A stretch of 64,000 nucleotides of DNA from Pyrococcus sp. ST04 (GTDB taxonomy: Archaea > Methanobacteriota_B > Thermococci > Thermococcales > Thermococcaceae). Under the pieces are notes generated by a model that was not told the DNA's origin, did not search any database, and saw only the letters and a list, made by a program, of their open reading frames with translations. Shown here one piece after another: positions 1-64,000 of the stretch (within the stretch, counting starts at the first letter, position 1; each line of letters opens with the position of its first letter). The translations under genes and the position numbers were made by a program. The DNA lies in the NCBI RefSeq assembly GCF_000263735.1, contig NC_017946.1, positions 62,001-126,000 on the forward strand, in the 5' to 3' direction.

Positions 1-2046
1 ATTCTAGTTATGGCTTACCTCCTGTACCCGATGAGAAAAAAGAAAGAGTATTTCGAAAAAATACACCCTATAGACTACTTGTTCCTCGGGTTAAGTTTAC
101 TCACAATGGGATATCTGTTTTATAGATACCCAGAATATGCCCAAACTGCAACAACATATGGGAGGGACATTATATTTGCATTAATCGCAATTATCGTAGT
201 CCTCGAGGCTACTAGAAGAGTAATAGGATGGGTGCTCCCTCTAATAGTTAGTATATTCCTCCTCTATGCCCTGCACAATATAGGATTCAATTTGAAAGTT
301 TTCACTGAGCACATGTACCTTGCAAGTGAGGGAATTTTTGCAACCCCCTTATATGTTATGACAATTTACGTCTTTGCATTCATCTTTTTCGGAGCGTTCC
401 TTCTCAAAATTGGAATTAGCGACTATATAACAGAGTTCATGATAAGTGTATTTGGATCAAGACCTGGAGGGCCTGCAAAGGCAGCGGTCATAGCTAGCGG
501 GTTAATGGGAACCGTAAGCGGTTCAAGCGTTGCCAATGTCTTAACAACCGGTACATTTACAATACCATTAATGAAAAAGGCTGGGTATCCGCCAGAAATT
601 GCTGGGGCTGTAGAACCCGTTGCATCTACGGGAGGACAGTTAATGCCTCCAATAATGGGAGCGGCAGCCTTCATAATGGCGGAGTTTATAGGAGTCCCAT
701 ATAATAAGATAATAATAGCAGCAGTCTTACCAGCACTTGTATATTACTCAGGAGTGTACTTATTCATAGACAGAGAAACGAAAAGGCTCGGTCTAAAAGG
801 GATGCCAAAAGAGGAATTCAAACCAATAAGATACTTTTTAAGGAAAAGTTACATACTCCTTCCAATAGTCGTCATAACGATAGCACTAGTATGGGGTATA
901 CCGGCCCATATCTCCGCGATATCCTCATTAGGGGTAGCTATATGGGTCGCCTGGATCTCAAAAGACAATATACAGGGAAACGAACTGCTATACGTTGCAA
1001 GTGTGATTGCAGGAACAATAGTTATGTTTTCTGGAAGAGGATATCAATTATTAGTCCTCTTGTCCATAATGTTAATTGTATTAGCAATACAAGGGAAATA
1101 CGCAAAATTCAACGAGAAATTATACATAACACTTCTATTTTATGGGTTCATTGTTTTAAACCAAATTGTTGGGATGAATAAAGAGAACCTCTTGTTCTTA
1201 ACGGGAATATTTGGAATAGTGTTCTCCCTAATAGTGGGCCTGCTCTCAAAAACAGAAGACGGAAAGATAATGTTGTCCGCCACATACACATCTATGATAG
1301 AAGCCGGTAAAACGAGTGTGGCAGTAATGCTGGCAGCAGCAAGTGCAGGTTTAATTCAAGGATCTTTAACAATCACAGGATTAGCGAATTCCCTCGGATA
1401 CAAACTAGCATCTTTAACTGGGGGCAATCTATGGCTTCTCCTCATATTCACCATGGTATTCAGCCTTATACTTGGAATGGGAGTTCCTACAACGGCAAAC
1501 TATATCATAACTTCACTAGTCATGGCACCCGCAATTTTTAATGTAGTTCATTCCCTACCCCCATATAATGAGCCAGTTCCAGGATTTTCAACCCCAATAG
1601 CTATGTTAGCAGCCCACTTCTTTGTATTCTACTTTGGAATTCTCGCAGATGTAACACCACCAGTAGCACTTGCAAGCTATGCAGGCTCCACACTAGCCGG
1701 AGGAGACTTCTGGAAAACCGCTATGAACGCAGTAAAATATGCTCTAGCCGGATATTTAGGCCCGTATATATACTTCACACATCCCCAAATGTTCCTAATC
1801 ACAGTCAAACATTGGACCCTTACCACGGCCCTCCAGGTTATATACTACTTTGCAGGGACAATACTCTTAATGTACATGCTATCCATAGCAATCACCGGCT
1901 GGTACAACGGCCGCCTCAAAATGCCATGGAGGATCCTTATGATCGCAGTTGCCCTAGCCTCCACAACACTTCACTACTTACCAATCCTCCTCTCCCTAAT
2001 GATAATAATGGTGACCAAGCTGTTCTGGAAGAAACTTACCGAATGA
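1..2046 (+). CDS. TRAP transporter fused permease (4TM/12TM type), 5' end cut by window
   Basis: Membrane permease of a tripartite ATP-independent periplasmic (TRAP) transporter, which takes up organic acids or similar solutes using an ion gradient and an extracellular binding protein. The product is hydrophobic throughout and has the DctM-type signature around SGSSVANVLTTGTFTIP (about residue 170) and a second conserved half near LGMGVPTTANYII. The reading frame is open to base 1 (codons att cta gtt precede the first ATG at 10), and that ATG has no ribosome binding site, so the true start lies upstream. The binding-protein gene is not in the window. Substrate cannot be told from the sequence. 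Confidence 0.88.
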   Translation: MLVMAYLLYPMRKKKEYFEKIHPIDYLFLGLSLLTMGYLFYRYPEYAQTATTYGRDIIFALIAIIVVLEATRRVIGWVLPLIVSIFLLYALHNIGFNLKVFTEHMYLASEGIFATPLYVMTIYVFAFIFFGAFLLKIGISDYITEFMISVFGSRPGGPAKAAVIASGLMGTVSGSSVANVLTTGTFTIPLMKKAGYPPEIAGAVEPVASTGGQLMPPIMGAAAFIMAEFIGVPYNKIIIAAVLPALVYYSGVYLFIDRETKRLGLKGMPKEEFKPIRYFLRKSYILLPIVVITIALVWGIPAHISAISSLGVAIWVAWISKDNIQGNELLYVASVIAGTIVMFSGRGYQLLVLLSIMLIVLAIQGKYAKFNEKLYITLLFYGFIVLNQIVGMNKENLLFLTGIFGIVFSLIVGLLSKTEDGKIMLSATYTSMIEAGKTSVAVMLAAASAGLIQGSLTITGLANSLGYKLASLTGGNLWLLLIFTMVFSLILGMGVPTTANYIITSLVMAPAIFNVVHSLPPYNEPVPGFSTPIAMLAAHFFVFYFGILADVTPPVALASYAGSTLAGGDFWKTAMNAVKYALAGYLGPYIYFTHPQMFLITVKHWTLTTALQVIYYFAGTILLMYMLSIAITGWYNGRLKMPWRILMIAVALASTTLHYLPILLSLMIIMVTKLFWKKLTE

Positions 2047-2090
2047 GTGGGATTAGTTTTATAATCTCCCCCTTTATTCTTTATTTCAGA

Positions 2091-2789
2091 ATGCCAAGGG
2101 AGAAGGTTGTTAGAGTTTGGGACGAGAGGGAAGTAGTTTACACTCCAAAAAGGTGGAGGATTCTTTGGGAGAAAAGAGAAAAGGCCCTAAAAATTATGGA
2201 GCTCCTCAAAGAGTTTGACCCTCACGTTTATGGGAGCGTGGCCAGGGGGGACGTGAGGAAAGACAGCGACATCGACATAGTTATTCCATACAGGGTTCCA
2301 AGCTATCTTATAGAGCTCGCGTTAGGGGATCTAATTCAGAGAAGGAGAATAGTTATGGCAACTCCCTGGCACCTAATAAAGGGTCACATAGAAATAGACG
2401 AAGAAACAACAGTAACATTCTTCCTTGTCGATCCTACAGATAGAGAGCTTGAATTCTATAAGTGGGGAGGAATGCTTGACCTCTGGGGAGTTAAAACTAA
2501 GCAGAGAGTCCCAGGGGTGAATAAAAAGCTGATACTTATTATCCCAACGGAAAAAGGCCACATTGAAAGGGAAGTTGTTGGGAGAGAACCTGAAGTTGCA
2601 AAGATTCTGGGAGTCAGCATAGACATAGTTGAAGAGAGGGTTAAAGTCCTTACTAGGAGGGATAGAATAGGGAGAACGGGAATATACCTTGATGAAGAAG
2701 TTCCAGACTGGAAGAGCTTTGAAGAATTTCTGAAAGAAATTGCCGACAGAGATCCCAACATAAGGAGGAGAGTTAGGGAGAGCCTATGA
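2091..2789 (+). CDS. predicted nucleotidyltransferase (pol beta fold)
   Basis: A 232-residue protein with the minimal nucleotidyltransferase signature: GS at residues 48-49 (YGSVARGD) followed by the metal-binding pair D60 and D62 (DSDIDI). It resembles the archaeal predicted nucleotidyltransferases of COG1665. The second half is charged and has no domain I can name. I chose ATG 2091 because a TATA-like TTTTATAA lies at 2057-2064, about 30 bases upstream, and there is no ribosome binding site, which fits a leaderless mRNA. Longer readings from 1812 would run inside the TRAP permease gene. The nucleotide acceptor is unknown. Confidence 0.75.
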   Translation: MPREKVVRVWDEREVVYTPKRWRILWEKREKALKIMELLKEFDPHVYGSVARGDVRKDSDIDIVIPYRVPSYLIELALGDLIQRRRIVMATPWHLIKGHIEIDEETTVTFFLVDPTDRELEFYKWGGMLDLWGVKTKQRVPGVNKKLILIIPTEKGHIEREVVGREPEVAKILGVSIDIVEERVKVLTRRDRIGRTGIYLDEEVPDWKSFEEFLKEIADRDPNIRRRVRESL

Positions 2790-2828
2790 AAAAGTTTATA
2801 ATTTGGTTAAAAGTCAATCTCACCCGAC

Positions 2829-2906
2829 GGGGCCGTAGGGTAGCTTGGCCTATCCTGCGGGCTTCGGGAGCCCGTGACCCGGGTTCAAATCCCGGCGGCC
2901 CCACCA
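2829..2906 (+). tRNA. tRNA-Pro (anticodon CGG)
   Basis: A complete cloverleaf can be drawn. The acceptor stem pairs GGGGCCG with CGGCCCC, the anticodon stem CGGGC/GCCCG encloses the 7-base loop TTCGGGA with anticodon CGG, and the T arm contains GGTTCAAAT. A73 is followed by an encoded CCA at 2904-2906. A TATA-like TTTATAAT at 2795-2802 lies about 30 bases upstream. No intron is seen. Confidence 0.95.
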
Positions 2907-2980
2907 TCAGAACACTTCTTAAGAATTTGGGTTGAAATTTTATATAAAGAATCTTCTAACCAACTAGAGCGGTGATGCTC

Positions 2981-3601
2981 ATGGGGTACAAGATCAAAGA
3001 TGAATGGGGAGAGTTTTTGGTCAAGCTCGCAAGGAAGGCGATAGAAGAGTACCTCAGAACTGGGAGAGAAATTGAACCACCTCACAACACGCCACCAGAG
3101 TTGTGGGAAAAAATGGGAGTTTTCGTGACCCTGAATAGGCACAACGTACCTCCTCAGGCAGCATTGAGAGGGTGTATAGGATTTCCCCTACCAATATATC
3201 CCTTAGTCAAGGCCACGATAAAAGCCGCAATATACGCGGCAGTTGATGACCCAAGATTTCCTCCAGTACAACCCGAAGAAATGGACAACTTAACCGTTGA
3301 GGTTAGCATCTTAACCCCACCAGAACTCATAGAAGGGCCGCCCGAGGAAAGGCCCAAAAAAATAAAGGTTGGAAGGGATGGATTGATAGTAGAAAAAGGG
3401 ATATATTCAGGGCTATTACTACCCCAAGTTCCCGTAGAATGGGGATGGGACGAGGAGGAGTTTTTAGCGGAGACATGCTGGAAGGCAGGACTTCCTCCAG
3501 ACTGCTGGTTGGACGAGGATACAAAAGTTTACAAGTTTACTGCCGAAATATTTGAGGAAGAATATCCAAGAGGACCCGTGAAGAGGAAACCGCTCGTCTA
3601 A
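2981..3601 (+). CDS. AMMECR1 domain protein (PH0010-like)
   Basis: A 206-residue AMMECR1-family protein, found in archaea and eukaryotes and of unsettled biochemical function. The family hallmark is visible: RGCIGFPLPIYP around residue 62, then DPRFPPVQPEEM, VSILTPPELI and WDEEEFLAETCWKAGLP. From memory it closely matches P. horikoshii PH0010, whose structure is known. ATG 2981 is chosen because GGTGAT at 2971-2976 is well placed as a ribosome binding site; an earlier in-frame GTG at 2972 overlaps that site. A TATA-like element lies near 2938-2949. The gene ends 4 bases into the convergent nadC. Confidence 0.9.
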   Translation: MGYKIKDEWGEFLVKLARKAIEEYLRTGREIEPPHNTPPELWEKMGVFVTLNRHNVPPQAALRGCIGFPLPIYPLVKATIKAAIYAAVDDPRFPPVQPEEMDNLTVEVSILTPPELIEGPPEERPKKIKVGRDGLIVEKGIYSGLLLPQVPVEWGWDEEEFLAETCWKAGLPPDCWLDEDTKVYKFTAEIFEEEYPRGPVKRKPLV

Positions 3602-4437
3602 TCTTCCAACCTCTCCACTATCTCTAAGCTGACATCAAAGTTTTTAACCGAATGGGTCAGGTATCCGAGGCTTATAACATCTATATCCAATCTCGCATAT
3701 TCCTCAATGTTTTCGGGAGTTATTCCCCCAGATACCTCGATCTTAACTTTATCCCTCAAGCCAAGATCTCTAAGCTTCTTCAATGTTAATTCGATCTCCT
3801 CGGGTTTCATGTTATCGAGCATAACTATATCCGCCCCAGACTTTGCCGCTTTTATTGCATCTTCAACTGTTTCCACTTCAACTTCAACAACTTTGTAAAC
3901 GCTGAACTCCTTCGCTTTCTTTACGGCCTCCTCCAAAGGAACTAATGCCAAATGATTGTCTTTTATTAGGATTGCATCGCTTAGAGAAAACCTGTGGGGC
4001 TCACCCCCACCTATCAATATTGCCCTTTTGTCAATTAACCTCAGAAGGCTCTTTCTTGTGCCGGCAACCTTAACTTTAGGATTAACTTTCCTTACCCTCT
4101 CAACGAGCTTCCTAACTTCAGTTGCAATCCCACTCATTCTTCCCATTATGTTAAGTGCTGTCCTTTCAACAAGGAGAATTGCTCTTGCATTTCCCTTGAG
4201 TTCAAGCACGATTTCTCCCCTTTTAACACTCTCCCCATCACTCTTCCTCAAGGTAACCTCAACGCCAAAGTGTTCAAAAAGAGCCTTCGCCTCTTCAACT
4301 CCCGCTATTATGCCGTCCTGCTTTGCTATTATAACGGCCCTCGCCTTCATATCTTTGGGAATTATGGCCTCGCTGGTTACATCACCATAAGGAGCATCCT
4401 CCTCAATGAACCTCAAAAGGTAGCGAAGGGGAACCAT
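3598..4437 (-). CDS. nadC: nicotinate-nucleotide pyrophosphorylase (quinolinate phosphoribosyltransferase)
   Basis: Converts quinolinate and PRPP to nicotinate mononucleotide, CO2 and pyrophosphate, the third step of de novo NAD synthesis. The 279-residue length is usual for NadC. Characteristic stretches include DVTSEAIIP near the start, ERTALNIMGRMSGIAT, VAGTRKS, the GGGEPHRFSLSDAILIKDNH segment in the middle, and the C-terminal VSGGITPENIEEYA phosphate-binding loop. It is the last gene of the nadB-nadA-nadC operon, starting 10 bases after nadA with a GAGGGATG ribosome binding site. Confidence 0.95.
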   Translation of the reverse strand: MVPLRYLLRFIEEDAPYGDVTSEAIIPKDMKARAVIIAKQDGIIAGVEEAKALFEHFGVEVTLRKSDGESVKRGEIVLELKGNARAILLVERTALNIMGRMSGIATEVRKLVERVRKVNPKVKVAGTRKSLLRLIDKRAILIGGGEPHRFSLSDAILIKDNHLALVPLEEAVKKAKEFSVYKVVEVEVETVEDAIKAAKSGADIVMLDNMKPEEIELTLKKLRDLGLRDKVKIEVSGGITPENIEEYARLDIDVISLGYLTHSVKNFDVSLEIVERLED

Positions 4438-4447
4438 AGAACATCCC

Positions 4448-5356
4448 TCAGCTCATTTCTAGCATTCTCTCTATTGCTCTCCTAGCCTTCTCCGCAATAT
4501 CCTCAGGAACTGTAACTTCAAACTTCATATCCCTCAGTGACTCGTAAACGTGTCTTAATGTTATAGCCTTCATTCCAACGCACACAGCATCCGCCCTCGC
4601 CGGATAAAACTTCTTCTCCGGATAAAGCTTCTTGAGCCTATATACCATCTCCCTCTCAGTAAAAACCACCCACTCATCCCATTCACACGCTCTCTTTATC
4701 ATTCCTCCAGTAGAGACTATTATGTCAGCTTTTTCTTGAACTTCTGGAATGCACTCGGGATGAACCATTAACTTTGCATTTGGATGAAGCCTCTTAGCCC
4801 TCTCCACATCCCTAAGTGTGAACTTCTGGTGAACATAACAGTGGCCATTAGGAGGGACTGGAATAACTTTCTTCCCAGTTACCTTCGCAACGTAGTGGGC
4901 CAAATTCTTATCGGGGCCAAATATGACGACATCTGAATCCAACTTGCTAACGATGTCAACGGCGTTAGCCGAGGTTACGGTGACATCTGCGTATGCTTTA
5001 GTTTCAGCCGTGCTATTAACGTAAAGTACAACCGGAGCGTTTGGATACTTTTTCTTAGCCTCAAGAATATGTCTAACCTTAACCATGTTGGCCATCGCAC
5101 ACGTAGCCTTCCTTGTAGGAATGAGGACGGTCTTGTCCGGATTAAGGATCTTTGCAGTTTCAGCCATGAAGTCAACACCGGCAAAAACTATAACCTCTGC
5201 ATCAACTTTCGTTGCCTTCCTCGCTAACTCAAGGCTATCCCCAACAAAATCCGCAACATCCTGCACTTCTGGCAGCTGATAATTGTGGGCGAGAATTACG
5301 GCATTCCTCTCTTTCTTAAGCCTTTTCACTTCTTCCATAAGCTCCTCAAGCCTCAT
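4448..5356 (-). CDS. nadA: quinolinate synthase
   Basis: Condenses iminoaspartate (from NadB) with dihydroxyacetone phosphate to give quinolinate, using a [4Fe-4S] cluster. The 302-residue protein has the NadA hallmarks [41 protein letters not shown], a central HPECIPEVQ and a C-terminal CVGMK. Cysteines in the CAMAN, PEC and CVGM segments are the likely cluster ligands. I start at ATG 5356 because AGGTGA sits just upstream; an in-frame ATG 24 bases earlier lies upstream of that site. It is the middle gene of the nad operon. Confidence 0.95.
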
Positions 5357-5423
5357 CAACTCACCTGAAGATATTGTCATTAATTTACATTAAAACCTTG
5401 TTGGACATATATGACCAAGAACC

Positions 5424-6815
5424 TCAAAGCAGGCAAGTACCAAGGAAGAAGCTTGGCCTTCTAAACTCTTCCCTGGTATATGGGAAGTCCTCTCTATAAT
5501 GAGCTCCCCTACTTTCCTCCCTTTTAAGAGCACATTCAAGAACGGCCCTTGCCAGAAGTTTTAACCTTGGATCAGCTTCTATGCTCTCAAGTTTTCTCAG
5601 TCCTTCTTTTAGAGATGTAGCACTTCTAACGATGCCAGCATGGTTCCACATCAAAGTCCTCAGCCCCTCAACATCTCCAAGCTCATATCCAGAATAGGGA
5701 GCATCATTAACTTCCCTACTCGGTTTCTCCCTTAGGATTGTCCTACTGACCTCAAGTCCAGAAACAATACATTCGAGGAGGGAATTACTAGCCAGCCTGT
5801 TGGCTCCATGGAAACCATTGCTCGCAGCTTCACCTACCGCATACAGACCCTTTACCCTGGTCCTATAGAAGTAATCAACACTTATTCCCCCTATTGTGTA
5901 GTGAGCTACGGGGGTAACTGGAATTGGGTCTTTATATGGATCTATCCCCTCCTTTCGCAGGAACGAGTATATATAGGGAAACCTAGACTTGAAGTCCTCT
6001 ATTGATCTTGCATCGAGGAATATTCCCTTTCCCTCAAGCATTTTCAGGTAGATCGCTCTAGCAACTACATCCCTGGTCTCAAGCTCATTAACAAACCTTT
6101 CACCATCCCCGGTTATCAGCTTCGCACCAGCTCCTCTCACGGCCTCACTTATTAGGTACGTTCTCTTGCCAACGAACCCAGTAGGATGAAATTGAACGAA
6201 CTCAATATCCCTCAGAGGAAGTCCCTTCATTGCAACATCCCCAATTAGAAGACCAATATTATTTTGATTTCCAGCGGTGAAGCGATAAAGTCCTGAAAAT
6301 CCCCCAGTAGCTATGACAACAGCATCAAATCTGTTAAGCTCTCCCTCAACAAAAACCCCAGCAAGCTTTTTTCCCTTTATTCCGATCTCCTCAACAAGTT
6401 TTCTCTCAAAATTAACCCCAAGTTCCCTTGCGTGCTTTTCCAAAATTGGGATTATATGTTTCCCGGTCTCACTCCTTATGGTGAATATTCTTGGAAACGA
6501 ATGACCCCCCTCAAGCTCGGTTCCCGTGAAGGTGATTCCCATCCTAAGTAAGAAGTCATAAGCCTCTGAAGCCTTCGATATTACATTCCATACAGCAACA
6601 TCGTCGTTTAGATACTTCCCTCCCCTCAGGGTATCAAGAACATGTGATAGAATTGAGTCCCCCTCTAATACTGGGATCGCTATACCCGCTTGAGCCAGGT
6701 ATGAATTTGACTCCTTGGACTTTGGGCCAAATATCGTGACGTTAACACCTCTCTCTGCCAATGAAATTGCCGATGTCAAGCCGGCAAGGCCCGTTCCTAC
6801 TACAGCGACCTCCAT
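5424..6815 (-). CDS. nadB: L-aspartate oxidase
   Basis: FAD enzyme that oxidises L-aspartate to iminoaspartate, the first step of de novo NAD synthesis. The 463-residue protein opens with the Rossmann FAD-binding motif VVGTGLAGLTSAISLAERG and has the family stretches RDIEFVQFHPTG, YTIGGISVD and GLYAVGEAASNGFHGANRLASNSLLE toward the C terminus. ATG 6815 is favoured over an upstream TTG because GGGAG lies 6 bases before it. It is the first gene of the operon. A TATA-like GCGTATAAGC near 6853-6862 is a likely promoter. Confidence 0.95.
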   Translation of the reverse strand: MEVAVVGTGLAGLTSAISLAERGVNVTIFGPKSKESNSYLAQAGIAIPVLEGDSILSHVLDTLRGGKYLNDDVAVWNVISKASEAYDFLLRMGITFTGTELEGGHSFPRIFTIRSETGKHIIPILEKHARELGVNFERKLVEEIGIKGKKLAGVFVEGELNRFDAVVIATGGFSGLYRFTAGNQNNIGLLIGDVAMKGLPLRDIEFVQFHPTGFVGKRTYLISEAVRGAGAKLITGDGERFVNELETRDVVARAIYLKMLEGKGIFLDARSIEDFKSRFPYIYSFLRKEGIDPYKDPIPVTPVAHYTIGGISVDYFYRTRVKGLYAVGEAASNGFHGANRLASNSLLECIVSGLEVSRTILREKPSREVNDAPYSGYELGDVEGLRTLMWNHAGIVRSATSLKEGLRKLESIEADPRLKLLARAVLECALKREESRGAHYREDFPYTREEFRRPSFFLGTCLL

Positions 6816-6971
6816 TATAGCTCCCAAAAGTTAAAAAATTAGTTAGCTTATACGCTTTTCCCTCTAGCCCAGTGACAACTACTCCAGCAATAATCATTCC
6901 AGATTTTGAATGCCATGAGGGAGAGTGAGTAGAAAAAAGGCTTTAATTGACTTCTATCCTCTCGTCTTCAT

Positions 6972-8381
6972 TTATCCAAGGAATCCCCTCATCTGAGCCA
7001 GCTTCATAACATCCCCTTCTCCCCTAAAGACGAGTTCCGCCTCCTCAACGTATTCCTGAATCTGATCAGGCTTGAATTCCCTCACCCTCTCGGCGAGCTT
7101 CTTTAAACCGACCTCTTCAGCAACTTTGAATGAGAAGAACTTCATAGCAAACTCGAGGTCGTCATAAACGTGAAGGTAATACTCTGACACCCTCTCAAGG
7201 TCTTTATCCGTTACTGAGTTCAAGGCCAGCAACTCCGGTGGGAGACCTATGGAATACAGAGATGCCGTGAACTTAATAGCTCTTGGAAGAGCAAGGCCAT
7301 TAACGTTTCTTGCATAGCCGAACAACCCTATATGTAACTTTCTTCTTCTCCTATCTGGAATCCTTGAAGCTAGTCTCCTAATATGGGGAGCCAAGAGCTT
7401 TATCTGATTCTGATACTCCACTTCGTAGGCAGTTAAGAACTCTGGAATATCAACGGGCGTAGGAGCTCTCCTTTTCGTTGACTTTATCTTATCAACGGCC
7501 TTCACAACATCCCTGGCAGGATAATCAAATTTAAATGAGCTCTGAATTGTATATGTCTGAACGCTGGGATACTCCTCGAGAACAACATCAACATTGTCCG
7601 GCCTCATTCCTCCTCTAAATGGAGGACCCCCAACACCCACTATTGGATATAAGGAGATTGACATCTCCTCTTCAAGCTTTGCCAGCTCGTACAGAGCCTT
7701 TTTGACATAAGTTACAGCCGTTATGAGACCATAATTCATCGCGGGATCACTTCTGGCAAAGAAAACCCTCTGATGCTCAAAATCCTTATCTTTAAGGAAT
7801 TCCTTCACTATTCTAGATGACTTCAATAGGGCAGATTTTGTTTCAAAAAGAGGAATTATCCTGATTTCCTCAGGGTAGAATTCTCCTATCCACTCACCAA
7901 CCGTAACATCGTGTATTACCTCGCTACTTATCCCAACTATCTTTTTGTAAAGCTGGTACACCCTTTCAAGCTCAGCAGAGCTCGTCGTCATTGGAAGGAT
8001 AACTTCGAATATCGGGGCTATTGAGTCATTGTAAAATATTCGAGCATAGTCAGCAGCCCTCGTTATACCCTGAAGCGTCTCAAGAAGTAATTTAGCCTCA
8101 GCCTTCTCAACCGAGGGGTTCGGAACTCTTGGGGTTAGCCTTAAGTCTTTGCCTAGGATTTTCTTCTTGAAAAACATTGGATAACGCTCAAGCAACTTCT
8201 TAACAACGAATTCATCGACTTCTTTTCCTTCAAAGTCCCACATCTGCTCATCGGCACCAAGAACACTATAAGCATAAAAAGCCTCTGTTATTTCATCCTC
8301 TCCCCCAAGTACTGGAGAGTGAGAAAAGAAGGGTATTGAATAATTGTCTGGATGCTGAGTACTCATAACCCTCGGTATCAC
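6972..8381 (-). CDS. ppcA: phosphoenolpyruvate carboxylase, archaeal type
   Basis: Carboxylates PEP to oxaloacetate, replenishing C4 acids. It is the short archaeal-type enzyme, 469 residues rather than about 900 in the bacterial/plant family. It begins with the archaeal signature IPRVMSTQHPDN and contains RVFFARSDPAMNYG, a glycine-rich GGPPFRGG near residue 265 and LHIGLFGYARNV. I chose GTG 8381: a GGGTGG ribosome binding site precedes it by 5 bases, and homologs start at this Met-Ile-Pro-Arg. A GTG three codons upstream overlaps that site. Oxaloacetate can be aminated to aspartate, the substrate of the adjacent NadB, but that link is my inference. Confidence 0.93.
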   Translation of the reverse strand: MIPRVMSTQHPDNYSIPFFSHSPVLGGEDEITEAFYAYSVLGADEQMWDFEGKEVDEFVVKKLLERYPMFFKKKILGKDLRLTPRVPNPSVEKAEAKLLLETLQGITRAADYARIFYNDSIAPIFEVILPMTTSSAELERVYQLYKKIVGISSEVIHDVTVGEWIGEFYPEEIRIIPLFETKSALLKSSRIVKEFLKDKDFEHQRVFFARSDPAMNYGLITAVTYVKKALYELAKLEEEMSISLYPIVGVGGPPFRGGMRPDNVDVVLEEYPSVQTYTIQSSFKFDYPARDVVKAVDKIKSTKRRAPTPVDIPEFLTAYEVEYQNQIKLLAPHIRRLASRIPDRRRRKLHIGLFGYARNVNGLALPRAIKFTASLYSIGLPPELLALNSVTDKDLERVSEYYLHVYDDLEFAMKFFSFKVAEEVGLKKLAERVREFKPDQIQEYVEEAELVFRGEGDVMKLAQMRGFLG

Positions 8382-8551
8382 TATGCCCACCCAATTGGCA
8401 AGGAATATGTCACTTTAAAGATTATCGGGAGATTTTATGAACAAATGACAACATTATAAAGGATTCATCAAAACTCAATATTGTTAGAAACAGCATAGAA
8501 CAGTACTAACAACTAGAAAACATCAGAAGAAGAAAGAATAGTTAAAAGGCT

Positions 8552-10195
8552 TCAGAATTCAGTATCGGTCTCTGGGCCTGAGCTCTCTCCCTTCTCTCCT
8601 TCCTTCTCCTTCTCGAGTTTCTGGGCTGCAATGACGTCGTCGATTCTGAGTATCATTATTGCTGCCTCGCTTGCACTCTTGATTGCCTGCTTCTTGACCC
8701 TTACTGGCTCGATGACTCCTCTCTCCATCATGTCAGCTGGCTCGCCCTCGTAGACGTCAATTCCGATTGTTGGTCCCTTCTCCTTGTGGGCGGCGGTGAC
8801 CTTCACTAGAGTCTCGATTGGATCAAGACCTGCGTTCTCTGCGAGTGTCCTTGGTATGACCTTGAGAGCGTCTGCGAAGGCCTCAATAGCGAGCTGCTCC
8901 TTACCTCCGACTTCCTTGGCGTACTCGTCAAGCCTGATGCTGAGCTCGATCTCTGCAGCTCCACCACCGGCTATTATCTTTCCGTCCTCGAGGATGTCCT
9001 TGACGACCTTAACTGCATCTTCGAGGGCCCTCTCGACCTCGTCAACTACGTGCTCGGTTCCACCCCTGATGAGTATTGTTACTGCCTTGGGGTTCTTGCA
9101 GCCCTCGACGAATATCATGTTCTCTCCAGCAACCTTCCTCTCCTCGACAAGCTCGGCCTCACCGAGGTCCTCGGGCGTGAGATCTCTTATGTTGGTGACG
9201 ATCTTAGCACCTGTGGCCTTGGCGAGCTTCTCCATGTCGCTCTTCTTGACTCTCCTAACTGCAAGGATTCCGTACTTGGCCAGGTAGTGCTGTGCGAGGT
9301 CATCAATTCCCTTCTGGACGAACACTACGTTTGCACCGACTTCCTTGATCTTGTCGACCATCTCCTTGAGCATCCTCTCCTCCTGCTCGAGGAAGGCCTG
9401 GAGCTGCTCTGGGCTTGTAATCCTGATCTCTGCATCAGTCTCGGTCTCCTTAACCTCGAGAGCGTCATTTATGAGGGCAATCTTAGCCTTCTCAACTCTC
9501 TTTGGCATTCCTGGGTGAACAACTTCCTTGTCAATGACGACACCCCTGATGAGCTTGGTGTCGCTTACTGCTCCACCTTCCTTCTTCTCGAACTTGATGT
9601 TGTCAATATCAACCTTGTACTTTCCGTCCTTCTCCTCTGCAACGAGCTTAACTGCCTCAACTGCAAGCTTAGCTAGGTACTCCCTCTCCTCCTCTGCAGC
9701 CTTACCAGTTATTGCGGTCATTGCAGCCTTGAGGAGGATCTCTTCGTCATCGGGCTTGACATCCTTGGCTATGCTGTCAAGAATCTCCTGAGCCTTCTGG
9801 GCAGCGAGCATGTAACCCTTAATGATTATGCTTGGGTGGATGTTCTGGTCAAGCAACTCTTCTGCCTTCTTAAGGAGCTCACCAGCAATGACGACTGCCG
9901 TGGTTGTACCGTCACCAGCCTCCTTGTCCTGGGTCTTTGCAACCTCTACCATCATCTTTGCTGCTGGGTGCTGGATGTCCATCTCGTCGAGGATCGTTGC
10001 ACCGTCGTTGGTAATGACGATGTCTCCAAGGCTGTCAACGAGCATCTTGTCCATACCCTTTGGACCAAGGGTAGTTCTAACTGTTTCGGCAATTATTCTA
10101 GCTGCGAGAATGTTCATTCTCTGGGCATCTCTTCCAACATATCTCTGAGTTCCTTCAGGCAGAATTAGTATGGGTTGACCTGCTAACTGGGCCAT
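8552..10195 (-). CDS. thsA: thermosome subunit (group II chaperonin)
   Basis: ATP-driven double-ring chaperonin subunit that refolds proteins in the cytosol. The 547 residues match the family. Visible features are [15 protein letters not shown] and the ATP-site GDGTTT early, VTNDGATIL, the central apical-domain region, and [10 protein letters not shown] in the returning equatorial domain. The C terminus is acidic and ends in TDTEF instead of the Gly-Gly-Met tail common in group II chaperonins. Codon choice is strongly biased, with many gtc, ctc and gag codons, as expected of a highly expressed gene. The ATG follows a strong GGGAGGTG site. Confidence 0.97.
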
Positions 10196-10300
10196 TTCCG
10201 CCCACCTCCCTTAATTTTTATTTTGGCCCCACAAGGGGTTTTAGTTACATGTTGTATCTTCCACCCATAGGTTCCTTAGTGTTGCTTATAAACTTTTCGG
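10196..10300 (-). promoter_or_regulatory. thermosome promoter and 5' leader
   Basis: Reading on the minus strand, a TATA box TTTATAAG (10286-10293) sits about 90 bases upstream of the thermosome ATG. The 5' leader contains a short hairpin, CCCC-ttgt-GGGG, and a strong GGGAGGTG ribosome binding site. The leader is unusually long for this window, where most genes have leaders of 0-20 bases, so the hairpin may affect translation or mRNA stability. A heat-shock (Phr-type) operator is plausible here, but I could not recognise one with confidence. Confidence 0.6.
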
Positions 10301-10309
10301 TTATCAAAA

Positions 10310-11061
10310 GCGTGGATTTCAGTTGACGTGAACGAGGACAATGTCACTGCCCTAATCGATTACACTCCAGATAATTTTCGAGACTGGAATAAAGAGCGTC
10401 ACACTCAGTTATTATTATAGGAGAAGGAGGGTGCAGGGGAAGTGGGATGAAAAGCTCGGTTCGAGGAACCGCGTGAAGAAGAGGATTTTTCAGAAAGTTC
10501 CACGAGAAAGACAGGAAGAGGGATGTCAGGGAAAAGCTCGCGAGGATTATCGTGCTTGAGGCGAGGAGGAATGCTGGAATAGTCCTAGAGAAGCTCCCAA
10601 AAAACGCTCCAAGAAAAATGCTGGAGAAAATTAGGGACAGGTAACTTCGCCACAGGATTTACCAGTCCGCGTTCCTTGGAATTCAAAGGGCTATTGAGAG
10701 GAAGGCGAAAGAATATGGAGTTCCGGTAATAAAGGTAAACCCAAAGAATACTTCAAGAATTTGCCCCGTCCACAATGCTATCATGAAGTATGAGAACGGT
10801 TCCCGTTTTGGCGTTTGCAGTGCTGGTGGTGAAGTCTGGCATCGGGACGTTCTTGCCGTCTGGAATTTGCTTTTGAGAGCCCTCCAGAGTGATGGGGGCT
10901 CTGCCTCAAGCTCTGGAGGGCTTTGCGTGAATGGGAGGCCCGTGCCGTTGGCCTCGACCGCCACCAATGAAGCCATCTGGATTGAAAAGTCCAGATGGCT
11001 GAGGTGGAACTCCCTACCGCCGACACAAAGTGACACACTCCTATACAAAACGAAGAGGTAG
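10310..11061 (+). pseudogene. decayed TnpB-family (IS605/IS1341 OrfB) transposase gene
   Basis: No single frame is open, but joining frames recovers a TnpB C-terminal half. The pieces are VDVNEDNVTALIDY (about 10324), YYYRRRRVQGKWDEKLGS after a frameshift, then KFHEKDRKRDVREKLA up to a stop at about 10642. The same frame continues with LRHRIYQSAFLGIQRAIERK, VNPKNTSRICP and WHRDVLAVWNLL. The last two are the zinc-ribbon and final catalytic Asp region of TnpB; the second cysteine pair is degenerate (CPVHN, CSAGGE). The N-terminal half is missing. No partner tnpA or recognisable end hairpins were found. It is a fossil element marking an accessory region. Confidence 0.8.
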
Positions 11062-11161
11062 GGAGAAACGGAAGACTCAAAAACAACAGACCGTTCACAA
11101 CTTAACAAAAGATAATGAAAAAACTTTTAACGACAGCTTCAAGGTTACCAGGGGGCAATAT

Positions 11162-11917
11162 ATGATGATTTCAAAGAAAGCTCTCGGTTTTGCTACCATT
11201 ATCCTACTGTCGGTTTTAATTGTGATTTCTAGCGGATGTATCGGGACAAAAACCCAGACAGAAACAAAGGTTCCAAAAGAAACCATCTCTAGGGAAGCAC
11301 TGCTTAGCAACATTGATAATGAGACCCAGTTTGGGGCCATATGGGAAATGACACTCATGAACGCAACCTCCATTTTGGCAAAAGCAATCGGTAAGTCAGT
11401 GGTGACTAAAACGAAAGTGCTAACATACAGAAAGTCCGAAGGAGAAAAATGGGAGTCATACTCCATAATAAAGTGGGAAAACGGAACTGGAGAGCTCTAC
11501 ATGAAAATGGAAGTGGACAACAAAACTCAACCATATAGAGACAAAAGAATGTTCAACTTCACCGTTGCTAAAAGAATGGCATATCCATACGGGGAGCTTC
11601 TGCTGGCATTATCTGACAAAATAAAGTTCAACGAAACTACCGAGAATGTCAGATGTTCCCAAGAAAACTGCATCCTCCACATAGTTAGGAAACATGGGCA
11701 AGACGAATTCGGGGATATCACGGGAACCTGGAGGGTAGAGTACCTTGAAGCAAACATTACCTATAATCCTCAGACACTAGAAATCACAAAAGCTTCTATC
11801 TATATGGTAACAAACCTAGGATACAAGGAGACATTAAAATGTGAATTCATTAGGAAGGATCTACATAAGCTTGAAAAGGAGTTAGAAGAGAAGTATCATG
11901 AAATTAAGGAGGAGTAG
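11162..11917 (+). CDS. predicted lipoprotein of unknown function
   Basis: A 251-residue protein with a signal peptide and lipobox ending in ISSGC (Cys26), so it is probably anchored to the outer face of the membrane. The mature part is hydrophilic with many Asn-X-Ser/Thr sequons, for example NETQ and NATS, which fits archaeal N-glycosylation. It contains one Cys pair in RCSQENC. I do not recognise a domain. ATG 11162 is chosen because GGGGG precedes it and a TATA-like AACTTTTAA lies near 11121. It lies between a transposase fossil and other unknown genes, suggesting an accessory segment. Confidence 0.7.
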   Translation: MMISKKALGFATIILLSVLIVISSGCIGTKTQTETKVPKETISREALLSNIDNETQFGAIWEMTLMNATSILAKAIGKSVVTKTKVLTYRKSEGEKWESYSIIKWENGTGELYMKMEVDNKTQPYRDKRMFNFTVAKRMAYPYGELLLALSDKIKFNETTENVRCSQENCILHIVRKHGQDEFGDITGTWRVEYLEANITYNPQTLEITKASIYMVTNLGYKETLKCEFIRKDLHKLEKELEEKYHEIKEE

Positions 11918-12041
11918 ACCTTTCCACATCCTTATTTTTCCCTTACGAATTTGTCTTTATATCACCAGTTGCACCCATCTTTTCTTTAATGCTAAAGAAA
12001 TGATCGAAAGATTTAAGTTGTTGCTACCGTATAATAATAAC

Positions 12042-12803
12042 ATGGTCGGGTTGGATGTTATTCTACGCGACGCCGAGAAAGTTTCTGAAGAGGAGGCGTG
12101 GAGAAGATTAGAACTTCTCTATAAGACTAGGAAAATTAAATGGATTTATAAGGACGCTAACAACCTGAAGTATAGAACTTCTGCATATTATGCTCCCAAT
12201 TTAGATAAATGGATGATAAGTCTCATTGAAAAAGCTCTAAATAGAGGTGTTCGATATCGTGCTCTTCCAGATATGTTGACGGCTGCTGTCTTCGAGTACT
12301 ATCGAAGGAATCCTGAATATAAGAAGACTGTGGATTACATCTTAGATAAGATTCATCCGGAGGCGAGGGAGACCATCCTTAAGATCTGGGACGGTCTTGG
12401 AGAGAAGGTTTACAACCTCTTCTCAGAATTCTTCGGGAGAGACCTATCCGAACTAGACGCCTTCAAGGATTATGCCGACTACATCATGAACGAGTCCCTG
12501 AAATACATCGAGATGCATTTTAAGGAAGGAAAGGAGAAGATGGATGAAGTGAGTTATAAGCTTGCAACTGATACGGTAAGAAGAGATCCTGATCCAATAC
12601 ATCATGGATTTGGATTGAATTTGGTATACAAATGCGGTGGGAGTTACGGTAACATTACTAATGTTAAAGCGTTAGACCTTGAATCAATGTTCTCTCAGGC
12701 TGGATATAAAATAGAAGAATTTGGGAAGTGGATCGCTGAGGTTTCTAAGGTTTATATGGCAAAAGTAGATGAGGAGTTAGCCAGGAACGGATTCACCTTC
12801 TAA
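12042..12803 (+). CDS. hypothetical protein, helical
   Basis: A 253-residue, probably soluble and mostly helical protein that I do not recognise. It has a charged N-terminal half and ends in KVDEELARNGFTF. ATG 12042 is preferred: a TATA-like ATTTAAG lies near 12011-12017, about 28 bases upstream, without a ribosome binding site, which fits a leaderless mRNA. The longer reading frame from 11898 would add a segment overlapping the preceding gene. It converges with, and overlaps by 11 bases, the coiled-coil gene on the other strand, so the two may be regulated against each other. Confidence 0.65.
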   Translation: MVGLDVILRDAEKVSEEEAWRRLELLYKTRKIKWIYKDANNLKYRTSAYYAPNLDKWMISLIEKALNRGVRYRALPDMLTAAVFEYYRRNPEYKKTVDYILDKIHPEARETILKIWDGLGEKVYNLFSEFFGRDLSELDAFKDYADYIMNESLKYIEMHFKEGKEKMDEVSYKLATDTVRRDPDPIHHGFGLNLVYKCGGSYGNITNVKALDLESMFSQAGYKIEEFGKWIAEVSKVYMAKVDEELARNGFTF

Positions 12804-13731
12804 TCCTTTTTGTCAAATTGTTTAATCTTTTTGCCATAGCTTCTCTCATTCTCTTTATCCTGCTAACATAAACTTCTACTTTTAGGGCCTCGTTTGATGC
12901 TTGGATAATCTCATAGTGAATCTTTGCCCTAATCATCTTTAACTGCTTGATATAATTAACGGTAAGGGTGTATAAGTCTCCGAGAATCTTCTCTACATCA
13001 GACTTCGTGTCATTTGCTTGCCACACAAGCTTATTTATATTTGTATCTTTGAGCTTCCTTAGAACCTTCTCTATCTCTTCTTCGATATCCCCGAAGCCTT
13101 CGGTTGCGTTTTCTATGGATTCTACGATTTTTCTTAGGGAATCTACGTGCTTTCTGACAGTTTCGAGCTCCTTGACGCTTCTCTTCTCCTTAATCTTGTG
13201 CTCAACCCTCTTAACCTTCTCCTCAAACTCCTCAAAGAGATCTTCTATAGGCCTCAATTCTTCTTTTAGTGAAAAGGTATGTCTAGCCACTCTATCCAAA
13301 TAACTCTCCCACCTCTCTATCTTGTGCATCTCTTCTCCCAACTCTCTTAGAGCAGTGATAACTCCTTGGAGCTCTCCGGAGATGTTATCTCTGACTATCA
13401 TGATCTCCTTGCTGAACTCGTTCAGCTCTCCTTCGATAACCTTCATGGAAAAGTCAACTCCCTCGCCAAACTTAGCGATAACATCCTTCGGACTCCTCGC
13501 TCTCTTAATGTCACTTATCCTAACGTTATCGAACTGAACCAGTTGATTCTCAACGTTTCCAAACTTCTTCTTTTCAGCCTCAGAAATCCTCCCACTAATA
13601 TCATGGCTCTTCAAGGATTCCAAGTATTTCCTCAGGTTCTCAAGCTTCTTGTAATCTATCGAGAGAGCGTGAGAAATCTTGGCCATTTCATTACTCAAAT
13701 TTTTGAATGCTAACGGTAAGTTTTTGTCCAA
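12793..13731 (-). CDS. coiled-coil protein of unknown function
   Basis: Up to 312 residues, nearly all helical, with repeated Leu/Ile/Val heptads and abundant Glu and Lys, for example in FEEFEEKVKRVEHKIKEKR around residue 170. This points to a long coiled coil and perhaps a structural or scaffold role. There is no membrane segment, ATP site or cysteine motif. The longest frame begins at a TTG; an ATG at 13686 (MAKISHAL) would shorten it by 15 residues and is an equally good start. It is divergent from the GH99-like lipoprotein gene and converges on the unknown gene at 12042. Confidence 0.65.
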   Translation of the reverse strand: MDKNLPLAFKNLSNEMAKISHALSIDYKKLENLRKYLESLKSHDISGRISEAEKKKFGNVENQLVQFDNVRISDIKRARSPKDVIAKFGEGVDFSMKVIEGELNEFSKEIMIVRDNISGELQGVITALRELGEEMHKIERWESYLDRVARHTFSLKEELRPIEDLFEEFEEKVKRVEHKIKEKRSVKELETVRKHVDSLRKIVESIENATEGFGDIEEEIEKVLRKLKDTNINKLVWQANDTKSDVEKILGDLYTLTVNYIKQLKMIRAKIHYEIIQASNEALKVEVYVSRIKRMREAMAKRLNNLTKRIRR

Positions 13732-13765
13732 TAAATCCTATATGTTATAATTGGTGCAAAGTAGT

Positions 13766-15688
13766 ATGAGACAAGTTATTTTGGTAGTTATACTCATACA
13801 TCTTTTGACCTTCGCTAGTGGTTGCATTGTCAGAACATACTCCTATTCCCATAAAGAAGGTACTAGTATAACTACCCCCACAACAACTTCTTTAGTCCCT
13901 TCTCAAACTACTCACACTCTCACAGATACAACACTCACAACCTCAACTCAGTCCTCAACGACGACTCCAGAGGAGCACATAACAACTAGATCCACCCCTA
14001 CACATACTCCCCATTCCACTCTACCATCAGCAACAACGAGCACTCAACTTTTACCATCTCATACCTCCCAAAGAACTCAACAAGATCAGGAACCTTTTCA
14101 ATCCTCACCAACTCAACGACCTCCCTCCTCAACTCCAACCATGCCCTCCACAAAAACCCCAACATTCTCTACTAGACCTACATCCTCAACTTCAACACAC
14201 TCACCCTCAACAACATCATTCGTCACCTCCACAACCTCTCCACCCCTAACGACGGTTCGTACCACGGTAACTTCGACAACAACATCCCCCATAAGGATTT
14301 TCCCTCCAACAATTTCTGATGTCCATATACAGCCCTCGGAAACTCCTTCCGATAAAGTAGATAGCTTTACAGTAACGTTCCAAGTGTCTGGAAGTGGAAA
14401 CATCGTTACGGAAGTCCGAGTGGTGCCCCTCACATATGAGGGTATTTTTGGATCTTATAGCAATAATATCTTCCCAGAAGAACGACCAAAGACGTTCCGC
14501 ATAAAAGGTGAAGGAGAGAAAGCCGTTTCTGTTAGGATAAAAGGAGGGAGGGAGTATGAAGTTCAGATAAGATCATGCAATGAAGCGGGATGTAGTAGGC
14601 TAATTAAGATTAAAACACCGTATTACAGGGAATTCAAAAACAGGGCTAAGGAGCTTCAAAAGAAGGGTATAACCATAAGTGCTGTTTATATGATGTTTTC
14701 GACCTGGTATTTTATCCATAGCCCAGAATCAGAGAGATTTATTGATTACCCACTAATGGGTCCGTATGATACTGAAATTGACATAGTCCAGTGGAAGCAT
14801 ATCGACTGGGCTAATGGTTTTGGAATATCAGTATTTTGGATGGACTTAACCTGGAGTGCCCCACATACCATGGAACGAAACCTACGGATAATGCAGGGGT
14901 TCTTGGAAAAGAATATGAGCATAGGAATAATGATAGGGCCTATTGACACTATGAGAACCAACAAACTTGGTGCTTTTGATCTTTCACTACCTGAAAATAG
15001 CGATGCCTTGCTTAGTGTTATTAGACAGACACTTCCCATTATGAAGCATCCGAACTACTATCGGATTCAAGGTAGGCCGGCCATATTCATTTGGGCAGAG
15101 ATATCCTTCGTAAACAGAGAAAGAGTCTACAGAGAGATTAGAGATTTAGTCGAAAGTCACACTGGAGTGCCTCCGTTCATTATTGCTGACATACTTCCAC
15201 GGATATATGAGAACTGGATACTCCCTACCAATTCCAATTTCCAAGGCTGGAAGAACTGGGCCATAAAAAGAGATGGAGCTGATAGGTACATAGATGGATA
15301 CACAGGATGGATAGGATTTTTTGGAGTTCATAACTCATCCGCCTCTATCCCCCTTAGCGAAGATGAATTTCGCAAAAACTTCTTAAAGTTCTACAAAGAG
15401 CACCTTGCGGCGTGGAGGGAATACTCGGAATCAAAAGGTCGGTGCTTTATTCCTACGGTCTCACCAGGATTCATACGAACGGGGGACAAAGGTTTCATTA
15501 AATATCCAATTGAGAGAGATGTAAAAAGATTTAGGGAGATGACTTATCTTGCCTTACAAAATATCGGCTCATGCGGTGAGATTAGAATAGACACGTGGAA
15601 TGACTTCTATGAAGCAACATTCATCGAACCTTCTGTAAATGAGGGTTTTCGATACATAGAAACGCTTCTAAGCATTCTAACATCCTGA
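13766..15688 (+). CDS. secreted lipoprotein with GH99-like (WbsX-type) domain
   Basis: A 640-residue surface protein. A signal peptide with lipobox FASGC (Cys20) is followed by about 150 residues made almost entirely of Thr, Ser and Pro (roughly 30-175), a likely O-glycosylated stalk. Next comes a beta-sandwich-like stretch (VTFQVSGSGNIVTEVRV). The C-terminal 350 residues resemble the GH99/WbsX group of glycoside hydrolase-like domains: HPNYYRIQGRPAIFIWAE and a closing IDTWNDFYEATFIEPS are typical. It is probably an extracellular glycan-active enzyme, but the substrate is unknown. ATG 13766 follows GGTG and gives the best signal peptide; TTG/GTG codons upstream only extend it by five residues. 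Confidence 0.75.
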   Translation: MRQVILVVILIHLLTFASGCIVRTYSYSHKEGTSITTPTTTSLVPSQTTHTLTDTTLTTSTQSSTTTPEEHITTRSTPTHTPHSTLPSATTSTQLLPSHTSQRTQQDQEPFQSSPTQRPPSSTPTMPSTKTPTFSTRPTSSTSTHSPSTTSFVTSTTSPPLTTVRTTVTSTTTSPIRIFPPTISDVHIQPSETPSDKVDSFTVTFQVSGSGNIVTEVRVVPLTYEGIFGSYSNNIFPEERPKTFRIKGEGEKAVSVRIKGGREYEVQIRSCNEAGCSRLIKIKTPYYREFKNRAKELQKKGITISAVYMMFSTWYFIHSPESERFIDYPLMGPYDTEIDIVQWKHIDWANGFGISVFWMDLTWSAPHTMERNLRIMQGFLEKNMSIGIMIGPIDTMRTNKLGAFDLSLPENSDALLSVIRQTLPIMKHPNYYRIQGRPAIFIWAEISFVNRERVYREIRDLVESHTGVPPFIIADILPRIYENWILPTNSNFQGWKNWAIKRDGADRYIDGYTGWIGFFGVHNSSASIPLSEDEFRKNFLKFYKEHLAAWREYSESKGRCFIPTVSPGFIRTGDKGFIKYPIERDVKRFREMTYLALQNIGSCGEIRIDTWNDFYEATFIEPSVNEGFRYIETLLSILTS

Positions 15689-15738
15689 ATATTATTCTTT
15701 TTATTTTGAAATGCAAAAAGAACCAAAAGAAAGATTAT

Positions 15739-16482
15739 TTAATTCCTTAATCTCGTATCACCAGCCTGTATCTCAAAAGTTTGATTCAAGTAAACTCTGA
15801 GCCCCAAGAATTCAAGCCTTTTCTTCAGAAGTTTAACTTCCCTCTCCGGCCAGCAGTGTTGTTGGCACCACATCTCATCCCTAGGACTCGTTAGAGGCTT
15901 TCCTACGAGGGGGTTCAAGACCACGTAGAAGTCTGTTGTGATTCTACTAACTGCCTCTTCTATCCAGGGCCACTGCTCAAGACCTTTTGCCACTGGTATT
16001 CTAAGCTCAAGAGGAACCGAGTACTCAGAAACTAAGTCAAGTCCCCTGAGGAACAGCGACCAAAGCTTATCACTAGAATTTCGTGGAAGACCGTAAAGCT
16101 CCCAGGGAGGAGCCTTAACGTCGGTTGCTATATGGTCAATTAGATCTCCTTTCAGCAACCTCTCCAAAGGTCCAACTAGGGTCAGATTCGAATTGAGGCT
16201 TATTGGAACACTCCCATGGACTTCATGGAAAAGTTCTCCAAGTTCCCGCCACTGCATCAGTGGTTCTCCTCCAGTTACATGGAAATAGTCGACGAGGAAA
16301 GAGTTCGATATTAGTTCTTCTAGAAGCAACTCCCTGTCAAGGGGAAAGCATCCCTTTCCTTCAGCTATCCTCCAGTTGTGGCAGAAAGGACATCTGAGAT
16401 TGCAACCGCAAAGCCAGAGAGTAAACGTGACCTTTCCATGAACATCAACCATGCTGACAGCTTTCCAACCACTAGTGAGCAT
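15739..16482 (-). CDS. nrdG: anaerobic ribonucleotide reductase activating protein (radical SAM)
   Basis: Radical SAM enzyme expected to generate the glycyl radical on NrdD. The 247-residue protein has the CX3CX2C cluster motif in CNLRCPFC near residue 31 and the SAM-binding GGEP (VTGGEPL) near residue 72. It follows nrdD by 27 bases on the same strand with a GAGGTGG ribosome binding site, so the two are very likely co-transcribed. Assignment as the NrdG partner rests on family resemblance and this pairing. A distant alternative is another radical SAM activase. Confidence 0.88.
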   Translation of the reverse strand: MLTSGWKAVSMVDVHGKVTFTLWLCGCNLRCPFCHNWRIAEGKGCFPLDRELLLEELISNSFLVDYFHVTGGEPLMQWRELGELFHEVHGSVPISLNSNLTLVGPLERLLKGDLIDHIATDVKAPPWELYGLPRNSSDKLWSLFLRGLDLVSEYSVPLELRIPVAKGLEQWPWIEEAVSRITTDFYVVLNPLVGKPLTSPRDEMWCQQHCWPEREVKLLKKRLEFLGLRVYLNQTFEIQAGDTRLRN

Positions 16483-16509
16483 AGAACCACCTCAAAAATA
16501 AGATTGAAA

Positions 16510-18354
16510 TCAGGAGGAGTAATGTTTTCTAGTCCAGAACTCCTTCTTCCTAAATGGATTCCAGTTCTTGAGTGGTCTGTAGTACCCTATTATCCTGCTC
16601 CAGATTTCAACATTTTCACTACCACAGCGTGGACAGTGGGTGTATAAACCTGTTGCCGAGTATCCACACTCGTTGCAGACGGTAATTGCAGGAGTGTAGC
16701 TCCAATAAACGAGTTCAGTCCTCATGAGCCTTTTCGTGAGCTTGGCCAAGGCTTCTGGATCTGGCTCTTCTCCAAGGAATATGTGCATCATCACTCCACC
16801 TGTGAAGCTCTTCTGAACTTTCTCCTCTATTCTTATCCTATCACCAAGCTCCAGACTTCCATAGTAAGGAGCTATGCTCGTTGAGTATATTGGATTCTCG
16901 GGATCACTTAGGTACTCCCTGAGCTCTGGAAACTGTTTTAAGTCTTTTATCGCGAGCCTCGCGGCTGCACTTTCCCCAGGAACTTCTTCAACGTTCCAAG
17001 GTACTCCAGTTCTTCTCATCCATTCCCTTGCCTTTGACGTTGCAAATTCAACCATTTCTTTCATTATTTTTGCAGCTTCCATCCATTCCCTCCTGCTCCC
17101 TTCTTCCCAGAGTTTCGGGTTGTTTAAGTATATGGCCGCCGCCTCGGGCAAGCCAAGGATTCCTATTGTGTTGAAATGGCTCGTAGGAAATTCCTCGAGA
17201 TATTCCCTTATCATGCTGTACATGTGGGGATAGTTCGTTATTAGGGAGATGTATCTACTCCTGAACCAATCCGTGGTAACCCTGACTATCTCGAGAACCT
17301 TCCCATACTCTTCCCAAAACTTCTCATCGTCACCCTTGGCCTTCAAAGCTATTCTCGGAAGGTTCACCGTCGTGACATTGACGGAACCGGTAACGTCTGG
17401 CATTGCCCATAGTCCACCAAAACGTTGCCTCTCAAGTTTTTCCAATGTTTCTTCCTCTGAACTTTTTCCATTTAAGCCAAAAGCATACATAAATTCATTT
17501 TTATCTATATTTAGCCTACAACACATCGCATAGCTTGCATCCGGGTCAACGACATTTGTATTTAGCCAGTAGAAGCTCCCCCTTTTTGCCGCGGTTGTGA
17601 ATATTGCCTCAAAAACCTCTGGATCATCCCATATCATCTTGGCCGTGACCATTAAGGTTGGTATTGGAAACGTGAATGGTTGCCCCAATGCATCTCCCTC
17701 TCTAAGAACCTCCGTTAGGGCTATTATAAACTCCTTAGCCTCCCTCTCATACTCCCCCAGCGGCTCCACTTTCTTACCATCGTAGACAGCGTAGTCACCT
17801 TCTAGCATCTTCTTCGGAGCGTCAAGGGTTACGGTAAAGTTCGTGAAGGGTGTCTGAAGTCCTATCCTGGTCGGGTAATTCAAGTTGTACACTAGTCTCT
17901 GAATGTTTTGCCTTATCTTTCTTCTATCTAAGCCCTCCTTTCTTATAAATGGTCCAGCATACCACTCCACACTGCTAAAGGCCTGGGCACCCGAGAAGTA
18001 GTGCTGGAGGGTTATTAAATAGTTTGCAACGTGATCAACGAACGTGTCAAAGTGCCTTGCAGGTCTCGATACTATTGTTGGTGTTTTGAGACCCTTCTCA
18101 AGCAACCTTGCTATGCTGTGTCCAGTACAGTAGGGGATGTAAAGGCTGTAGGGGAGCTTGTGAATGTATATATCTCCGGAGAAGTGAGCCCTCCTCCCGA
18201 TTTCGGGTATAATTCCAAGACTGTCCTTGAGTGCTTCCTCCATTACATAAGCGAAGAATCCGCTTGGGCCCGGATACCTGTTTGCATTCTCAAGGACATC
18301 AAGGCTACCCCACTTTGCATATTCATGGAGGTAATCCCTTGAAACATTTTCCAT
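16510..18354 (-). CDS. nrdD: anaerobic ribonucleoside-triphosphate reductase
   Basis: Class III ribonucleotide reductase that reduces NTPs to dNTPs without oxygen. The 614-residue protein has the expected core (QHYFSGAQAFSSVEW, NTNVVDPDASYAMCCR). The C-terminal zinc site has two Cys pairs in CNECGY and HCPRCG, and the glycyl-radical site is RIIGYYRP with the radical Gly near 590. There is no N-terminal ATP cone of usual length and no intein. ATG 18354 is chosen because GGTGGAG directly precedes it; a GTG three codons upstream lies inside that site. Two palindromes upstream suggest repressor control. Confidence 0.95.
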   Translation of the reverse strand: MENVSRDYLHEYAKWGSLDVLENANRYPGPSGFFAYVMEEALKDSLGIIPEIGRRAHFSGDIYIHKLPYSLYIPYCTGHSIARLLEKGLKTPTIVSRPARHFDTFVDHVANYLITLQHYFSGAQAFSSVEWYAGPFIRKEGLDRRKIRQNIQRLVYNLNYPTRIGLQTPFTNFTVTLDAPKKMLEGDYAVYDGKKVEPLGEYEREAKEFIIALTEVLREGDALGQPFTFPIPTLMVTAKMIWDDPEVFEAIFTTAAKRGSFYWLNTNVVDPDASYAMCCRLNIDKNEFMYAFGLNGKSSEEETLEKLERQRFGGLWAMPDVTGSVNVTTVNLPRIALKAKGDDEKFWEEYGKVLEIVRVTTDWFRSRYISLITNYPHMYSMIREYLEEFPTSHFNTIGILGLPEAAAIYLNNPKLWEEGSRREWMEAAKIMKEMVEFATSKAREWMRRTGVPWNVEEVPGESAAARLAIKDLKQFPELREYLSDPENPIYSTSIAPYYGSLELGDRIRIEEKVQKSFTGGVMMHIFLGEEPDPEALAKLTKRLMRTELVYWSYTPAITVCNECGYSATGLYTHCPRCGSENVEIWSRIIGYYRPLKNWNPFRKKEFWTRKHYSS

Positions 18355-18370
18355 ATTCTCCACCCCATTT

Positions 18371-18436
18371 TGGATATTTTATCCAGCAAGAGTTGTGAGA
18401 AACATGGGGTTATAGGCCTTTTGGATATTTTATCCA
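18371..18436 (-). promoter_or_regulatory. twin palindromic operators upstream of nrdD
   Basis: Two identical 15-base palindromes TGGATATTTTATCCA occur at 18371-18385 and 18422-18436. They are 51 bases apart start to start, close to five helical turns, so they face the same side of the DNA. The flanks also match (tttt before, caa after). The upstream copy lies about where transcription would begin from a TATA-like ATATAAAG near 18457-18464, and the downstream copy is in the leader before the nrdD ribosome binding site. This arrangement fits a repressor site for ribonucleotide reductase. The regulator is not identified. Confidence 0.7.
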
Positions 18437-18573
18437 ACAAAGTGAACACCAGAACCCACTTTATATGACAAAAAGCCAGAATCAACTGAAAATTATTGTT
18501 AAATTAACAATAACAGGAAAGATATAAAGGGAACCTCATAAGTAAATCAACACATGTATTGTCAATATGACAG

Positions 18574-19668
18574 CTATATTATAGCCTTTTCGGTATCTTT
18601 GTCAAACACGTGGACCTTGTCAACATCTATGACCACATTGACCTCACTCCCGACCTGGAGTGGGATGTGCCCTGGAAGCTTTACTTTTATCAGCTCGTCC
18701 CCAATGACGACATGGACTATCGTATCAGTACCCAAGGCTTCAACGAAGTCCACTCTTCCTCTAACTTTAGTCGTCCTTTTCATGTGGGCCATCTCTCCAA
18801 CTCCTTCTATTATCATGTGCTCTGGCCTTATCCCAAAGAGAACGGTTTTGCCTATGTAATCCCTCAGGAGTTCCATAATGTCCTGTGGAAGCTCTATTTT
18901 AAACCCTCTTCCTTCCAGGTAACCCTCGGCCACTGACACTTCAAGGATATTCATTTCGGGGGCTCCGATAAAGGTCGCAACGAAGACTGAGTTTGGGTTA
19001 AGGTACACTTCGGTTGGAGGGCCAACTTGAAGTAGTCTCCCTTGATTCATTACGGCTATTCTGTCACCCATTGTCATGGCCTCCACTTGGTCGTGGGTTA
19101 CGTATATCGTCGTAACCTTTAGTCTCTGCTGGAGCTTCTTTATTTCAGCCCTCATCGCTACTCTCAGCTTAGCATCCAAGTTACTTAGCGGCTCATCCAT
19201 AAGGAGAACTTCGGGCTCAACAACTATTGCCCTGGCAACGGCAACCCTCTGCCTCTGCCCACCGGAAAGCTGGGCCGGATACCTATTGAGCAGGTTCTCT
19301 ATCTGAAGCAGTTCAGCCGCCCATCTGACTTTTTTATCGATTTCCTCCTTTGGAACTTTCTTTATCTTAAGTGGAAAGGCTATGTTATCATAAACCGTCA
19401 TGTGAGGCCACACAGCATAGCTCTGAAAGACCATGCTTATGTTTCTGTCCTTTGGTGGGAGGTACGTAACATCCCTGTCCCCAAAGTATATCTTCCCTCT
19501 CGTGGGCTCCTCAAGACCCGCTATCATCCTCAAGGTAGTTGTCTTTCCACACCCACTTGGTCCCAGGAGAACCAGAAACTCTCCATCCCTTATCGTAAGG
19601 GTCAAATCGTTCACGGCAGTAAAGTCACCAAACTTTTTAGTCAAGTTTTCAAGCCTAACTTCCACCAT
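18574..19668 (-). CDS. sugar ABC transporter ATP-binding protein (MalK-like, PH0022-like)
   Basis: ATPase of a CUT1-type sugar importer. The 364-residue protein has Walker A GPSGCGKTT (about residue 38), signature LSGGQRQRVAVARA, Walker B VLLMDEPLSNLDA, an H-loop in THDQVEAM, and a C-terminal regulatory TOBE-like region. From memory it is close to P. horikoshii PH0022, whose structure was solved. ATG 19668 is chosen because AGGTGA sits 5 bases upstream; the stop codon of the permease gene is only 5 bases before it. It is the last gene of the four-gene transporter operon. Confidence 0.95.
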   Translation of the reverse strand: MVEVRLENLTKKFGDFTAVNDLTLTIRDGEFLVLLGPSGCGKTTTLRMIAGLEEPTRGKIYFGDRDVTYLPPKDRNISMVFQSYAVWPHMTVYDNIAFPLKIKKVPKEEIDKKVRWAAELLQIENLLNRYPAQLSGGQRQRVAVARAIVVEPEVLLMDEPLSNLDAKLRVAMRAEIKKLQQRLKVTTIYVTHDQVEAMTMGDRIAVMNQGRLLQVGPPTEVYLNPNSVFVATFIGAPEMNILEVSVAEGYLEGRGFKIELPQDIMELLRDYIGKTVLFGIRPEHMIIEGVGEMAHMKRTTKVRGRVDFVEALGTDTIVHVVIGDELIKVKLPGHIPLQVGSEVNVVIDVDKVHVFDKDTEKAII

Positions 19669-19673
19669 GATCA

Positions 19674-20507
19674 TCACCTCAGCGTTATACCCCACATCGT
19701 TACAAGATACCTCCTAGCGAAGAATATGAACAGCATTGCTGGTAGTATCATTATGAAAGCCGCTGCAAACTTGTAATATGCTGGAGCAGCACCTCCAGCT
19801 GCCCCTGCGACTATAGAGAGTATCTGGGCTGGGAGAGTTCTGTTCTTGAGTGTAAGGATTGAGGCTACAAAAACTTCGTTCCAGCTCATGACGAAGGTGA
19901 ACATAGCGGCCGCCGCCAGTCCAGGTAGTGCTAATGGCAGTGTTATGCTCTTAAAGGCCCCAAATCTAGTCAAACCAAATACCATGGCAGCCTCTTCCAA
20001 CTCCTTATCGACTCCAGCAAAGATACTCGAGGTTATCAGCACAACGAAGGGGAGTGCCATTGCCGTGTGGGCAAGTGCAACACCGAAGAGGGTGTCAATA
20101 AGGTTCAACTTTATGTACAAAACCACTAGAGGGATTGCCATAACTGGAATTGGGAACATTCTAAGAGCTATTATCGAGAGTTTTATAGTATCCTTCCCCC
20201 TAAACGCATACCTAGCTATCGCATACCCCGCTGGAATACCAAGGGCAAAGCTTATCACTATTGTTAAAACGGCAACTATCACGCTGTTCTTTATTCCATC
20301 CCAAGCACCTAACGTGAAGAGGATAACCTTTACCCATTCGGTTGTGAAATGAGTTGGTATAACCTTGTGAGGGTTGTAGTAGTCGGCCTTTGTTGAGAAT
20401 GCATAGAGGGCAGATACTATTATTGGTATCAATATCCAAGCAACCACTGTAAATATGAAAGCGTAGAAGGCTATTTTCTTCAGCATGAACTTTGTCCTAT
20501 CGTTCAT
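19674..20507 (-). CDS. sugar ABC transporter permease (MalG-like)
   Basis: Inner-membrane permease of the CUT1 sugar importer, 277 residues, with about six hydrophobic segments. The EAA loop that docks on the ATPase is visible as EEAAMVFGLTRFGAFKSITLPLALPG around residue 180. It starts with ATG after GAGGTGAG and overlaps the end of the preceding permease gene by 4 bases, indicating translational coupling. Together with the other permease it would form the translocation pore. Confidence 0.93.
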   Translation of the reverse strand: MNDRTKFMLKKIAFYAFIFTVVAWILIPIIVSALYAFSTKADYYNPHKVIPTHFTTEWVKVILFTLGAWDGIKNSVIVAVLTIVISFALGIPAGYAIARYAFRGKDTIKLSIIALRMFPIPVMAIPLVVLYIKLNLIDTLFGVALAHTAMALPFVVLITSSIFAGVDKELEEAAMVFGLTRFGAFKSITLPLALPGLAAAAMFTFVMSWNEVFVASILTLKNRTLPAQILSIVAGAAGGAAPAYYKFAAAFIMILPAMLFIFFARRYLVTMWGITLR

Positions 20508-21352
20508 GTCCTCACCTCCAAGTATTCAGCCTTGAGGAACTTGACGTACAAGGCACCGAGGAGTAACGATAGTAAGGCTATCGTCAGGGCATAGATTGAA
20601 GCCACTCCATAGTCCTTTATTTCCGTGAGCTGGTAGAAACCCTCTCCCGCCAGAACTGGTATATCCCTTCCAGCGAGTATCCAGACGACACCGAAGACCT
20701 GCATTGCAAATAGAGTTCTAATTATCAGGGCACTCTGGATGCTCGGCTTTAGCATTGGAATGACTATCCTCCTAAGCCTAGTCCAATATCCCGCCCCAAA
20801 CACTTCAGCCGCCTCAAGGTACTCCTTACTTATCATTTGAAGGCCCGCGAGTATAATCACGAAGACTATTGCCGTAGCCCTCCAAACCTCCGCAATGACT
20901 ATCGCTAGAAACTCCATCATTCTGTACTCATAACCAAAGAAGTGTATTGGTTGACTGATCAGCCCTAGGTTCATGAGTAACTTGTTCATAAACCCATAAT
21001 CAGAAAGCATCGTGTACCAGATCAAACCGGCAGCAACATCGCTTATTGTAAGAGGAATTATTAATGCATATATCGTGAAGTCCTTCCCCTTGAATGTCCT
21101 GTTTACGGCCAACGCTAGAACCAATGCAAGTATAAGCTGTATGGGCACTATGGCTACTGCTAAGAGAATCGTGTACTTAAGAGCCTGCCAAAACGTTGGA
21201 TCGGAAGTTGCCCTCCTTATAGTATCTAAAGAAAACGCTCCATTCTTTGTGAATGCTAAGTAGAGTGCCTGAAGTAATGGATAGCCAATGAAAAATGCTA
21301 GATACGCAACGGCTGGTGCCAGAAGCAAGTAGGGGATGTGCCTCGTCTTCAT
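20504..21352 (-). CDS. sugar ABC transporter permease (MalF-like)
   Basis: First permease of the sugar importer, 282 residues, with six likely membrane helices starting with LLLAPAVAYLAFFIGYP. The EAA-type loop reads EAAEVFGAGYWTRLRRIVIPMLKPS near residue 195. I prefer ATG 21352 over the TTG two codons earlier, since GGAGG lies 8 bases upstream. It follows the binding-protein gene with a short gap and overlaps the next permease by 4 bases. Confidence 0.92.
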   Translation of the reverse strand: MKTRHIPYLLLAPAVAYLAFFIGYPLLQALYLAFTKNGAFSLDTIRRATSDPTFWQALKYTILLAVAIVPIQLILALVLALAVNRTFKGKDFTIYALIIPLTISDVAAGLIWYTMLSDYGFMNKLLMNLGLISQPIHFFGYEYRMMEFLAIVIAEVWRATAIVFVIILAGLQMISKEYLEAAEVFGAGYWTRLRRIVIPMLKPSIQSALIIRTLFAMQVFGVVWILAGRDIPVLAGEGFYQLTEIKDYGVASIYALTIALLSLLLGALYVKFLKAEYLEVRT

Positions 21353-21405
21353 AGGCAATTCCTCCTAATATTAAAACAAAAAATAGAAACCAGAGAGAAA
21401 AGATA

Positions 21406-22692
21406 TCACGGCTCAGGTACTCCTTTCTCCTTGAATAAGTTGTGGAGCTTTGGTCCAAGTTCACTTAAGACCTTCTGTGGATCTTCTCCCTGGAGGACTA
21501 TCCTCTTGAAGGCTTCTCTGTAAATTCCGCTGAACTCACCACCTTTCTCGCCAAGATTCGGAATCATTACCACAAGAGCATCCTTTGTGGATGACTGGGC
21601 AGTGACACCCTTTACTAAGATCTTGAGCGGCCCTTCTGGAACGGCATCAGCAGCCTCCTTCACTGTTGGGAAGAATCCAACTTTTTCGAGGATCTTAACT
21701 TGAGTTTCTGGCTTTGTCAAGTAGTCAATAAGCTTCCAAGCTTCATCTGGGTGTGGGGCATTCTTTGGAATTGCGAGCCCAGCTAGAACGACTATGAATC
21801 CTCTTCCCTTTGGTCCTCTTGGAACTGGAACAACTACAAACTGGTCAGGCTTAGTAGTTATTGCGTTCTTTATTCTAGCGGTGTGATCCCAAGCTATCAA
21901 GACCTCACCCTGAAGCAATGGGTCTGCCATGGCATCCCAGGTTGTTGAGGCTGGGTTTGTGTACTTCCAAAGCTCCTTGAAGTAGTTCCACATTTCAATT
22001 GCCTCTGGGCTGTCGAACTTCTTAGCCTCATATCCTGTAAAGCTCGGATATAGGTAACCGTGAATGAACCTGTGGAGAAGTCCCTTAGGTCCTGCTGGAA
22101 GTCCAAACGCCTTCTTTCCGGTCTTTTCATATATGTTCTTTACCCACTCCAAAAGGGCCTCATAAGTCCACTTTTCTGTTCCTTGAATAACATCCTGCTC
22201 TGTCAGTCCAGATGGGAGGTACTTGAAAGCCTCCTTGTTAACTACCATGACATAGGTTGCACTCATCCATGGAACGTAGAAGACCTTACCGTTCTTGTCA
22301 GTTGCATACTTCATGTAGCTCTCAATAAACGTCCTTCCTTGAAGCGTCTTTACCTTGTCGGTTAAGTCCGTGAGCCAGCCCTTTGCATTGAAGTAATCTA
22401 ATCCACCGTGAAGATCTGCAACAACATCGATAGTTACCTTTCCAGAGCTCTCCTCACCCTCAAGTCTCGTGGCCAGATCGCTATAGCTTATTGGCACAAA
22501 CTCTACATCAATTCCAGTCTCATCCTTGAATGGCGGAATTAGCTCATTAAGAACAAATGCCCTCTCTTCTGGTGGGTTCAGCTGGGTGGAGGCCCAGACA
22601 ATCTTTGTGGGTCCTCCGCCCCCAATGCACCCGCTAACAAAAACGGCCGCGACTAAAAGAGCCGCGACTAGTACTCCCACGGCCCTCTTCAT
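21406..22692 (-). CDS. sugar ABC transporter substrate-binding lipoprotein
   Basis: Extracellular solute-binding protein (family 1), 428 residues, feeding the CUT1 importer encoded downstream. A signal peptide ends at lipobox FVSGC (Cys22), followed by a glycine linker and the periplasmic-binding-protein-like domain (FVPISYSDLATRLEGE; later ATYVMVVNKEAFKYLP). It heads the four-gene operon and has a GGTGAG ribosome binding site. The sugar is not evident; no TrmB-type TATCAC-N5-GTGATA site is present upstream, so maltose/trehalose regulation of the usual kind is not supported. Confidence 0.92.
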   Translation of the reverse strand: MKRAVGVLVAALLVAAVFVSGCIGGGGPTKIVWASTQLNPPEERAFVLNELIPPFKDETGIDVEFVPISYSDLATRLEGEESSGKVTIDVVADLHGGLDYFNAKGWLTDLTDKVKTLQGRTFIESYMKYATDKNGKVFYVPWMSATYVMVVNKEAFKYLPSGLTEQDVIQGTEKWTYEALLEWVKNIYEKTGKKAFGLPAGPKGLLHRFIHGYLYPSFTGYEAKKFDSPEAIEMWNYFKELWKYTNPASTTWDAMADPLLQGEVLIAWDHTARIKNAITTKPDQFVVVPVPRGPKGRGFIVVLAGLAIPKNAPHPDEAWKLIDYLTKPETQVKILEKVGFFPTVKEAADAVPEGPLKILVKGVTAQSSTKDALVVMIPNLGEKGGEFSGIYREAFKRIVLQGEDPQKVLSELGPKLHNLFKEKGVPEP

Positions 22693-22755
22693 GCTTACTC
22701 ACCAAAGTATATAAACTATATCCACCTTTATTTACTTTTCCCTTCTATGCCTCAT

Positions 22756-22771
22756 TTCCCAAAAATGGGAA
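22756..22771. promoter_or_regulatory. small palindrome between sugar transporter and TPR genes
   Basis: The inverted repeat TTCCCA-AAAA-TGGGAA lies 64 bases upstream of the binding-protein ATG, just upstream of an AT-rich TATA-like GTAAATAAAG read on the minus strand. Its place fits an activator or repressor site for the sugar transporter operon. The arms are only six bases, so it could be chance. Confidence 0.35.
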
Positions 22772-22870
22772 TTGAACATCCTTATTTTAATTCAAGTAGG
22801 CACGGCTGAAAATTTTAACAAAATCCTAACATTTTTAACGAAAGTTAGGGATGCCTAAATTGGTGGTGAC

Positions 22871-23893
22871 ATGAAGGAAATAACAAGAATTTGGGAAGAG
22901 GCGATAAGCGAGAAGAATTGTGAAAAGTTGCTTGATATATTTGACGATTACCTAGACACAATAGAGGACGAAGACAAACTAAGAGAAGAACTTAAGAGGG
23001 CAGGAGAAGTCGCCGTTGAATGCGAAAACTTCGACCTTCTCCATGAGATAGCCCATACATATGAGCATCTAGGTGAAGTTGAAAAGGGGATAGAACTTTA
23101 CAAAAAAGTGCTTGAAAAAAGGAAAAATGACAAAGAAAAGTACGCAGAAGCACTTTACTATCTGGCGGATGCCTATGAACACTTCGGAATGCCGGAAGAA
23201 GCATTGAAGACATACGAAGAACTGCTTAGAGTTGAAGAAGAGCTCGGAAATGAAAAGGAGAAGGCACTAACACTAGCCAATATAGCAATAGTGAAGGATG
23301 AACTCGAAAACGTCGAAGAAGCAATAAGGCTCATGGAAAAGGCCAGGGATATATTTGCAAAGCTCAAAGATGAGAAAAACTACCTGATAAGCCTAATAGA
23401 CTTAGCCCACTTCAACTATGAGCTTGGAAAGTACGACGAAGCTATGGAGCTAATTCAAGAAGTCCTCAGGAATCCTATTGATAAGGAGGTTGAAGTTCAC
23501 TCAAGGCTCGTCGAAAGTGAAATATACGCCGGAAAAGGGGAAAACAAGAAAGCCGCAATCAGCCTCAGAAAAGCCCTCCAGAGAGCTGAAGATGATGAAG
23601 AGCTGTTTGGGATTGCATTCGAATCGGTACTCGACTTTATAGAGGGGCTGTTTAATGAAGGGAATTACAATGCACTCAAGGAAGTCTCCCCAATATTCGC
23701 AGAGCTTTTCGAGGACGATACAAGAGAATTCTTCAAAGCGATAGAAAAACTAGCCGAATGGAGACTGGGAGATGAGAATGCTAAGGTTGAGTTTGAAGAG
23801 TTGTATAAGAGGATTGAGAATGAGGATCTGAAGGCAATGTTGGATGAGTGGAAAAGACCAAAGCTGAGCCTCGGTCTGGGGCTCAGCCTTTAA
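22871..23893 (+). CDS. tetratricopeptide repeat (TPR) protein
   Basis: A 340-residue, acidic, all-helical protein built of TPR units. Several 34-residue repeats can be recognised, for example ALYYLADAYEHFGMPEEALK and SLIDLAHFNYELGKYDEAME between residues 90 and 200. TPR proteins mediate protein-protein contacts; the partner is unknown. ATG follows GGTGGTGAC. The gene ends 4 bases into the convergent EF-1beta gene. The C terminus (LSLGLGLSL) is unusually hydrophobic and repetitive. Confidence 0.85.
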   Translation: MKEITRIWEEAISEKNCEKLLDIFDDYLDTIEDEDKLREELKRAGEVAVECENFDLLHEIAHTYEHLGEVEKGIELYKKVLEKRKNDKEKYAEALYYLADAYEHFGMPEEALKTYEELLRVEEELGNEKEKALTLANIAIVKDELENVEEAIRLMEKARDIFAKLKDEKNYLISLIDLAHFNYELGKYDEAMELIQEVLRNPIDKEVEVHSRLVESEIYAGKGENKKAAISLRKALQRAEDDEELFGIAFESVLDFIEGLFNEGNYNALKEVSPIFAELFEDDTREFFKAIEKLAEWRLGDENAKVEFEELYKRIENEDLKAMLDEWKRPKLSLGLGLSL

Positions 23894-24165
23894 ATCCTAG
23901 AGACAGTCTCAACTTCAGCGCTCTCTACGTTTTCTACCTTTCTGAACTTCTCTGCAACCTCATCGAAAGAATAACCCTCTTCGTCCTTGCCGAGGATGTG
24001 GAACTTCAGTGCCACTAAACCAAAGGCTATTGGCTCCCTCTCAACTTTAGCAAGCCCGTACTTCTCTGGAATTACTGCTTTAAGCTTCTCTTCGAGCTCA
24101 TCAAGGTTCACATCTGGGCTCGTTGGCATAACCTTAATGACACCAACAAGGTTGAAATCGCTCAT
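23890..24165 (-). CDS. ef1b: elongation factor 1-beta
   Basis: Guanine nucleotide exchange factor for EF-1alpha in archaeal translation. The 91-residue length is typical of the archaeal protein, which is only the C-terminal exchange domain of eukaryotic EF-1B. Recognisable segments are VIKVMPTSPDVNLDELEEKL and IAFGLVALKFHILGKDE, ending in VENVESAEVETVSRI. It starts one base after the zinc-ribbon gene ends, so the two are co-transcribed. Confidence 0.95.
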   Translation of the reverse strand: MSDFNLVGVIKVMPTSPDVNLDELEEKLKAVIPEKYGLAKVEREPIAFGLVALKFHILGKDEEGYSFDEVAEKFRKVENVESAEVETVSRI

Positions 24166-24357
24166 TCACGGTCCCTCCCATCCACACTTGGGGCATTTGT
24201 AGGGCTTTGCAAGAACCCTACAGGTTTCACATCTCCAGATTATTGCTTCCCCACAGTTGGGGCACACAAAGTGAGTGGCATGCTCCCTAGGCGTGATCTC
24301 CCTTCCACATGACGTACATACGGGTATCTCGAACTTCATCTCAACTGCCTGTGCCAA
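24166..24357 (-). CDS. small zinc-ribbon protein
   Basis: A protein of about 63 residues with four CXXC pairs: CTSC, CPNC, CETC and CPKC. This arrangement is typical of the archaeal HVO_2753-type double zinc fingers that accompany EF-1beta genes. I start at TTG 24357 because a strong GGAGGTGA lies 5 bases upstream; an ATG six codons later ([11 protein letters not shown]) is the alternative. A role in translation is suggested only by the operon with EF-1beta. Confidence 0.82.
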
Positions 24358-24454
24358 TCCACTCACCTCCAGAAGCGAAGGTTTTTTCTTCAACTGTCAT
24401 CGGGTTGAGGAGTTCACTTATAAACCTTTTCCCAAAGGAAGGTTGGGGAAGGGT

Positions 24455-25288
24455 GTGGAGGTTAAGGCACTTATAGAAATAATGAGACCCCACAACTGTA
24501 TCCTCGCGGGCATAGTTGGAATACTTGGAGCATTAGTTGCATACGAGGGGATACCTCCCCTGGAAAAGCTACTCTTAATCTTTGCTGTGGTATATTTTGG
24601 CTGTTCAGCTGGAAATACTATAAATGATTACTTTGACTTCGAGATCGACAAAATCAATAGGCCAGAAAGACCAATCCCAAGGGGAGCCCTCAGTAGAAGG
24701 GCAGCTTTTTATTATGCAATTCTCCAATACGGACTTGGCCTGCTCCTTGCAGGCTTTCTAGGGGTAAAGGCCTTTGCATTTGCCCTAGGAGCATATGCAT
24801 TAACCTTCGTATATGCATGGAAACTCAAGCCCCTCCCCTTCATAGGGAACATTGCAGTGGCAACACTAACGGGGGTAACCCCAATATACGGAGCCCTAGG
24901 AGTTGGAAGGATAGGACTTGCAGGATATCTAGCAGTCTGTGCCTTCTTGGTTAACGTGGCTAGGGAGATAATGAAAGATATAGAAGACGTTGAAGGAGAT
25001 AGAGAAATCGGAGCGAGAACCCTACCAATAGTCCTTGGCAAGAAAAAGGCAGGCATTATAGCATCGATTTTTGGATTTAGTACTGTTATCGCATCTTTCC
25101 TCCCCGTAAAAGCTGGTATAGGGCTAGGTTATGCCCCAATGATAATAGTTGATGGAATGATAATAAAAGCGAGCATTGACGTCCTTATAAATCCAGAAAG
25201 AGCCAGCAAAGGACAGAAACTCCTGAAGGTGGCCACCTTCATAGCAGTTATAAGTTTCCTACTCGGAGCATTAACCAAGGGGGTGTGA
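24455..25288 (+). CDS. digeranylgeranylglyceryl phosphate synthase (UbiA prenyltransferase)
   Basis: Membrane prenyltransferase that attaches the second geranylgeranyl chain in archaeal ether-lipid synthesis. The 277 residues have many hydrophobic helices and both aspartate-rich motifs: NDYFDFEIDKINRPERP near residue 58 and DIEDVEGDREIGARTLP near residue 178. The GTG start at 24455 gives the usual family length; the reading frame is open far upstream but that part covers the divergent zinc-ribbon gene. A short gene of unknown function follows 3 bases later. Confidence 0.92.
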   Translation: MEVKALIEIMRPHNCILAGIVGILGALVAYEGIPPLEKLLLIFAVVYFGCSAGNTINDYFDFEIDKINRPERPIPRGALSRRAAFYYAILQYGLGLLLAGFLGVKAFAFALGAYALTFVYAWKLKPLPFIGNIAVATLTGVTPIYGALGVGRIGLAGYLAVCAFLVNVAREIMKDIEDVEGDREIGARTLPIVLGKKKAGIIASIFGFSTVIASFLPVKAGIGLGYAPMIIVDGMIIKASIDVLINPERASKGQKLLKVATFIAVISFLLGALTKGV

Positions 25289-25291
25289 AGT

Positions 25292-25669
25292 ATGATAGAA
25301 GAGGTTGTAAAAGATAACATAGATAAAGATGGTCTTTGGCTTGTTTTAACATTCAGAACCCCTTATGGTCCCGGGGACACAATGGACAAGCTAGCGAGGG
25401 CTGTTGAGAGTGCCGGATGGAAAATAACATTCAAAGCAAACTGGTGGACGGCAGACATTCCTTATGGACTGGTCAGAATAGATGCAAAAAAAGAAAATAA
25501 GGAAAAAATAATCCTAGGGAAGTGGATATTAGGGAAGGAATGCAAGATAATTAAGGTGGAGAACCTAGACTTGGAAAAAGGAAAGGAAGAGTTTTTCAGG
25601 ATAGTCGATAGCATAACCTCAACACTGATCCACGACCCAGTAATCAGGACTATGAGAGAGCAATACTAA
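25292..25669 (+). CDS. hypothetical protein
   Basis: A 125-residue soluble protein that I do not recognise. It has a mixed alpha/beta look (LWLVLTFRTPYGPGD, ADIPYGLVRIDAKKE) and no cysteines beyond one. ATG follows GGGGGTG, and it begins 3 bases after the DGGGP synthase stop, so it is co-transcribed with that gene. Its 3' end overlaps the convergent tungsten oxidoreductase gene by 20 bases. Confidence 0.75.
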   Translation: MIEEVVKDNIDKDGLWLVLTFRTPYGPGDTMDKLARAVESAGWKITFKANWWTADIPYGLVRIDAKKENKEKIILGKWILGKECKIIKVENLDLEKGKEEFFRIVDSITSTLIHDPVIRTMREQY

Positions 25670-27521
25670 GCTTCAGCCTCTTTCTAACTATCTCCAGAGC
25701 CCTCTCAGCATCTTCGGAAAATTCTGGGTATCCAAGCCTCTTCATCGTCTCCGGTAGAGGAACCCCAAGTTCTTCATGCCATCCCCTTAGTCTGTAGAAC
25801 TCTTTCCTCGCCTCCAAAAAGTCCTCGTAGTCTATAAATGCCTTGTTCCCCTTGGCCGGACCCTCTGGTTCAGGCTCCCACCATCTTTGTGGGATTGAGT
25901 CATCTATTGGAGGAGTTACCCAATCTAGAGCCGCATGTATTCTTGAAATATTTTCAACGGCCCATGCAACTTTCCTCAACTTTTCAATGCTCCACTCCCT
26001 TCCACTCACTATTGAATAGAACTTTGCCAAATCCTCAAGCTTGTAGGGAACGAACTTACACACGCCAAGCATATCAAAGATGTAACTTTCATCCCTGGCC
26101 TCAATTAGGGAGGGAACAAGTTCCTTCGCCGGCCCCTGATTTGGTAGCTGGTGAGGTCTTGGCCATCCCCTCATATGAGATGCCCCAACATCGGCGGTAG
26201 CATAGCTTAAGGCATATGTTCTCCTTCCTCTAGGATCCCATGCAGGGGCTTCGAGACCCTTTACGTGAACAGCAAACTCACATCCCCTACCAAGGATCTC
26301 ACAGGCTCTCTTAACGCCCTCTGCTAAGATTGCTCCTATCCCCCTCCTCTCAGCTATCATCAAAAGTAATTTTTCTTCAGCTTCCTCGTCTCCAAAACCA
26401 GAGACATCAAAACCAATTTCCTCTTTACTTATTAATCCCCTTTCGACTAGCTCAAACAGCCAACCTATAACGTTACCAGCGGCTATACTATCGAGACCTA
26501 GGTCATTTGCCAGATGATTAAAGTAGGCTACGGCAGGAAAGTTAAAAACTCCCGTCGCTGCTCCAAGCATCGCTATGCTCTCATACTCCGGCTTTACCCT
26601 GATCTTTCTCCCCTTGTATTCAACTTCAACGTATCTGGCACACTTTATCGGACAACTTTTCCCATGTATAAACCATTCTGGCTGTATTTCGTACTTCTTA
26701 ACTTCATCTCCAGCCAGCTTACTAGCAAGTTCATCTGGAATGTAGGGCCTTGAGAAATTGTAAGCTGGACTCATTCCAAGAGAAGCGGAACTCCTTAACC
26801 CATCCGTAGTTCCATAGTTTCTCGTGTGTTCATACTTTGGATCCGTAGCATAGCTGTCGTAATACTCCTTCCAAAGCTTTTCATATTCTTCCTTATTGGC
26901 GACCTCAGGTTTTTCTCCAGGTTCAACGACTACAGCCTTCAAGTTCTTACTTCCCATTACAGCCCCAAGACCTCCCCTTCCACTAGCCCTTTCTGAATCA
27001 TACACAATATTAGCTATCCGAACCTTATTTTCCCCAGCTCTCCCTATAGCAGCCACGCTAGAGCCTTCATGCTTTTTCCACAGCTTTAATGTAGTTTCAT
27101 AAACTCCCTTACCCCATATTTCCGAAGCATCCCTAATTTCTGCTTGTCCCTCATAAATGTGAAGATACACGGGCTTCTCGGCTTTACCCTCTATTATCAA
27201 GCCGTCAAAATGTCCCTTTAGTTTAGGACCAAGGGCATCTCCCCCACTAGAATCGCTGATCAATCTAGTTTCAGGACTTTTGCTCACGGCTATTACTTTA
27301 CTTGATCCCGGAATTAAACCAGTCAAAGCACCAGGAACAAAGAGAAGCTTGTTCCCAGGGCTTAAAGGTTCAGTACCAGGGGGCACTTCGGTGTACATAA
27401 GATAGTAACCGAGGCCCTTACCGCCCACGAACTTCTCAATGATGTTATCTTCCAATTTTTCTATTGAAATTTTCTCCTCAGTAAGGTTCACCCTAAGGAT
27501 CTTACCATGGTAACCCTTCAT
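25650..27521 (-). CDS. wor4: tungsten-containing aldehyde ferredoxin oxidoreductase family protein (WOR4-like)
   Basis: A member of the AOR family, which binds a tungstopterin and a [4Fe-4S] cluster and oxidises aldehydes with ferredoxin. The 623-residue protein begins GYHGKILRVNLTEEKISIE and has the pterin-binding SGRGGLGAVMGSKNLKAV (about 178-196) and the cluster cysteines SCPIKCARY (about 290). The second pterin motif lies around WDPRGRRTYALSYATADVG, with a further Cys in GVCKFVPY. Length and the adjacent aldo/keto reductase match my memory of P. furiosus WOR4 (PF1961-PF1960); the physiological substrate of WOR4 is unsettled. Confidence 0.87.
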   Translation of the reverse strand: MKGYHGKILRVNLTEEKISIEKLEDNIIEKFVGGKGLGYYLMYTEVPPGTEPLSPGNKLLFVPGALTGLIPGSSKVIAVSKSPETRLISDSSGGDALGPKLKGHFDGLIIEGKAEKPVYLHIYEGQAEIRDASEIWGKGVYETTLKLWKKHEGSSVAAIGRAGENKVRIANIVYDSERASGRGGLGAVMGSKNLKAVVVEPGEKPEVANKEEYEKLWKEYYDSYATDPKYEHTRNYGTTDGLRSSASLGMSPAYNFSRPYIPDELASKLAGDEVKKYEIQPEWFIHGKSCPIKCARYVEVEYKGRKIRVKPEYESIAMLGAATGVFNFPAVAYFNHLANDLGLDSIAAGNVIGWLFELVERGLISKEEIGFDVSGFGDEEAEEKLLLMIAERRGIGAILAEGVKRACEILGRGCEFAVHVKGLEAPAWDPRGRRTYALSYATADVGASHMRGWPRPHQLPNQGPAKELVPSLIEARDESYIFDMLGVCKFVPYKLEDLAKFYSIVSGREWSIEKLRKVAWAVENISRIHAALDWVTPPIDDSIPQRWWEPEPEGPAKGNKAFIDYEDFLEARKEFYRLRGWHEELGVPLPETMKRLGYPEFSEDAERALEIVRKRLKLSIALS

Positions 27522-27571
27522 TTATGACCACCTTTATTATAACGCTGAGACAACTATCTTAATAACATTTT

Positions 27572-28390
27572 TCAAACGCATAATCTTGCCCTTTCCCTAT
27601 CCTCTTTACTAAGCCTCCACCCCATTGCTCCAGCATTTTCCTTAACGTGTTCCTTCCTTATAGCCTTCGGTATTGCAACAACGTTATCTTCCCATATGAG
27701 GTAGTTCAACGCCACCTGGGCGGCTGTTTTTCCATACTTCTTCCCTATTTCTTCAAGACACTTATTTCTAGCCAAAATACCCTTTTCCAATGGAGTGTAA
27801 GCCATTAAAGTCATCCCTTCCTTTTTCATATACTCAAGAAGTCCCGTTTCCTCTGGAGTTCTGTCCATAAGGGAATACTTAACCTGATTAACAACTATCT
27901 CATACCTCCTCATCACCTCCTGACTTCTCCTTAAAAGCTCGAGATCGAAGTTGCTAACTCCTATGTACCTTATTATCCCTTCATCGACAAGATCTTCAAG
28001 GGCATGAAGGGTCTGCTTTATCTTTTCGAAACTATCTCCCGGCCAGTGAAGGAGGTATAGATCTATGTAAGTACCCAGTCTTTTAGCACTTGCCTTTGCG
28101 GCTTTTATTGCAGAATCATAGCCAAAATGAGTTGGCCATATCTTACTCACAATAAATAGCTCATCTCTATCGAAGGGCTTTATTGCCTCCCCAACAAGCT
28201 CTTCGGAGTGACCGGCACCGTAAAATTCCGCCGTGTCAATTAAGTTTATCCCAAGTTCAATGCCGTATCTCAATGCCTCTATTGCCTCCCTATCGTGGGA
28301 ATAATCGGGAAACTCCTTACCTCCTATACCCCACGTCCCCAAACCTATTGAGGTCACCCTATCATTCCCAATTCTTTTCATGTCCCTCAT
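27572..28390 (-). CDS. aldo/keto reductase
   Basis: NAD(P)H-dependent reductase of aldehydes and ketones, a TIM barrel of 272 residues. The catalytic tetrad can be seen: D in NLIDTAEFYG, Y56 in the same motif, K in FIVSKIWP and H in LYLLHWPGD. Cofactor-binding residues lie in VAIPKAIRKEHVKENAGA. It precedes the WOR4-like gene by about 50 bases on the same strand. An operon linking an aldehyde reductase with an aldehyde oxidoreductase is plausible. Confidence 0.9.
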   Translation of the reverse strand: MRDMKRIGNDRVTSIGLGTWGIGGKEFPDYSHDREAIEALRYGIELGINLIDTAEFYGAGHSEELVGEAIKPFDRDELFIVSKIWPTHFGYDSAIKAAKASAKRLGTYIDLYLLHWPGDSFEKIKQTLHALEDLVDEGIIRYIGVSNFDLELLRRSQEVMRRYEIVVNQVKYSLMDRTPEETGLLEYMKKEGMTLMAYTPLEKGILARNKCLEEIGKKYGKTAAQVALNYLIWEDNVVAIPKAIRKEHVKENAGAMGWRLSKEDRERARLCV

Positions 28391-28486
28391 TCTTACCCAC
28401 CAACTAAAAGTTCAGCTCCTTCATATTTACCATTTTAGTTCGAATTTTAACACTAAGAAGTTCGACATTGGAACAAACCGAAAGGT

Positions 28487-28529
28487 TTATAAACTCTGGC
28501 ATGCATATGTAATATGAAACTTACATATG
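28487..28529 (+). promoter_or_regulatory. promoter with start-site palindrome before ferritin-like gene
   Basis: A TATA box TTTATAAA (28487-28494) is followed 10 bases later by a perfect inverted repeat, CATATGTAA (28504-28512) and TTACATATG (28521-28529), with an 8-base centre. Transcription would start inside the palindrome, and the AGGAGG ribosome binding site follows immediately at 28531. The position fits a repressor site, or an RNA hairpin in the leader. Confidence 0.6.
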
Positions 28530-28545
28530 GAGGAGGTTGATGAAC

Positions 28546-29262
28546 ATGAGGAAGAAGTTGATAGGTGTTGGGGTGCTCCTACTGGCCCTCCTCGGGTTTG
28601 TAGTTGGTAGCGTTGCAGCGTACAGAGGTCAGCCCGGACCTTACGAATGGGCTCCGAAGCTCAACCTAGCAACATCAACAGCGGAACTAAGTGAGGAGGA
28701 AAAAGAAGCTCTCCTGTACATGGTCGAAGAAGAAAAGTTAGCCAGAGACGTGTATATGACGCTGTACGAGAAGTTCAACTTACCAATATTTCAAATGATA
28801 GCAGAGAGCGAGCAGAGACACGTAGATGCTGTCCTGGAACTAATAGAAAAGTACAACATCACCCCACCATCAACACTTGACGAAGTTGGGAAATTCGAAA
28901 ATGAGGAACTTCAGGCCCTTTACGAGCAACTTATAGGAATGGCAACGGACGAAATTTCAGCTCTGAAGGTCGGAGCCCTCATAGAGGAAACCGATATAGA
29001 AGATCTAAAAGAGTGGATGGAGAAGGTCGACAACGCAGACATAATCCAAGTGTTCGAGAGCCTTATGAGAGGAAGCGAGAATCACCTGAGAGCATTCGTA
29101 AGGAATCTGGAGATCAGGGGAACGCAGTATGAAGCTCAAGTGCTAAGCCAGGAGGAAGTTGACAAGATACTAAGCTCTACAGGAACCATGGGACATGGAT
29201 TTAGGGGAAGAGGAAAAGGAGGAGTCTTTGGTAGAGGCCATCCCTTTGGCCCCTTCCACTGA
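28546..29262 (+). CDS. secreted ferritin-like (DUF2202) protein
   Basis: A 238-residue protein with an N-terminal signal peptide (KLIGVGVLLLALLGFVVGSVAA) and a DUF2202 ferritin-like four-helix domain. Possible metal ligands are the repeated E..H elements: MVEEEKLARDVY, AESEQRHVDAVLE, and SLMRGSENHLRAF. The C terminus is rich in Gly, His and Arg (GHGFRGRGKGG), which could bind metal. ATG 28546 is chosen for its spacing from AGGAGG; ATG 28540 is possible but too close. A start-site palindrome suggests regulation. Function is unknown; metal or oxidative stress is a guess. Confidence 0.8.
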   Translation: MRKKLIGVGVLLLALLGFVVGSVAAYRGQPGPYEWAPKLNLATSTAELSEEEKEALLYMVEEEKLARDVYMTLYEKFNLPIFQMIAESEQRHVDAVLELIEKYNITPPSTLDEVGKFENEELQALYEQLIGMATDEISALKVGALIEETDIEDLKEWMEKVDNADIIQVFESLMRGSENHLRAFVRNLEIRGTQYEAQVLSQEEVDKILSSTGTMGHGFRGRGKGGVFGRGHPFGPFH

Positions 29263-29264
29263 AA

Positions 29265-29277
29265 TTTTTTCTTTTTT
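29265..29277 (+). terminator. T-rich run after ferritin-like gene
   Basis: TTTTTT-C-TTTTTT follows the DUF2202 stop codon directly and is typical of archaeal U-tract termination. The next gene starts 12 bases later with a full GGAGGTGA site, so the run may only partly stop transcription. Confidence 0.45.
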
Positions 29278-29289
29278 GGAGGTGAGATT

Positions 29290-29907
29290 ATGAAAGCCTC
29301 AGCACTACTAAGAGGTTTAATCGACCTTTTACTCACGATCACCTTTATCATTATAGCAATATCCGGAATCGCCCTTTATCTTGCTCCGAGTGGTAGAATA
29401 GCAGAGACAATAAACTGGACATTCCTAGGACTCACAAAAGAAACATGGGAAAACGTGCATACGTACATAGGCTTTGTAATGATAGGCTTAGTAGCACTAC
29501 ACCTCCTAATAGGCTTCAAGAGCATGATAACCATGCTAAAGTCGGGAGTGAAGAAAGCAAAGGTCAAAGGAGTCATAGGAATAACACTCTCCCTGCTCTT
29601 ACTCCCAGCGGGCTACCTTGCATTCGTTTCGGCCACTGGGGAAGAAGAGACAACTCATGAGGAGAATTATGAGTACGAAGAAAGCATAATAACCGGCCAG
29701 ATGCTTAGGTACTACACCATCCAAGAGTTGGCAGACTACTTCAATGTTCCAGCAGAGGGCATAGTGGAAAAACTTAGGGAGAAAGGCATACAATGCGACC
29801 CAAATACTAAGCTGGTCGAAATTGAATACGAATATGACATAGACAGAGAGGAGCTAAAGGCACTACTCGAGGAGATAATAAATGAATTAAGAAGCTCCGA
29901 AAAATAA
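29290..29907 (+). CDS. membrane protein with DUF4405-like cytochrome b domain
   Basis: A 205-residue protein with three or four membrane helices in the first 120 residues (LLLTITFIIIAISGIALYL; YIGFVMIGLVALHLLIGF; ITLSLLLLPAGYLAFVSA). His residues in WENVHTYIG and VALHLLIGFK are placed like haem ligands of DUF4405 proteins. The C-terminal cytoplasmic tail is acidic and contains a small helical domain (YYTIQELADYFNVPAEGIVEKL). A GGAGGTGA precedes ATG 29290. It lies directly downstream of the ferritin-like gene and could be co-transcribed. Confidence 0.75.
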   Translation: MKASALLRGLIDLLLTITFIIIAISGIALYLAPSGRIAETINWTFLGLTKETWENVHTYIGFVMIGLVALHLLIGFKSMITMLKSGVKKAKVKGVIGITLSLLLLPAGYLAFVSATGEEETTHEENYEYEESIITGQMLRYYTIQELADYFNVPAEGIVEKLREKGIQCDPNTKLVEIEYEYDIDREELKALLEEIINELRSSEK

Positions 29908-29960
29908 ACGCCATGAGTGAATTAAAGTTCAAATCATAGCCGTACCGATTCTTCTCTCTT

Positions 29961-30034
29961 TTTCTCACCACAATTAGTCCTCAGATGAGAAACCTCTATA
30001 TATCACACACTCCCTTCTTTCAATAGTGAGAAAC
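29961..30034 (+). promoter_or_regulatory. promoter with repeated TTTCTCA/TGAGAAA sites before HTH gene
   Basis: The TATA box TATATAT (29997-30003) is flanked by copies of one motif: TTTCTCA at 29961-29967 (inverted), TGAGAAAC at 29986-29993 and GTGAGAAAC at 30026-30034. The last copy lies at the predicted transcription start. The two direct copies are about 41 bases apart. The pattern fits autoregulation by the HTH protein encoded just downstream. Confidence 0.5.
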
Positions 30035-30039
30035 AAGCA

Positions 30040-30348
30040 ATGGAAGTGGGCACAATGGTCAAGAGTGCTGAAGAACTAGTAACAATCGCAGATGCGCTGG
30101 CAAATCCTGTTAGGATTAAGATACTCAAACTGCTCTGCGAAAAGGAGTGGTACGTTTATGAACTTGCAAAGGTTCTTGGGATATCAAGACAACTCCTGTA
30201 CCTCCACCTCAGAAAGCTTGAAAAGGCAGGACTCGTCGAAAGTGAGCTCAGACTTGAGCCAGACGACCCAAGGGCTAAGAAATATTACAGGGCAAAGAAG
30301 TTTATGATTGTTATAGATAACGAGACGATAAAGAATCTGGAGGTGTAA
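30040..30348 (+). CDS. ArsR-like winged helix transcriptional regulator
   Basis: A 102-residue DNA-binding protein. The winged-helix core reads ALANPVRIKILKLLCEKEWYVYELAKVLGISRQLLYLHLRKLEKAGLVES (residues about 19-68), with the recognition helix around SRQLLYLHLRKLE and a wing ending in KKYYRAKKF. There are no clear metal or redox cysteines (one Cys only). ATG 30040 or ATG 30055 could be the start. It is followed 2 bases later by a small membrane protein, which may be a sensor partner. Confidence 0.85.
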   Translation: MEVGTMVKSAEELVTIADALANPVRIKILKLLCEKEWYVYELAKVLGISRQLLYLHLRKLEKAGLVESELRLEPDDPRAKKYYRAKKFMIVIDNETIKNLEV

Positions 30349-30350
30349 AA

Positions 30351-30551
30351 ATGCCTTGGGGCAGTTCAACCCCAAGCGGATGGATTTCAGTAGTTATAGA
30401 GCTGATAATACTCGTGATATTGATATTTGGCATATACCAAGTAAATAGGACATTAAACGAGCTAAAACTTGAGTTGAACAACCTGAAAAATACCTTGGAG
30501 GAAGTAAAAAAGAACACAGAAGAAACCAGGAGAAAGCTAGAGGAGGTTTAG
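30351..30551 (+). CDS. small membrane protein with coiled coil
   Basis: A 66-residue protein with one membrane helix (VVIELIILVILIFGIYQV, about 14-31) and a C-terminal coiled coil of about 35 residues (LNELKLELNNLKNTLEEVKK). It begins 2 bases after the HTH regulator and is certainly in the same transcript. A membrane-tethered partner of the regulator is possible but unproven. Its last 15 bases overlap the convergent bioY gene. Confidence 0.75.
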   Translation: MPWGSSTPSGWISVVIELIILVILIFGIYQVNRTLNELKLELNNLKNTLEEVKKNTEETRRKLEEV

Positions 30552-31043
30552 CCTACCCAACCTATCAGCGACAATCAAGGCTATCGCAACCTTGATAACA
30601 TCCGGAACCACAAAAGGAATGACACCTACTTTTAATGCCAGAGAGTAATTACCCCCCAGATATTTCGCCAGCCATAGAAATCCTAAGATATAGATCACGG
30701 CTAAGCCGAGATAAGAAAAAACTATCCTTACCTTTTTATTATCCCTTTTTAAGCCAGAAAGGAAAGCCGCAATGGGAAATGCTACTATGTAACCAGCAGT
30801 TGGGCCGAGCAAAACACCAAATCCGCCAGAAAAACCAGAAAATACGGGAACTCCAAGAATACCAATTGCATCATATAAAAGAATCGCCAAGAAGCCCAGT
30901 TTGGCACCAAGAACCAGGCCGGCCAAAATCACGAAGAGAACCTGAAGGGTGAAAGGAACCGGACCAATGCTTATTCTAATCTGAGCCCCTATTCCAGTTA
31001 AAGCCACGAAAAGACCTACTAAGGCCAAGTCTCTAGTTTTCAT
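30537..31043 (-). CDS. bioY: biotin transporter BioY
   Basis: Substrate-binding S component of a biotin ECF transporter. The 168-residue protein is strongly hydrophobic with about six helices and has the BioY signatures GAQIRISIGPVPFTLQ near the N terminus and GFGVLLGPTAGYIVAFPIAA. ATG 31043 is preferred because GGTGAT is 3 bases upstream; a GTG overlaps that site. No energising ATPase gene is adjacent. Confidence 0.93.
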   Translation of the reverse strand: MKTRDLALVGLFVALTGIGAQIRISIGPVPFTLQVLFVILAGLVLGAKLGFLAILLYDAIGILGVPVFSGFSGGFGVLLGPTAGYIVAFPIAAFLSGLKRDNKKVRIVFSYLGLAVIYILGFLWLAKYLGGNYSLALKVGVIPFVVPDVIKVAIALIVADRLGRLNLL

Positions 31044-31098
31044 CACATCACCGCTTTCCCAATCACCCTTAACTATTTAAGAGCGTTAGGCCGTTGAA

Positions 31099-31638
31099 TC
31101 AAATCACCTCAACTATACACTCAGGGGGAACATGCCTAACTATTCTAACCCTCCTACCCGCCTTGTACACTTGATATCCCTTCCTCCTTAAGCACTCTGC
31201 ATCTATTAGAAGGACAACCACATCACTCCCATGCCTCCTACCCGTGAGGTAAGCATCGTCATACGTTGTGCTTAGGTGAACGAACTGCCGTTTCATCGGC
31301 TTTAGCCCCTCCCTTAGTATTGACTTTAGATTCCTCCTTAATGTCCCGTGATATAGAACCTTCGATTCCCTGTCCTCTTCGTGGTTAAGGAGAACCGGAT
31401 AACTATGACCATAACGAGCCCTTATTTTACTACCCCTTATCTCATACCTACCTTTCTCGTCCTTCTGAACTATCTCCCTCACAAAATCCTCTGTAACCCA
31501 AGGATAGTGGGTTCTCAAGGCATTAACCAAATCCTTTATCTCAACGAAGCCTTCCTCATCCGGATTTAAGCCAAAGTCCCAAGGGCCATGCCTCAAAATG
31601 TAGGCCATTAACTTGCTAACTCTAACCCTATCCTTCAT
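31099..31638 (-). CDS. kptA: RNA 2'-phosphotransferase Tpt1/KptA
   Basis: Removes a 2'-phosphate from RNA by transferring it to NAD+, giving ADP-ribose 1''-2''-cyclic phosphate. The 179-residue protein has the family features: [10 protein letters not shown](G) at the start, the winged-helix N-terminal lobe, LYHGTLRRN, and [19 protein letters not shown]. The conserved catalytic Arg, His, Arg and Arg lie in these segments. Its natural substrate in archaea is uncertain. It abuts the cas operon end but is a separate housekeeping-type gene. Confidence 0.92.
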
Positions 31639-31715
31639 CACACTCTCTCAATTTTCTACGTTCCTTTTAGCTTTTATTGACAAAAGACTCTAGGGAAATG
31701 TTGAATAATAAAAAG

Positions 31716-32402
31716 CTAAAATGTGAAAACCGGCTCTCCATCAAAGAGCATAACATCTATTGGTTCTTTTAATCTGATGACTACCCCAGAGAATGCCAAA
31801 AATCTCCTATATACTGCCCTCCTGTGCTTTCCCCTGTAGACGAAAGCAACAGGTACTTCGTATTCCTTAGGAGCGAGTATTCTTTTTCTAAAGACATCTA
31901 CACTCTCGACTTCAACGTTTGCTGGGAGAATACTTCTTAAGGTCTTCTCTTTTCCATGTTTTACCTCAACTAATTTAACATACCCTGGAGATGCCGGATA
32001 GAATAGGCTTTCGCTGTCCCCTAGATAGGGAACGAATTTTGGATCAAGCAATGCTTCATATGCCCTCTCTATAAACTCTTCTGGCCCAGTAAAGAACATC
32101 CTAAAGTGTGGCTTATATAGGCTGACTTTTGTGATTGGGTATAAGGGGGAATGAGGATTTTTGTATATTGCTGAAATTTCCTCAATTCTTTCCCCCTGAT
32201 CCTCAATTATAACTCCATAATTTACCTCCCTTAGAAGGCGGAAGTAAGAATCTGGAGGATATCCCATAACCCCAGCAAGCATTCCGACTGCGGTTGTTTT
32301 TGGGGGAAAGGGATAAGTGTCGAGGAGTAAAGAAGTATGTGGAATCCTGAAGTGAGCTTGCAAAGGTCTAGCTTCAACTATTAGACCCAACAACTCACTC
32401 AC
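31716..32402 (-). CDS. cas5: CRISPR type I-B protein Cas5
   Basis: RAMP-fold subunit of the Cascade surveillance complex that binds the 5' tag of the crRNA. The 228-residue protein has the typical Cas5 N terminus with LLLDTYPFPPKTTAVGMLAGVMG, where the fold narrows into its first ferredoxin-like domain. GTG 32402 overlaps the cas7 stop codon; a TTG at 32393 preceded by GGTGA could also be the start. It is the last gene of the long effector operon. Confidence 0.9.
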   Translation of the reverse strand: MSELLGLIVEARPLQAHFRIPHTSLLLDTYPFPPKTTAVGMLAGVMGYPPDSYFRLLREVNYGVIIEDQGERIEEISAIYKNPHSPLYPITKVSLYKPHFRMFFTGPEEFIERAYEALLDPKFVPYLGDSESLFYPASPGYVKLVEVKHGKEKTLRSILPANVEVESVDVFRKRILAPKEYEVPVAFVYRGKHRRAVYRRFLAFSGVVIRLKEPIDVMLFDGEPVFTF

Positions 32403-33396
32403 CGATCTCTATTTTCTCAACGACCTCCTTTAGATCTTTCATACTTAGTATTTCAACGTTATCCCATTCGCTGAATGCTTCTCTGAGCTCGTCAACGTTT
32501 GCAAATCTGCTTTCAAACAGGCCTATGTACACTTTCTCTATGTTATCCCTGAATGCTTCAAGGGTCTCTTTGAGCCTTTCGACATCGAGTTGTAATTTTC
32601 CATCAACATATCCCTCTTTGACTCTCAATGCATCTCCAATGACTGGAATCTTTCGTTTTAATATTGCAATAACAGCTATCTCTGGATAAACCTTTGTGAA
32701 GAAGTTGCTGAGCTTTGCTCCTCCATGATATTCAAGTATTGCCTTTATTATTGCCCTAAGTCTCTTCTCCCTCTCCTCCTTTGGAAGAACATAGACAACA
32801 AGCTCTTTTCCTGTAGGATCCTTTACTTTCTTCTTTGTCAATCCATAGGCTGATGCTTCAAGCTCTAGTTTAGGAACTTCGAGTCCCTCTATGAATGAAC
32901 CTAACCTGTCCACCTCTATGAAGAAGTTGGATCTCATTATGTTTGTCGTTATCTCTGTCTCGTATATGTTATGCTTGTCTCCAGTTGGGTCATACCTGAC
33001 ACCGAAGTCTCTATCCTCCTGATAGGGAAATATTGACATCATACCATTAGTTCTGACAACTGCAGTCCTTCTGAGAGTCGCATTCTTGTTTTCTACCTTC
33101 TTAGCTATCATGTACCCAAATAAATCGTCGTCAATGTATTTATGCGGCTCCCCTTGAGATACTATAACTTTCTCCCCCTTCTCCTTTCTTGGAACTATCT
33201 GACTTAGCTCCCAACCCTCCTCTTTCAAAATCTGTCTCAGGTGGTACTTGACACTTTGGCCAGAAACTCTAACATACTCCCTTCCGTCAACTGGATCCCT
33301 GACCTTCTTCAATACTGATATAACTCCCTCCGTCCCATTAGAGTTTAAGTTTGCCCCCTCAACCTTGGTCAAGGTAACTATTTCAATCGCCTTCAT
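32395..33396 (-). CDS. cas7: CRISPR type I-B protein Cas7 (Cst2/DevR family)
   Basis: Backbone subunit of the type I-B Cascade that polymerises along the crRNA. The 333-residue protein starts KAIEIVTLTKVEGANLNSNGTEG, as Cst2/DevR proteins do, and contains ALRRTAVVRTNGMMSIFPYQ-like text near residue 110. ATG 33396 is chosen for the GGAGG upstream; the reading frame extends further, but that stretch lies inside cas8. It overlaps cas8 by 14 bases and cas5 by 8, so the three are coupled. Confidence 0.92.
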   Translation of the reverse strand: MKAIEIVTLTKVEGANLNSNGTEGVISVLKKVRDPVDGREYVRVSGQSVKYHLRQILKEEGWELSQIVPRKEKGEKVIVSQGEPHKYIDDDLFGYMIAKKVENKNATLRRTAVVRTNGMMSIFPYQEDRDFGVRYDPTGDKHNIYETEITTNIMRSNFFIEVDRLGSFIEGLEVPKLELEASAYGLTKKKVKDPTGKELVVYVLPKEEREKRLRAIIKAILEYHGGAKLSNFFTKVYPEIAVIAILKRKIPVIGDALRVKEGYVDGKLQLDVERLKETLEAFRDNIEKVYIGLFESRFANVDELREAFSEWDNVEILSMKDLKEVVEKIEIGE

Positions 33397-34693
33397 TTTC
33401 CTTTCCCTCCTCCTTGTAGAGAGCGTTAAGCATACCATTCAGGAGAATAGCCTTGAGAACTTTCCACTCCCTTTCATTTTCATAAAACGGTCTTAGATCC
33501 AAGGTAGTTTCAAGCTTTGCTTGGAGTTCAACAAGTTTGTTTACAAATTCCTCAAAGCCCCTAGCCCTGAATATCTCCCAGAGATATCTATCCAAGTTTG
33601 TGCCTCTAATCTTCATTCCCAAACTATAACCCATCCCGTTTACTTTTTCAAAAGTTTCCAAGTCCACACCACCACCCCCAAAAGCCTCATAGTAGGCCCT
33701 AACCCAAGTCAGATAATAAGCAGGGAAAGGCAACTCCTCCTTCCTTCTCTCCATTAATATTTTGTTGAGGGTTACAAAATCAAACTTTCCATTAAGGAGT
33801 TGAATTGTAAACTTTTCTCTCTCAATGAAATTCTTTTTCCTGTCTTTTCCCCTCGGAACTTCCAGTCTTTCATAGAAAAGTGCAACTGCAGAGTCCTCTT
33901 TTTGTATTGTTCTTTTCTTCATCTTGATTTCCTTTCCACTTTTTTGAAGTGTCACAAAGAATTTCGTTAGGCTTGCGAGCTTTGTACCCTCAATTATCGT
34001 TGATCCATAGAACTGGCCACTTCCATATACAAGAAATACCCTGACCATTTTTTCAACGTCTATTGCCTCTTGAATCATCCCTCTCCTTCTAAGGAATTTT
34101 ACGAACTCATGTATCGTCAAGAAAAATGCCTCATGGGGATTATAGGGTTTAATAGAGAACCTAACATCAAAGTACTTACTCGATTCAATGGAGAGTCTCT
34201 CACGCCAGAAATTCTTGAATAAATGTGTTATCCTCTTGAAATACTTCTCCTCAGCATCAAAGAAGAACTTTAATTTTTCCTTCCCACCAAGTGGGACTAT
34301 GTAGAGATATGCCATTGCGGAGTATAACTTAAAAGCATGCTCAAGACAAAATGCCAATCTGTTATTTTCTCTAACCAATGAGTCTATCTTCCTTTCAAAT
34401 GGATATATAAACGCCCTGTTCTCTACAATCTCCCCTTCCTTCCCACATATTGAGCAAACTCCCTTACTTCTCTTCATAAAGGCATCTAAGATGCTCTTAG
34501 TTGTCGCAGAAACTTCAAAACCTGCAGCCTTCAAGACGTTTAGAGCATCCCCCTCCGTAGCGACCTCCTTAGATTCCGCCAGCATAGACATTATTGGTTC
34601 AAGATAGTACTCCTTAACAGTTTCTTCCGTGATCTCTCTTATGTTCAAGTTCTTAAGAAACATCTCCCCATTCCTTAGATAGGGATATAACAT
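33383..34693 (-). CDS. cas8: CRISPR type I-B large subunit Cas8 (Cst1-like)
   Basis: Large Cascade subunit expected to recognise the PAM and recruit Cas3. The 436-residue protein has a zinc-binding CSICGKEG near residue 94 and a paired CLEH later, as in Cst1/Cas8 proteins of the Thermotoga/Pyrococcus (Tneap) subtype. Assignment rests on that motif, length and position before cas7-cas5; the family is too divergent to classify firmly by eye. A GGTGAT site precedes ATG 34693. It follows csx1 by 13 bases. Confidence 0.8.
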   Translation of the reverse strand: MLYPYLRNGEMFLKNLNIREITEETVKEYYLEPIMSMLAESKEVATEGDALNVLKAAGFEVSATTKSILDAFMKRSKGVCSICGKEGEIVENRAFIYPFERKIDSLVRENNRLAFCLEHAFKLYSAMAYLYIVPLGGKEKLKFFFDAEEKYFKRITHLFKNFWRERLSIESSKYFDVRFSIKPYNPHEAFFLTIHEFVKFLRRRGMIQEAIDVEKMVRVFLVYGSGQFYGSTIIEGTKLASLTKFFVTLQKSGKEIKMKKRTIQKEDSAVALFYERLEVPRGKDRKKNFIEREKFTIQLLNGKFDFVTLNKILMERRKEELPFPAYYLTWVRAYYEAFGGGGVDLETFEKVNGMGYSLGMKIRGTNLDRYLWEIFRARGFEEFVNKLVELQAKLETTLDLRPFYENEREWKVLKAILLNGMLNALYKEEGKENEGD

Positions 34694-34706
34694 TTTTAAT
34701 CACCTA

Positions 34707-35981
34707 TTACTCAACTTTTAGGATTCTTCCGATGGCTGTTTCAACCCTCACCTTGCTTCCACCGTAGAAAACCTTCTCCTTCGTGTACCTAACCATTACA
34801 TCGTCCTCAACTTTTACCTCCACTAGATTTGCCTCAAGTCCTGCGTGTGCAAGGAAATTCCTTGGGTTAACCTGAGGACTAGGATTCTTGAGGAATTTTG
34901 AGAGACTTGTCCAATCACTAGGTTTATTGTCCTTTAATCTCTCTATAATCCTATTTAGTTCGTTCTTCGTTGAATGAAGTATTCTGCCCCTGAAAACTGT
35001 CTCGGCTATCTCCATAAGTTCTCCTACCGAAAGTTCCTCCCTGGGGAGGGAGAATTTCTTTCTTAAGGGCTCGTCTAAAACCTTCAACTGTAATAGCAGG
35101 AGAGCTAATGTGCCAAAATTATCGCTCAATCTAAGCCTCCTTACGACTCTCCTATTTTCTTGATCAACAAAGATGTTCCTCTCGTACACTTCCACGGCTT
35201 CCTCTACAGCACCTTTAACTTCACTTAGACTAGGATAAAAGCTTGCCAGAACCAATGGAAGCCCATAAACTAGGGAGAATATCCACGAGTTTATTTTATT
35301 TAGACCCCTTTTAATTCTTTCAAAATTCTCTAAGCTCCTCTTTATCTTACCTAATTCTTCTCCAGAAATACTAAACCTGTCAACTGGCGGATTTCCAGAT
35401 ACACGCCTATTTAATGGAGCTGGGCTAATAACTTCATTCTCTATCGTATGTATTTCAAGTTCCTTTGTAACTCCTTTCACATAAGGCTCGGAGTTGTATG
35501 TGATTAATCTAACGTTATTCGTCAGTGCGACAACTCCTAAAATATCCCTTAATGCTTTGTATGTTAGGATTGTAATGTAGTTTAAACCATGCGTTATGTC
35601 AAAGTGAACTTCAACATCTTCCACGGCAGGTATAACCTCCTGCAAAAGATAAACCACGTAATGGTAAACATCTATGGGATCACCCAAGAACTCCCCATTC
35701 CTGAACTTTCCTACCCCTGGAACTATTAAGATTTCATGGTTTTTGATACCAAGCCCATCAAGGAATTCAGCAGCTTTTTTCTTTACTGTCTCCCTAAGAG
35801 ATTTTAATGAAGAAAAATCCTTCGATAATGTGTCCGGGAGTATTATGACAACTTTATCTGGGTTAATTTCTTCAATGAGTGCCGAGATCGGCGATTTGCT
35901 TCTCACTTCTGTTCTTCCAAATTTGTAGGTAACTTCATCCCACGATTCAAAGTTTCCCCAGGAGGCAAGTAGAAGCTTCAT
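34707..35981 (-). CDS. csx1: Csx1: CARF-HEPN CRISPR-associated ribonuclease
   Basis: Cyclic-oligoadenylate-activated ribonuclease that works with type III complexes. The 424-residue protein has an N-terminal CARF-type Rossmann domain (MKLLLASWGNFESWDEV; later FDITHGLNYITIL) and a C-terminal HEPN domain with the RX4H motif RNFLAH at about residues 374-379. It resembles P. furiosus Csx1. ATG 35981 overlaps the csm5 stop as ATGA, so it is translationally coupled to the III-A genes. The activator would be made by Cas10 in the same operon. Confidence 0.9.
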   Translation of the reverse strand: MKLLLASWGNFESWDEVTYKFGRTEVRSKSPISALIEEINPDKVVIILPDTLSKDFSSLKSLRETVKKKAAEFLDGLGIKNHEILIVPGVGKFRNGEFLGDPIDVYHYVVYLLQEVIPAVEDVEVHFDITHGLNYITILTYKALRDILGVVALTNNVRLITYNSEPYVKGVTKELEIHTIENEVISPAPLNRRVSGNPPVDRFSISGEELGKIKRSLENFERIKRGLNKINSWIFSLVYGLPLVLASFYPSLSEVKGAVEEAVEVYERNIFVDQENRRVVRRLRLSDNFGTLALLLLQLKVLDEPLRKKFSLPREELSVGELMEIAETVFRGRILHSTKNELNRIIERLKDNKPSDWTSLSKFLKNPSPQVNPRNFLAHAGLEANLVEVKVEDDVMVRYTKEKVFYGGSKVRVETAIGRILKVE

Positions 35982-37174
35982 AAGGCAACCCACCCCATTG
36001 GCATACCATTAGTGGTGAGTCTGTATGTCTTCGGAAATTTAGCTACTATATTCTTAGTTTTCGGGTTCTTTCCTAATCCCAGCTTTCTTCTTACTCTCTC
36101 CCACTTGTTTCCCCTACCCTTGAGAAGTAATCCAATTGTGGTAGATATCCACCCGCTTCCCCAACCAACTCTGAGAATTCTTTCGTATGAAGATAACTCC
36201 TTATAAAATTCCCTTGCCTTTCTCTCCTCCGCTTTTGCCAGTTCCTTATAGAAATCGTCAACGGCCTCCCAGATGAACTCCTCAAAGACATCCCAAGGAT
36301 CCCCTTTTAAACTTAAACAATACCAGAATAGGCCGTTCATGTAATTCGCGTTTCTTTTTAGTAGCTCCCTATCCACCCTTATCTCAATGTCAACTACTGT
36401 TCCTGGGTCTAAGGCCTCAACGTATATTGGTATCAACTGAGGATTCCCATGAACCTTAACTTCGTAGAGACTCAGCTTGTCCAAACTTATTGGCTTAGAG
36501 TCTCTAACTATTAGCCCTCTCATTGGATCTCTCTTTGGTTCATGTCTTATCCTTCCCCTAGATACCTCAAAACCAAAGACAATAGCCTCCAAAGAATCGT
36601 CAGCAGACTTTGGATCAACATTCTCTCTTAAGAGGATAGTTAGGTGGTAATCTAGCAGATCCTCACTCTTATAGTAGATATCTTCAATGAGCTTGCTGAT
36701 CACTTTATTAATTGTCCGATTTTTCTTGTTTTTATCCTTAATAATCTCACCACTCCAGCGAATGGCTTCTACAACAGTATTAACATCCCCACAATCTCTG
36801 AGAACCTTATACATCACTGCAGTTCTAATTGCTCCTTTAATGGAGCTGCCAGGAATGTAAGGTTTTCCATTAGTTTTTATGAACTCCCTTATTCCTGAAC
36901 TTCTTTTTCCAAGCTCTCCCTTTATTTTTAATGAATATCTTGAGTAATGTGCTGGATTTAAGTGATATCTCTCAAGATAGTGTTTCCATATGTACCAACT
37001 TTCTCCCGGACTCTTCAAGAAATCAAGTAACTCATCATACTCAACTCCCAGCTTTACTAGATCACTGATTAACTTATCAACGTCAAGGACATATATCCTA
37101 TCTTTAGCCGGGTAAAAGTCTACTGGAGTTAATTCATTTCCATTCCCTATATGAAGGGGAGATATCACCCTCAT
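35978..37174 (-). CDS. csm5: CRISPR type III-A protein Csm5
   Basis: RAMP subunit that caps the 3' end of the crRNA in the Csm complex. The 398-residue protein opens with RVISPLHIGNGNELTP, typical of Csm5, and has the RAMP glycine loop GKPYIPGSSIKGAIRTAV at about residue 105. The C terminus contains a second Gly-rich stretch (GWGSGWISTTIG). ATG 37174 follows AGGTGA by 5 bases; a GTG upstream overlaps that site. It is placed directly after csm4. Confidence 0.9.
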   Translation of the reverse strand: MRVISPLHIGNGNELTPVDFYPAKDRIYVLDVDKLISDLVKLGVEYDELLDFLKSPGESWYIWKHYLERYHLNPAHYSRYSLKIKGELGKRSSGIREFIKTNGKPYIPGSSIKGAIRTAVMYKVLRDCGDVNTVVEAIRWSGEIIKDKNKKNRTINKVISKLIEDIYYKSEDLLDYHLTILLRENVDPKSADDSLEAIVFGFEVSRGRIRHEPKRDPMRGLIVRDSKPISLDKLSLYEVKVHGNPQLIPIYVEALDPGTVVDIEIRVDRELLKRNANYMNGLFWYCLSLKGDPWDVFEEFIWEAVDDFYKELAKAEERKAREFYKELSSYERILRVGWGSGWISTTIGLLLKGRGNKWERVRRKLGLGKNPKTKNIVAKFPKTYRLTTNGMPMGWVAL

Positions 37175-37183
37175 GCAACTCAC

Positions 37184-38077
37184 CTAGAGAATCTTTGTTG
37201 GAATTAGAAAAGACAGCCCATAGACGTATATCTTCCTCCCAAGGTTGAGTTCTATCATCTTCCCTGGATCTTCATCGAGGATTGATCCCTCTACAACGAA
37301 AGGTATCTTGGGCTTTCTTTTTCCTAGTGTCCACCCTCCCACTTTCTCAATCTTCCAGTACTTTAAGGATGCAGGATTTGATGGGTAAGTGAGGGAGAGT
37401 GTTACAAATGAATCCCCACTTGGAGTTCTGATTTCCAATTCGTCTATCTCTGCCCTAAAGAGGCCGTATCCCCATGTTGCCTTTCCTCCAATCCCATGAT
37501 CTCCAAGAAAGCTTATTGCAGGAACTATATATTTCTCGAAAAATTCTTTTGAGCCCTTGTAAAGGAAGTACAAACCCGAGTTCTCTTTGAATGCGATGCC
37601 ATCCCAGAAATATATTGAAGAATTTGCAGTCACTCTATCTAATGAAACTTTTGGAACTTCAACTAGTCTGTAGGGTTCGGGATATTTTTTGATACTTACT
37701 TCCTCCCCATTTATCGTTTTCTCAAAGTATTCAAGGGGCACGAATTTCTTTCCTTTTATTTTCTTTAGTTCTATCAACGCCCTATTTCTTTCCCGATCCT
37801 TGAAGCACTTGCTTCCGCACTCACCCTTAAGGTATCGCCTTGCCAATTTAGCCAGGTTAATATCAAATGTTAGCGGTTTTGGAAGAAAATACGTTTCTTG
37901 GGAAAATGGAAAGAGTGAAGAAATTCTAGCCTCACTAAAGCCCTTTATAAAAGCCGATATCTCATCCTCTCCATATAAGTATGCTACTGCATTAGCTAAG
38001 GCTCCAAATAGTGTTGTTGAACGTGGAATGTTCCTAAAAGGTCCCTTAGGGTAGAGTTTAACTACTTTGAACTTCAT
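37184..38077 (-). CDS. csm4: CRISPR type III-A protein Csm4
   Basis: Cas5-like RAMP subunit that binds the crRNA 5' tag and pairs with Cas10. The 297-residue protein begins KFKVVKLYPKGPFRNIPRSTTLFGALANA and has a C-terminal Gly-rich element GDHGIGGKATWGYGLF (about residue 200), both typical of Csm4. A zinc-like Cys pair CGSKC lies near residue 94. ATG 38077 overlaps the csm3 end by 20 bases. Earlier in-frame starts are inside csm3. Confidence 0.9.
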   Translation of the reverse strand: MKFKVVKLYPKGPFRNIPRSTTLFGALANAVAYLYGEDEISAFIKGFSEARISSLFPFSQETYFLPKPLTFDINLAKLARRYLKGECGSKCFKDRERNRALIELKKIKGKKFVPLEYFEKTINGEEVSIKKYPEPYRLVEVPKVSLDRVTANSSIYFWDGIAFKENSGLYFLYKGSKEFFEKYIVPAISFLGDHGIGGKATWGYGLFRAEIDELEIRTPSGDSFVTLSLTYPSNPASLKYWKIEKVGGWTLGKRKPKIPFVVEGSILDEDPGKMIELNLGRKIYVYGLSFLIPTKIL

Positions 38078-38897
38078 TCCTAATCTCTCCCCCCTCAAGG
38101 ACCTTTATAAAGTCTGACAATAGTTCATCAAATTTTTTGAGAATTTCTTCTACTCTGAATCTCTCCCCCTCTTTTTTGGTAACTCTAAGGAGATACTTAG
38201 AATCCCCAGTCTTATAGTACTCTGGTAACTTTAGGATTATGTCACTAATTTCAAATTTCACTTTTCCATATCCTCTTGATCCACTCCCACCAAGATAAGA
38301 ATCCTCCACTAAATGCATCGCAGTTAAGACACTCCGTAAATCGTCTTTCCATTGAAGTAGATCCTCAATAGTATATATTATTTCAAATTCAAATTCCGCT
38401 CCTCTAACTACCCTCTCTACTGTTCTCAAATTTGTCTTTGATGTTATTCTATCAATTGAAATTTCCTGCTTAATTTCTGTAATTTCCTCCAAAGGTTTAC
38501 GTCTCCAATTTTCAGTTAGCTGTAAATCTCTAACTATAATCCTTGCGGGAAAGTTTTCGGTTCCGCTACTTCCAAACACCCTGCAAATGGGACAATTATA
38601 TGCCTTCTCGTAATTCTCACAAGCATGTATCTTTGTACCTCCTATGTCCTTATTGAAGAATTCATCAGGCGTATTTAATTTAGTTGCTATGTATACTTCA
38701 AAGAGAGATCTCATTCGTCCCTTTAGAGAAGATCCAGGGATATATGGATACCCTGTAGAGGGATCACGCATTACTGGAGAATCTACTCCTCCTATTTCCC
38801 CAACATTTCTTCCAGCCCCTATTCTAAGCCCAGTCTCTGCTCTCAATATTCCTGTGAGTATTATTTTTCCATAAAATCCCCTTTTTCTAGTTATCAT
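38058..38897 (-). CDS. csm3: CRISPR type III-A protein Csm3 (target RNA nuclease)
   Basis: Cas7-family backbone subunit that cuts target RNA every six bases. The 279-residue protein has the RAMP signature LRIGAGRNVGEIGGVDSPV near residues 25-42; Asp39 aligns with the catalytic aspartate of Csm3. It also has YIPGSSLKGRMRSLFE and a Cys/His zinc segment (HACENYEKAYNCPICRVFG). The C-terminal glycine loop is YLGGSGSRGYGKV. ATG overlaps the csm2 stop codon (ATGA). Confidence 0.93.
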   Translation of the reverse strand: MITRKRGFYGKIILTGILRAETGLRIGAGRNVGEIGGVDSPVMRDPSTGYPYIPGSSLKGRMRSLFEVYIATKLNTPDEFFNKDIGGTKIHACENYEKAYNCPICRVFGSSGTENFPARIIVRDLQLTENWRRKPLEEITEIKQEISIDRITSKTNLRTVERVVRGAEFEFEIIYTIEDLLQWKDDLRSVLTAMHLVEDSYLGGSGSRGYGKVKFEISDIILKLPEYYKTGDSKYLLRVTKKEGERFRVEEILKKFDELLSDFIKVLEGGEIRNEVQSS

Positions 38898-39493
38898 TGT
38901 TCTTTCCCTCCAAAATATCTGTGATAAGCCACAATAGCTTCAAAAAACGTATATACCTTGCTAAAATTCTCAACAGTTGGATTACTAGACAACCATAATA
39001 GAATTGGCTCTAAAACTTCCTGAAGTGGCTGAACTGAACTATTCTTTCCAGCGTAATATGCCAATAACATATTCATGCGAACAGCTCCATTTAGTATCCT
39101 ACGGCTGATTGTGTTATCATTTTGATTTAACTTGACTTCTGTGTTTAGGCCCTTCGACATTTCAATGATTTTCCTAATTTGGGTAGTTTTCAGCTCTTTA
39201 ATAACAGCCATGGCTGCTACAACAGCGGCAGTCTTGACTATTCTGAAATCATCAAGTTTTGATAAATCCCCTCCCGTATTTCTGAAATCTTCCTTTATCT
39301 TTTGAAATTCGTCCTCAATGACTTTCTCAATGACTTCCTTCACACTCCCCTTCTTTCTGGTTTTAAGAGCTTCCCTAACAGCTTCCCTGACAATAGAAAA
39401 CCATCCCTCCTGAATCGCTTTTTTAAGGCTATTTTCATCAACTTCTAATCTTTCTCTCCTTAAACCCCCACCTTCTCTACCTCTATTATACAT
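38894..39493 (-). CDS. csm2: CRISPR type III-A small subunit Csm2
   Basis: Small, helical, basic subunit of the Csm complex (199 residues), longer than the roughly 140 usual because of a charged N-terminal extension (YNRGREGGGLRRERLEVDE). The core from about residue 60 is helical (FRIVKTAAVVAAMAVIKELKT). It is placed between cas10 and csm3, the standard order. GGGGGTGAC precedes ATG 39493. Identity rests mainly on position, size and charge. Confidence 0.8.
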   Translation of the reverse strand: MYNRGREGGGLRRERLEVDENSLKKAIQEGWFSIVREAVREALKTRKKGSVKEVIEKVIEDEFQKIKEDFRNTGGDLSKLDDFRIVKTAAVVAAMAVIKELKTTQIRKIIEMSKGLNTEVKLNQNDNTISRRILNGAVRMNMLLAYYAGKNSSVQPLQEVLEPILLWLSSNPTVENFSKVYTFFEAIVAYHRYFGGKEQ

Positions 39494-39497
39494 TCTG

Positions 39498-41894
39498 TCA
39501 CCCCCTAACTGCCATAAGAATAATTTTCAAAATTCCATCAATCCAGTAAACCGGCTGGGGCTTATCCTTGACAACAGCCTCAGCGTCTATTCCAACTAAT
39601 TCTGGGAAAATATCAGCCAAGGTTCTATTTTTCTCAATTTCATGCCTACTTAAGTGGTATGCCAAAAGATAAGCCCATCTAACATCTTCCGGATTTTGAA
39701 CATAAAGTTCTCTAAATTCCAATATTCTATATAGAATGCTCTTCTTCTCCCTTAGTGGCTTTATAAGATTCCCATTTCCAGAATAAATTTTCTCAGCATA
39801 TTCCTTCCACAGCTTGATATAAAGATCCCAAGGATAGGATATCCTGAAGCCCTCTCCTCCAGGAGATGTCCTATCTATAACAAATACCGAGTTCTTTTCA
39901 AGGCTTTCCTCCTTTGCTTTAGAAAGCCTTTCTTTCATGACTTCAGCAACTCTATATATAGGCATCTTCGGATGGAAGTAGCCTAGGGCCATTGAAATTC
40001 CAAGACATCCACCCGTGTAAGATTTGAATGCATTCCTTATCCTAAAAGCGAGTTCAAAGATCTCATTCCAAGCCCCAACAATGAAGAAGTCATCGCCCCC
40101 CGCATACACCACTACTATATTCGGATTCTCTGGCCAGTCTGAAAGTGATGGAACGTAGCCTATGACGTCACCGAATTTCCCCAGTATCAAATGGTTCAAG
40201 TATACCTTGAAGAAATAGTCCAGGAACCTAGAGGCGGTAGCGTACTCTGATAGTGACTCCCTGCAAGAGAAGAATGCCCCCATATCATCTACATCTCCCT
40301 TTATGACCCCAATTCTCTTAATACCAATAGATGCATTCGAAAGTTCATCGAACGTTATCACTCTAGTCATAGCACCATCTTTGACTTCCTTTGCATAATC
40401 AGCCACTATGTAAGGAATGAACGTTGCATCTCCAGTTTCTCTCCGATACTTCAGGGTGTTCTTTACCATAAAGTAGTCTCCCTTCTCCAGGGCATATGTG
40501 CCCTTATGGGGGACAAAGACTCTGAAAGGCCCCTCTCCAATCTTCCCCTCTTCCCAACTAATTCTCTTAGTTAAAACGAATCCCTCAATCTTTGGTAAAT
40601 CTTCACCTATCTGCCAAAGGTTGTAGCAGATGTCACAAACCCTTATTTCCTCTTCCTCTAGGATAAGCTTTTTCACGTCATTCTCTGGAATCTCCCGTCC
40701 ACAGACTTGACATTCCACGAGTTTTTCGCCTCTAGGAATAGAGAATATACTAGGAATCTCCTCAAATCTTCTAACTTTCCTAATTGCCAACTTTTCACCT
40801 AGCTTTTCCCTCACCTCCCCAAAGTTTTTCATAAGTTGCTCCCCACTAACGGGAAGCCACTCTATAGCAAGATACAACTTCCCCTCAAACTTTTCCCACA
40901 ACCACTTTGCAACCTCCTTCCTCAGAATTTCAAGCTTATTTGTAGCAGATGGAGTGTTTTGAGATATTATTAGGAAGTGACCACCAGCATTGAAAATCAA
41001 ATTAGCCAAGCTCAGGTTCAATCTTTCCAAGATTTCTAGCACAATATCCCAACTCAACAATTCAAGGTAGGCGCTTCTAGCTCTCAGGTACTTCAGAGTA
41101 CCCTTCCCACTCACTCCATATATGAAATCTTGTATACCAGAGAAGTCTCCTTCTATCAAAAGTATATTCTCCTTTTTACTGCACTCTTCAGCCTCTCTAA
41201 GGGTTCTTGGTCTACAACCAGAATTGTATAGTGCCAAAGCTATGGCGGCTGTTGTTCTCAGATGGTCATACAAAGACACGACGTTTCCTTTAGTGGTTGC
41301 AGAGCTAACGAAGGTGAAGAACATCTCGAGAGTCGGCAAGAGAGCATCAACCTTCAGCGGTATATCCTTCAATTCTCTTCTTAGATCCTCAACAATTTCC
41401 TTATAATGCTCGGGGCTAACTTTTTCAATTTCTTCGGGAATTGGTAATCTCAAGGGTTCTTTTATTTCAAACTTAGTGACGGGATATGATAAGTCTCTGT
41501 TGAAGACTGACCTTAATGGCCTCGTTATGTCATATCTGCCTCCTTCCTCTCTCTCCTTCGAGGATATGTTGTCAGCAATATATACTAGATAAAGGGCAAC
41601 CTTCAAATCTTCTTCAGATAGACCTAAATCCTCCAGTATTCCCCTAATTTTTGAGATCTCTTTTTCCAAAGCAGATGAATCCCCCAAGTGACTTCTATGA
41701 TGAAATCTAGAGAACAAAGAAAGAACCTTGAGAAGTCTAATTTTATCTTTTGCACCTTTCATATCCTCTGCTAAATCATTGAGGAACCTCCATCCCTGAA
41801 TGCTATGGTCTCCCTCATACAACCTTGCCCTCTGAACTGGCTTTCCGATATCATGAAGGAGGGCACCTAAGGATATAAGCTCTTCAACTTTCAA
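39498..41894 (-). CDS. cas10: CRISPR type III-A Cas10 (Csm1)
   Basis: Signature subunit of type III complexes: an HD nuclease for DNA and a cyclase that makes cyclic oligoadenylates when target RNA is bound. The 798-residue protein has an intact N-terminal HD (H14-D15 in LGALLHDIGKP), a central zinc site (CQVCGREIP...CDICYN, about 410-440) and the cyclase GGDD at about residue 600 (VVYAGGDDFFIVG). Both activities should be present. The start is TTG 41894, placed by GGAGGTGA upstream. It follows cas6 by 4 bases. Confidence 0.95.
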   Translation of the reverse strand: MKVEELISLGALLHDIGKPVQRARLYEGDHSIQGWRFLNDLAEDMKGAKDKIRLLKVLSLFSRFHHRSHLGDSSALEKEISKIRGILEDLGLSEEDLKVALYLVYIADNISSKEREEGGRYDITRPLRSVFNRDLSYPVTKFEIKEPLRLPIPEEIEKVSPEHYKEIVEDLRRELKDIPLKVDALLPTLEMFFTFVSSATTKGNVVSLYDHLRTTAAIALALYNSGCRPRTLREAEECSKKENILLIEGDFSGIQDFIYGVSGKGTLKYLRARSAYLELLSWDIVLEILERLNLSLANLIFNAGGHFLIISQNTPSATNKLEILRKEVAKWLWEKFEGKLYLAIEWLPVSGEQLMKNFGEVREKLGEKLAIRKVRRFEEIPSIFSIPRGEKLVECQVCGREIPENDVKKLILEEEEIRVCDICYNLWQIGEDLPKIEGFVLTKRISWEEGKIGEGPFRVFVPHKGTYALEKGDYFMVKNTLKYRRETGDATFIPYIVADYAKEVKDGAMTRVITFDELSNASIGIKRIGVIKGDVDDMGAFFSCRESLSEYATASRFLDYFFKVYLNHLILGKFGDVIGYVPSLSDWPENPNIVVVYAGGDDFFIVGAWNEIFELAFRIRNAFKSYTGGCLGISMALGYFHPKMPIYRVAEVMKERLSKAKEESLEKNSVFVIDRTSPGGEGFRISYPWDLYIKLWKEYAEKIYSGNGNLIKPLREKKSILYRILEFRELYVQNPEDVRWAYLLAYHLSRHEIEKNRTLADIFPELVGIDAEAVVKDKPQPVYWIDGILKIILMAVRG

Positions 41895-41898
41895 AAAA

Positions 41899-42624
41899 TC
41901 ACCTCCTTATTGGGTTTAAAAATCCAAAACCTAGAGAATTCTTTTCTCCAAGTCCCGCTTCCATTATAAACTTGTAGAACTTTCTTTCTTCTGGCTTTAT
42001 TCTCTCTTTCTCCAGAAGCTCCCAGTTACTCCCTATAACGGCAAAGGGAACTCCCCATTTTATGACCTTCACGTAGACATCGATCTTTCCATTTTTCCTG
42101 ATCTTAGGAATGAGCCTATCAAATATTGGACCATCGAGGTAGAACTCATCCCCATAAAAGGCGTTGAACTTCTTTTCAGCATTTTCTTTGAGCCTATCAA
42201 GGAAGAACCTCAAGTCTCTATGCTCGTGAAGCTTAAAGTATTCATTTTTTCTTGAGTCTCTATAGAGAACCACAGGTGATCCAGTTTGGAACGCTTTTTT
42301 AAGCTTCAGGGAAAACTTCTTCACTTCGATAAGCCTAAGCTCATACTTCCCAATGTATATCTTTTCCTTTCCTTTTAACCTCTCATATAATGTTAAGATG
42401 AATTCTCTGTCCGGGGATGAGATAAGCAAGGTGTAAAAGCCTCTAGAATCCCTAAACACATCAGAGAACGTGAAAAACTTGAACTTTGGAACATCATGCA
42501 TTGCTTCGTATTTGCTTCCTTTCAGTAAGCTATATATGAACCCCTGAACAGCGTGTTTATTTAATGAGACATTATCAATAATTATGTTACCATTAATTGG
42601 TACGAATGACAATTTCAATCTCAT
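41899..42624 (-). CDS. cas6: CRISPR RNA endoribonuclease Cas6
   Basis: Cuts pre-crRNA within each repeat, leaving an 8-base 5' tag. The 241-residue protein aligns by eye with P. furiosus Cas6: Tyr31, His43 and Lys49 correspond to its catalytic Tyr31, His46 and Lys52. The C-terminal glycine-rich loop is GLGEKNSLGFGF. It heads the ten-gene effector operon, so it probably supplies crRNA to both the III-A and I-B complexes. A TATA-like ATTTTAATA lies about 35 bases upstream of ATG 42624. Confidence 0.95.
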   Translation of the reverse strand: MRLKLSFVPINGNIIIDNVSLNKHAVQGFIYSLLKGSKYEAMHDVPKFKFFTFSDVFRDSRGFYTLLISSPDREFILTLYERLKGKEKIYIGKYELRLIEVKKFSLKLKKAFQTGSPVVLYRDSRKNEYFKLHEHRDLRFFLDRLKENAEKKFNAFYGDEFYLDGPIFDRLIPKIRKNGKIDVYVKVIKWGVPFAVIGSNWELLEKERIKPEERKFYKFIMEAGLGEKNSLGFGFLNPIRR

Positions 42625-42878
42625 GGCAATACTTTGTGTAGGACTAATTGGTATTAAAATCTTTTGTTACCATCCGAAGTCAAAAACTTTTCCGAGTGTA
42701 TTTCCCCGGACAAGTAAACAGAGAAAGTCCAATTTATTGTGGCCTAACTATATTTTCATGAGATTTTTAATTCCTCGGTCATTCTAAACGGAGATGATAC
42801 AGTATAGATGACCAAGCTGTCATAAAATTCAAAGAAACTATAATAAAAGGATGATATAATCCACTGTTGGTGATAAAG
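42625..42878. promoter_or_regulatory. divergent promoter region between cas6 and apgM
   Basis: A 254-base AT-rich region with the presumed cas6 promoter (TTTTAATA read on the minus strand near 42655) at one end and AT-rich TATA-like sequence (CTATAATAAA near 42840) for apgM at the other. I see no ORF, RNA gene or clear C/D-box RNA. It separates a defence operon from a glycolytic gene. Confidence 0.45.
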
Positions 42879-44111
42879 GTGAAGAGAAAGGGAATACTCG
42901 TGATTATAGACGGACTCGGAGACAGACCAATAAAAGAGTTCAACGGAAAAACTCCCCTCGAATACGCAAACACTCCAAACATGGATAAGTTAGCTAAAAT
43001 CGGAATCCTTGGACAGCAAGATCCTATAAAGCCCGGTCAGCCAGCGGGAAGTGATACTGCCCACCTAAGCATCTTCGGATACGACCCCTACAAGAGCTAC
43101 AGAGGAAGAGGATATTTTGAAGCCCTAGGTGTTGGCCTAGACCTTGACGAGAATGATTTAGCATTTAGGGTCAATTTCGCGACCTTAGAAAATGGAATAA
43201 TCACGGACAGGAGAGCGGGAAGGATAAGCACAGAAGAAGCCCACGAGCTAGCGAAGGCAATTCAAGAAGAAGTCAATATAGGAGTAGACTTCATTTTTAA
43301 GGGAGCAACGGGACATAGAGCAGTTTTAGTGCTTAAGGGGATGGCCTCCGGATATAGAGTTGGGGAAAACGATCCCCACGAAGCAGGGAAACCCCCTCAC
43401 AAATTCTCGTGGCAAGATGAGGAAAGTAAGAAAGTTGCAGAGATACTTGAGGAGTTCGTTAGGAAAGCACATGAAGTCTTAGAAAAGCATCCAATAAATG
43501 AGAAGAGGAGAAAAGAAGGGAAACCCGTTGCAAACTACCTCCTCATAAGGGGTGCAGGAACATATCCTAACATTCCAATGAAGTTTACCGAGCAGTGGAA
43601 GGTAAAAGCCGCGGCAGTTGTTGCAGTTGCCCTAGTTAAGGGAGTCGCGAGGGCAATAGGCTTCGACGTTTACACTCCAGAGGGAGCTACAGGAGAGTAC
43701 AACACTGACGAGATGGCAAAAGCAAGGGCTGTTGTCGACTTGATAAAGAAGTACGACTTCGTATTCCTTCACTTCAAGCCAACTGATGCAGCTGGCCACG
43801 ATAACAATCCAAAGCTCAAAGCAGAGATGATAGAGAAGGCTGATAGGATGATCGGGTACATAGTTGATAACGTTGACCTAGAAGAGGTTGTCATTGCAAT
43901 AACGGGAGACCACTCAACCCCATGTGAAGTCATGAACCACAGTGGCGATCCAGTCCCGCTCCTCATAGCTGGTGGAGGAGTTAGAACAGACTACACCGAG
44001 AGCTTCGGTGAGAGAGAAGCTATGAGAGGAGGGCTTGGAAGAATAAGGGGGCACGACATAGTCCCGATAATGATGGATCTAATGAACAGAACAGAAAAGT
44101 TTGGAGCATGA
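42879..44111 (+). CDS. apgM: 2,3-bisphosphoglycerate-independent phosphoglycerate mutase, archaeal type
   Basis: Interconverts 3- and 2-phosphoglycerate in glycolysis and gluconeogenesis. The 410-residue protein has alkaline-phosphatase-superfamily metal sites: the N-terminal IIDGLGDRP, PAGSDTAHLSIFGYDP with the likely catalytic Ser, LHFKPTDAAGHDN and ITGDHSTPCEV. From memory it is close to P. horikoshii PH0037. GTG 42879 is chosen because GGTGAT lies 4 bases upstream; longer starts add three or four residues. It is read opposite to the cas genes on both sides. Confidence 0.94.
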   Translation: MKRKGILVIIDGLGDRPIKEFNGKTPLEYANTPNMDKLAKIGILGQQDPIKPGQPAGSDTAHLSIFGYDPYKSYRGRGYFEALGVGLDLDENDLAFRVNFATLENGIITDRRAGRISTEEAHELAKAIQEEVNIGVDFIFKGATGHRAVLVLKGMASGYRVGENDPHEAGKPPHKFSWQDEESKKVAEILEEFVRKAHEVLEKHPINEKRRKEGKPVANYLLIRGAGTYPNIPMKFTEQWKVKAAAVVAVALVKGVARAIGFDVYTPEGATGEYNTDEMAKARAVVDLIKKYDFVFLHFKPTDAAGHDNNPKLKAEMIEKADRMIGYIVDNVDLEEVVIAITGDHSTPCEVMNHSGDPVPLLIAGGGVRTDYTESFGEREAMRGGLGRIRGHDIVPIMMDLMNRTEKFGA

Positions 44112-44120
44112 GCCTCGGTT

Positions 44121-46223
44121 TTAGAATATTATCTCTTTTTCCTTTCCCTCAAGCAAGCCCTCCTCTGAATTATAATCAAGGTCTACACCAAATACACCAA
44201 ACCTTGAATACACGTTTTCATCGTAAATCTTATGTTCATTGAACACCCAGATTGGAACATTTACGGTATTTTCTATTACATAAACCATTCCCCTCACCCT
44301 CTCTTCTTCACTTAGCTTCCCCCAGTTCTCAGCAAGCTCGACAACACTTTCCCAGAAATTCTTTGGAATTGCGGGAACCGTTATGAAAGTGTCCCTAGAT
44401 GATAGCAGCCTATCCGAGATCCCGAACCTATGAATCGTTATTAGATACTCCCTTTCCAAGATGTTTCTCTTTATTTCACCCTCATATCTGTCCCATATTT
44501 CCTCATAAAATCTGTCATTCAGTCTCAAATATTCCAACTCACTCTCTGCACTCTCGAGCTCTTTAACTAAGCCCATAGAAACTTCAACGGATTTCTTATC
44601 ATATGGGAGATAGAATCTTTTCCCTTCTGGGATGAAAATGTAAGCCCTACCATCTTTCCTTCCTCTCCTATTAACCCTGCCAAACCTTTGAATAAGAGAA
44701 TCCAAGGGTGAAACCTCAGTGTATAAGACATCATAGTCTATATCCAACGAAACCTCAACAACTTGAGTAGCAACGAGAATTCCAGAATCCAAGGACTCCA
44801 CCAACTTGGTTTTCTTTTCCCTATCTGACGTCGTGAACCTTGAATGGAATAAGTAGACATCATCTCTCTTCTCTTTCAACTCTCTAAATACTTCCCTGGC
44901 TCTGCTAACTGTGTTGACAACAACCAAGACCAGTCCTCTTTCATCTGCTATTTCCTCAATATAGTCAAGTACTGGACAATCAAACACCTTAACCCTCACT
45001 CTTCTCTTCCTCTCATACCTCTCTCTCACTTTTTCAAAGGGAATTATCTCTCTCAGCCCAAGATCCTTAAGTTTCTCCCTTAATGGAGAAGGTAAAGTTG
45101 CGGACATGACGGTGACCTTTGCCCCAAGATACTCAACGGCATACCTTATCCCACTTAGTATTAAGGCGAGAGTAAATGGTGGATAAGAGTGAATCTCATC
45201 AATTATCCAGTGGGAATTCCTTAAAGCGAACTCTTTAACCGAGAATTTATGATGATTAAGGAAGGCCAGAAGAAACTGATCTATCGTCGAGACATGAATC
45301 CCTTTCATTGCGTACTTGTTTACTATCTTCTCTTCAAGCCTCCCCTCCTTATAGAGAGAATAGAATATCAGACTGTGACCAAAGGAAACGTTATCCCTTC
45401 CAAAAATCGCCTCGAACCTCTTTCTCATCGCTTCAACCGTAGTTATCGTTGGGAGAGTGTAGATAATTTTCCTAACCCCAGGAGGAGTAGCCAGGAGGCT
45501 TGTCTCAGTTTTACCATCCCCCGTAGGTAGAAGGAAATACCCATGCCCTTTTCCAATAACAAATTCTTGATACTCTCTGAGCCTAAATCCCCTCCCTATA
45601 AGATAATCCTCCACTCTCCCCCTCACAAAACCCTCGTCTGTAAAGTAAATTGAGGGAGAAAGAGATGAACTCTCCATCCAATCAGAAAGCCTAAGAACAC
45701 CATTAAAAAGGGTATAGAGATTTCTCAAGTCTAACGTGCTGTAGTTTCCAATCCTATCATTCCATCCAAAAATTTCACCAGCCCACTCTCTGAGCTCCAT
45801 AACAAAATTCGCTGGCTCGGAAATAACTTTACCGTCGACTATCAGTACCTCCTCCTCGTCGATCTCATTCTGAAACAACCCCTCATGAAAGTCCGAATGA
45901 TGGGTTAAAATTGAGAGAAGTGCAATCTTTTTCAGAAGTTCCTCGCACTCGAGAAACCTAGAAGCAAGCTCAACTCCCAAAAATGCATGTGAAGGAGAGG
46001 ACTTTCTCTTTCCAACCAACTTCTCTTGAAACCTATCATCAAGCTTTCCAACATCATGCAGAAAGACGTGCTTGAGTAGGCAGGACCTAACCTCATCCCT
46101 TATCTCCAGTCCATCTAGAAGTTTTTCAGCTATAATCTCGGCGTTCTTACTGTGTTCATATAGGGACTTATCCGGCTTTCCCAACTTGGACTTCATAAGA
46201 CTTACAAGCTCCCCCCACTCCAT
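44121..46223 (-). CDS. cas3: CRISPR type I helicase-nuclease Cas3
   Basis: Degrades target DNA recruited by Cascade. The 700-residue protein has an N-terminal HD nuclease (H56-D57 in HVFLHDVGKLDD) and, from about residue 220, a superfamily 2 helicase with Walker A PTGDGKTET, DEIH box WIIDEIHSY, SAT motif VMSATLP and a C-terminal QRFGRVNRRGR motif. HD and helicase are fused in one chain. It is placed with cas1-cas2-cas4, not with the cas8-cas7-cas5 genes it serves. Confidence 0.95.
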   Translation of the reverse strand: MEWGELVSLMKSKLGKPDKSLYEHSKNAEIIAEKLLDGLEIRDEVRSCLLKHVFLHDVGKLDDRFQEKLVGKRKSSPSHAFLGVELASRFLECEELLKKIALLSILTHHSDFHEGLFQNEIDEEEVLIVDGKVISEPANFVMELREWAGEIFGWNDRIGNYSTLDLRNLYTLFNGVLRLSDWMESSSLSPSIYFTDEGFVRGRVEDYLIGRGFRLREYQEFVIGKGHGYFLLPTGDGKTETSLLATPPGVRKIIYTLPTITTVEAMRKRFEAIFGRDNVSFGHSLIFYSLYKEGRLEEKIVNKYAMKGIHVSTIDQFLLAFLNHHKFSVKEFALRNSHWIIDEIHSYPPFTLALILSGIRYAVEYLGAKVTVMSATLPSPLREKLKDLGLREIIPFEKVRERYERKRRVRVKVFDCPVLDYIEEIADERGLVLVVVNTVSRAREVFRELKEKRDDVYLFHSRFTTSDREKKTKLVESLDSGILVATQVVEVSLDIDYDVLYTEVSPLDSLIQRFGRVNRRGRKDGRAYIFIPEGKRFYLPYDKKSVEVSMGLVKELESAESELEYLRLNDRFYEEIWDRYEGEIKRNILEREYLITIHRFGISDRLLSSRDTFITVPAIPKNFWESVVELAENWGKLSEEERVRGMVYVIENTVNVPIWVFNEHKIYDENVYSRFGVFGVDLDYNSEEGLLEGKEKEIIF

Positions 46224-46226
46224 CCC

Positions 46227-46715
46227 TCACACCCAGCAAAAATCTCTATATGAACATTTCTTACAGTATGGCTTCTTTTCTGGTCTAGGAGGAGTTGGAG
46301 ATGAGACTATCTTTTCAATATCCTTTAAGGCGTCCTCCAGAGTTTTAATATCTTCTTCGGTTAGCTTAACAACTTCCCTCTTTCCCTCCTTGGGATAAGT
46401 AATAACACCAACAGCCTCCACACCAGCCTTTCTCAGATAGTACAGATAATACTTTAATTGCCATTTTGCAGGCTCCTCAAGCTTAGAACTCTTCTTTATT
46501 TCTATAACTTTAAGCCCCTTCTTTGTGCTTAAGGCATCTATCTTTATATCCTCTAGGAGGATTTCCTTCCATTCCCTATCATAATACTCCTCGTGGATAA
46601 TCTTTCCAATCAGCATATCCTCGTTTTCAAAATCAAAATTTATCCCCCTAGAAAAGAACCAAAGCTCCCTCTTACATGTGAAGTAATACTGAACCATAAG
46701 CCCCGTAATCCTCAT
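46227..46715 (-). CDS. cas4: CRISPR adaptation nuclease Cas4
   Basis: RecB-like nuclease with an Fe-S cluster that trims prespacers and helps select those with a PAM. The 162-residue protein has an N-terminal Cys (FTCKREL), a conserved DALS...IEIKKSS core (D and the E-X-K motif near residues 60-73), QLKYYLYYLRKAG motif and three C-terminal cysteines in CKKCSYRDFC. Its ATG overlaps the cas2 stop (ATGA). Confidence 0.93.
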   Translation of the reverse strand: MRITGLMVQYYFTCKRELWFFSRGINFDFENEDMLIGKIIHEEYYDREWKEILLEDIKIDALSTKKGLKVIEIKKSSKLEEPAKWQLKYYLYYLRKAGVEAVGVITYPKEGKREVVKLTEEDIKTLEDALKDIEKIVSSPTPPRPEKKPYCKKCSYRDFCWV

Positions 46716-46972
46716 AGAATCATCTCCACCGGAGATCTGTCAACTCCTATAACGTGAAGATCAAAGCTTTTATAAGGAAGGACATAAATCAGCACAGAAT
46801 CTTCATCAGGATTTATTATCCTCCTAAGCCTCCTCTCAAGATCATAAAGCTGAGCCCTGCTAAGTTCACCCTCAAAAACACTATTCTGCCTCCAATAAAG
46901 ATACGTCTTTAGTAACTTGTTGACCTTTACAACCCTCTCAACATTAACATCATAGACGACTATAACGTACAT
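46712..46972 (-). CDS. cas2: CRISPR adaptation protein Cas2
   Basis: Small dimeric partner of Cas1 in spacer integration, 86 residues. It begins YVIVVYDVNVERVVKV with the conserved Asp (D8) after the first strand, and continues WRQNSVFEGELS, the usual pattern. ATG 46972 overlaps the cas1 stop codon by one base (TGATG), with GGTGG upstream, showing coupling. Confidence 0.95.
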   Translation of the reverse strand: MYVIVVYDVNVERVVKVNKLLKTYLYWRQNSVFEGELSRAQLYDLERRLRRIINPDEDSVLIYVLPYKSFDLHVIGVDRSPVEMIL

Positions 46973-47925
46973 CACCACCACGCTCTTAAGGAGTTGTACT
47001 TCCTATCCCCAAGAAAATGCTTAACAAGAGAATACACTTCAAGTCTCATCAGATACCTAACAGAGACCTTCCTCTTTAGCCTCGGATGAAGTACCTTCCT
47101 TTCTAGTTCAGAATTTAGCTCCTTAAGGAAAATCTTAAGCCCCTCATTGCTAAGCAGAACACCAACATCCCTTCTAAAGTGTTCCTCCCTTATCATCCTC
47201 CTGTTCACAAGCCTTAACACTACCCTGAAGACTGTTATAGGCTTGAAAATATCAGCTATATCTAAGGCCAGAGAATACCTCCGCTCCAAAGGCTCATGAA
47301 GGAAACTTATGGCTGGATGGGCATATGTTTTCCTAATCTCACTCAACGCCACAGTGTACAAGACAGAGTTCCCATAACTTATCATAGCATTTACCTCGTC
47401 CCTCGGAGGTCTTCTATTTCTCCCATCAAAAGAAAAATACTTCAGCATCCCAGAAAAGTCCTTATAGAATTCCTGCCAGAGCTTGCTTTCAATCCCCATA
47501 AGCTCTTGAGCAGAAGAACCCTCAACCTCAATTTCCTCTATGAACATTGGATCAACACTCTGAGATTTCAGAAGAGCTATCGTAGAGGCCTTAATCCCCT
47601 CAACAAACTGCCTTGCTATGTATACTCTCTTTTCATCATCGAGATAATGCTCGGCCTGAGCTATCACTATTGCCCCGCTAACCTGGGACTCAGTTGGCAT
47701 AAAGGAACCTCTATAGTAGCCGTATTTATTGTAAAAATGTACAGGAACATCATTATCTGCTAACAACTTTATTGCTCCACTTGTCAAAGTCACTGGCCTA
47801 AAGCAATGAATTTCACTTATAGTGTTTATTGGCAATGCTTTCTTTCCATTCTCATTAACAAAAAACAGAGTATTAGACTTACGTTCCAATATACCAGGCT
47901 GGGTTATGTATATAGGTGTTTTCAT
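46972..47925 (-). CDS. cas1: CRISPR adaptation integrase Cas1
   Basis: Metal-dependent integrase that inserts new spacers next to the leader. Numbered from the chosen start, the 317-residue protein has catalytic Glu146 (GIESKLW), His210 (ISFLHEPLE) and Asp222/Asp225 (SLALDIADIFKP). The frame is open 25 codons further upstream, but ATG 47925 has a GGGGTG site 6 bases before it, matches family starts and leaves a TATA box (TTTATATA near 47965) at a normal distance. It heads the cas1-cas2-cas4-cas3 operon. Confidence 0.95.
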   Translation of the reverse strand: MKTPIYITQPGILERKSNTLFFVNENGKKALPINTISEIHCFRPVTLTSGAIKLLADNDVPVHFYNKYGYYRGSFMPTESQVSGAIVIAQAEHYLDDEKRVYIARQFVEGIKASTIALLKSQSVDPMFIEEIEVEGSSAQELMGIESKLWQEFYKDFSGMLKYFSFDGRNRRPPRDEVNAMISYGNSVLYTVALSEIRKTYAHPAISFLHEPLERRYSLALDIADIFKPITVFRVVLRLVNRRMIREEHFRRDVGVLLSNEGLKIFLKELNSELERKVLHPRLKRKVSVRYLMRLEVYSLVKHFLGDRKYNSLRAWW

Positions 47926-48000
47926 ATAAACACCCCTACTACATAATAATCTTTGTGACTTTTTTGTATATAAAATATACGAATCTGAGCCAAAATTCAC

Positions 48001-48558
48001 ATTTTCATATTGTGTTATTTTTTTGTTTGGTTGGTGTTATTTTGTGTTATGCTGGTTTTTTCATTTGTAGAGTTGGGGTTAATGCATTGAGTACTCGAGG
48101 ATTGAAGCACTGCTCGGGGTCGAGATTCAAAAAACAAGCAATAATGAGAAAGTAAAACAAGAATAAGACCATAAAAACTGATTTAGTTTTCAGATTACCC
48201 CGCCAGTAGTAATTCCCTGCCAATTGAATACATTTGAAAACTGGGGGTTCTCATAAGTCTAATTAGGGAGTGAAGGCGGGAGACCCCAAAATTGGATAGT
48301 CTAGGAGGTCTAGTTAAGCATTGTTTTTGGATTCTCTTGGTTTTAGGTAATTTTTTCATTTTCAACATGCTTCGATTTCTTGAATTCTCGTTTTAACTAT
48401 TCACAATCCTCCACTCGTTAGTGAGAGAGTTTTCGTGAGTTCTTCATTTTAGGGTTGGGTTTATAAAGGGAGTGCAGTAGCACGGGTTTCCTGAAGGGGT
48501 AAATTATTTAAGCCTTGGGGAGGGAGTAATGAAGGAAAACAACCAAAAAAAACCCAAA
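48001..48558 (+). promoter_or_regulatory. CRISPR leader
   Basis: AT-rich, non-coding stretch between the cas1 promoter and repeat 1. TATA-like boxes are TTTATAAA (48460-48467) and ATTATTTAA (48503-48511); the second would start transcription about 25 bases before repeat 1. Near the left end there are short direct copies of TGTGTTAT (three between 48010 and 48050) that could bind a protein. Purine-rich AGGGAGT occurs twice near the right end. I see no protein-coding frame worth calling. It holds the expected site of new spacer integration at its right edge. Confidence 0.8.
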
Positions 48559-49134
48559 GTTTCCGAAGAACTAAATAGTATGGAAAGTTTCCCTTATCTC
48601 ATACATTGCCGATCACCAATTGTATGGTTTCCGAAGAACTAAATAGTATGGAAAGCTGGTAAATGGTGGGTCGGTCGGTAATACTAGCGAGCAGCAAAGT
48701 TTCCGAAGAACTAAATAGTATGGAAAGAGATTACCGTCAATTCTATATGTAACTACTGCGAACCACCAGTTTCCGAAGAACTAAATAGTATGGAAAGACG
48801 TTGCCTGCTCGACTGATATAATGCCATCTCTAACCGGTTTCCGAAGAACTAAATAGTATGGAAAGTGTCCAATTCTCTTTTATGTCTTTTGAAAACAAAT
48901 CAGTTTCCGAAGAACTAAATAGTATGGAAAGCCCTCTTCAAAAACGCTAACAACCTCAGATATCCAAGTTTCCGAAGAACTAAATAGTATGGAAAGTTGT
49001 CCATCGGGTGCAGCACCCATGTACATTTTTGTGGTTTCCGAAGAACTAAATAGTATGGAAAGGACTTCAAGGATAACAAAATCGCCGAGGTTGGTTTTCT
49101 GGGCAGTTTCCGAAGAACTAAATAGTATAGAAAG
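48559..49134 (+). CRISPR. CRISPR array: 9 repeats, 8 spacers
   Basis: Nine 29-base repeats starting GTTTCCGAAGAAC and ending AAATAGTATGGAAAG, at 48559, 48627, 48699, 48769, 48837, 48903, 48968, 49034 and 49106. Repeats 1-8 are identical; repeat 9 has one change (G to A at position 24). Spacers are 39, 43, 41, 39, 37, 36, 37 and 43 bases. The last eight repeat bases, ATGGAAAG, match the style of the Pyrococcus crRNA 5' tag (AUUGAAAG in P. furiosus), so crRNAs are read rightward and the leader is on the left. No spacer matches other parts of this window that I noticed. Confidence 0.98.
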
Positions 49135-49222
49135 AGTTCCCTTTAGCCCGCGAGAACGACCTCGAGGGCGCCGAAAGGTTCCTCGAAGGGTTTTTGATTC
49201 TTACCCCTTTTGTCCGATTTTA

Positions 49223-49335
49223 TGAAACTTCCACTTTCACAGATGGTGTGATTTGTGAAAGTCCGTTTTCATAAAATCGGCCCTTTGTGAAAGTAGGCTT
49301 TCACAAATCTTATAAATTATGAAAGCGGACTTTCA
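49223..49335 (+). promoter_or_regulatory. four phased palindromes over the ATPase promoter
   Basis: Four copies of a palindrome of the form TGAAAG-N4-CTTTCA occur at 49223-49239 (17 bases, imperfect), 49256-49271 (TGAAAGTCCGTTTTCA), 49288-49303 (TGAAAGTAGGCTTTCA) and 49320-49335 (TGAAAGCGGACTTTCA). Start-to-start distances are 33, 32 and 32 bases, close to three helical turns. A TATA box CTTATAAAT (49309-49317) lies between copies 3 and 4; copy 4 covers the expected start site and ends 3 bases before ATG 49339. In addition, CCGATTTTATGAAA pairs with TTTCATAAAATCGG across copies 1-2. Confidence 0.75.
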
Positions 49336-49338
49336 CAT

Positions 49339-50655
49339 ATGGCGATAAAGATAGTTAGGCTCGTGAAGCACAACCCCTGGTGGAAGAGCGAAGGCTGGGA
49401 GAAAGAGGACAGGGACCTGTCGAGGACCAGGGAGATAATTCCGAGGAAGCGCGTTGAGGTGAAGGAGGGTTCCGTAACACTTCTCAGGGGAATCCGACGG
49501 GCGGGCAAGAGCTTCTACATCAAGACGCTGATAAAGGCCCTCATCGAGAACGGCACGGACCCGAGAAGGATAGCCTACATTCCCTGCGACAGGTTCACGG
49601 GGGGAGAGGTAAGGGCCTTCATAGACGAGTTGAGGCTCAGACACGGTGAGCTCTACGTCTTCCTCGACGAGATAACCTACCTGAGGGGCTGGAGGCTTCT
49701 TCTCAAGGAGCTCGGCGAGGAGGGCGTAACCACCGTCGCCACTGGCTCGAACCCGGTGGAGCTGAAGCGCGAGAGCGAGCTCCTTCCCGGGAGGGGGATA
49801 GAGGGCAACGAGTACTACTTCAACCCCCTGAGCTTCCGCGAGTTCGCGCGCTTCATGAGGCCCAAACTACCCGATGTGTCCTTCACCTACAGGGAGCCCG
49901 ATGTCGATGAGCTCTTCCCTTGGTATGAAGAGCTTGAAGGCCTCTTCTACGCCTACCTCCAGACAGGTGGCTTTCCAGAGGCGGTTCTGGAGTTCAGGCG
50001 CGATGGGAAGGTGAAGCCAGAGCGGTACGAGGAGCTGATCCGCCTCATCCTCGGGGAAATCGCAAAGTCCGGAAAGAGTGAGGAGACGGCAAGGGAACTC
50101 CTTGAGGCCATATTCCGGCTGAGGGGCAACAGGGTTGATTACGTTAGCCTGGCCCGGGAAATCGGGGTCTCCCACCCGACAGTGCGGGAGTATCTCTCAA
50201 CGCTGGAGAGGGCGAGGGTGTTATACACGCTGGAGGCATGGGACGTAACCAGAAAGCGCCACGCTCACAGGAAGGAGAAAAAGATAATCTTCCAGAGCCC
50301 ACTCATAGCGACGGCCCTCGCCGTCTACCTCGGGGAGGAGCCGGTGGAGTTCGTCGAGGGCAACATTGAGTGGCTCGTGGAGCACACCGTCGCGTCTCAC
50401 GTTATCTGGCACCTTGAAGAGCCGGTTCTCAGGGAGAAGCACGCCTTTGCAGGATTCTATTACAACGGCTCGAAGGAGTGCGACATTGTCATAAGGGATG
50501 GGGGTTTCTTCGGCATCGAGGTCAAGTACGGCCGGGTGAAGCGAAAGGGCTACCCATTTCCGGTGCTCTACCTCTCGAAGGACGAGCTCGGTCAGGATGT
50601 TATCCCAACATCGCTCTACCTCTATGGCCTGGAGAAGAGCAGAAGGTCAATATAA
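49339..50655 (+). CDS. AAA ATPase with DUF4143-type nuclease-like C terminus
   Basis: A 438-residue archaeal ATPase. Walker A is GIRRAGKS (about residues 51-58), Walker B LYVFLDEITYL (about 106-116), and a sensor element VATGSNPVEL follows. A winged-helix-like region (YVSLAREIGVSHPTVREYLSTL, about 275-296) may bind DNA. The C terminus has KECDIVIRDGGFFGIEVKYG, which has the D-X(n)-E-X-K pattern of PD-(D/E)XK nucleases. Such proteins are common, multi-copy and of unsettled function in Thermococcales. Its base composition is much richer in GC than its neighbours, suggesting transfer. The mRNA is probably leaderless. Confidence 0.85.
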   Translation: MAIKIVRLVKHNPWWKSEGWEKEDRDLSRTREIIPRKRVEVKEGSVTLLRGIRRAGKSFYIKTLIKALIENGTDPRRIAYIPCDRFTGGEVRAFIDELRLRHGELYVFLDEITYLRGWRLLLKELGEEGVTTVATGSNPVELKRESELLPGRGIEGNEYYFNPLSFREFARFMRPKLPDVSFTYREPDVDELFPWYEELEGLFYAYLQTGGFPEAVLEFRRDGKVKPERYEELIRLILGEIAKSGKSEETARELLEAIFRLRGNRVDYVSLAREIGVSHPTVREYLSTLERARVLYTLEAWDVTRKRHAHRKEKKIIFQSPLIATALAVYLGEEPVEFVEGNIEWLVEHTVASHVIWHLEEPVLREKHAFAGFYYNGSKECDIVIRDGGFFGIEVKYGRVKRKGYPFPVLYLSKDELGQDVIPTSLYLYGLEKSRRSI

Positions 50656-50971
50656 TTTTAAACCCCCAGGTTCCAGTTTAGGCACGTCCCTGGGCGAGGG
50701 AGGGTTTCTGCCTGACGAGGGAGCCGTTCTCGATAACCTCAACCCCTAAATACCTAAGCGGACTTCTCCACATTCAAGAGGTCAGCTCGATGTACCCGCC
50801 CGTTGCCCTTGAACCCGGACTCGGTGAAACCATCGCAAACATGGCCGCCGCCCCCAGTGGGAAGACGAGCCACATGGCACAGCTGATGGAGAACGAATCC
50901 TACTCGATGCTCCCTGTACCGGCTCGGGGACAATACACAAAAGAGCATAACAGTTGTGCTTCTTGTTCCAA
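50656..50971. other. unassigned GC-rich tail of the insert
   Basis: No convincing gene. On the minus strand one frame reads a membrane-like stretch (MWLVFPLGAAAMFAMVS) up to a stop near 50783. The same frame resumes directly with MWRSPLRYLGVEVIENG and stops near 50680. This could be an eroded gene carried with the insert, but I recognise no family. The last 35-40 bases (about 50932-50971) return to AT-rich sequence and may be the remains of a CRISPR spacer. Confidence 0.35.
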
Positions 50972-51000
50972 GTTTCCGAAGAACTAAATAGCGCAGAAAA
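50972..51000 (+). repeat. decayed CRISPR repeat beyond the insert
   Basis: The first 20 bases (GTTTCCGAAGAACTAAATAG) are identical to the array repeat. The last nine, CGCAGAAAA, differ at five places from TATGGAAAG. The change at position 24 (G to A) is shared with repeat 9. Decay at the leader-distal end is usual for CRISPR arrays, so this looks like the original array terminus. Confidence 0.85.
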
Positions 51001-51058
51001 AGCAGGCTTTCGGTATTTAATTTAAAGCCTAAAGCCGTTGGTGCACTATTCAAAAGGA

Positions 51059-51955
51059 CTAGAGGAATTTGCTTTTAATGGCCTCTCCAATTGCCCTAGC
51101 CAGAGGGGGAGGAACAGCTTCACCAACACTATCAAATTGCACATTTCTTCCACCTAGGAAGACGAAATTGTCTGGAAATCCCATAAGCCTTGCTTGTTCC
51201 CTTACAGTCAAGGGTCTGTCTTCGAATGGATGAACGAACCTACTACTACCCCTAACCGTAGGAGAGGGCCTATAGGGGTGTAATCTGATCCAGTTCTTGA
51301 ACCTTCCAAAGCCCTGAGCCCCTTCTCCCCACTTTAGGTAAGGGATCCTCCTAGCTATCTTAGAGGGGGGATTCCAGAACTCGTGGTTTGGAAGGTTGGG
51401 AGGAATATCACTAAGAACGTCCCAGACTTTTTTCGGTCCTTTAACTTTTCTTGGTCTTATCTTAATGTTCGAAATAAAAACCCTCCTCCTTATCTGAGGG
51501 ACACCATAGTCTAAGGCATTCAAAATGTTGAACTCTACTGAATATCCCGCCCTGTCGAATTCTTTTACAAGATAATCCTCCAGCTCCATTATCTGTGGAA
51601 CGTTCTCCATGATGAATATCTCTGGTTTCAATTCCCTAACAAATCTTATGAACTCCAGAACAAGTCTGCCTATTGGATCTTTGTACAACCTGTCTCTGGG
51701 ATTTTCCTTCCTCTTCTGATTTATAGCGGTAAAAGGCTCACATGGAGGCCCTCCAATTATGATGTCAACGCTCGGGAACTCTCTTGGGTTTAAGGATTTT
51801 ATATCACTAACATGAACCTTAACGTCAGGAAAGTTCAGGGTGTACGTTTTGGCTTTAGGCTTGAAGTTCTCAACAGCCGCTACTATCTTAAATCCTGCAA
51901 GCTTGAATCCCAGGGAAAAGCCCCCAGCTCCCGCAAATAAGTCAAGAACCTTCAT
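51059..51955 (-). CDS. DNA (cytosine-5) methyltransferase
   Basis: A 298-residue C5 cytosine methyltransferase. SAM-binding motif I is DLFAGAGGFSLGFKLAG near the start, motif IV is GGPPCEPFTAI with the catalytic Cys (residue about 83), motif VI is MENVP, and motif VIII QIRRRVFI follows. The C-terminal motifs X (GEAVPPPLARAIGEAI) are also present. Motif IV reads PCE instead of the usual PCQ. No restriction endonuclease gene is adjacent. ATG 51955 is the family start; the longer frame overlaps rpoL. Target sequence is unknown. Confidence 0.9.
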   Translation of the reverse strand: MKVLDLFAGAGGFSLGFKLAGFKIVAAVENFKPKAKTYTLNFPDVKVHVSDIKSLNPREFPSVDIIIGGPPCEPFTAINQKRKENPRDRLYKDPIGRLVLEFIRFVRELKPEIFIMENVPQIMELEDYLVKEFDRAGYSVEFNILNALDYGVPQIRRRVFISNIKIRPRKVKGPKKVWDVLSDIPPNLPNHEFWNPPSKIARRIPYLKWGEGAQGFGRFKNWIRLHPYRPSPTVRGSSRFVHPFEDRPLTVREQARLMGFPDNFVFLGGRNVQFDSVGEAVPPPLARAIGEAIKSKFL

Positions 51956-51974
51956 GATTGGAGAAAAGGAGAGG

Positions 51975-52268
51975 CTACTTTTTCTTTTTGATTGCCTTCT
52001 CCCACACTTCAAGTGTTTCCTTTGCTCTTTCGAATATCTTCTTTGCAGCTTCCTCTAAGGCTTGCTCTGGCGTTACTTTCCCATCCGTAACTACCCTAAA
52101 CCTCGGCTTCCTAGCCATCGTTATTGGGTGCTCTATTGTGTATGCTGTGAACTTCACGTGTGGATTCTCTCTTAGAGTTTCAACGAGGAGGTTGGCAAAC
52201 GTGTGATCTTCCCCTTCTAGATAGAACTCAAGCAGGTTCTCCTCCCTCTTTATGACCTCTATCTTCAT
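51975..52268 (-). CDS. rpoL: DNA-directed RNA polymerase subunit L
   Basis: Small assembly subunit of archaeal RNA polymerase (Rpb11 homolog) that pairs with subunit D. The 97-residue protein has the alpha-like motif [21 protein letters not shown] near residue 19 and [23 protein letters not shown] 52268 follows GGGTGAGG. It overlaps the DUF2067 gene by 41 bases in a different frame, so the two are coupled. Confidence 0.96.
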
Positions 52269-52887
52269 CTTCCTCACCCTCTAGATATTCTAACAGCTCC
52301 TTAAGGGCCTGCTCCTTGTTCTTTATTAGTTCGTATTTAAACTTATCCTCCTTGTACTCAGCCAGCCCTAAGTCTACAAGCATGTCGAGTAGCTCTTCCG
52401 GGTCAATATCATATGCCACGGAAACCGGAACGACTACCTCTCTTATCTGTCTCGTCGTCTGTAGGGCTATCTGCTCCAGGTTCTGACTTAACCTTTTAAC
52501 TAGATCTACTATTTCTCTCCAAGGCATTGAGGTCTTTATGTAATCCTCCTTAGTCTCCACTGTTTCTCCCAGAAGTTCTAGAGTTTTCAGGAGGATTGGA
52601 AGTGAAATGTTGGCACTCGCCTCTCTGAATATGTCATCTGGGTAATAAGTGAAAAGCCCCTTCCTGTCTGGATAAAGTCTTCCCCTAACCCTCTTGTGGG
52701 CCTCTCTTATTGCTCTAATTGCTTCCCTTATTTCATCTTTTGTCCCTTGAACGTTTACTTTAAGGGAGTCTAGCTTCCCATGGATGTAGACGAAGGCTGA
52801 AAGGTTTAGCCTTTGTACTTCTTTCATGAATTCTTCCTTCTCAACGTCATCCCTCACGTGGATCACTATGACTTTCTTTGCCCTCAT
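52228..52887 (-). CDS. DUF2067 family protein
   Basis: A 219-residue archaeal protein of unknown function, conserved beside csl4 and rpoL in Thermococcales. It begins with a possible RNA-binding alpha/beta domain ([21 protein letters not shown], then [20 protein letters not shown]) and ends in a highly acidic tail ([18 protein letters not shown]). It starts on ATGA shared with the csl4 stop. Context suggests RNA metabolism. Confidence 0.8.
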
Positions 52888-53474
52888 ATCTTCACCTTCC
52901 TGTAGAGTGTGGAGAGCTTTCTCGTTTCAACGTTGCCACACTTTGGACAGACGAGCTGGTTACCCTTTCTAACAAGAGGAGTCCTGCATTTGGAACAAAG
53001 GGCATAGACAACTCCAAGGTCTGGATCTTTGGTTGTGAGCTGTATTGGGCTCTTTTCATCAGTTATTACCCTAGCCCTGACGATGTCCCCTATCTTAAAT
53101 TCATTCCTCAAATCTTCAACGAACCCATCTTTGACCTGCGAAATGTGTATTCCGGCAAGCTTTGATGTTGCTATCTCCCTGTTGTCCTTACCTTCGATCT
53201 TTATCATTCTCAGGAGGACTGCCTGTTGCTTTACATCTATAACCCTCGCGTACACTATGTCCCCTACCTTTGGGATTGGGGGTGTAGAAGAGGCGGGCTT
53301 CAGGCTTATCTCTATCTTATCCTTATCAATTTTAACCCAACCTGCCCTGGTAGAGTACAGGTTTCCGTCCTCCACTATTACGCCTTCTCCAGGCAGGTAT
53401 TCTTCTATAACTCCAAGATAGTCACCCGGAAGGACAAAGTCTCCCTCTTTTACTGCCCTTTTCTTCTCGTCCAA
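52884..53474 (-). CDS. csl4: exosome RNA-binding protein Csl4
   Basis: Cap subunit of the archaeal exosome that feeds RNA to the Rrp41/Rrp42 ring. The 196-residue protein has an N-terminal domain (VLPGDYLGVIEEYLPGEGV), an S1 domain (VGDIVYARVIDVKQQAVLLRM, about 68-150) and a C-terminal zinc ribbon with CSKC and CPKC. It starts at TTG 53474 after GGGAGGGGGAG and overlaps the helicase gene by 25 bases. Confidence 0.94.
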   Translation of the reverse strand: MDEKKRAVKEGDFVLPGDYLGVIEEYLPGEGVIVEDGNLYSTRAGWVKIDKDKIEISLKPASSTPPIPKVGDIVYARVIDVKQQAVLLRMIKIEGKDNREIATSKLAGIHISQVKDGFVEDLRNEFKIGDIVRARVITDEKSPIQLTTKDPDLGVVYALCSKCRTPLVRKGNQLVCPKCGNVETRKLSTLYRKVKI

Positions 53475-56008
53475 TTTTCTCCCCCTCCCGATATCTTATT
53501 GGTCATCCCAACTTTAAACCTTCTCCCCTCCTCTATTTCCCTCCTCACTATAGAAGCTTCCCTGGCGACTTCCTTTTTGTTGAAAACGCTCGCTATTCTC
53601 TCAACGGCCTCAAGCTTCCTGACAATACCGTCGAGCCATGTAAAAACATCTCCGGGATATACTATCAATCCATAAACTTTCCTGAAGTGCTCAGAGATTT
53701 TTGAGGGTTCTCCGCCATTAACTCTGAGTTCCACTATCTTCCTCGCGATTCTTTCCATTGCAAAATCAGTACAATCTTGTTCCGGACAGTTAAAGAAGTC
53801 TTGGTAAATTAGAAACAGTCTATCCGCAGCGCTTGGGCTTATCTCTGGAATCACTTTGTCAAGCTCTTCTAGGATAGAGGTGAATGAGCTTGAGAATATG
53901 TTCGAGCTTATCCTTCCCCTAACGGCACTTTCCAGCTCTCTCTGAAGAAAGCCTGGCAAATAAACATTCTCAAAGGGGAACAGCCTTATAGCAATTCCCA
54001 ACGGATCCAAGGAATCGAGGGAGTCTCTTATGAACTCGGCTTCCTTGGGTAGGAGAAAACTCATGCTCGTTGCCCTTCCAAAGGGGGTAACTTCAACCCT
54101 GGTTGAATGTATTCTAACGAATCCCCTCTCTTCAAGCTTTTTTAAGACATTTTCAGCACTCTGAGAGGCCCCGAGAGTTAGGGAGTGAACTTCCTCAATT
54201 ACCGGAAGTTTGTTGAAAACGCATGCGTGGGCAAGCACGTTGTCTTCTTCCATTTCTTCTCCCCATTCAACTATTACTGGCTCTATTGGAGATGTTAGAA
54301 GTTTTAACGCCACTTCATCTTCAGTCCCTTCCATCTGAGCTGAATATTTCTTCCCCGGCTCCACTATAAGGTAGACTTTACCTTTTTCATGATAAAGAGG
54401 CCTTCCTGCTCTTCCAAGCATCTGATGGAATTCCCTAACGGTAAGCCACTTGTTTCCCATTGCCAGGCTCTCGAATATAACTTGACTCGCTGGGAAATCA
54501 ACACCAGCTCCTAGGGCTGCCGTTGTCACGACAACATCTATCATTTGGGCCTGGAACTCCATCTCTGTTATTTTTCTTTGCTTGTAGGGAAGGCCAGAGT
54601 GATAGGGCTTTGCCCTTAATCCCTTGCCCGTTAAAAAGGAGGCTAGCTCGTGGCATCTCTTTCGGGAGAAGGTAAAGACTATTGTTTGTCCCTTAAATCC
54701 CCTGGAGCTGACTCTCATTGCTTCCGCTCTGCAGAGTTTTGCTATGTGCCTCCATTTTTCGCTTTCATTTCTCGCTATTATTATGTGCCTCTCAAGATCC
54801 ACAGGTCTCTCGTCGTAGAGAACGAGCTTCATTCCCAAGGATTTCGCGAGTTCTTCCGGGTTTCCTATTGTGGCCGAGAGTCCTATGAACTGGGCCCTTG
54901 GGTAGAGTTTCCTCAGCCTAGCAACAAGCCCGTCCAGCCTTGGTCCCCTCTCCTCATCGTCAAGCATGTGGATTTCATCAATTACTACCGTTCCCACATT
55001 CCCTATTTTCTTCCCGGCCCTTAGGAGATAATCTATTCCCTCATAGGTTCCCACTATGATGTGGGCGTCTATTCCCGTATCAACGACTACAGGTTCCTCT
55101 CTTGTCTTTATTCTGCTCATTCCAACTCTTATTGCAACCTTAAGGCCCAGTCGTGAGTATCTCCTCTTGAAATCTTCGTATTTTTGATTGGCCAGGGCAA
55201 CTAAGGGGACTAGAAAAAGGAGCTTCTTTCCTTCTAATGCCTTTGGAATACCTGCCAATTCTCCAATTAACGTCTTTCCGCTGGCGGTGGCTGAGACTAC
55301 AAGGAGATTCTCCCCCTCAAGAAGACCCTTTTTGATTGCCAAGACTTGGACAGGGAGCAGTTCTTTTATTCCCTCAAGCTTCAGCACATCCTTGAACTTT
55401 TCAGGTATTTTGAGCTCGTCAATCGTGAGCTTTTCAACTTTCACCCGCTTCGCCTTTAGCTCATCCCACTTTGTTACTTCTGGATGCTCCGTTGGGTCAA
55501 ACCTCGGGTCGAAAGCATAGAGAACTTTGTCTAAATCTCTGAACTTCTCAAGTAGCTTTTTTGCCTGTTCGAGCATTCCAAGGGAATTGAATCTAATTCG
55601 AAGCTCGTTCTTCAGTTCTTCCTCCGCACAGCTTTCACATATGTATTCGTCCCTGTACTTTATTCTGTTTCCCTCGGTTAGTACTGTTATCTTTCCATTT
55701 ATGAGACACAGTCTGCATAGGCTTGCTTTTTCAACATTCTTGTTCATGAGCTTTCTTCTAAAGTAGTCCTCCCACTCATCAGCGTCAGCAAGGATTATCC
55801 TTGAGCTCCTTAATAGCTTCTCAATCTCCTTGGGATTCCTATACTGGCTTCCCTCGAGAACCTTGAATAACCTGCCATCTCGCATTATTAGCCTAAGTAC
55901 TCTATCAGCTTTGATATTCCTTATTTGAGAGAGCTTCTCAGGGGGGTTCTCAATTATGAATGCCTCAAGCTCTCCCTTTTTACGCCCCCTCCTTATTACG
56001 AATAGCAT
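53450..56008 (-). CDS. Ski2-like DEAD/DEAH-box helicase with zinc site
   Basis: An 852-residue superfamily 2 helicase. A unique N-terminal 210 residues carry a zinc site (CRLCLINGK and CESCAEEE, about 97-134). The helicase core has Walker A VSATASGKT (about 240), DEIH box VVIDEIHMLDDEERG, SAT motif GLSATIGNPEE and motif VI HQMLGRAGRP, as in Ski2/Hel308-type enzymes. It heads the csl4-DUF2067-rpoL operon, so an RNA-processing role beside the exosome is likely; it belongs to an archaeal subgroup of uncertain substrate. Confidence 0.92.
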   Translation of the reverse strand: MLFVIRRGRKKGELEAFIIENPPEKLSQIRNIKADRVLRLIMRDGRLFKVLEGSQYRNPKEIEKLLRSSRIILADADEWEDYFRRKLMNKNVEKASLCRLCLINGKITVLTEGNRIKYRDEYICESCAEEELKNELRIRFNSLGMLEQAKKLLEKFRDLDKVLYAFDPRFDPTEHPEVTKWDELKAKRVKVEKLTIDELKIPEKFKDVLKLEGIKELLPVQVLAIKKGLLEGENLLVVSATASGKTLIGELAGIPKALEGKKLLFLVPLVALANQKYEDFKRRYSRLGLKVAIRVGMSRIKTREEPVVVDTGIDAHIIVGTYEGIDYLLRAGKKIGNVGTVVIDEIHMLDDEERGPRLDGLVARLRKLYPRAQFIGLSATIGNPEELAKSLGMKLVLYDERPVDLERHIIIARNESEKWRHIAKLCRAEAMRVSSRGFKGQTIVFTFSRKRCHELASFLTGKGLRAKPYHSGLPYKQRKITEMEFQAQMIDVVVTTAALGAGVDFPASQVIFESLAMGNKWLTVREFHQMLGRAGRPLYHEKGKVYLIVEPGKKYSAQMEGTEDEVALKLLTSPIEPVIVEWGEEMEEDNVLAHACVFNKLPVIEEVHSLTLGASQSAENVLKKLEERGFVRIHSTRVEVTPFGRATSMSFLLPKEAEFIRDSLDSLDPLGIAIRLFPFENVYLPGFLQRELESAVRGRISSNIFSSSFTSILEELDKVIPEISPSAADRLFLIYQDFFNCPEQDCTDFAMERIARKIVELRVNGGEPSKISEHFRKVYGLIVYPGDVFTWLDGIVRKLEAVERIASVFNKKEVAREASIVRREIEEGRRFKVGMTNKISGGGENWTRRKGQ

Positions 56009-56016
56009 CTCACCAC

Positions 56017-56484
56017 CTACTTCAAGATTACCCCACTCTCTTTAAAGTTCTCGAGGACTATTGAAACTCTCGTTCTCCTGGCAAGGTTCTTTAGATAGAT
56101 ACCCCTAAGATCCTTTAAAAAACCATTAAGAGAATCAACGTCCTTGAAGGTTCCCCTTATAACTAGTTGGAACTCTCCAGTTTTCTTATAAACGTCATTT
56201 ATGCTTTCCATCCTAAGGATTGGTCTAAGTAATTTGGACAACTCTTGAGAATCCGGCTCAACTAACTCGACCTCTATTATGGCAGTTATAAACTCCCCAA
56301 AGAAGGAGGGATCGACAACTGCAGAATATCCCTTAATAACTCCCAATTTCTCAAGCTTCTCAATTCTGTTTTTTATTGCAGAGGCTGTGAGACCTACCTT
56401 CTTTCCCAGTTCTGTTAGGGTTATTCTCCCGTTTTTCTTAAGCTCTCTAACTATTATTTCATCGATCTCATCAACGCCTGGCAT
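56017..56484 (-). CDS. Lrp/AsnC family transcriptional regulator
   Basis: A 155-residue regulator with an N-terminal helix-turn-helix (ITLTELGKKVGLTASAIKNRIEKLEKLGVIKGY, about 20-54) and a C-terminal RAM ligand-binding ferredoxin fold. These proteins assemble into octamers or dimers and respond to amino acids. It precedes the helicase gene by 8 bases on the same strand. A GGTGA site lies upstream of ATG 56484. Confidence 0.92.
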   Translation of the reverse strand: MPGVDEIDEIIVRELKKNGRITLTELGKKVGLTASAIKNRIEKLEKLGVIKGYSAVVDPSFFGEFITAIIEVELVEPDSQELSKLLRPILRMESINDVYKKTGEFQLVIRGTFKDVDSLNGFLKDLRGIYLKNLARRTRVSIVLENFKESGVILK

Positions 56485-56566
56485 TTTTCACCTTAGTAAA
56501 ATACGTTGAGATGGTTTTTAGCTTTTCTTATATGGAGTGATACTTTTTAAAACGTTCATAAATGGA

Positions 56567-56896
56567 TCAACTCTTAAACTCCTTCTCAAGCTCTTCTATT
56601 CTTTGAATTATGCTCGCCTTTATCTTCTGCAGTATCTCTACAGGAGAAACGGGAAGATAAACATATCCAAGCCACCCACGCTGTATTAATTCTCTCCTGA
56701 GAAGACCCTTTCTATACAAACTGAGAACGTGAGCCCTTACGCTCCTCTCACTTATACCCAACTCTTTCTGAATCTCCCTTATTCTCATTCCTCTTTTTTT
56801 CTCAACCAAAAGTCTGTATATTCTAATCTCATTCTTCTTCAAACCTATTACTCGTAATAAGGCCTCGAGTTTTTCTAAGGCTTCTCCTGAATCCAT
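56567..56896 (-). CDS. TrmB-like HTH transcriptional regulator
   Basis: A 109-residue protein with a winged-helix domain of the TrmB type (LKKNEIRIYRLLVEKKRGMRIREIQKEL then SERSVRAHVLSLYRKGLLRREL, about 18-68). A short C-terminal helix (ILQKIKASIIQRIEELEKEF) may dimerise. The sugar-binding domain of full TrmB proteins is absent. ATG 56896 follows GGTGG by 5 bases; the longer frame adds 12 residues without a ribosome site. Target genes are unknown. Confidence 0.82.
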   Translation of the reverse strand: MDSGEALEKLEALLRVIGLKKNEIRIYRLLVEKKRGMRIREIQKELGISERSVRAHVLSLYRKGLLRRELIQRGWLGYVYLPVSPVEILQKIKASIIQRIEELEKEFKS

Positions 56897-56985
56897 AACT
56901 TCCCACCTACGAATGATCGGCTTCATATACAAATTCGTGTAAAGAAATTAAAAAGGTTTCCAAAATTAGGAATGCCAAAATGATA

Positions 56986-57354
56986 TCACTCTGCCCATTC
57001 GTCATCTGGAATTGCCTCTCTTTTTGCAGGAATTATGCAGATGAACTCAAACGTCTCGGAGTCCTCATTTTTGTAGCCATGGGGCTCATTTGGAGGTATA
57101 TAAATGTAACTGCCAGGAACAACCTTGAACCAGTTCTTGCCATCCTTAGTTAAGTACCCCTCACCCTTCACAACGAATATCTCATGCTCCCAGTCGTGCT
57201 GGTGAATTGGGATCTCTCCTCCCTTTTTGATTACAAAGTACCTCATTGCAAAGTTCTTTGCCCCAACCTTTGGGCTTATCAGCCATCTTATTGTCGTCTC
57301 TTTGGCATTTGGCACATCCTTTTCAGGGGTATCATTAATATGTCCAATGTACAT
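56986..57354 (-). CDS. cupin-domain protein
   Basis: A 122-residue single cupin barrel. The metal-binding motif is visible: IPIHQHDWEHEIFVVKGEG (three His and a Glu) and the second-strand element PPNEPHGYKN with the fourth His. The beginning (MYIGHINDTPEKDVPN) follows a GGTGG site 7 bases upstream. Longer in-frame starts run into the divergent peptidase gene. The substrate is unknown; such proteins include isomerases and small-molecule sensors. Confidence 0.87.
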   Translation of the reverse strand: MYIGHINDTPEKDVPNAKETTIRWLISPKVGAKNFAMRYFVIKKGGEIPIHQHDWEHEIFVVKGEGYLTKDGKNWFKVVPGSYIYIPPNEPHGYKNEDSETFEFICIIPAKREAIPDDEWAE

Positions 57355-57448
57355 TTTCGTACCACCGATGTATGCTTCCGAATGAGTGTATTTAAATGCT
57401 TCGCAAAGAATATTTAGATCAAATCTTGATTTTAACATGGTGATATAC

Positions 57449-59119
57449 ATGGAAATCCAAGAAGTAAAGGAGTTCAGCGTTGAAAACGTGTTCAACGATG
57501 TAGTGAGCATAAGTAGGTACCACAGAATCCAGGGGTCTCAGGGGATTGTGGATGCCGCCAAGTACGTTCTTAACAGGCTGGAGGAGATCGGAGTCGATGC
57601 AAAAATGATAACCGATGTATATGACGGAGAAAGATACCACCTGACACTCCCTTCCCCTATAGCGTGGGATATCATTGAAGGAGAGCTTAGCTATGAAAAC
57701 AAAACCTTCACAACCAAGGATTCACCCCTTTTAGTAATGGCACACTCCCCACCTGGGGAGGCCGAAGGAGAAGTCTTACCAATTTTCAGCGAAGAAGACT
57801 TTGAGAAAGCTGAGGGAAAGATCGTTCTAGTCGGCGAAAAGTGGAGAGATTATTACAAAAAGGCCAACGAGGCCGGAGCAAAGGCTTTTATTGCCTACAG
57901 GAAGGGAACTGGAAATGCTTTTCCATACATCGGTCTCTTCTTGACTAAGAAAGATTTAGAGTGGGCAAAAATTCCAGCCCTCACAGTCCCAGAGAGCGTT
58001 GCGAGTGATATGATAGGAAAAGCTAAGAAGGGAGGAGTTAGGGTTAAGGTAAGGGTTGAAACTAAAATACTGACAAAAAGAGACCTTCCAATAGTTTATG
58101 CAAAGATCGGAGAGCCACCATATGTTCTCTTCTCAGCCCACATATGCCATCCAAAGCCCGGAGCAAACGACAACGCATCCGGTTCGGCTATGTTGATAGA
58201 GTTGGCAAGAATCCTCAGTAAAGTTGAGGGAAGAGTTGGGTTCGCATTCTTATGGATCCCGGAATACCATGGAACTCAGGCCTTCATTCCTAAGGTGAAG
58301 ACTGAAGAGTTTTATGCAAACATAAACCTGGACATGGTTGGAGGTAGCGAAGATAGGGCCAACTCAACCATAATGCTCGTGAGAACTCCACTTTCAAGAT
58401 TTTCGATAATCTCAGGAATAGCAGAGATGTTTATCGAGAAATACAATTCCGGAGGAAGTAGCTTCTCCGGATCTCCCTTACCCAGAATGAAGTTTAAGGC
58501 TTATCCATATGAGATGGGAAGTGACCACGACATATTCAACATCTTCTCTGTTCCGGGAATAATGCCAATAACCTGGCCAGACAACTACTACCACACCTCA
58601 GCGGATACTCCAGAAAAGCTGAGCCTTGAAAGCCTCTCTATAATAGGAAAGGCCGTGCTTTCGACTGCCATTTTCCTGGCAAAGGCAGAGAAAGATGAGT
58701 TGGAGAGAGTTGCAAGGGGATACACTATGAAATATCTAGGAGAGCTGGGAGTTGAGAGGAAAATAGAGGTGGCAGAAAGTTTTGTCATGGATGGATTAGC
58801 GAGGGATTCAAAATTCCTTGGTCTAAACATGGGGCATGAACTTGAAGAGGATGGATGGATAGTGTGGAAGGATAGGGGGATAATAAGCACAAAGAAGATC
58901 GAGTACATAAATGAAAAGCTCGCCAACAGGCTGAAGGACATCTATGAAGACGGGAGAATGACTATAGTCCACATACATGAGTTCTTAATGCTGAGTGAGA
59001 GAGTCAAAGAAGAAAAAGCATGGAAAGCATTGAGGGACGAATACGGGAAGATAAAGGAGGATAGAGTAAAAGAGGCAGTAAAGATACTAGAAGAACTGAA
59101 TATAATCAGCCCCATGTGA
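57449..59119 (+). CDS. M28-like zinc aminopeptidase with DUF4910-type domain
   Basis: A 556-residue metallopeptidase-like protein. Zinc-ligand positions of the M28 family are visible: SAHICHPKPGANDNASG (His and Asp), WIPEYHGTQ (Glu), NLDMVGG (Asp) and YYHTSADTPEKL (His). A protease-associated-like insert precedes the catalytic core (residues 70-190), and the last 120 residues hold a helical domain with KEEKAWKALRDEYGK. No signal peptide is seen, so it is cytosolic. GGTGAT precedes ATG 57449. Its substrate is unknown. Confidence 0.85.
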   Translation: MEIQEVKEFSVENVFNDVVSISRYHRIQGSQGIVDAAKYVLNRLEEIGVDAKMITDVYDGERYHLTLPSPIAWDIIEGELSYENKTFTTKDSPLLVMAHSPPGEAEGEVLPIFSEEDFEKAEGKIVLVGEKWRDYYKKANEAGAKAFIAYRKGTGNAFPYIGLFLTKKDLEWAKIPALTVPESVASDMIGKAKKGGVRVKVRVETKILTKRDLPIVYAKIGEPPYVLFSAHICHPKPGANDNASGSAMLIELARILSKVEGRVGFAFLWIPEYHGTQAFIPKVKTEEFYANINLDMVGGSEDRANSTIMLVRTPLSRFSIISGIAEMFIEKYNSGGSSFSGSPLPRMKFKAYPYEMGSDHDIFNIFSVPGIMPITWPDNYYHTSADTPEKLSLESLSIIGKAVLSTAIFLAKAEKDELERVARGYTMKYLGELGVERKIEVAESFVMDGLARDSKFLGLNMGHELEEDGWIVWKDRGIISTKKIEYINEKLANRLKDIYEDGRMTIVHIHEFLMLSERVKEEKAWKALRDEYGKIKEDRVKEAVKILEELNIISPM

Positions 59120-60161
59120 CATGCCTGTTTACGATATACCTTACTATAAACGAAAACACTATTCCAACGAGGTTCGCGAACAGGTAGTATACACCAAGGA
59201 AGAGTAAGACCCAGTATATTACGAACTGGACAACTGCTCCACTAAATGCCGCGAGGTGAAACTTCACTAACCTTGAAGCTAGGCTTCCCTTCTTTACATC
59301 TTTAAACGTCCACAAGTCATTCCATATGAAGTTGTTTATTATTGAAAGCTCCGTTGAAGGGATAACTGCCACCTCCTTCGAGAGGCCAAGCTTAACGAAG
59401 AGCCAAAGGAAGCCTTCATTAACGAGAATTCCAGAAAGACCAACTATAGAGAACTTAATTATCCTGTCGATCTCTCCCTCCCACTTCATTAACCTGTAGA
59501 TGTGTCTCAGATAGTTGAGCATTGTTTTTCCCTTAAGCTTGCTCTTTCCAGTAAGTCTAGTTCCGAAAGTAAACGGCACTTCGACTACTTTTGAATAATT
59601 CCCTTTGATGAGGATCTCCATGAGTATCTTGAAACCGACCGGATTAAGCACTACACCTTCAACAACTTCTCTTTTCAATGCAAAGAATCCACTTACTGGA
59701 TCCTTTATTGTTTTTATCTTGGGTAATGCAACCCTTCCTATCATAATAGCCGCCTTTGAAATAAGCTTTCTGTAGAGAGGCCAATTCTCTACCTTTCCCC
59801 CTTTTACATACCTACTGGCAATCGCTATATCGGCACCTTCCTCAATTTTCTTTAACAACGCTGGTATAACCTCTGGAGGATGTTGGAGGTCAGCATCCAT
59901 AACAACTAGAACGTCTCCACTTGCTTCTTTGAACCCTCTTATTACGGCAGAAGACAATCCTCTTTCATTTATTCTCCTGATAACCTTGACAGGGTACTTT
60001 GAGGCCAATTCCTGGGCTTTTTCCCAAGTTTTATCTGGAGAATCATCGTCTACTATAATTATTTCATAATCATAATTTTTCAGCGCGTTATCTATTCTCG
60101 AGAAGAGCTCTTCAAGATTATCTCTTTCATTATAGGTAGGTATAACAACTGAGACTTTCAT
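59106..60161 (-). CDS. dolichol-phosphate mannose synthase-like GT2 with GtrA domain
   Basis: Transfers mannose (or another sugar) from a nucleotide sugar to dolichol phosphate for glycosylation. The 351-residue protein has a GT-A fold domain (VVIPTYNERDNLEEL; DDDSPDKTWEKA; metal site DADLQHPPEV near residue 90) and then four membrane helices of a GtrA domain (about 230-345). This two-domain form resembles P. furiosus DPM synthase, whose structure is known. Its 3' end overlaps the convergent peptidase gene by 14 bases. Confidence 0.92.
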   Translation of the reverse strand: MKVSVVIPTYNERDNLEELFSRIDNALKNYDYEIIIVDDDSPDKTWEKAQELASKYPVKVIRRINERGLSSAVIRGFKEASGDVLVVMDADLQHPPEVIPALLKKIEEGADIAIASRYVKGGKVENWPLYRKLISKAAIMIGRVALPKIKTIKDPVSGFFALKREVVEGVVLNPVGFKILMEILIKGNYSKVVEVPFTFGTRLTGKSKLKGKTMLNYLRHIYRLMKWEGEIDRIIKFSIVGLSGILVNEGFLWLFVKLGLSKEVAVIPSTELSIINNFIWNDLWTFKDVKKGSLASRLVKFHLAAFSGAVVQFVIYWVLLFLGVYYLFANLVGIVFSFIVRYIVNRHVTWG

Positions 60162-60198
60162 TATTATAGCACCTGAAAGTTAGAAAAAGAAAGCAAAT

Positions 60199-60882
60199 TT
60201 AAGGCTTTCTAACGACAAAGAGGGCGTGGTCTTTTTCATATGGCTCAAGGTTAAGCCTCTCAACAACTTCAAAGTACTCACTTAGCTCTCTCTCAACATC
60301 CCTAAAGACTTCCTCTGGCTCCTTAGTAACATCAATGCTCCTGCTCTTTACGGCTATCATTCCATAGCCTCCCCTCTTTAGGTAGGCCTCAGCGTTGTCT
60401 ATGAGTATCTTTGCCTGTGTTGGCTGAGCGACGTCCTCAAATATAACATCAACCTTAGTTACAAGGGCCCTATACTCCTCAGGCTTCGTGGCATCGCCGA
60501 GTATTGGCACTATGTTTTTCCTGTCTTCAACTATTGGGACGAGCTCTCTAAGAACTCTTGGAGAGAACTCTATTCCATATATTTTCCCTTCCCATCCGAT
60601 TATGTCGCTCACGTGTGATGCCGTTGTACCGCTGGCTATTCCAAGGTAAAGAATCGTCTTTCCAGGTTTTATTGGAAAGTTTCTTAAACCATTCATTATT
60701 GCGGCTCCCAGCTTTGAACGGTGTGGGTTCCATATCCTATATTCTTCGCCCTCCCACTTGATTACCCTTTCACCATAAACTCTCTGCCCCGGAACAAGGT
60801 TCTTCGTTGCTATTTTCTCACTTCCATCCTCGTCAATAACTACATAAACTCCAGGGAACTTATGCCTCTTAATCTCAACCAT
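60199..60882 (-). CDS. flpA: fibrillarin-like rRNA/tRNA 2'-O-methyltransferase
   Basis: SAM-dependent methyltransferase of archaeal C/D box ribonucleoproteins that methylates the ribose 2'-OH of rRNA and tRNA. The 227-residue protein has the SAM motif [19 protein letters not shown] near residue 78, [13 protein letters not shown] and a C-terminal [13 protein letters not shown]. From memory it resembles P. horikoshii PH0052. It follows the nop5 gene by 5 bases, so the two are co-transcribed and act in one complex. Confidence 0.97.
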
Positions 60883-60887
60883 TTACC

Positions 60888-62096
60888 TCACCTCTTACCT
60901 GGCTTCTTTTTCTTCTTTTTCTTTTTCTTCTTGTCCTTCCAGGGCTTCTTGCCTCTCCTCTCCTCTTTCTTTCTCTTTGGTGGCCTAGGATACTTCTCTT
61001 TTATCTCCCTGATCCTGGCTTCAAGTTCCTTTTTCAGCTCTTCCGCTATGTATTCACCTGAGAAGTAATCCACTCTCGCCGCTATAGCAAGCTTCCCTGC
61101 TAGGGCCCTGGCAATCTTACCTCTCTGCCACCATGGTGAGCGGTTTATTGCAGGATACTGATAAATTACTCCATGCTTTGGTGGCTTTGCTCCAGTTCTG
61201 AGATGCCTAAACAAGGCTTTTTCTGCACCTAGAACTTGTATCGTTGAGGATGGCATCATTGCAAGCTCTCTCAGGCCTCCAGCAAGACTAATAAGCCTGG
61301 CCGCAAGCTTTGCCCCCACAAGAGCCTTGAGGTTCGGAGCAACATCATCCATTGCCCTGTCAATATAATCTTCAAGCTCCCTTCTGAGCTTGTACAGCCT
61401 GTCAATCTCCTCAGCGAAGTCCTGAACAACCTTTATATCTGTCTCATCCATCCATGCACCCATGGTTTTCTCTTTTGCTTCAAGGATCTTCCTTATCTTC
61501 TCCTCACTAAGGCCAATCTCCTTTAACTTCTCTTCGTCTGCATTATCCCTATGCCCTATCGTTTTAACGAAGGCCACATACTGAGGATGCCTGGGGAGTA
61601 TCTCATCAAGCTCTGGGAAGTGCAGAGAGTACCACTCCCTGAGCCTTGAAACTAGGAGATTTATGACCTTATCAATGTCATCAAGGGCTTCTATAGCCTG
61701 TATTACCATCTTATCCCTTGCACCGCTCTGCTCCTGGATTCTAAGCCTCGTTAAATCAACCCCGACCCTGTAATAATCTTCGAACCAGTTCTCTCCCAAG
61801 AATTCCTCCGGGTTGCTCCTTAGCCTCTCACCCGCTAAGTTGGGGAATTCTGTTGTTGCTGAATACCCAAGCTCCTTTGCCCTTCTGCTCAGCTCTGGAT
61901 GTTCAAACACAAACTCATCATATCCCTTCTCCTTCAGCTCTTCCAAGAGAACCTCTAGATCCTTAACGAATTCCCCCTTAAGGAGCTTGTCAAGAACTTT
62001 TTCTGGCTTCTCTGTGAAGTACCTCTTTGCTATGAGCTTGCCGTTTTCGTCGAATGCATAAATACCCCGAACATTCTCAGCTATGAACGCCTTCAT
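60888..62096 (-). CDS. nop5: C/D box RNP core protein Nop5 (Nop56/58)
   Basis: Scaffold of the C/D box ribonucleoprotein that binds fibrillarin, L7Ae and guide RNA. The 402-residue protein has an N-terminal fibrillarin-binding domain, a central coiled coil and a Nop domain (VGAKLAARLISLAGGLRELAMMPSSTIQVLGAEKALFRHL, about 265-305). The C-terminal tail is nearly all Lys and Arg (KKPWKDKKKKKKKKKK), as is common in hyperthermophile Nop5. ATG 62096 is chosen because GGTGAT precedes it by 5 bases. It forms an operon with flpA. Confidence 0.97.
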   Translation of the reverse strand: MKAFIAENVRGIYAFDENGKLIAKRYFTEKPEKVLDKLLKGEFVKDLEVLLEELKEKGYDEFVFEHPELSRRAKELGYSATTEFPNLAGERLRSNPEEFLGENWFEDYYRVGVDLTRLRIQEQSGARDKMVIQAIEALDDIDKVINLLVSRLREWYSLHFPELDEILPRHPQYVAFVKTIGHRDNADEEKLKEIGLSEEKIRKILEAKEKTMGAWMDETDIKVVQDFAEEIDRLYKLRRELEDYIDRAMDDVAPNLKALVGAKLAARLISLAGGLRELAMMPSSTIQVLGAEKALFRHLRTGAKPPKHGVIYQYPAINRSPWWQRGKIARALAGKLAIAARVDYFSGEYIAEELKKELEARIREIKEKYPRPPKRKKEERRGKKPWKDKKKKKKKKKKPGKR

Positions 62097-62269
62097 CATC
62101 ATCACCAAGGACGCTTTTGAACTTCTCTAATTTGTGTCTTGATGGATGTTTAAAACACTTTAGCTATTCACCCAAATATGAAGCTTCCAAGGGAAACACA
62201 ACTATGATAGTGAAGACTTAGCGAGCAATAGAACATAAGAAGATAAAAATTAAGTTTTGTCATCCTCAC

Positions 62270-63268
62270 TCAAACCTTACCAAGGAGCTTAAGCATGTCC
62301 TCGCCATAGTGGAACAAGCCAGAGATTCCTCCTGTATGGACAAAAAGTATCTTCTCTCCAAGGTCACCCTTCTTTGCCCGGTCAATTAGCCCGTAGAATG
62401 CCTTTCCAGTGTAAACAGGATCCAAGAGTATTCCCTCCTTCGTCCCAACTAACCTTATAATTTCGGAAACTTCCCTCACTATCTTTCCATATGCACCAAA
62501 GCTGTAATCATATATCTCCGGAACCTCAACTTTAACCTTGACTCCTAACAATTCTGAAGTTTCTCTAAGCAAATCTTCAATTCTCTGAACCATTTTCTCT
62601 CCAAATAACCCCACTGCCATTCCGACAGGCCTGGTTTTCATCCCAGCCAATGCCAAGCCTAATGCCAGGCCAGCTATCGTTCCACCACTCCCAACGGCAT
62701 CAACTATAGTATCAAACTCCAGCCCGAGAACTGCAGATTGTGTGGCGATCTCCCCAACCGCTCTAACGTAGCCCAAGGTTCCTATTGGAGAGGCTCCCCC
62801 AACTGGTATTATGTAGGGCCTCTTACCCTGCTCCCGAAGCTCTTCCGCAACCTCTTCCGCATATTTCATCAGCTCAAATGAATTTTCAGCTTCATATATT
62901 CTAGTCTCTACTCCCATGAGCTTATCGAGGAGGTAGTTGCCCCTAAGAACTTCCTTCCCCCTTAATACCAACACAGCATCAAGCCCAAGCTTTTTGGCAG
63001 CAAGGGCGGTAACAAAAGCATGATTAGAGTGTACGGCCCCCATTGTTATTACAACATCAGCTCCTTTTGCAAGGGCATCTCCGAGCAGGTATTCTAGTTT
63101 TCTAACTTTATTACCACCGATCCCCAAACCCGTTAGGTCATCCCTTTTTATATACACTTCCACTCCAAGCATTTCACTTACCTTGGGAAGATACTGAATC
63201 GGAGTTTCCCATGGTATCAGTTCAACTCTTGGAAACTTAGCAAGCAAGGAAGCTATTTTTGGGTGCAT
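62270..63268 (-). CDS. PLP-dependent enzyme, ACC deaminase/D-cysteine desulfhydrase family
   Basis: Fold-type II PLP enzyme of 332 residues, close from memory to P. horikoshii PH0054, a structurally studied 1-aminocyclopropane-1-carboxylate deaminase homolog. The PLP Lys is in GGNKVRKLEYLLGDAL (near residue 50), the active-site Ser/Asn in GAVHSNHAF, the phosphate-binding loop in GSGGTIAGLALG and a C-terminal HTGGISGLFHYG. Homologs often act on D-cysteine, so the true reaction is uncertain. ATG 63268 follows GGTGAT; a longer frame runs into the SRP RNA gene. Confidence 0.9.
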   Translation of the reverse strand: MHPKIASLLAKFPRVELIPWETPIQYLPKVSEMLGVEVYIKRDDLTGLGIGGNKVRKLEYLLGDALAKGADVVITMGAVHSNHAFVTALAAKKLGLDAVLVLRGKEVLRGNYLLDKLMGVETRIYEAENSFELMKYAEEVAEELREQGKRPYIIPVGGASPIGTLGYVRAVGEIATQSAVLGLEFDTIVDAVGSGGTIAGLALGLALAGMKTRPVGMAVGLFGEKMVQRIEDLLRETSELLGVKVKVEVPEIYDYSFGAYGKIVREVSEIIRLVGTKEGILLDPVYTGKAFYGLIDRAKKGDLGEKILFVHTGGISGLFHYGEDMLKLLGKV

Positions 63269-63350
63269 CACGATCACCACGCTTATATGAGAATCGAAAG
63301 GATAAAAGAATTTTGATGTCCCAAAGCTTAAATTACAAGAAAGCTCGAGC

Positions 63351-63669
63351 GGCGGCGGGCACGCCCGAGGGTGGGAACCCTCCACCGCTCCCTTCCACCG
63401 GAGCCTACCTCATCCCCGCACCCCCGCGAGCGTGCTCCGTGGCCCCTACCGCTGCTCCCTTCCGGGCCTTGCGGGGTTCAGGGCCTAAAGGGGGTTAGCG
63501 CGGCCCTTCAGCCGCGCCTCCCCCACCGGGCACCCCGCGGGACGAGGACTCATCGTTCGGCTCCGGCTTCCGGGAGCGGCTTCGGGAACCGCCCCTCGGG
63601 CTTCGGCCCCGGCATATCGGCGGTTTCCGGTTACAGGGGACGCCGAACCCCCCGGCCTAGCCCGCCGCC
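63351..63669 (-). ncRNA. ffs: SRP RNA (7S RNA)
   Basis: A GC-rich block in AT-rich surroundings. The minus-strand RNA would begin GGCGGCGGGC and end GCCCGCCGCC, which pair to close the molecule. Near its middle-to-3' part is the helix 8 signature GCAAGGCCCGGAAGGGAGCA (63458-63477, minus strand), which matches the SRP S domain apical loop. Length (about 319 bases) and shape fit archaeal 7S RNA. A TATA box TTATAAAT lies at 63693-63700, about 25 bases upstream. Exact ends are uncertain by a few bases. Confidence 0.92.
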
Positions 63670-63692
63670 AAGCTACCTTTCGAGAATCTTCA

Positions 63693-63700
63693 TTATAAAT
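63693..63700 (-). promoter_or_regulatory. SRP RNA TATA box
   Basis: ATTTATAA on the minus strand, about 25 bases before the predicted 5' end of the RNA. It is flanked by AT-rich sequence that contrasts with the GC-rich RNA. Confidence 0.65.
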
Positions 63701-63948
63701 GTTTGGTTCATTGGGAAATTTACAAAATTTTGACCAAAATACTTTTAAGAGATTGTAACTAGGTTCTGTGGGTAAAATTCACGAACTTACATATATATGC
63801 TTAAATCATGCCGTTTCTAAAATCAATATTTACATAAATCTGTTTTTCAAGGGATTTATAACTCAATAATATCCAAGAAATTGTAAGAATATTAGCCAGC
63901 CTTGCAGTATAAACTGGACAATGTTTAAGTATCTCCAACAACGTTATC

Positions 63949-64000
63949 ATGGGGAGAAAGAAGGCGATGACGACTGAATCCAATGCTGAGCTAATGCGAT
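63949..64000 (+). CDS. start of an unknown gene, cut by right edge
   Basis: ATG 63949 opens a frame (MGRKKAMTTESNAELMR) that continues to the window end. A TATA-like TTTAAGTA at 63924-63931 lies about 21 bases upstream, and there is no ribosome binding site, which fits a leaderless mRNA. A stretch of 250 bases between the SRP promoter and this start shows nothing else. With 17 residues the family cannot be named; the basic N terminus would suit a DNA-binding or ribosomal-type protein. Confidence 0.5.
   Translation, partial: MGRKKAMTTESNAELMR

Follow-up and report, generated by a model that had tools for sequence, protein, structure and literature searches.

According to the literature, archaeal CRISPR arrays are rarely interrupted by insertions, and the cases encountered there are IS elements or pieces of plasmids. 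The nearest precedent for the locus described here is CRISPR locus F of Sulfolobus solfataricus, in which an 899-bp fragment resembling plasmid pNOB8 lies between two repeats (PMC4390879). Insertion sequences have interrupted arrays in S. solfataricus (ISC1359, PMC3025118) and in CRISPR2 of Escherichia coli ATCC 8739 (PMC2886076). With regard to the repeats themselves, the penultimate and ultimate repeats of Pyrococcus abyssi arrays carry one to six mismatches (PMC3124441), and arrays of Escherichia and Salmonella as a rule end in 3'-degenerate repeats (PMC2886076).

The locus analysed here belongs to a complete, single-contig Pyrococcus chromosome of 1,736,885 bp (the host), and positions refer to the window, i.e. 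the whole 64-kb stretch of DNA under analysis. As in locus F, two repeats of an archaeal array are separated by foreign DNA that is not a spacer; as in the IS cases, the interruption lies inside the repeat-spacer region. In contrast to the plasmid-like fragment of locus F, however, the segment found here stems from the chromosome of another genus and carries an intact gene next to a truncated one, and a relative of its donor can be identified; unlike the IS elements, which arrived by transposition, it encodes no transposase. The locus is a clear case of DNA acquired horizontally by an array, in kind no different from its precedents, and neither a parasite nor a new module or system. Here an array insert can be traced to chromosomal DNA of a different genus, and the gene that used to lie beside it can still be recognised.

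Array structure

A repeat scan revealed nine repeats starting at 48559, 48627, 48699, 48769, 48837, 48903, 48968, 49034 and 49106, of which the first eight are identical (GTTTCCGAAGAACTAAATAGTATGGAAAG) and the ninth carries a single change, G24A. Near-identical repeats, regular spacing, unique spacers and a leader identify the locus as a CRISPR array, and its repeats belong to the type I-B family of the host. One additional copy (GTTTCCGAAGAACTAAATAGCGCAGAAAA) follows at a distance, matching in all of its first 20 bases and in four of its last nine, while no further match with up to eight mismatches was found in the 64-kb window; an exact 20-base match would be expected by chance approximately 1e-7 times in a sequence of this length. 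The original prediction of an array ending at 49134 in a one-change repeat, followed by a GC-rich AAA/DUF4143 ATPase gene and a decayed repeat copy at 50972-51000, thus agrees with the scan and with the intact reading frame found between the repeats (Table 1).

Table 1. Features of the interrupted array and of the segment between its last two repeats (window positions).
Feature	Position	Strand	Evidence and remarks
Array leader	48010..48558	+	94-96% identity, over ~547 bp, to leaders of three other host arrays
CRISPR array, nine repeats and eight intact spacers (36-43 nt)	48559..49134	+	Repeat scan, spacers
Repeat 9 (penultimate), G24A	49106..49134	+	Repeat scan
Left residue, 14 bp; probable left part of last spacer	49135..49148	+	No donor homology; donor alignment starts at 49149
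Inserted Thermococcaceae DNA	49149..50940	+	Collinear blocks of 95%, 87% and 93% identity with G039:C2:387870-389998
3' end of donor gene upstream of ATPase, cut by insertion junction	49149..49200	+	Junction inspection
Operator-like palindrome 4 (outermost)	49221..49241	.	Sequence comparison; 1-bp insertion relative to donor
Operator-like palindrome TGTGAAAGTCCGTTTTCATA (-85)	49254..49273	.	Sequence
Operator-like palindrome TGTGAAAGTAGGCTTTCACA (-53)	49286..49305	.	Sequence
TATA-box-like TTATAAA	49310..49316	+	Sequence; conserved upstream of homologues; position fits leaderless transcript
Operator-like palindrome TATGAAAGCGGACTTTCACA (-21)	49318..49337	.	Sequence; end adjoins start codon
AAA_14/DUF4143 ATPase, intact, 438 aa	49339..50655	+	Walker A and Walker B motifs; nuclease-like E-x-D...E-V-K
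NSUN-type RNA m5C methyltransferase pseudogene remnant	50671..50940	+	Deletions of ~200 bp and ~140 bp, 1-bp frameshift
Right residue, 31 bp; probable right part of last spacer	50941..50971	+	No donor homology (donor alignment)
Terminal (leader-distal) repeat, 3' end eroded	50972..51000	+	Repeat scan; arrays L042 and L043 alike

The distant copy shows the hallmarks of a CRISPR terminal repeat, namely a leader-distal position, an intact 5' part and an eroded 3' part, and it agrees in position and polarity with the terminal repeats of two other host arrays (L042, GTTTCCGAAGAACTTAGTAGTATTGAGAA; L043, GTTTCCGAAGAACTAAATAGTATTCGCTT), in which the 5' part is likewise well preserved and the 3' end ruined. 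As these are eroded in the same manner, we conclude from the sequence comparison that the copy at 50972 is the ordinary terminal repeat of this array, which places the ATPase segment inside the array, and that repeat 9 is the penultimate repeat, or was so before the event if units were lost. The mismatch counts (one in the penultimate and five in the last repeat) and the 3' erosion resemble the degenerate terminal repeats published for Pyrococcus (PMC3124441), with the difference that here a 1.8-kb foreign segment separates the two. The change at position 24 that the original prediction noted in repeat 9 and in the decayed copy is indeed common to both, but since the last copy is altered throughout positions 21-24 and at position 29, the shared A24 is weak evidence of kinship.

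Peculiarities at the distal end were seen in other host arrays as well. The last repeat of the array at L041 7781-8560 (G000:C1, ~177.8-178.6 kb) is perfect and shows no degeneration. After it come a VapB-like gene and a short, probably truncated VapC-like gene (79 aa), located between the GC-rich inverted sequences CAAGCCTCGCCCT...AGGGCGAGGCTTG, and here too an insertion may have cost the array its terminal repeat. In another array (L043 8569-8608; G000:C1, ~1466.6 kb), 11 bp are duplicated within the penultimate repeat (GAACTAAATAAGAACTAAATAG), a distal-repeat change that resembles slippage.

Origin of the inserted segment

Comparison with 94 genomes of the family revealed that positions 49149-50666 are 95% identical to G039:C2:387870-389385, a stretch of a Thermococcaceae chromosome that belongs to another genus than the host and is taken here as Thermococcus; the next best genome reached 77%. 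Downstream of the ATPase gene, two remnants at 50671-50896 and 50895-50940 follow in the order and orientation of the gene located after the ATPase in G039, which encodes an NSUN-type RNA methyltransferase, and retain 87% and 93% identity to it. The whole segment measures ~1.79 kb in the window and ~2.13 kb in the corresponding span of G039. The host's own NSUN gene is intact elsewhere (L039 8019-8948).

In several genomes of the Thermococcus type, the genus of G039, the ATPase gene lies between argF and the NSUN gene. One of the compared genomes (G016) lacks the ATPase at this position, yet retains three operator palindromes with 32-bp spacing directly before the NSUN gene. We read these palindromes as a deletion scar, and the interval between argF and NSUN is accordingly an old home of the ATPase gene. 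Taken together, the remnants of the donor's neighbouring genes, the position between argF and NSUN and the relics in G016 point to a transfer from a Thermococcus-type chromosome into the Pyrococcus array, in which G039 represents a relative of the donor and not the exact donor. The GC content of the ATPase gene (57.7%) and in particular its GC3 of 78%, compared with 41-48% in neighbouring genes, indicate that the transfer was recent.

Seven other Pyrococcus genomes with this locus contain the methyltransferase gene found at 51059-52012 of the window, and none of them has the ATPase there. An ATPase gene adjoining the methyltransferase without any array, the arrangement by which the array would have grown beside an older gene, was accordingly not seen among these relatives. 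The absence of the gene from the locus in these genomes, together with its Thermococcus-like composition and identity, rules out that the ATPase is native to the locus or older than the array. The methyltransferase adjoins apgM in four genomes (G001, G002, G003 and G005), a few kb lie between the two in G004 and G007, and in the window apgM has the opposite orientation to that in every Pyrococcus relative checked, with CRISPR-cas genes around it (window 30537-51000 compared with L030-L035). As apgM is thus adjoining, set apart or inverted depending on the genome, the interval between apgM and the methyltransferase is a hot spot of rearrangement. In G007 this interval contains an AAA ATPase gene unrelated to the present one, and in G003 a CRISPR array adjoins apgM.

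Insertion site and alternative explanations

Between the donor homology and the flanking repeats lie the residues AGTTCCCTTTAGCC and AAGAGCATAACAGTTGTGCTTCTTGTTCCAA, which add up to 45 bp and fall within the length range of the 34 other host spacers (36-54 nt). Identity to the donor-like sequence drops abruptly from ~90-95% at both ends. Inspection of the junctions revealed no target duplication and microhomology of at most a base or two, from which we infer non-homologous joining. Integration guided by homology between spacer and donor was ruled out, as the right residue and the donor locus have no word of 10 or more bases in common, and a search of viral contigs for the protospacer yielded no exact 20-base match to the right residue.

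The simplest reading of the 45-bp residue, a single spacer split by the insertion, is moderately supported, since two independent breakpoints in different spacers would by our computation also leave a spacer-sized sum in 38% of cases. The fragment might accordingly have replaced several distal repeat-spacer units by a deletion combined with the insertion, a possible but rather unlikely course, even though deletions within archaeal arrays are common (PMC3025118). It would require the additional deletion, whereas splitting one spacer would be expected to leave just such a residue of 45 bp, and judging by published Pyrococcus arrays the two last repeats could well have been direct neighbours (PMC3124441). 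The uninterrupted site, which the original prediction had envisaged in related genomes, was found neither in 93 other genomes of the family, searched with the right residue at up to three mismatches, nor in GTDB contigs, and for this reason one split spacer and several replaced units are indistinguishable by sequence alone. The same searches yielded no protospacer either.

The repeats on both sides, both carrying A24, could also be taken to mean that the fragment is a giant spacer, integrated by Cas1-Cas2 with duplication of a repeat, and that the common A24 is a trace of this duplication. A spacer acquired in this manner would be expected to consist of ~35-50 nt of foreign DNA abutting the repeats, however, whereas the present segment spans 1.8 kb, its donor homology stops short of both repeats with unrelated sequence in between, it lies at the array's old end, and four more positions distinguish the flanking repeats. 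We therefore rule out this very improbable route on account of the non-donor residues at both ends. Hardly any probability attaches to the reading that the ATPase is a parasite or mobile element which disarmed the array by transposing into it, although DUF4143 ATPase genes are numerous and patchily distributed in Pyrococcus and in Sulfolobus an IS element is known to have entered a spacer that matches it (PMC3025118). The insert, consisting of the ATPase gene and a pseudogene, ends inside neighbouring donor genes and not at cassette edges, which rules out a transposon or mobile cassette; it lacks terminal repeats, target duplication and transposase, and no second site was found that carries the same cassette with constant ends. 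The possibility that a parasite had disarmed the array likewise finds no support in the array itself, in which at most the oldest spacer or spacers were lost while the leader, cas1, cas2, cas4 and cas3 and eight spacers are intact. An insertion into the leader-distal end, as originally predicted, is thereby retained in the sense that foreign DNA with the ATPase gene lies between the last two repeats, but not in the sense of an array-targeting mobile module. An artificial joining of Thermococcus DNA to the array by misassembly or contamination, for which the high identity to another genus and the jump in GC content might speak, is equally implausible: the chromosome is a complete single contig, no compared genome is identical to the insert (95% at best), the neighbour gene has decayed naturally, and on the right side the array's own terminal repeat is followed by conserved Pyrococcus synteny.

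The reconstruction that we consider very probable starts from the donor-type identity and collinearity, the nature of the terminal repeat, the position of the insertion, the intact ATPase and its decayed neighbour, all of which we take as established, and assumes that a chromosomal fragment of the Thermococcus type was non-homologously joined into the last spacer. Thermococcus-type DNA would have been taken up as free or vesicle-borne DNA, providing a donor fragment of ~2.1 kb with the 3' end of one gene, the whole ATPase gene including promoter and operator, and two-thirds of the NSUN gene from its 5' end. This fragment would have been end-joined in a single event into a break in the last and oldest spacer, between repeat 9 and the terminal repeat, presumably splitting it into parts of 14 and 31 bp. 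The change may have been tolerated because old spacers are dispensable. Subsequently, the methyltransferase piece would have decayed by deletions, while the ATPase gene was kept intact, probably as a useful or at least functional gene. The case hence documents a gene transfer from Thermococcus to Pyrococcus, apparently by non-homologous integration, and illustrates how DNA can be taken in at the old end of an array without damage to its remaining part. A broader idea appears improbable to us: breaks made or tolerated in arrays during adaptation would capture chromosomal DNA of other species by end-joining, so that the landing place would be no accident and arrays would serve as sites of gene capture, and the autoregulated candidate defence ATPase would be kept as a component of the immune locus, possibly transcribed with the array on the same strand.

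ATPase gene and promoter

The ATPase product matched the Pfam families PF13173 (AAA_14; 74.1 bits, gathering cut-off 27) and PF13635 (DUF4143; 61.7 bits, gathering cut-off 28.1). It shares 422 of 438 amino acids with the donor-like copy, with no indel in 1314 nt. Comparison of the two genes gave dN of ~0.02, dS of ~0.17-0.21 and thus dN/dS of ~0.1, a ratio that covers evolution in the donor lineage as well and does not separate out selection after the transfer. The ATPase gene is intact while its former neighbour, the NSUN gene, is wrecked. Maintenance after the transfer is likely, not proven, as most of the divergence may date from the donor lineage.

The Walker motifs and the E-x-D...E-V-K motif (E380, D382, E394 and K396) are invariant in 18 homologues. 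A weak structure prediction (pLDDT 69) yielded 50 listed PDB matches, which were mostly AAA+ and winged-helix proteins and included no nuclease. We describe the product as a predicted AAA ATPase that contains a winged-helix part and ends in a putative PD-(D/E)XK nuclease.

PADLOC analysis revealed matches to several models of PDC-S01 (best E 1.2e-32), with approximately two thirds of the best model covered. PDC-S01, which a 2026 description ranks fourth in frequency among prokaryotic defences, is a candidate family that is experimentally unvalidated (PMC12988326); the ATPase resembles it in matching several of its models and differs in their partial coverage, and is accordingly regarded as a PDC-S01 candidate defence gene. 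The alternative raised in the original prediction, a defence gene carried with the array, is possible as far as the function of the gene is concerned, but the association with arrays is not recurrent: among the array positions listed, in part, for G001-G004 and G007, no other DUF4143 gene was located within 5 kb of an array of the same repeat family. No recurrent association was thus seen in these Pyrococcus genomes, and the presence of the ATPase in an array appears to be a single event.

Upstream of the ATPase start codon, 20-bp palindromes (TRTGAAAGNNNNCTTTCAYA) are positioned at exactly -21, -53 and -85, and in most homologues from Thermococcaceae also at -117, with a phase of 32 bp or approximately three helical turns. 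Such palindromes precede ATPase homologues at L072 4942-5057 as well as at L074, L048, L050, L051 and others, which reveals a conserved, phased operator-like sequence in front of the gene. No other cluster of this type than that at 49221-49337 was found in the host genome; its exclusive location at the ATPase gene suggests autoregulation, possibly by the protein's own winged helix. By all appearances, the ATPase gene has kept its own phased-palindrome promoter at the new site.

As the sole DUF4143 protein of the host, in comparison with 2 to 13 in other Pyrococcus genomes, this apparently maintained PDC-S01 candidate offers a convenient target for a knock-out. In one of the other genomes (L037 2222-14904; G005:C1, ~896-909 kb), six or more AAA ATPase genes, which belong to different families, nearly adjoin each other; several of them are DUF4143 genes, one being a homologue of the ATPase described here.
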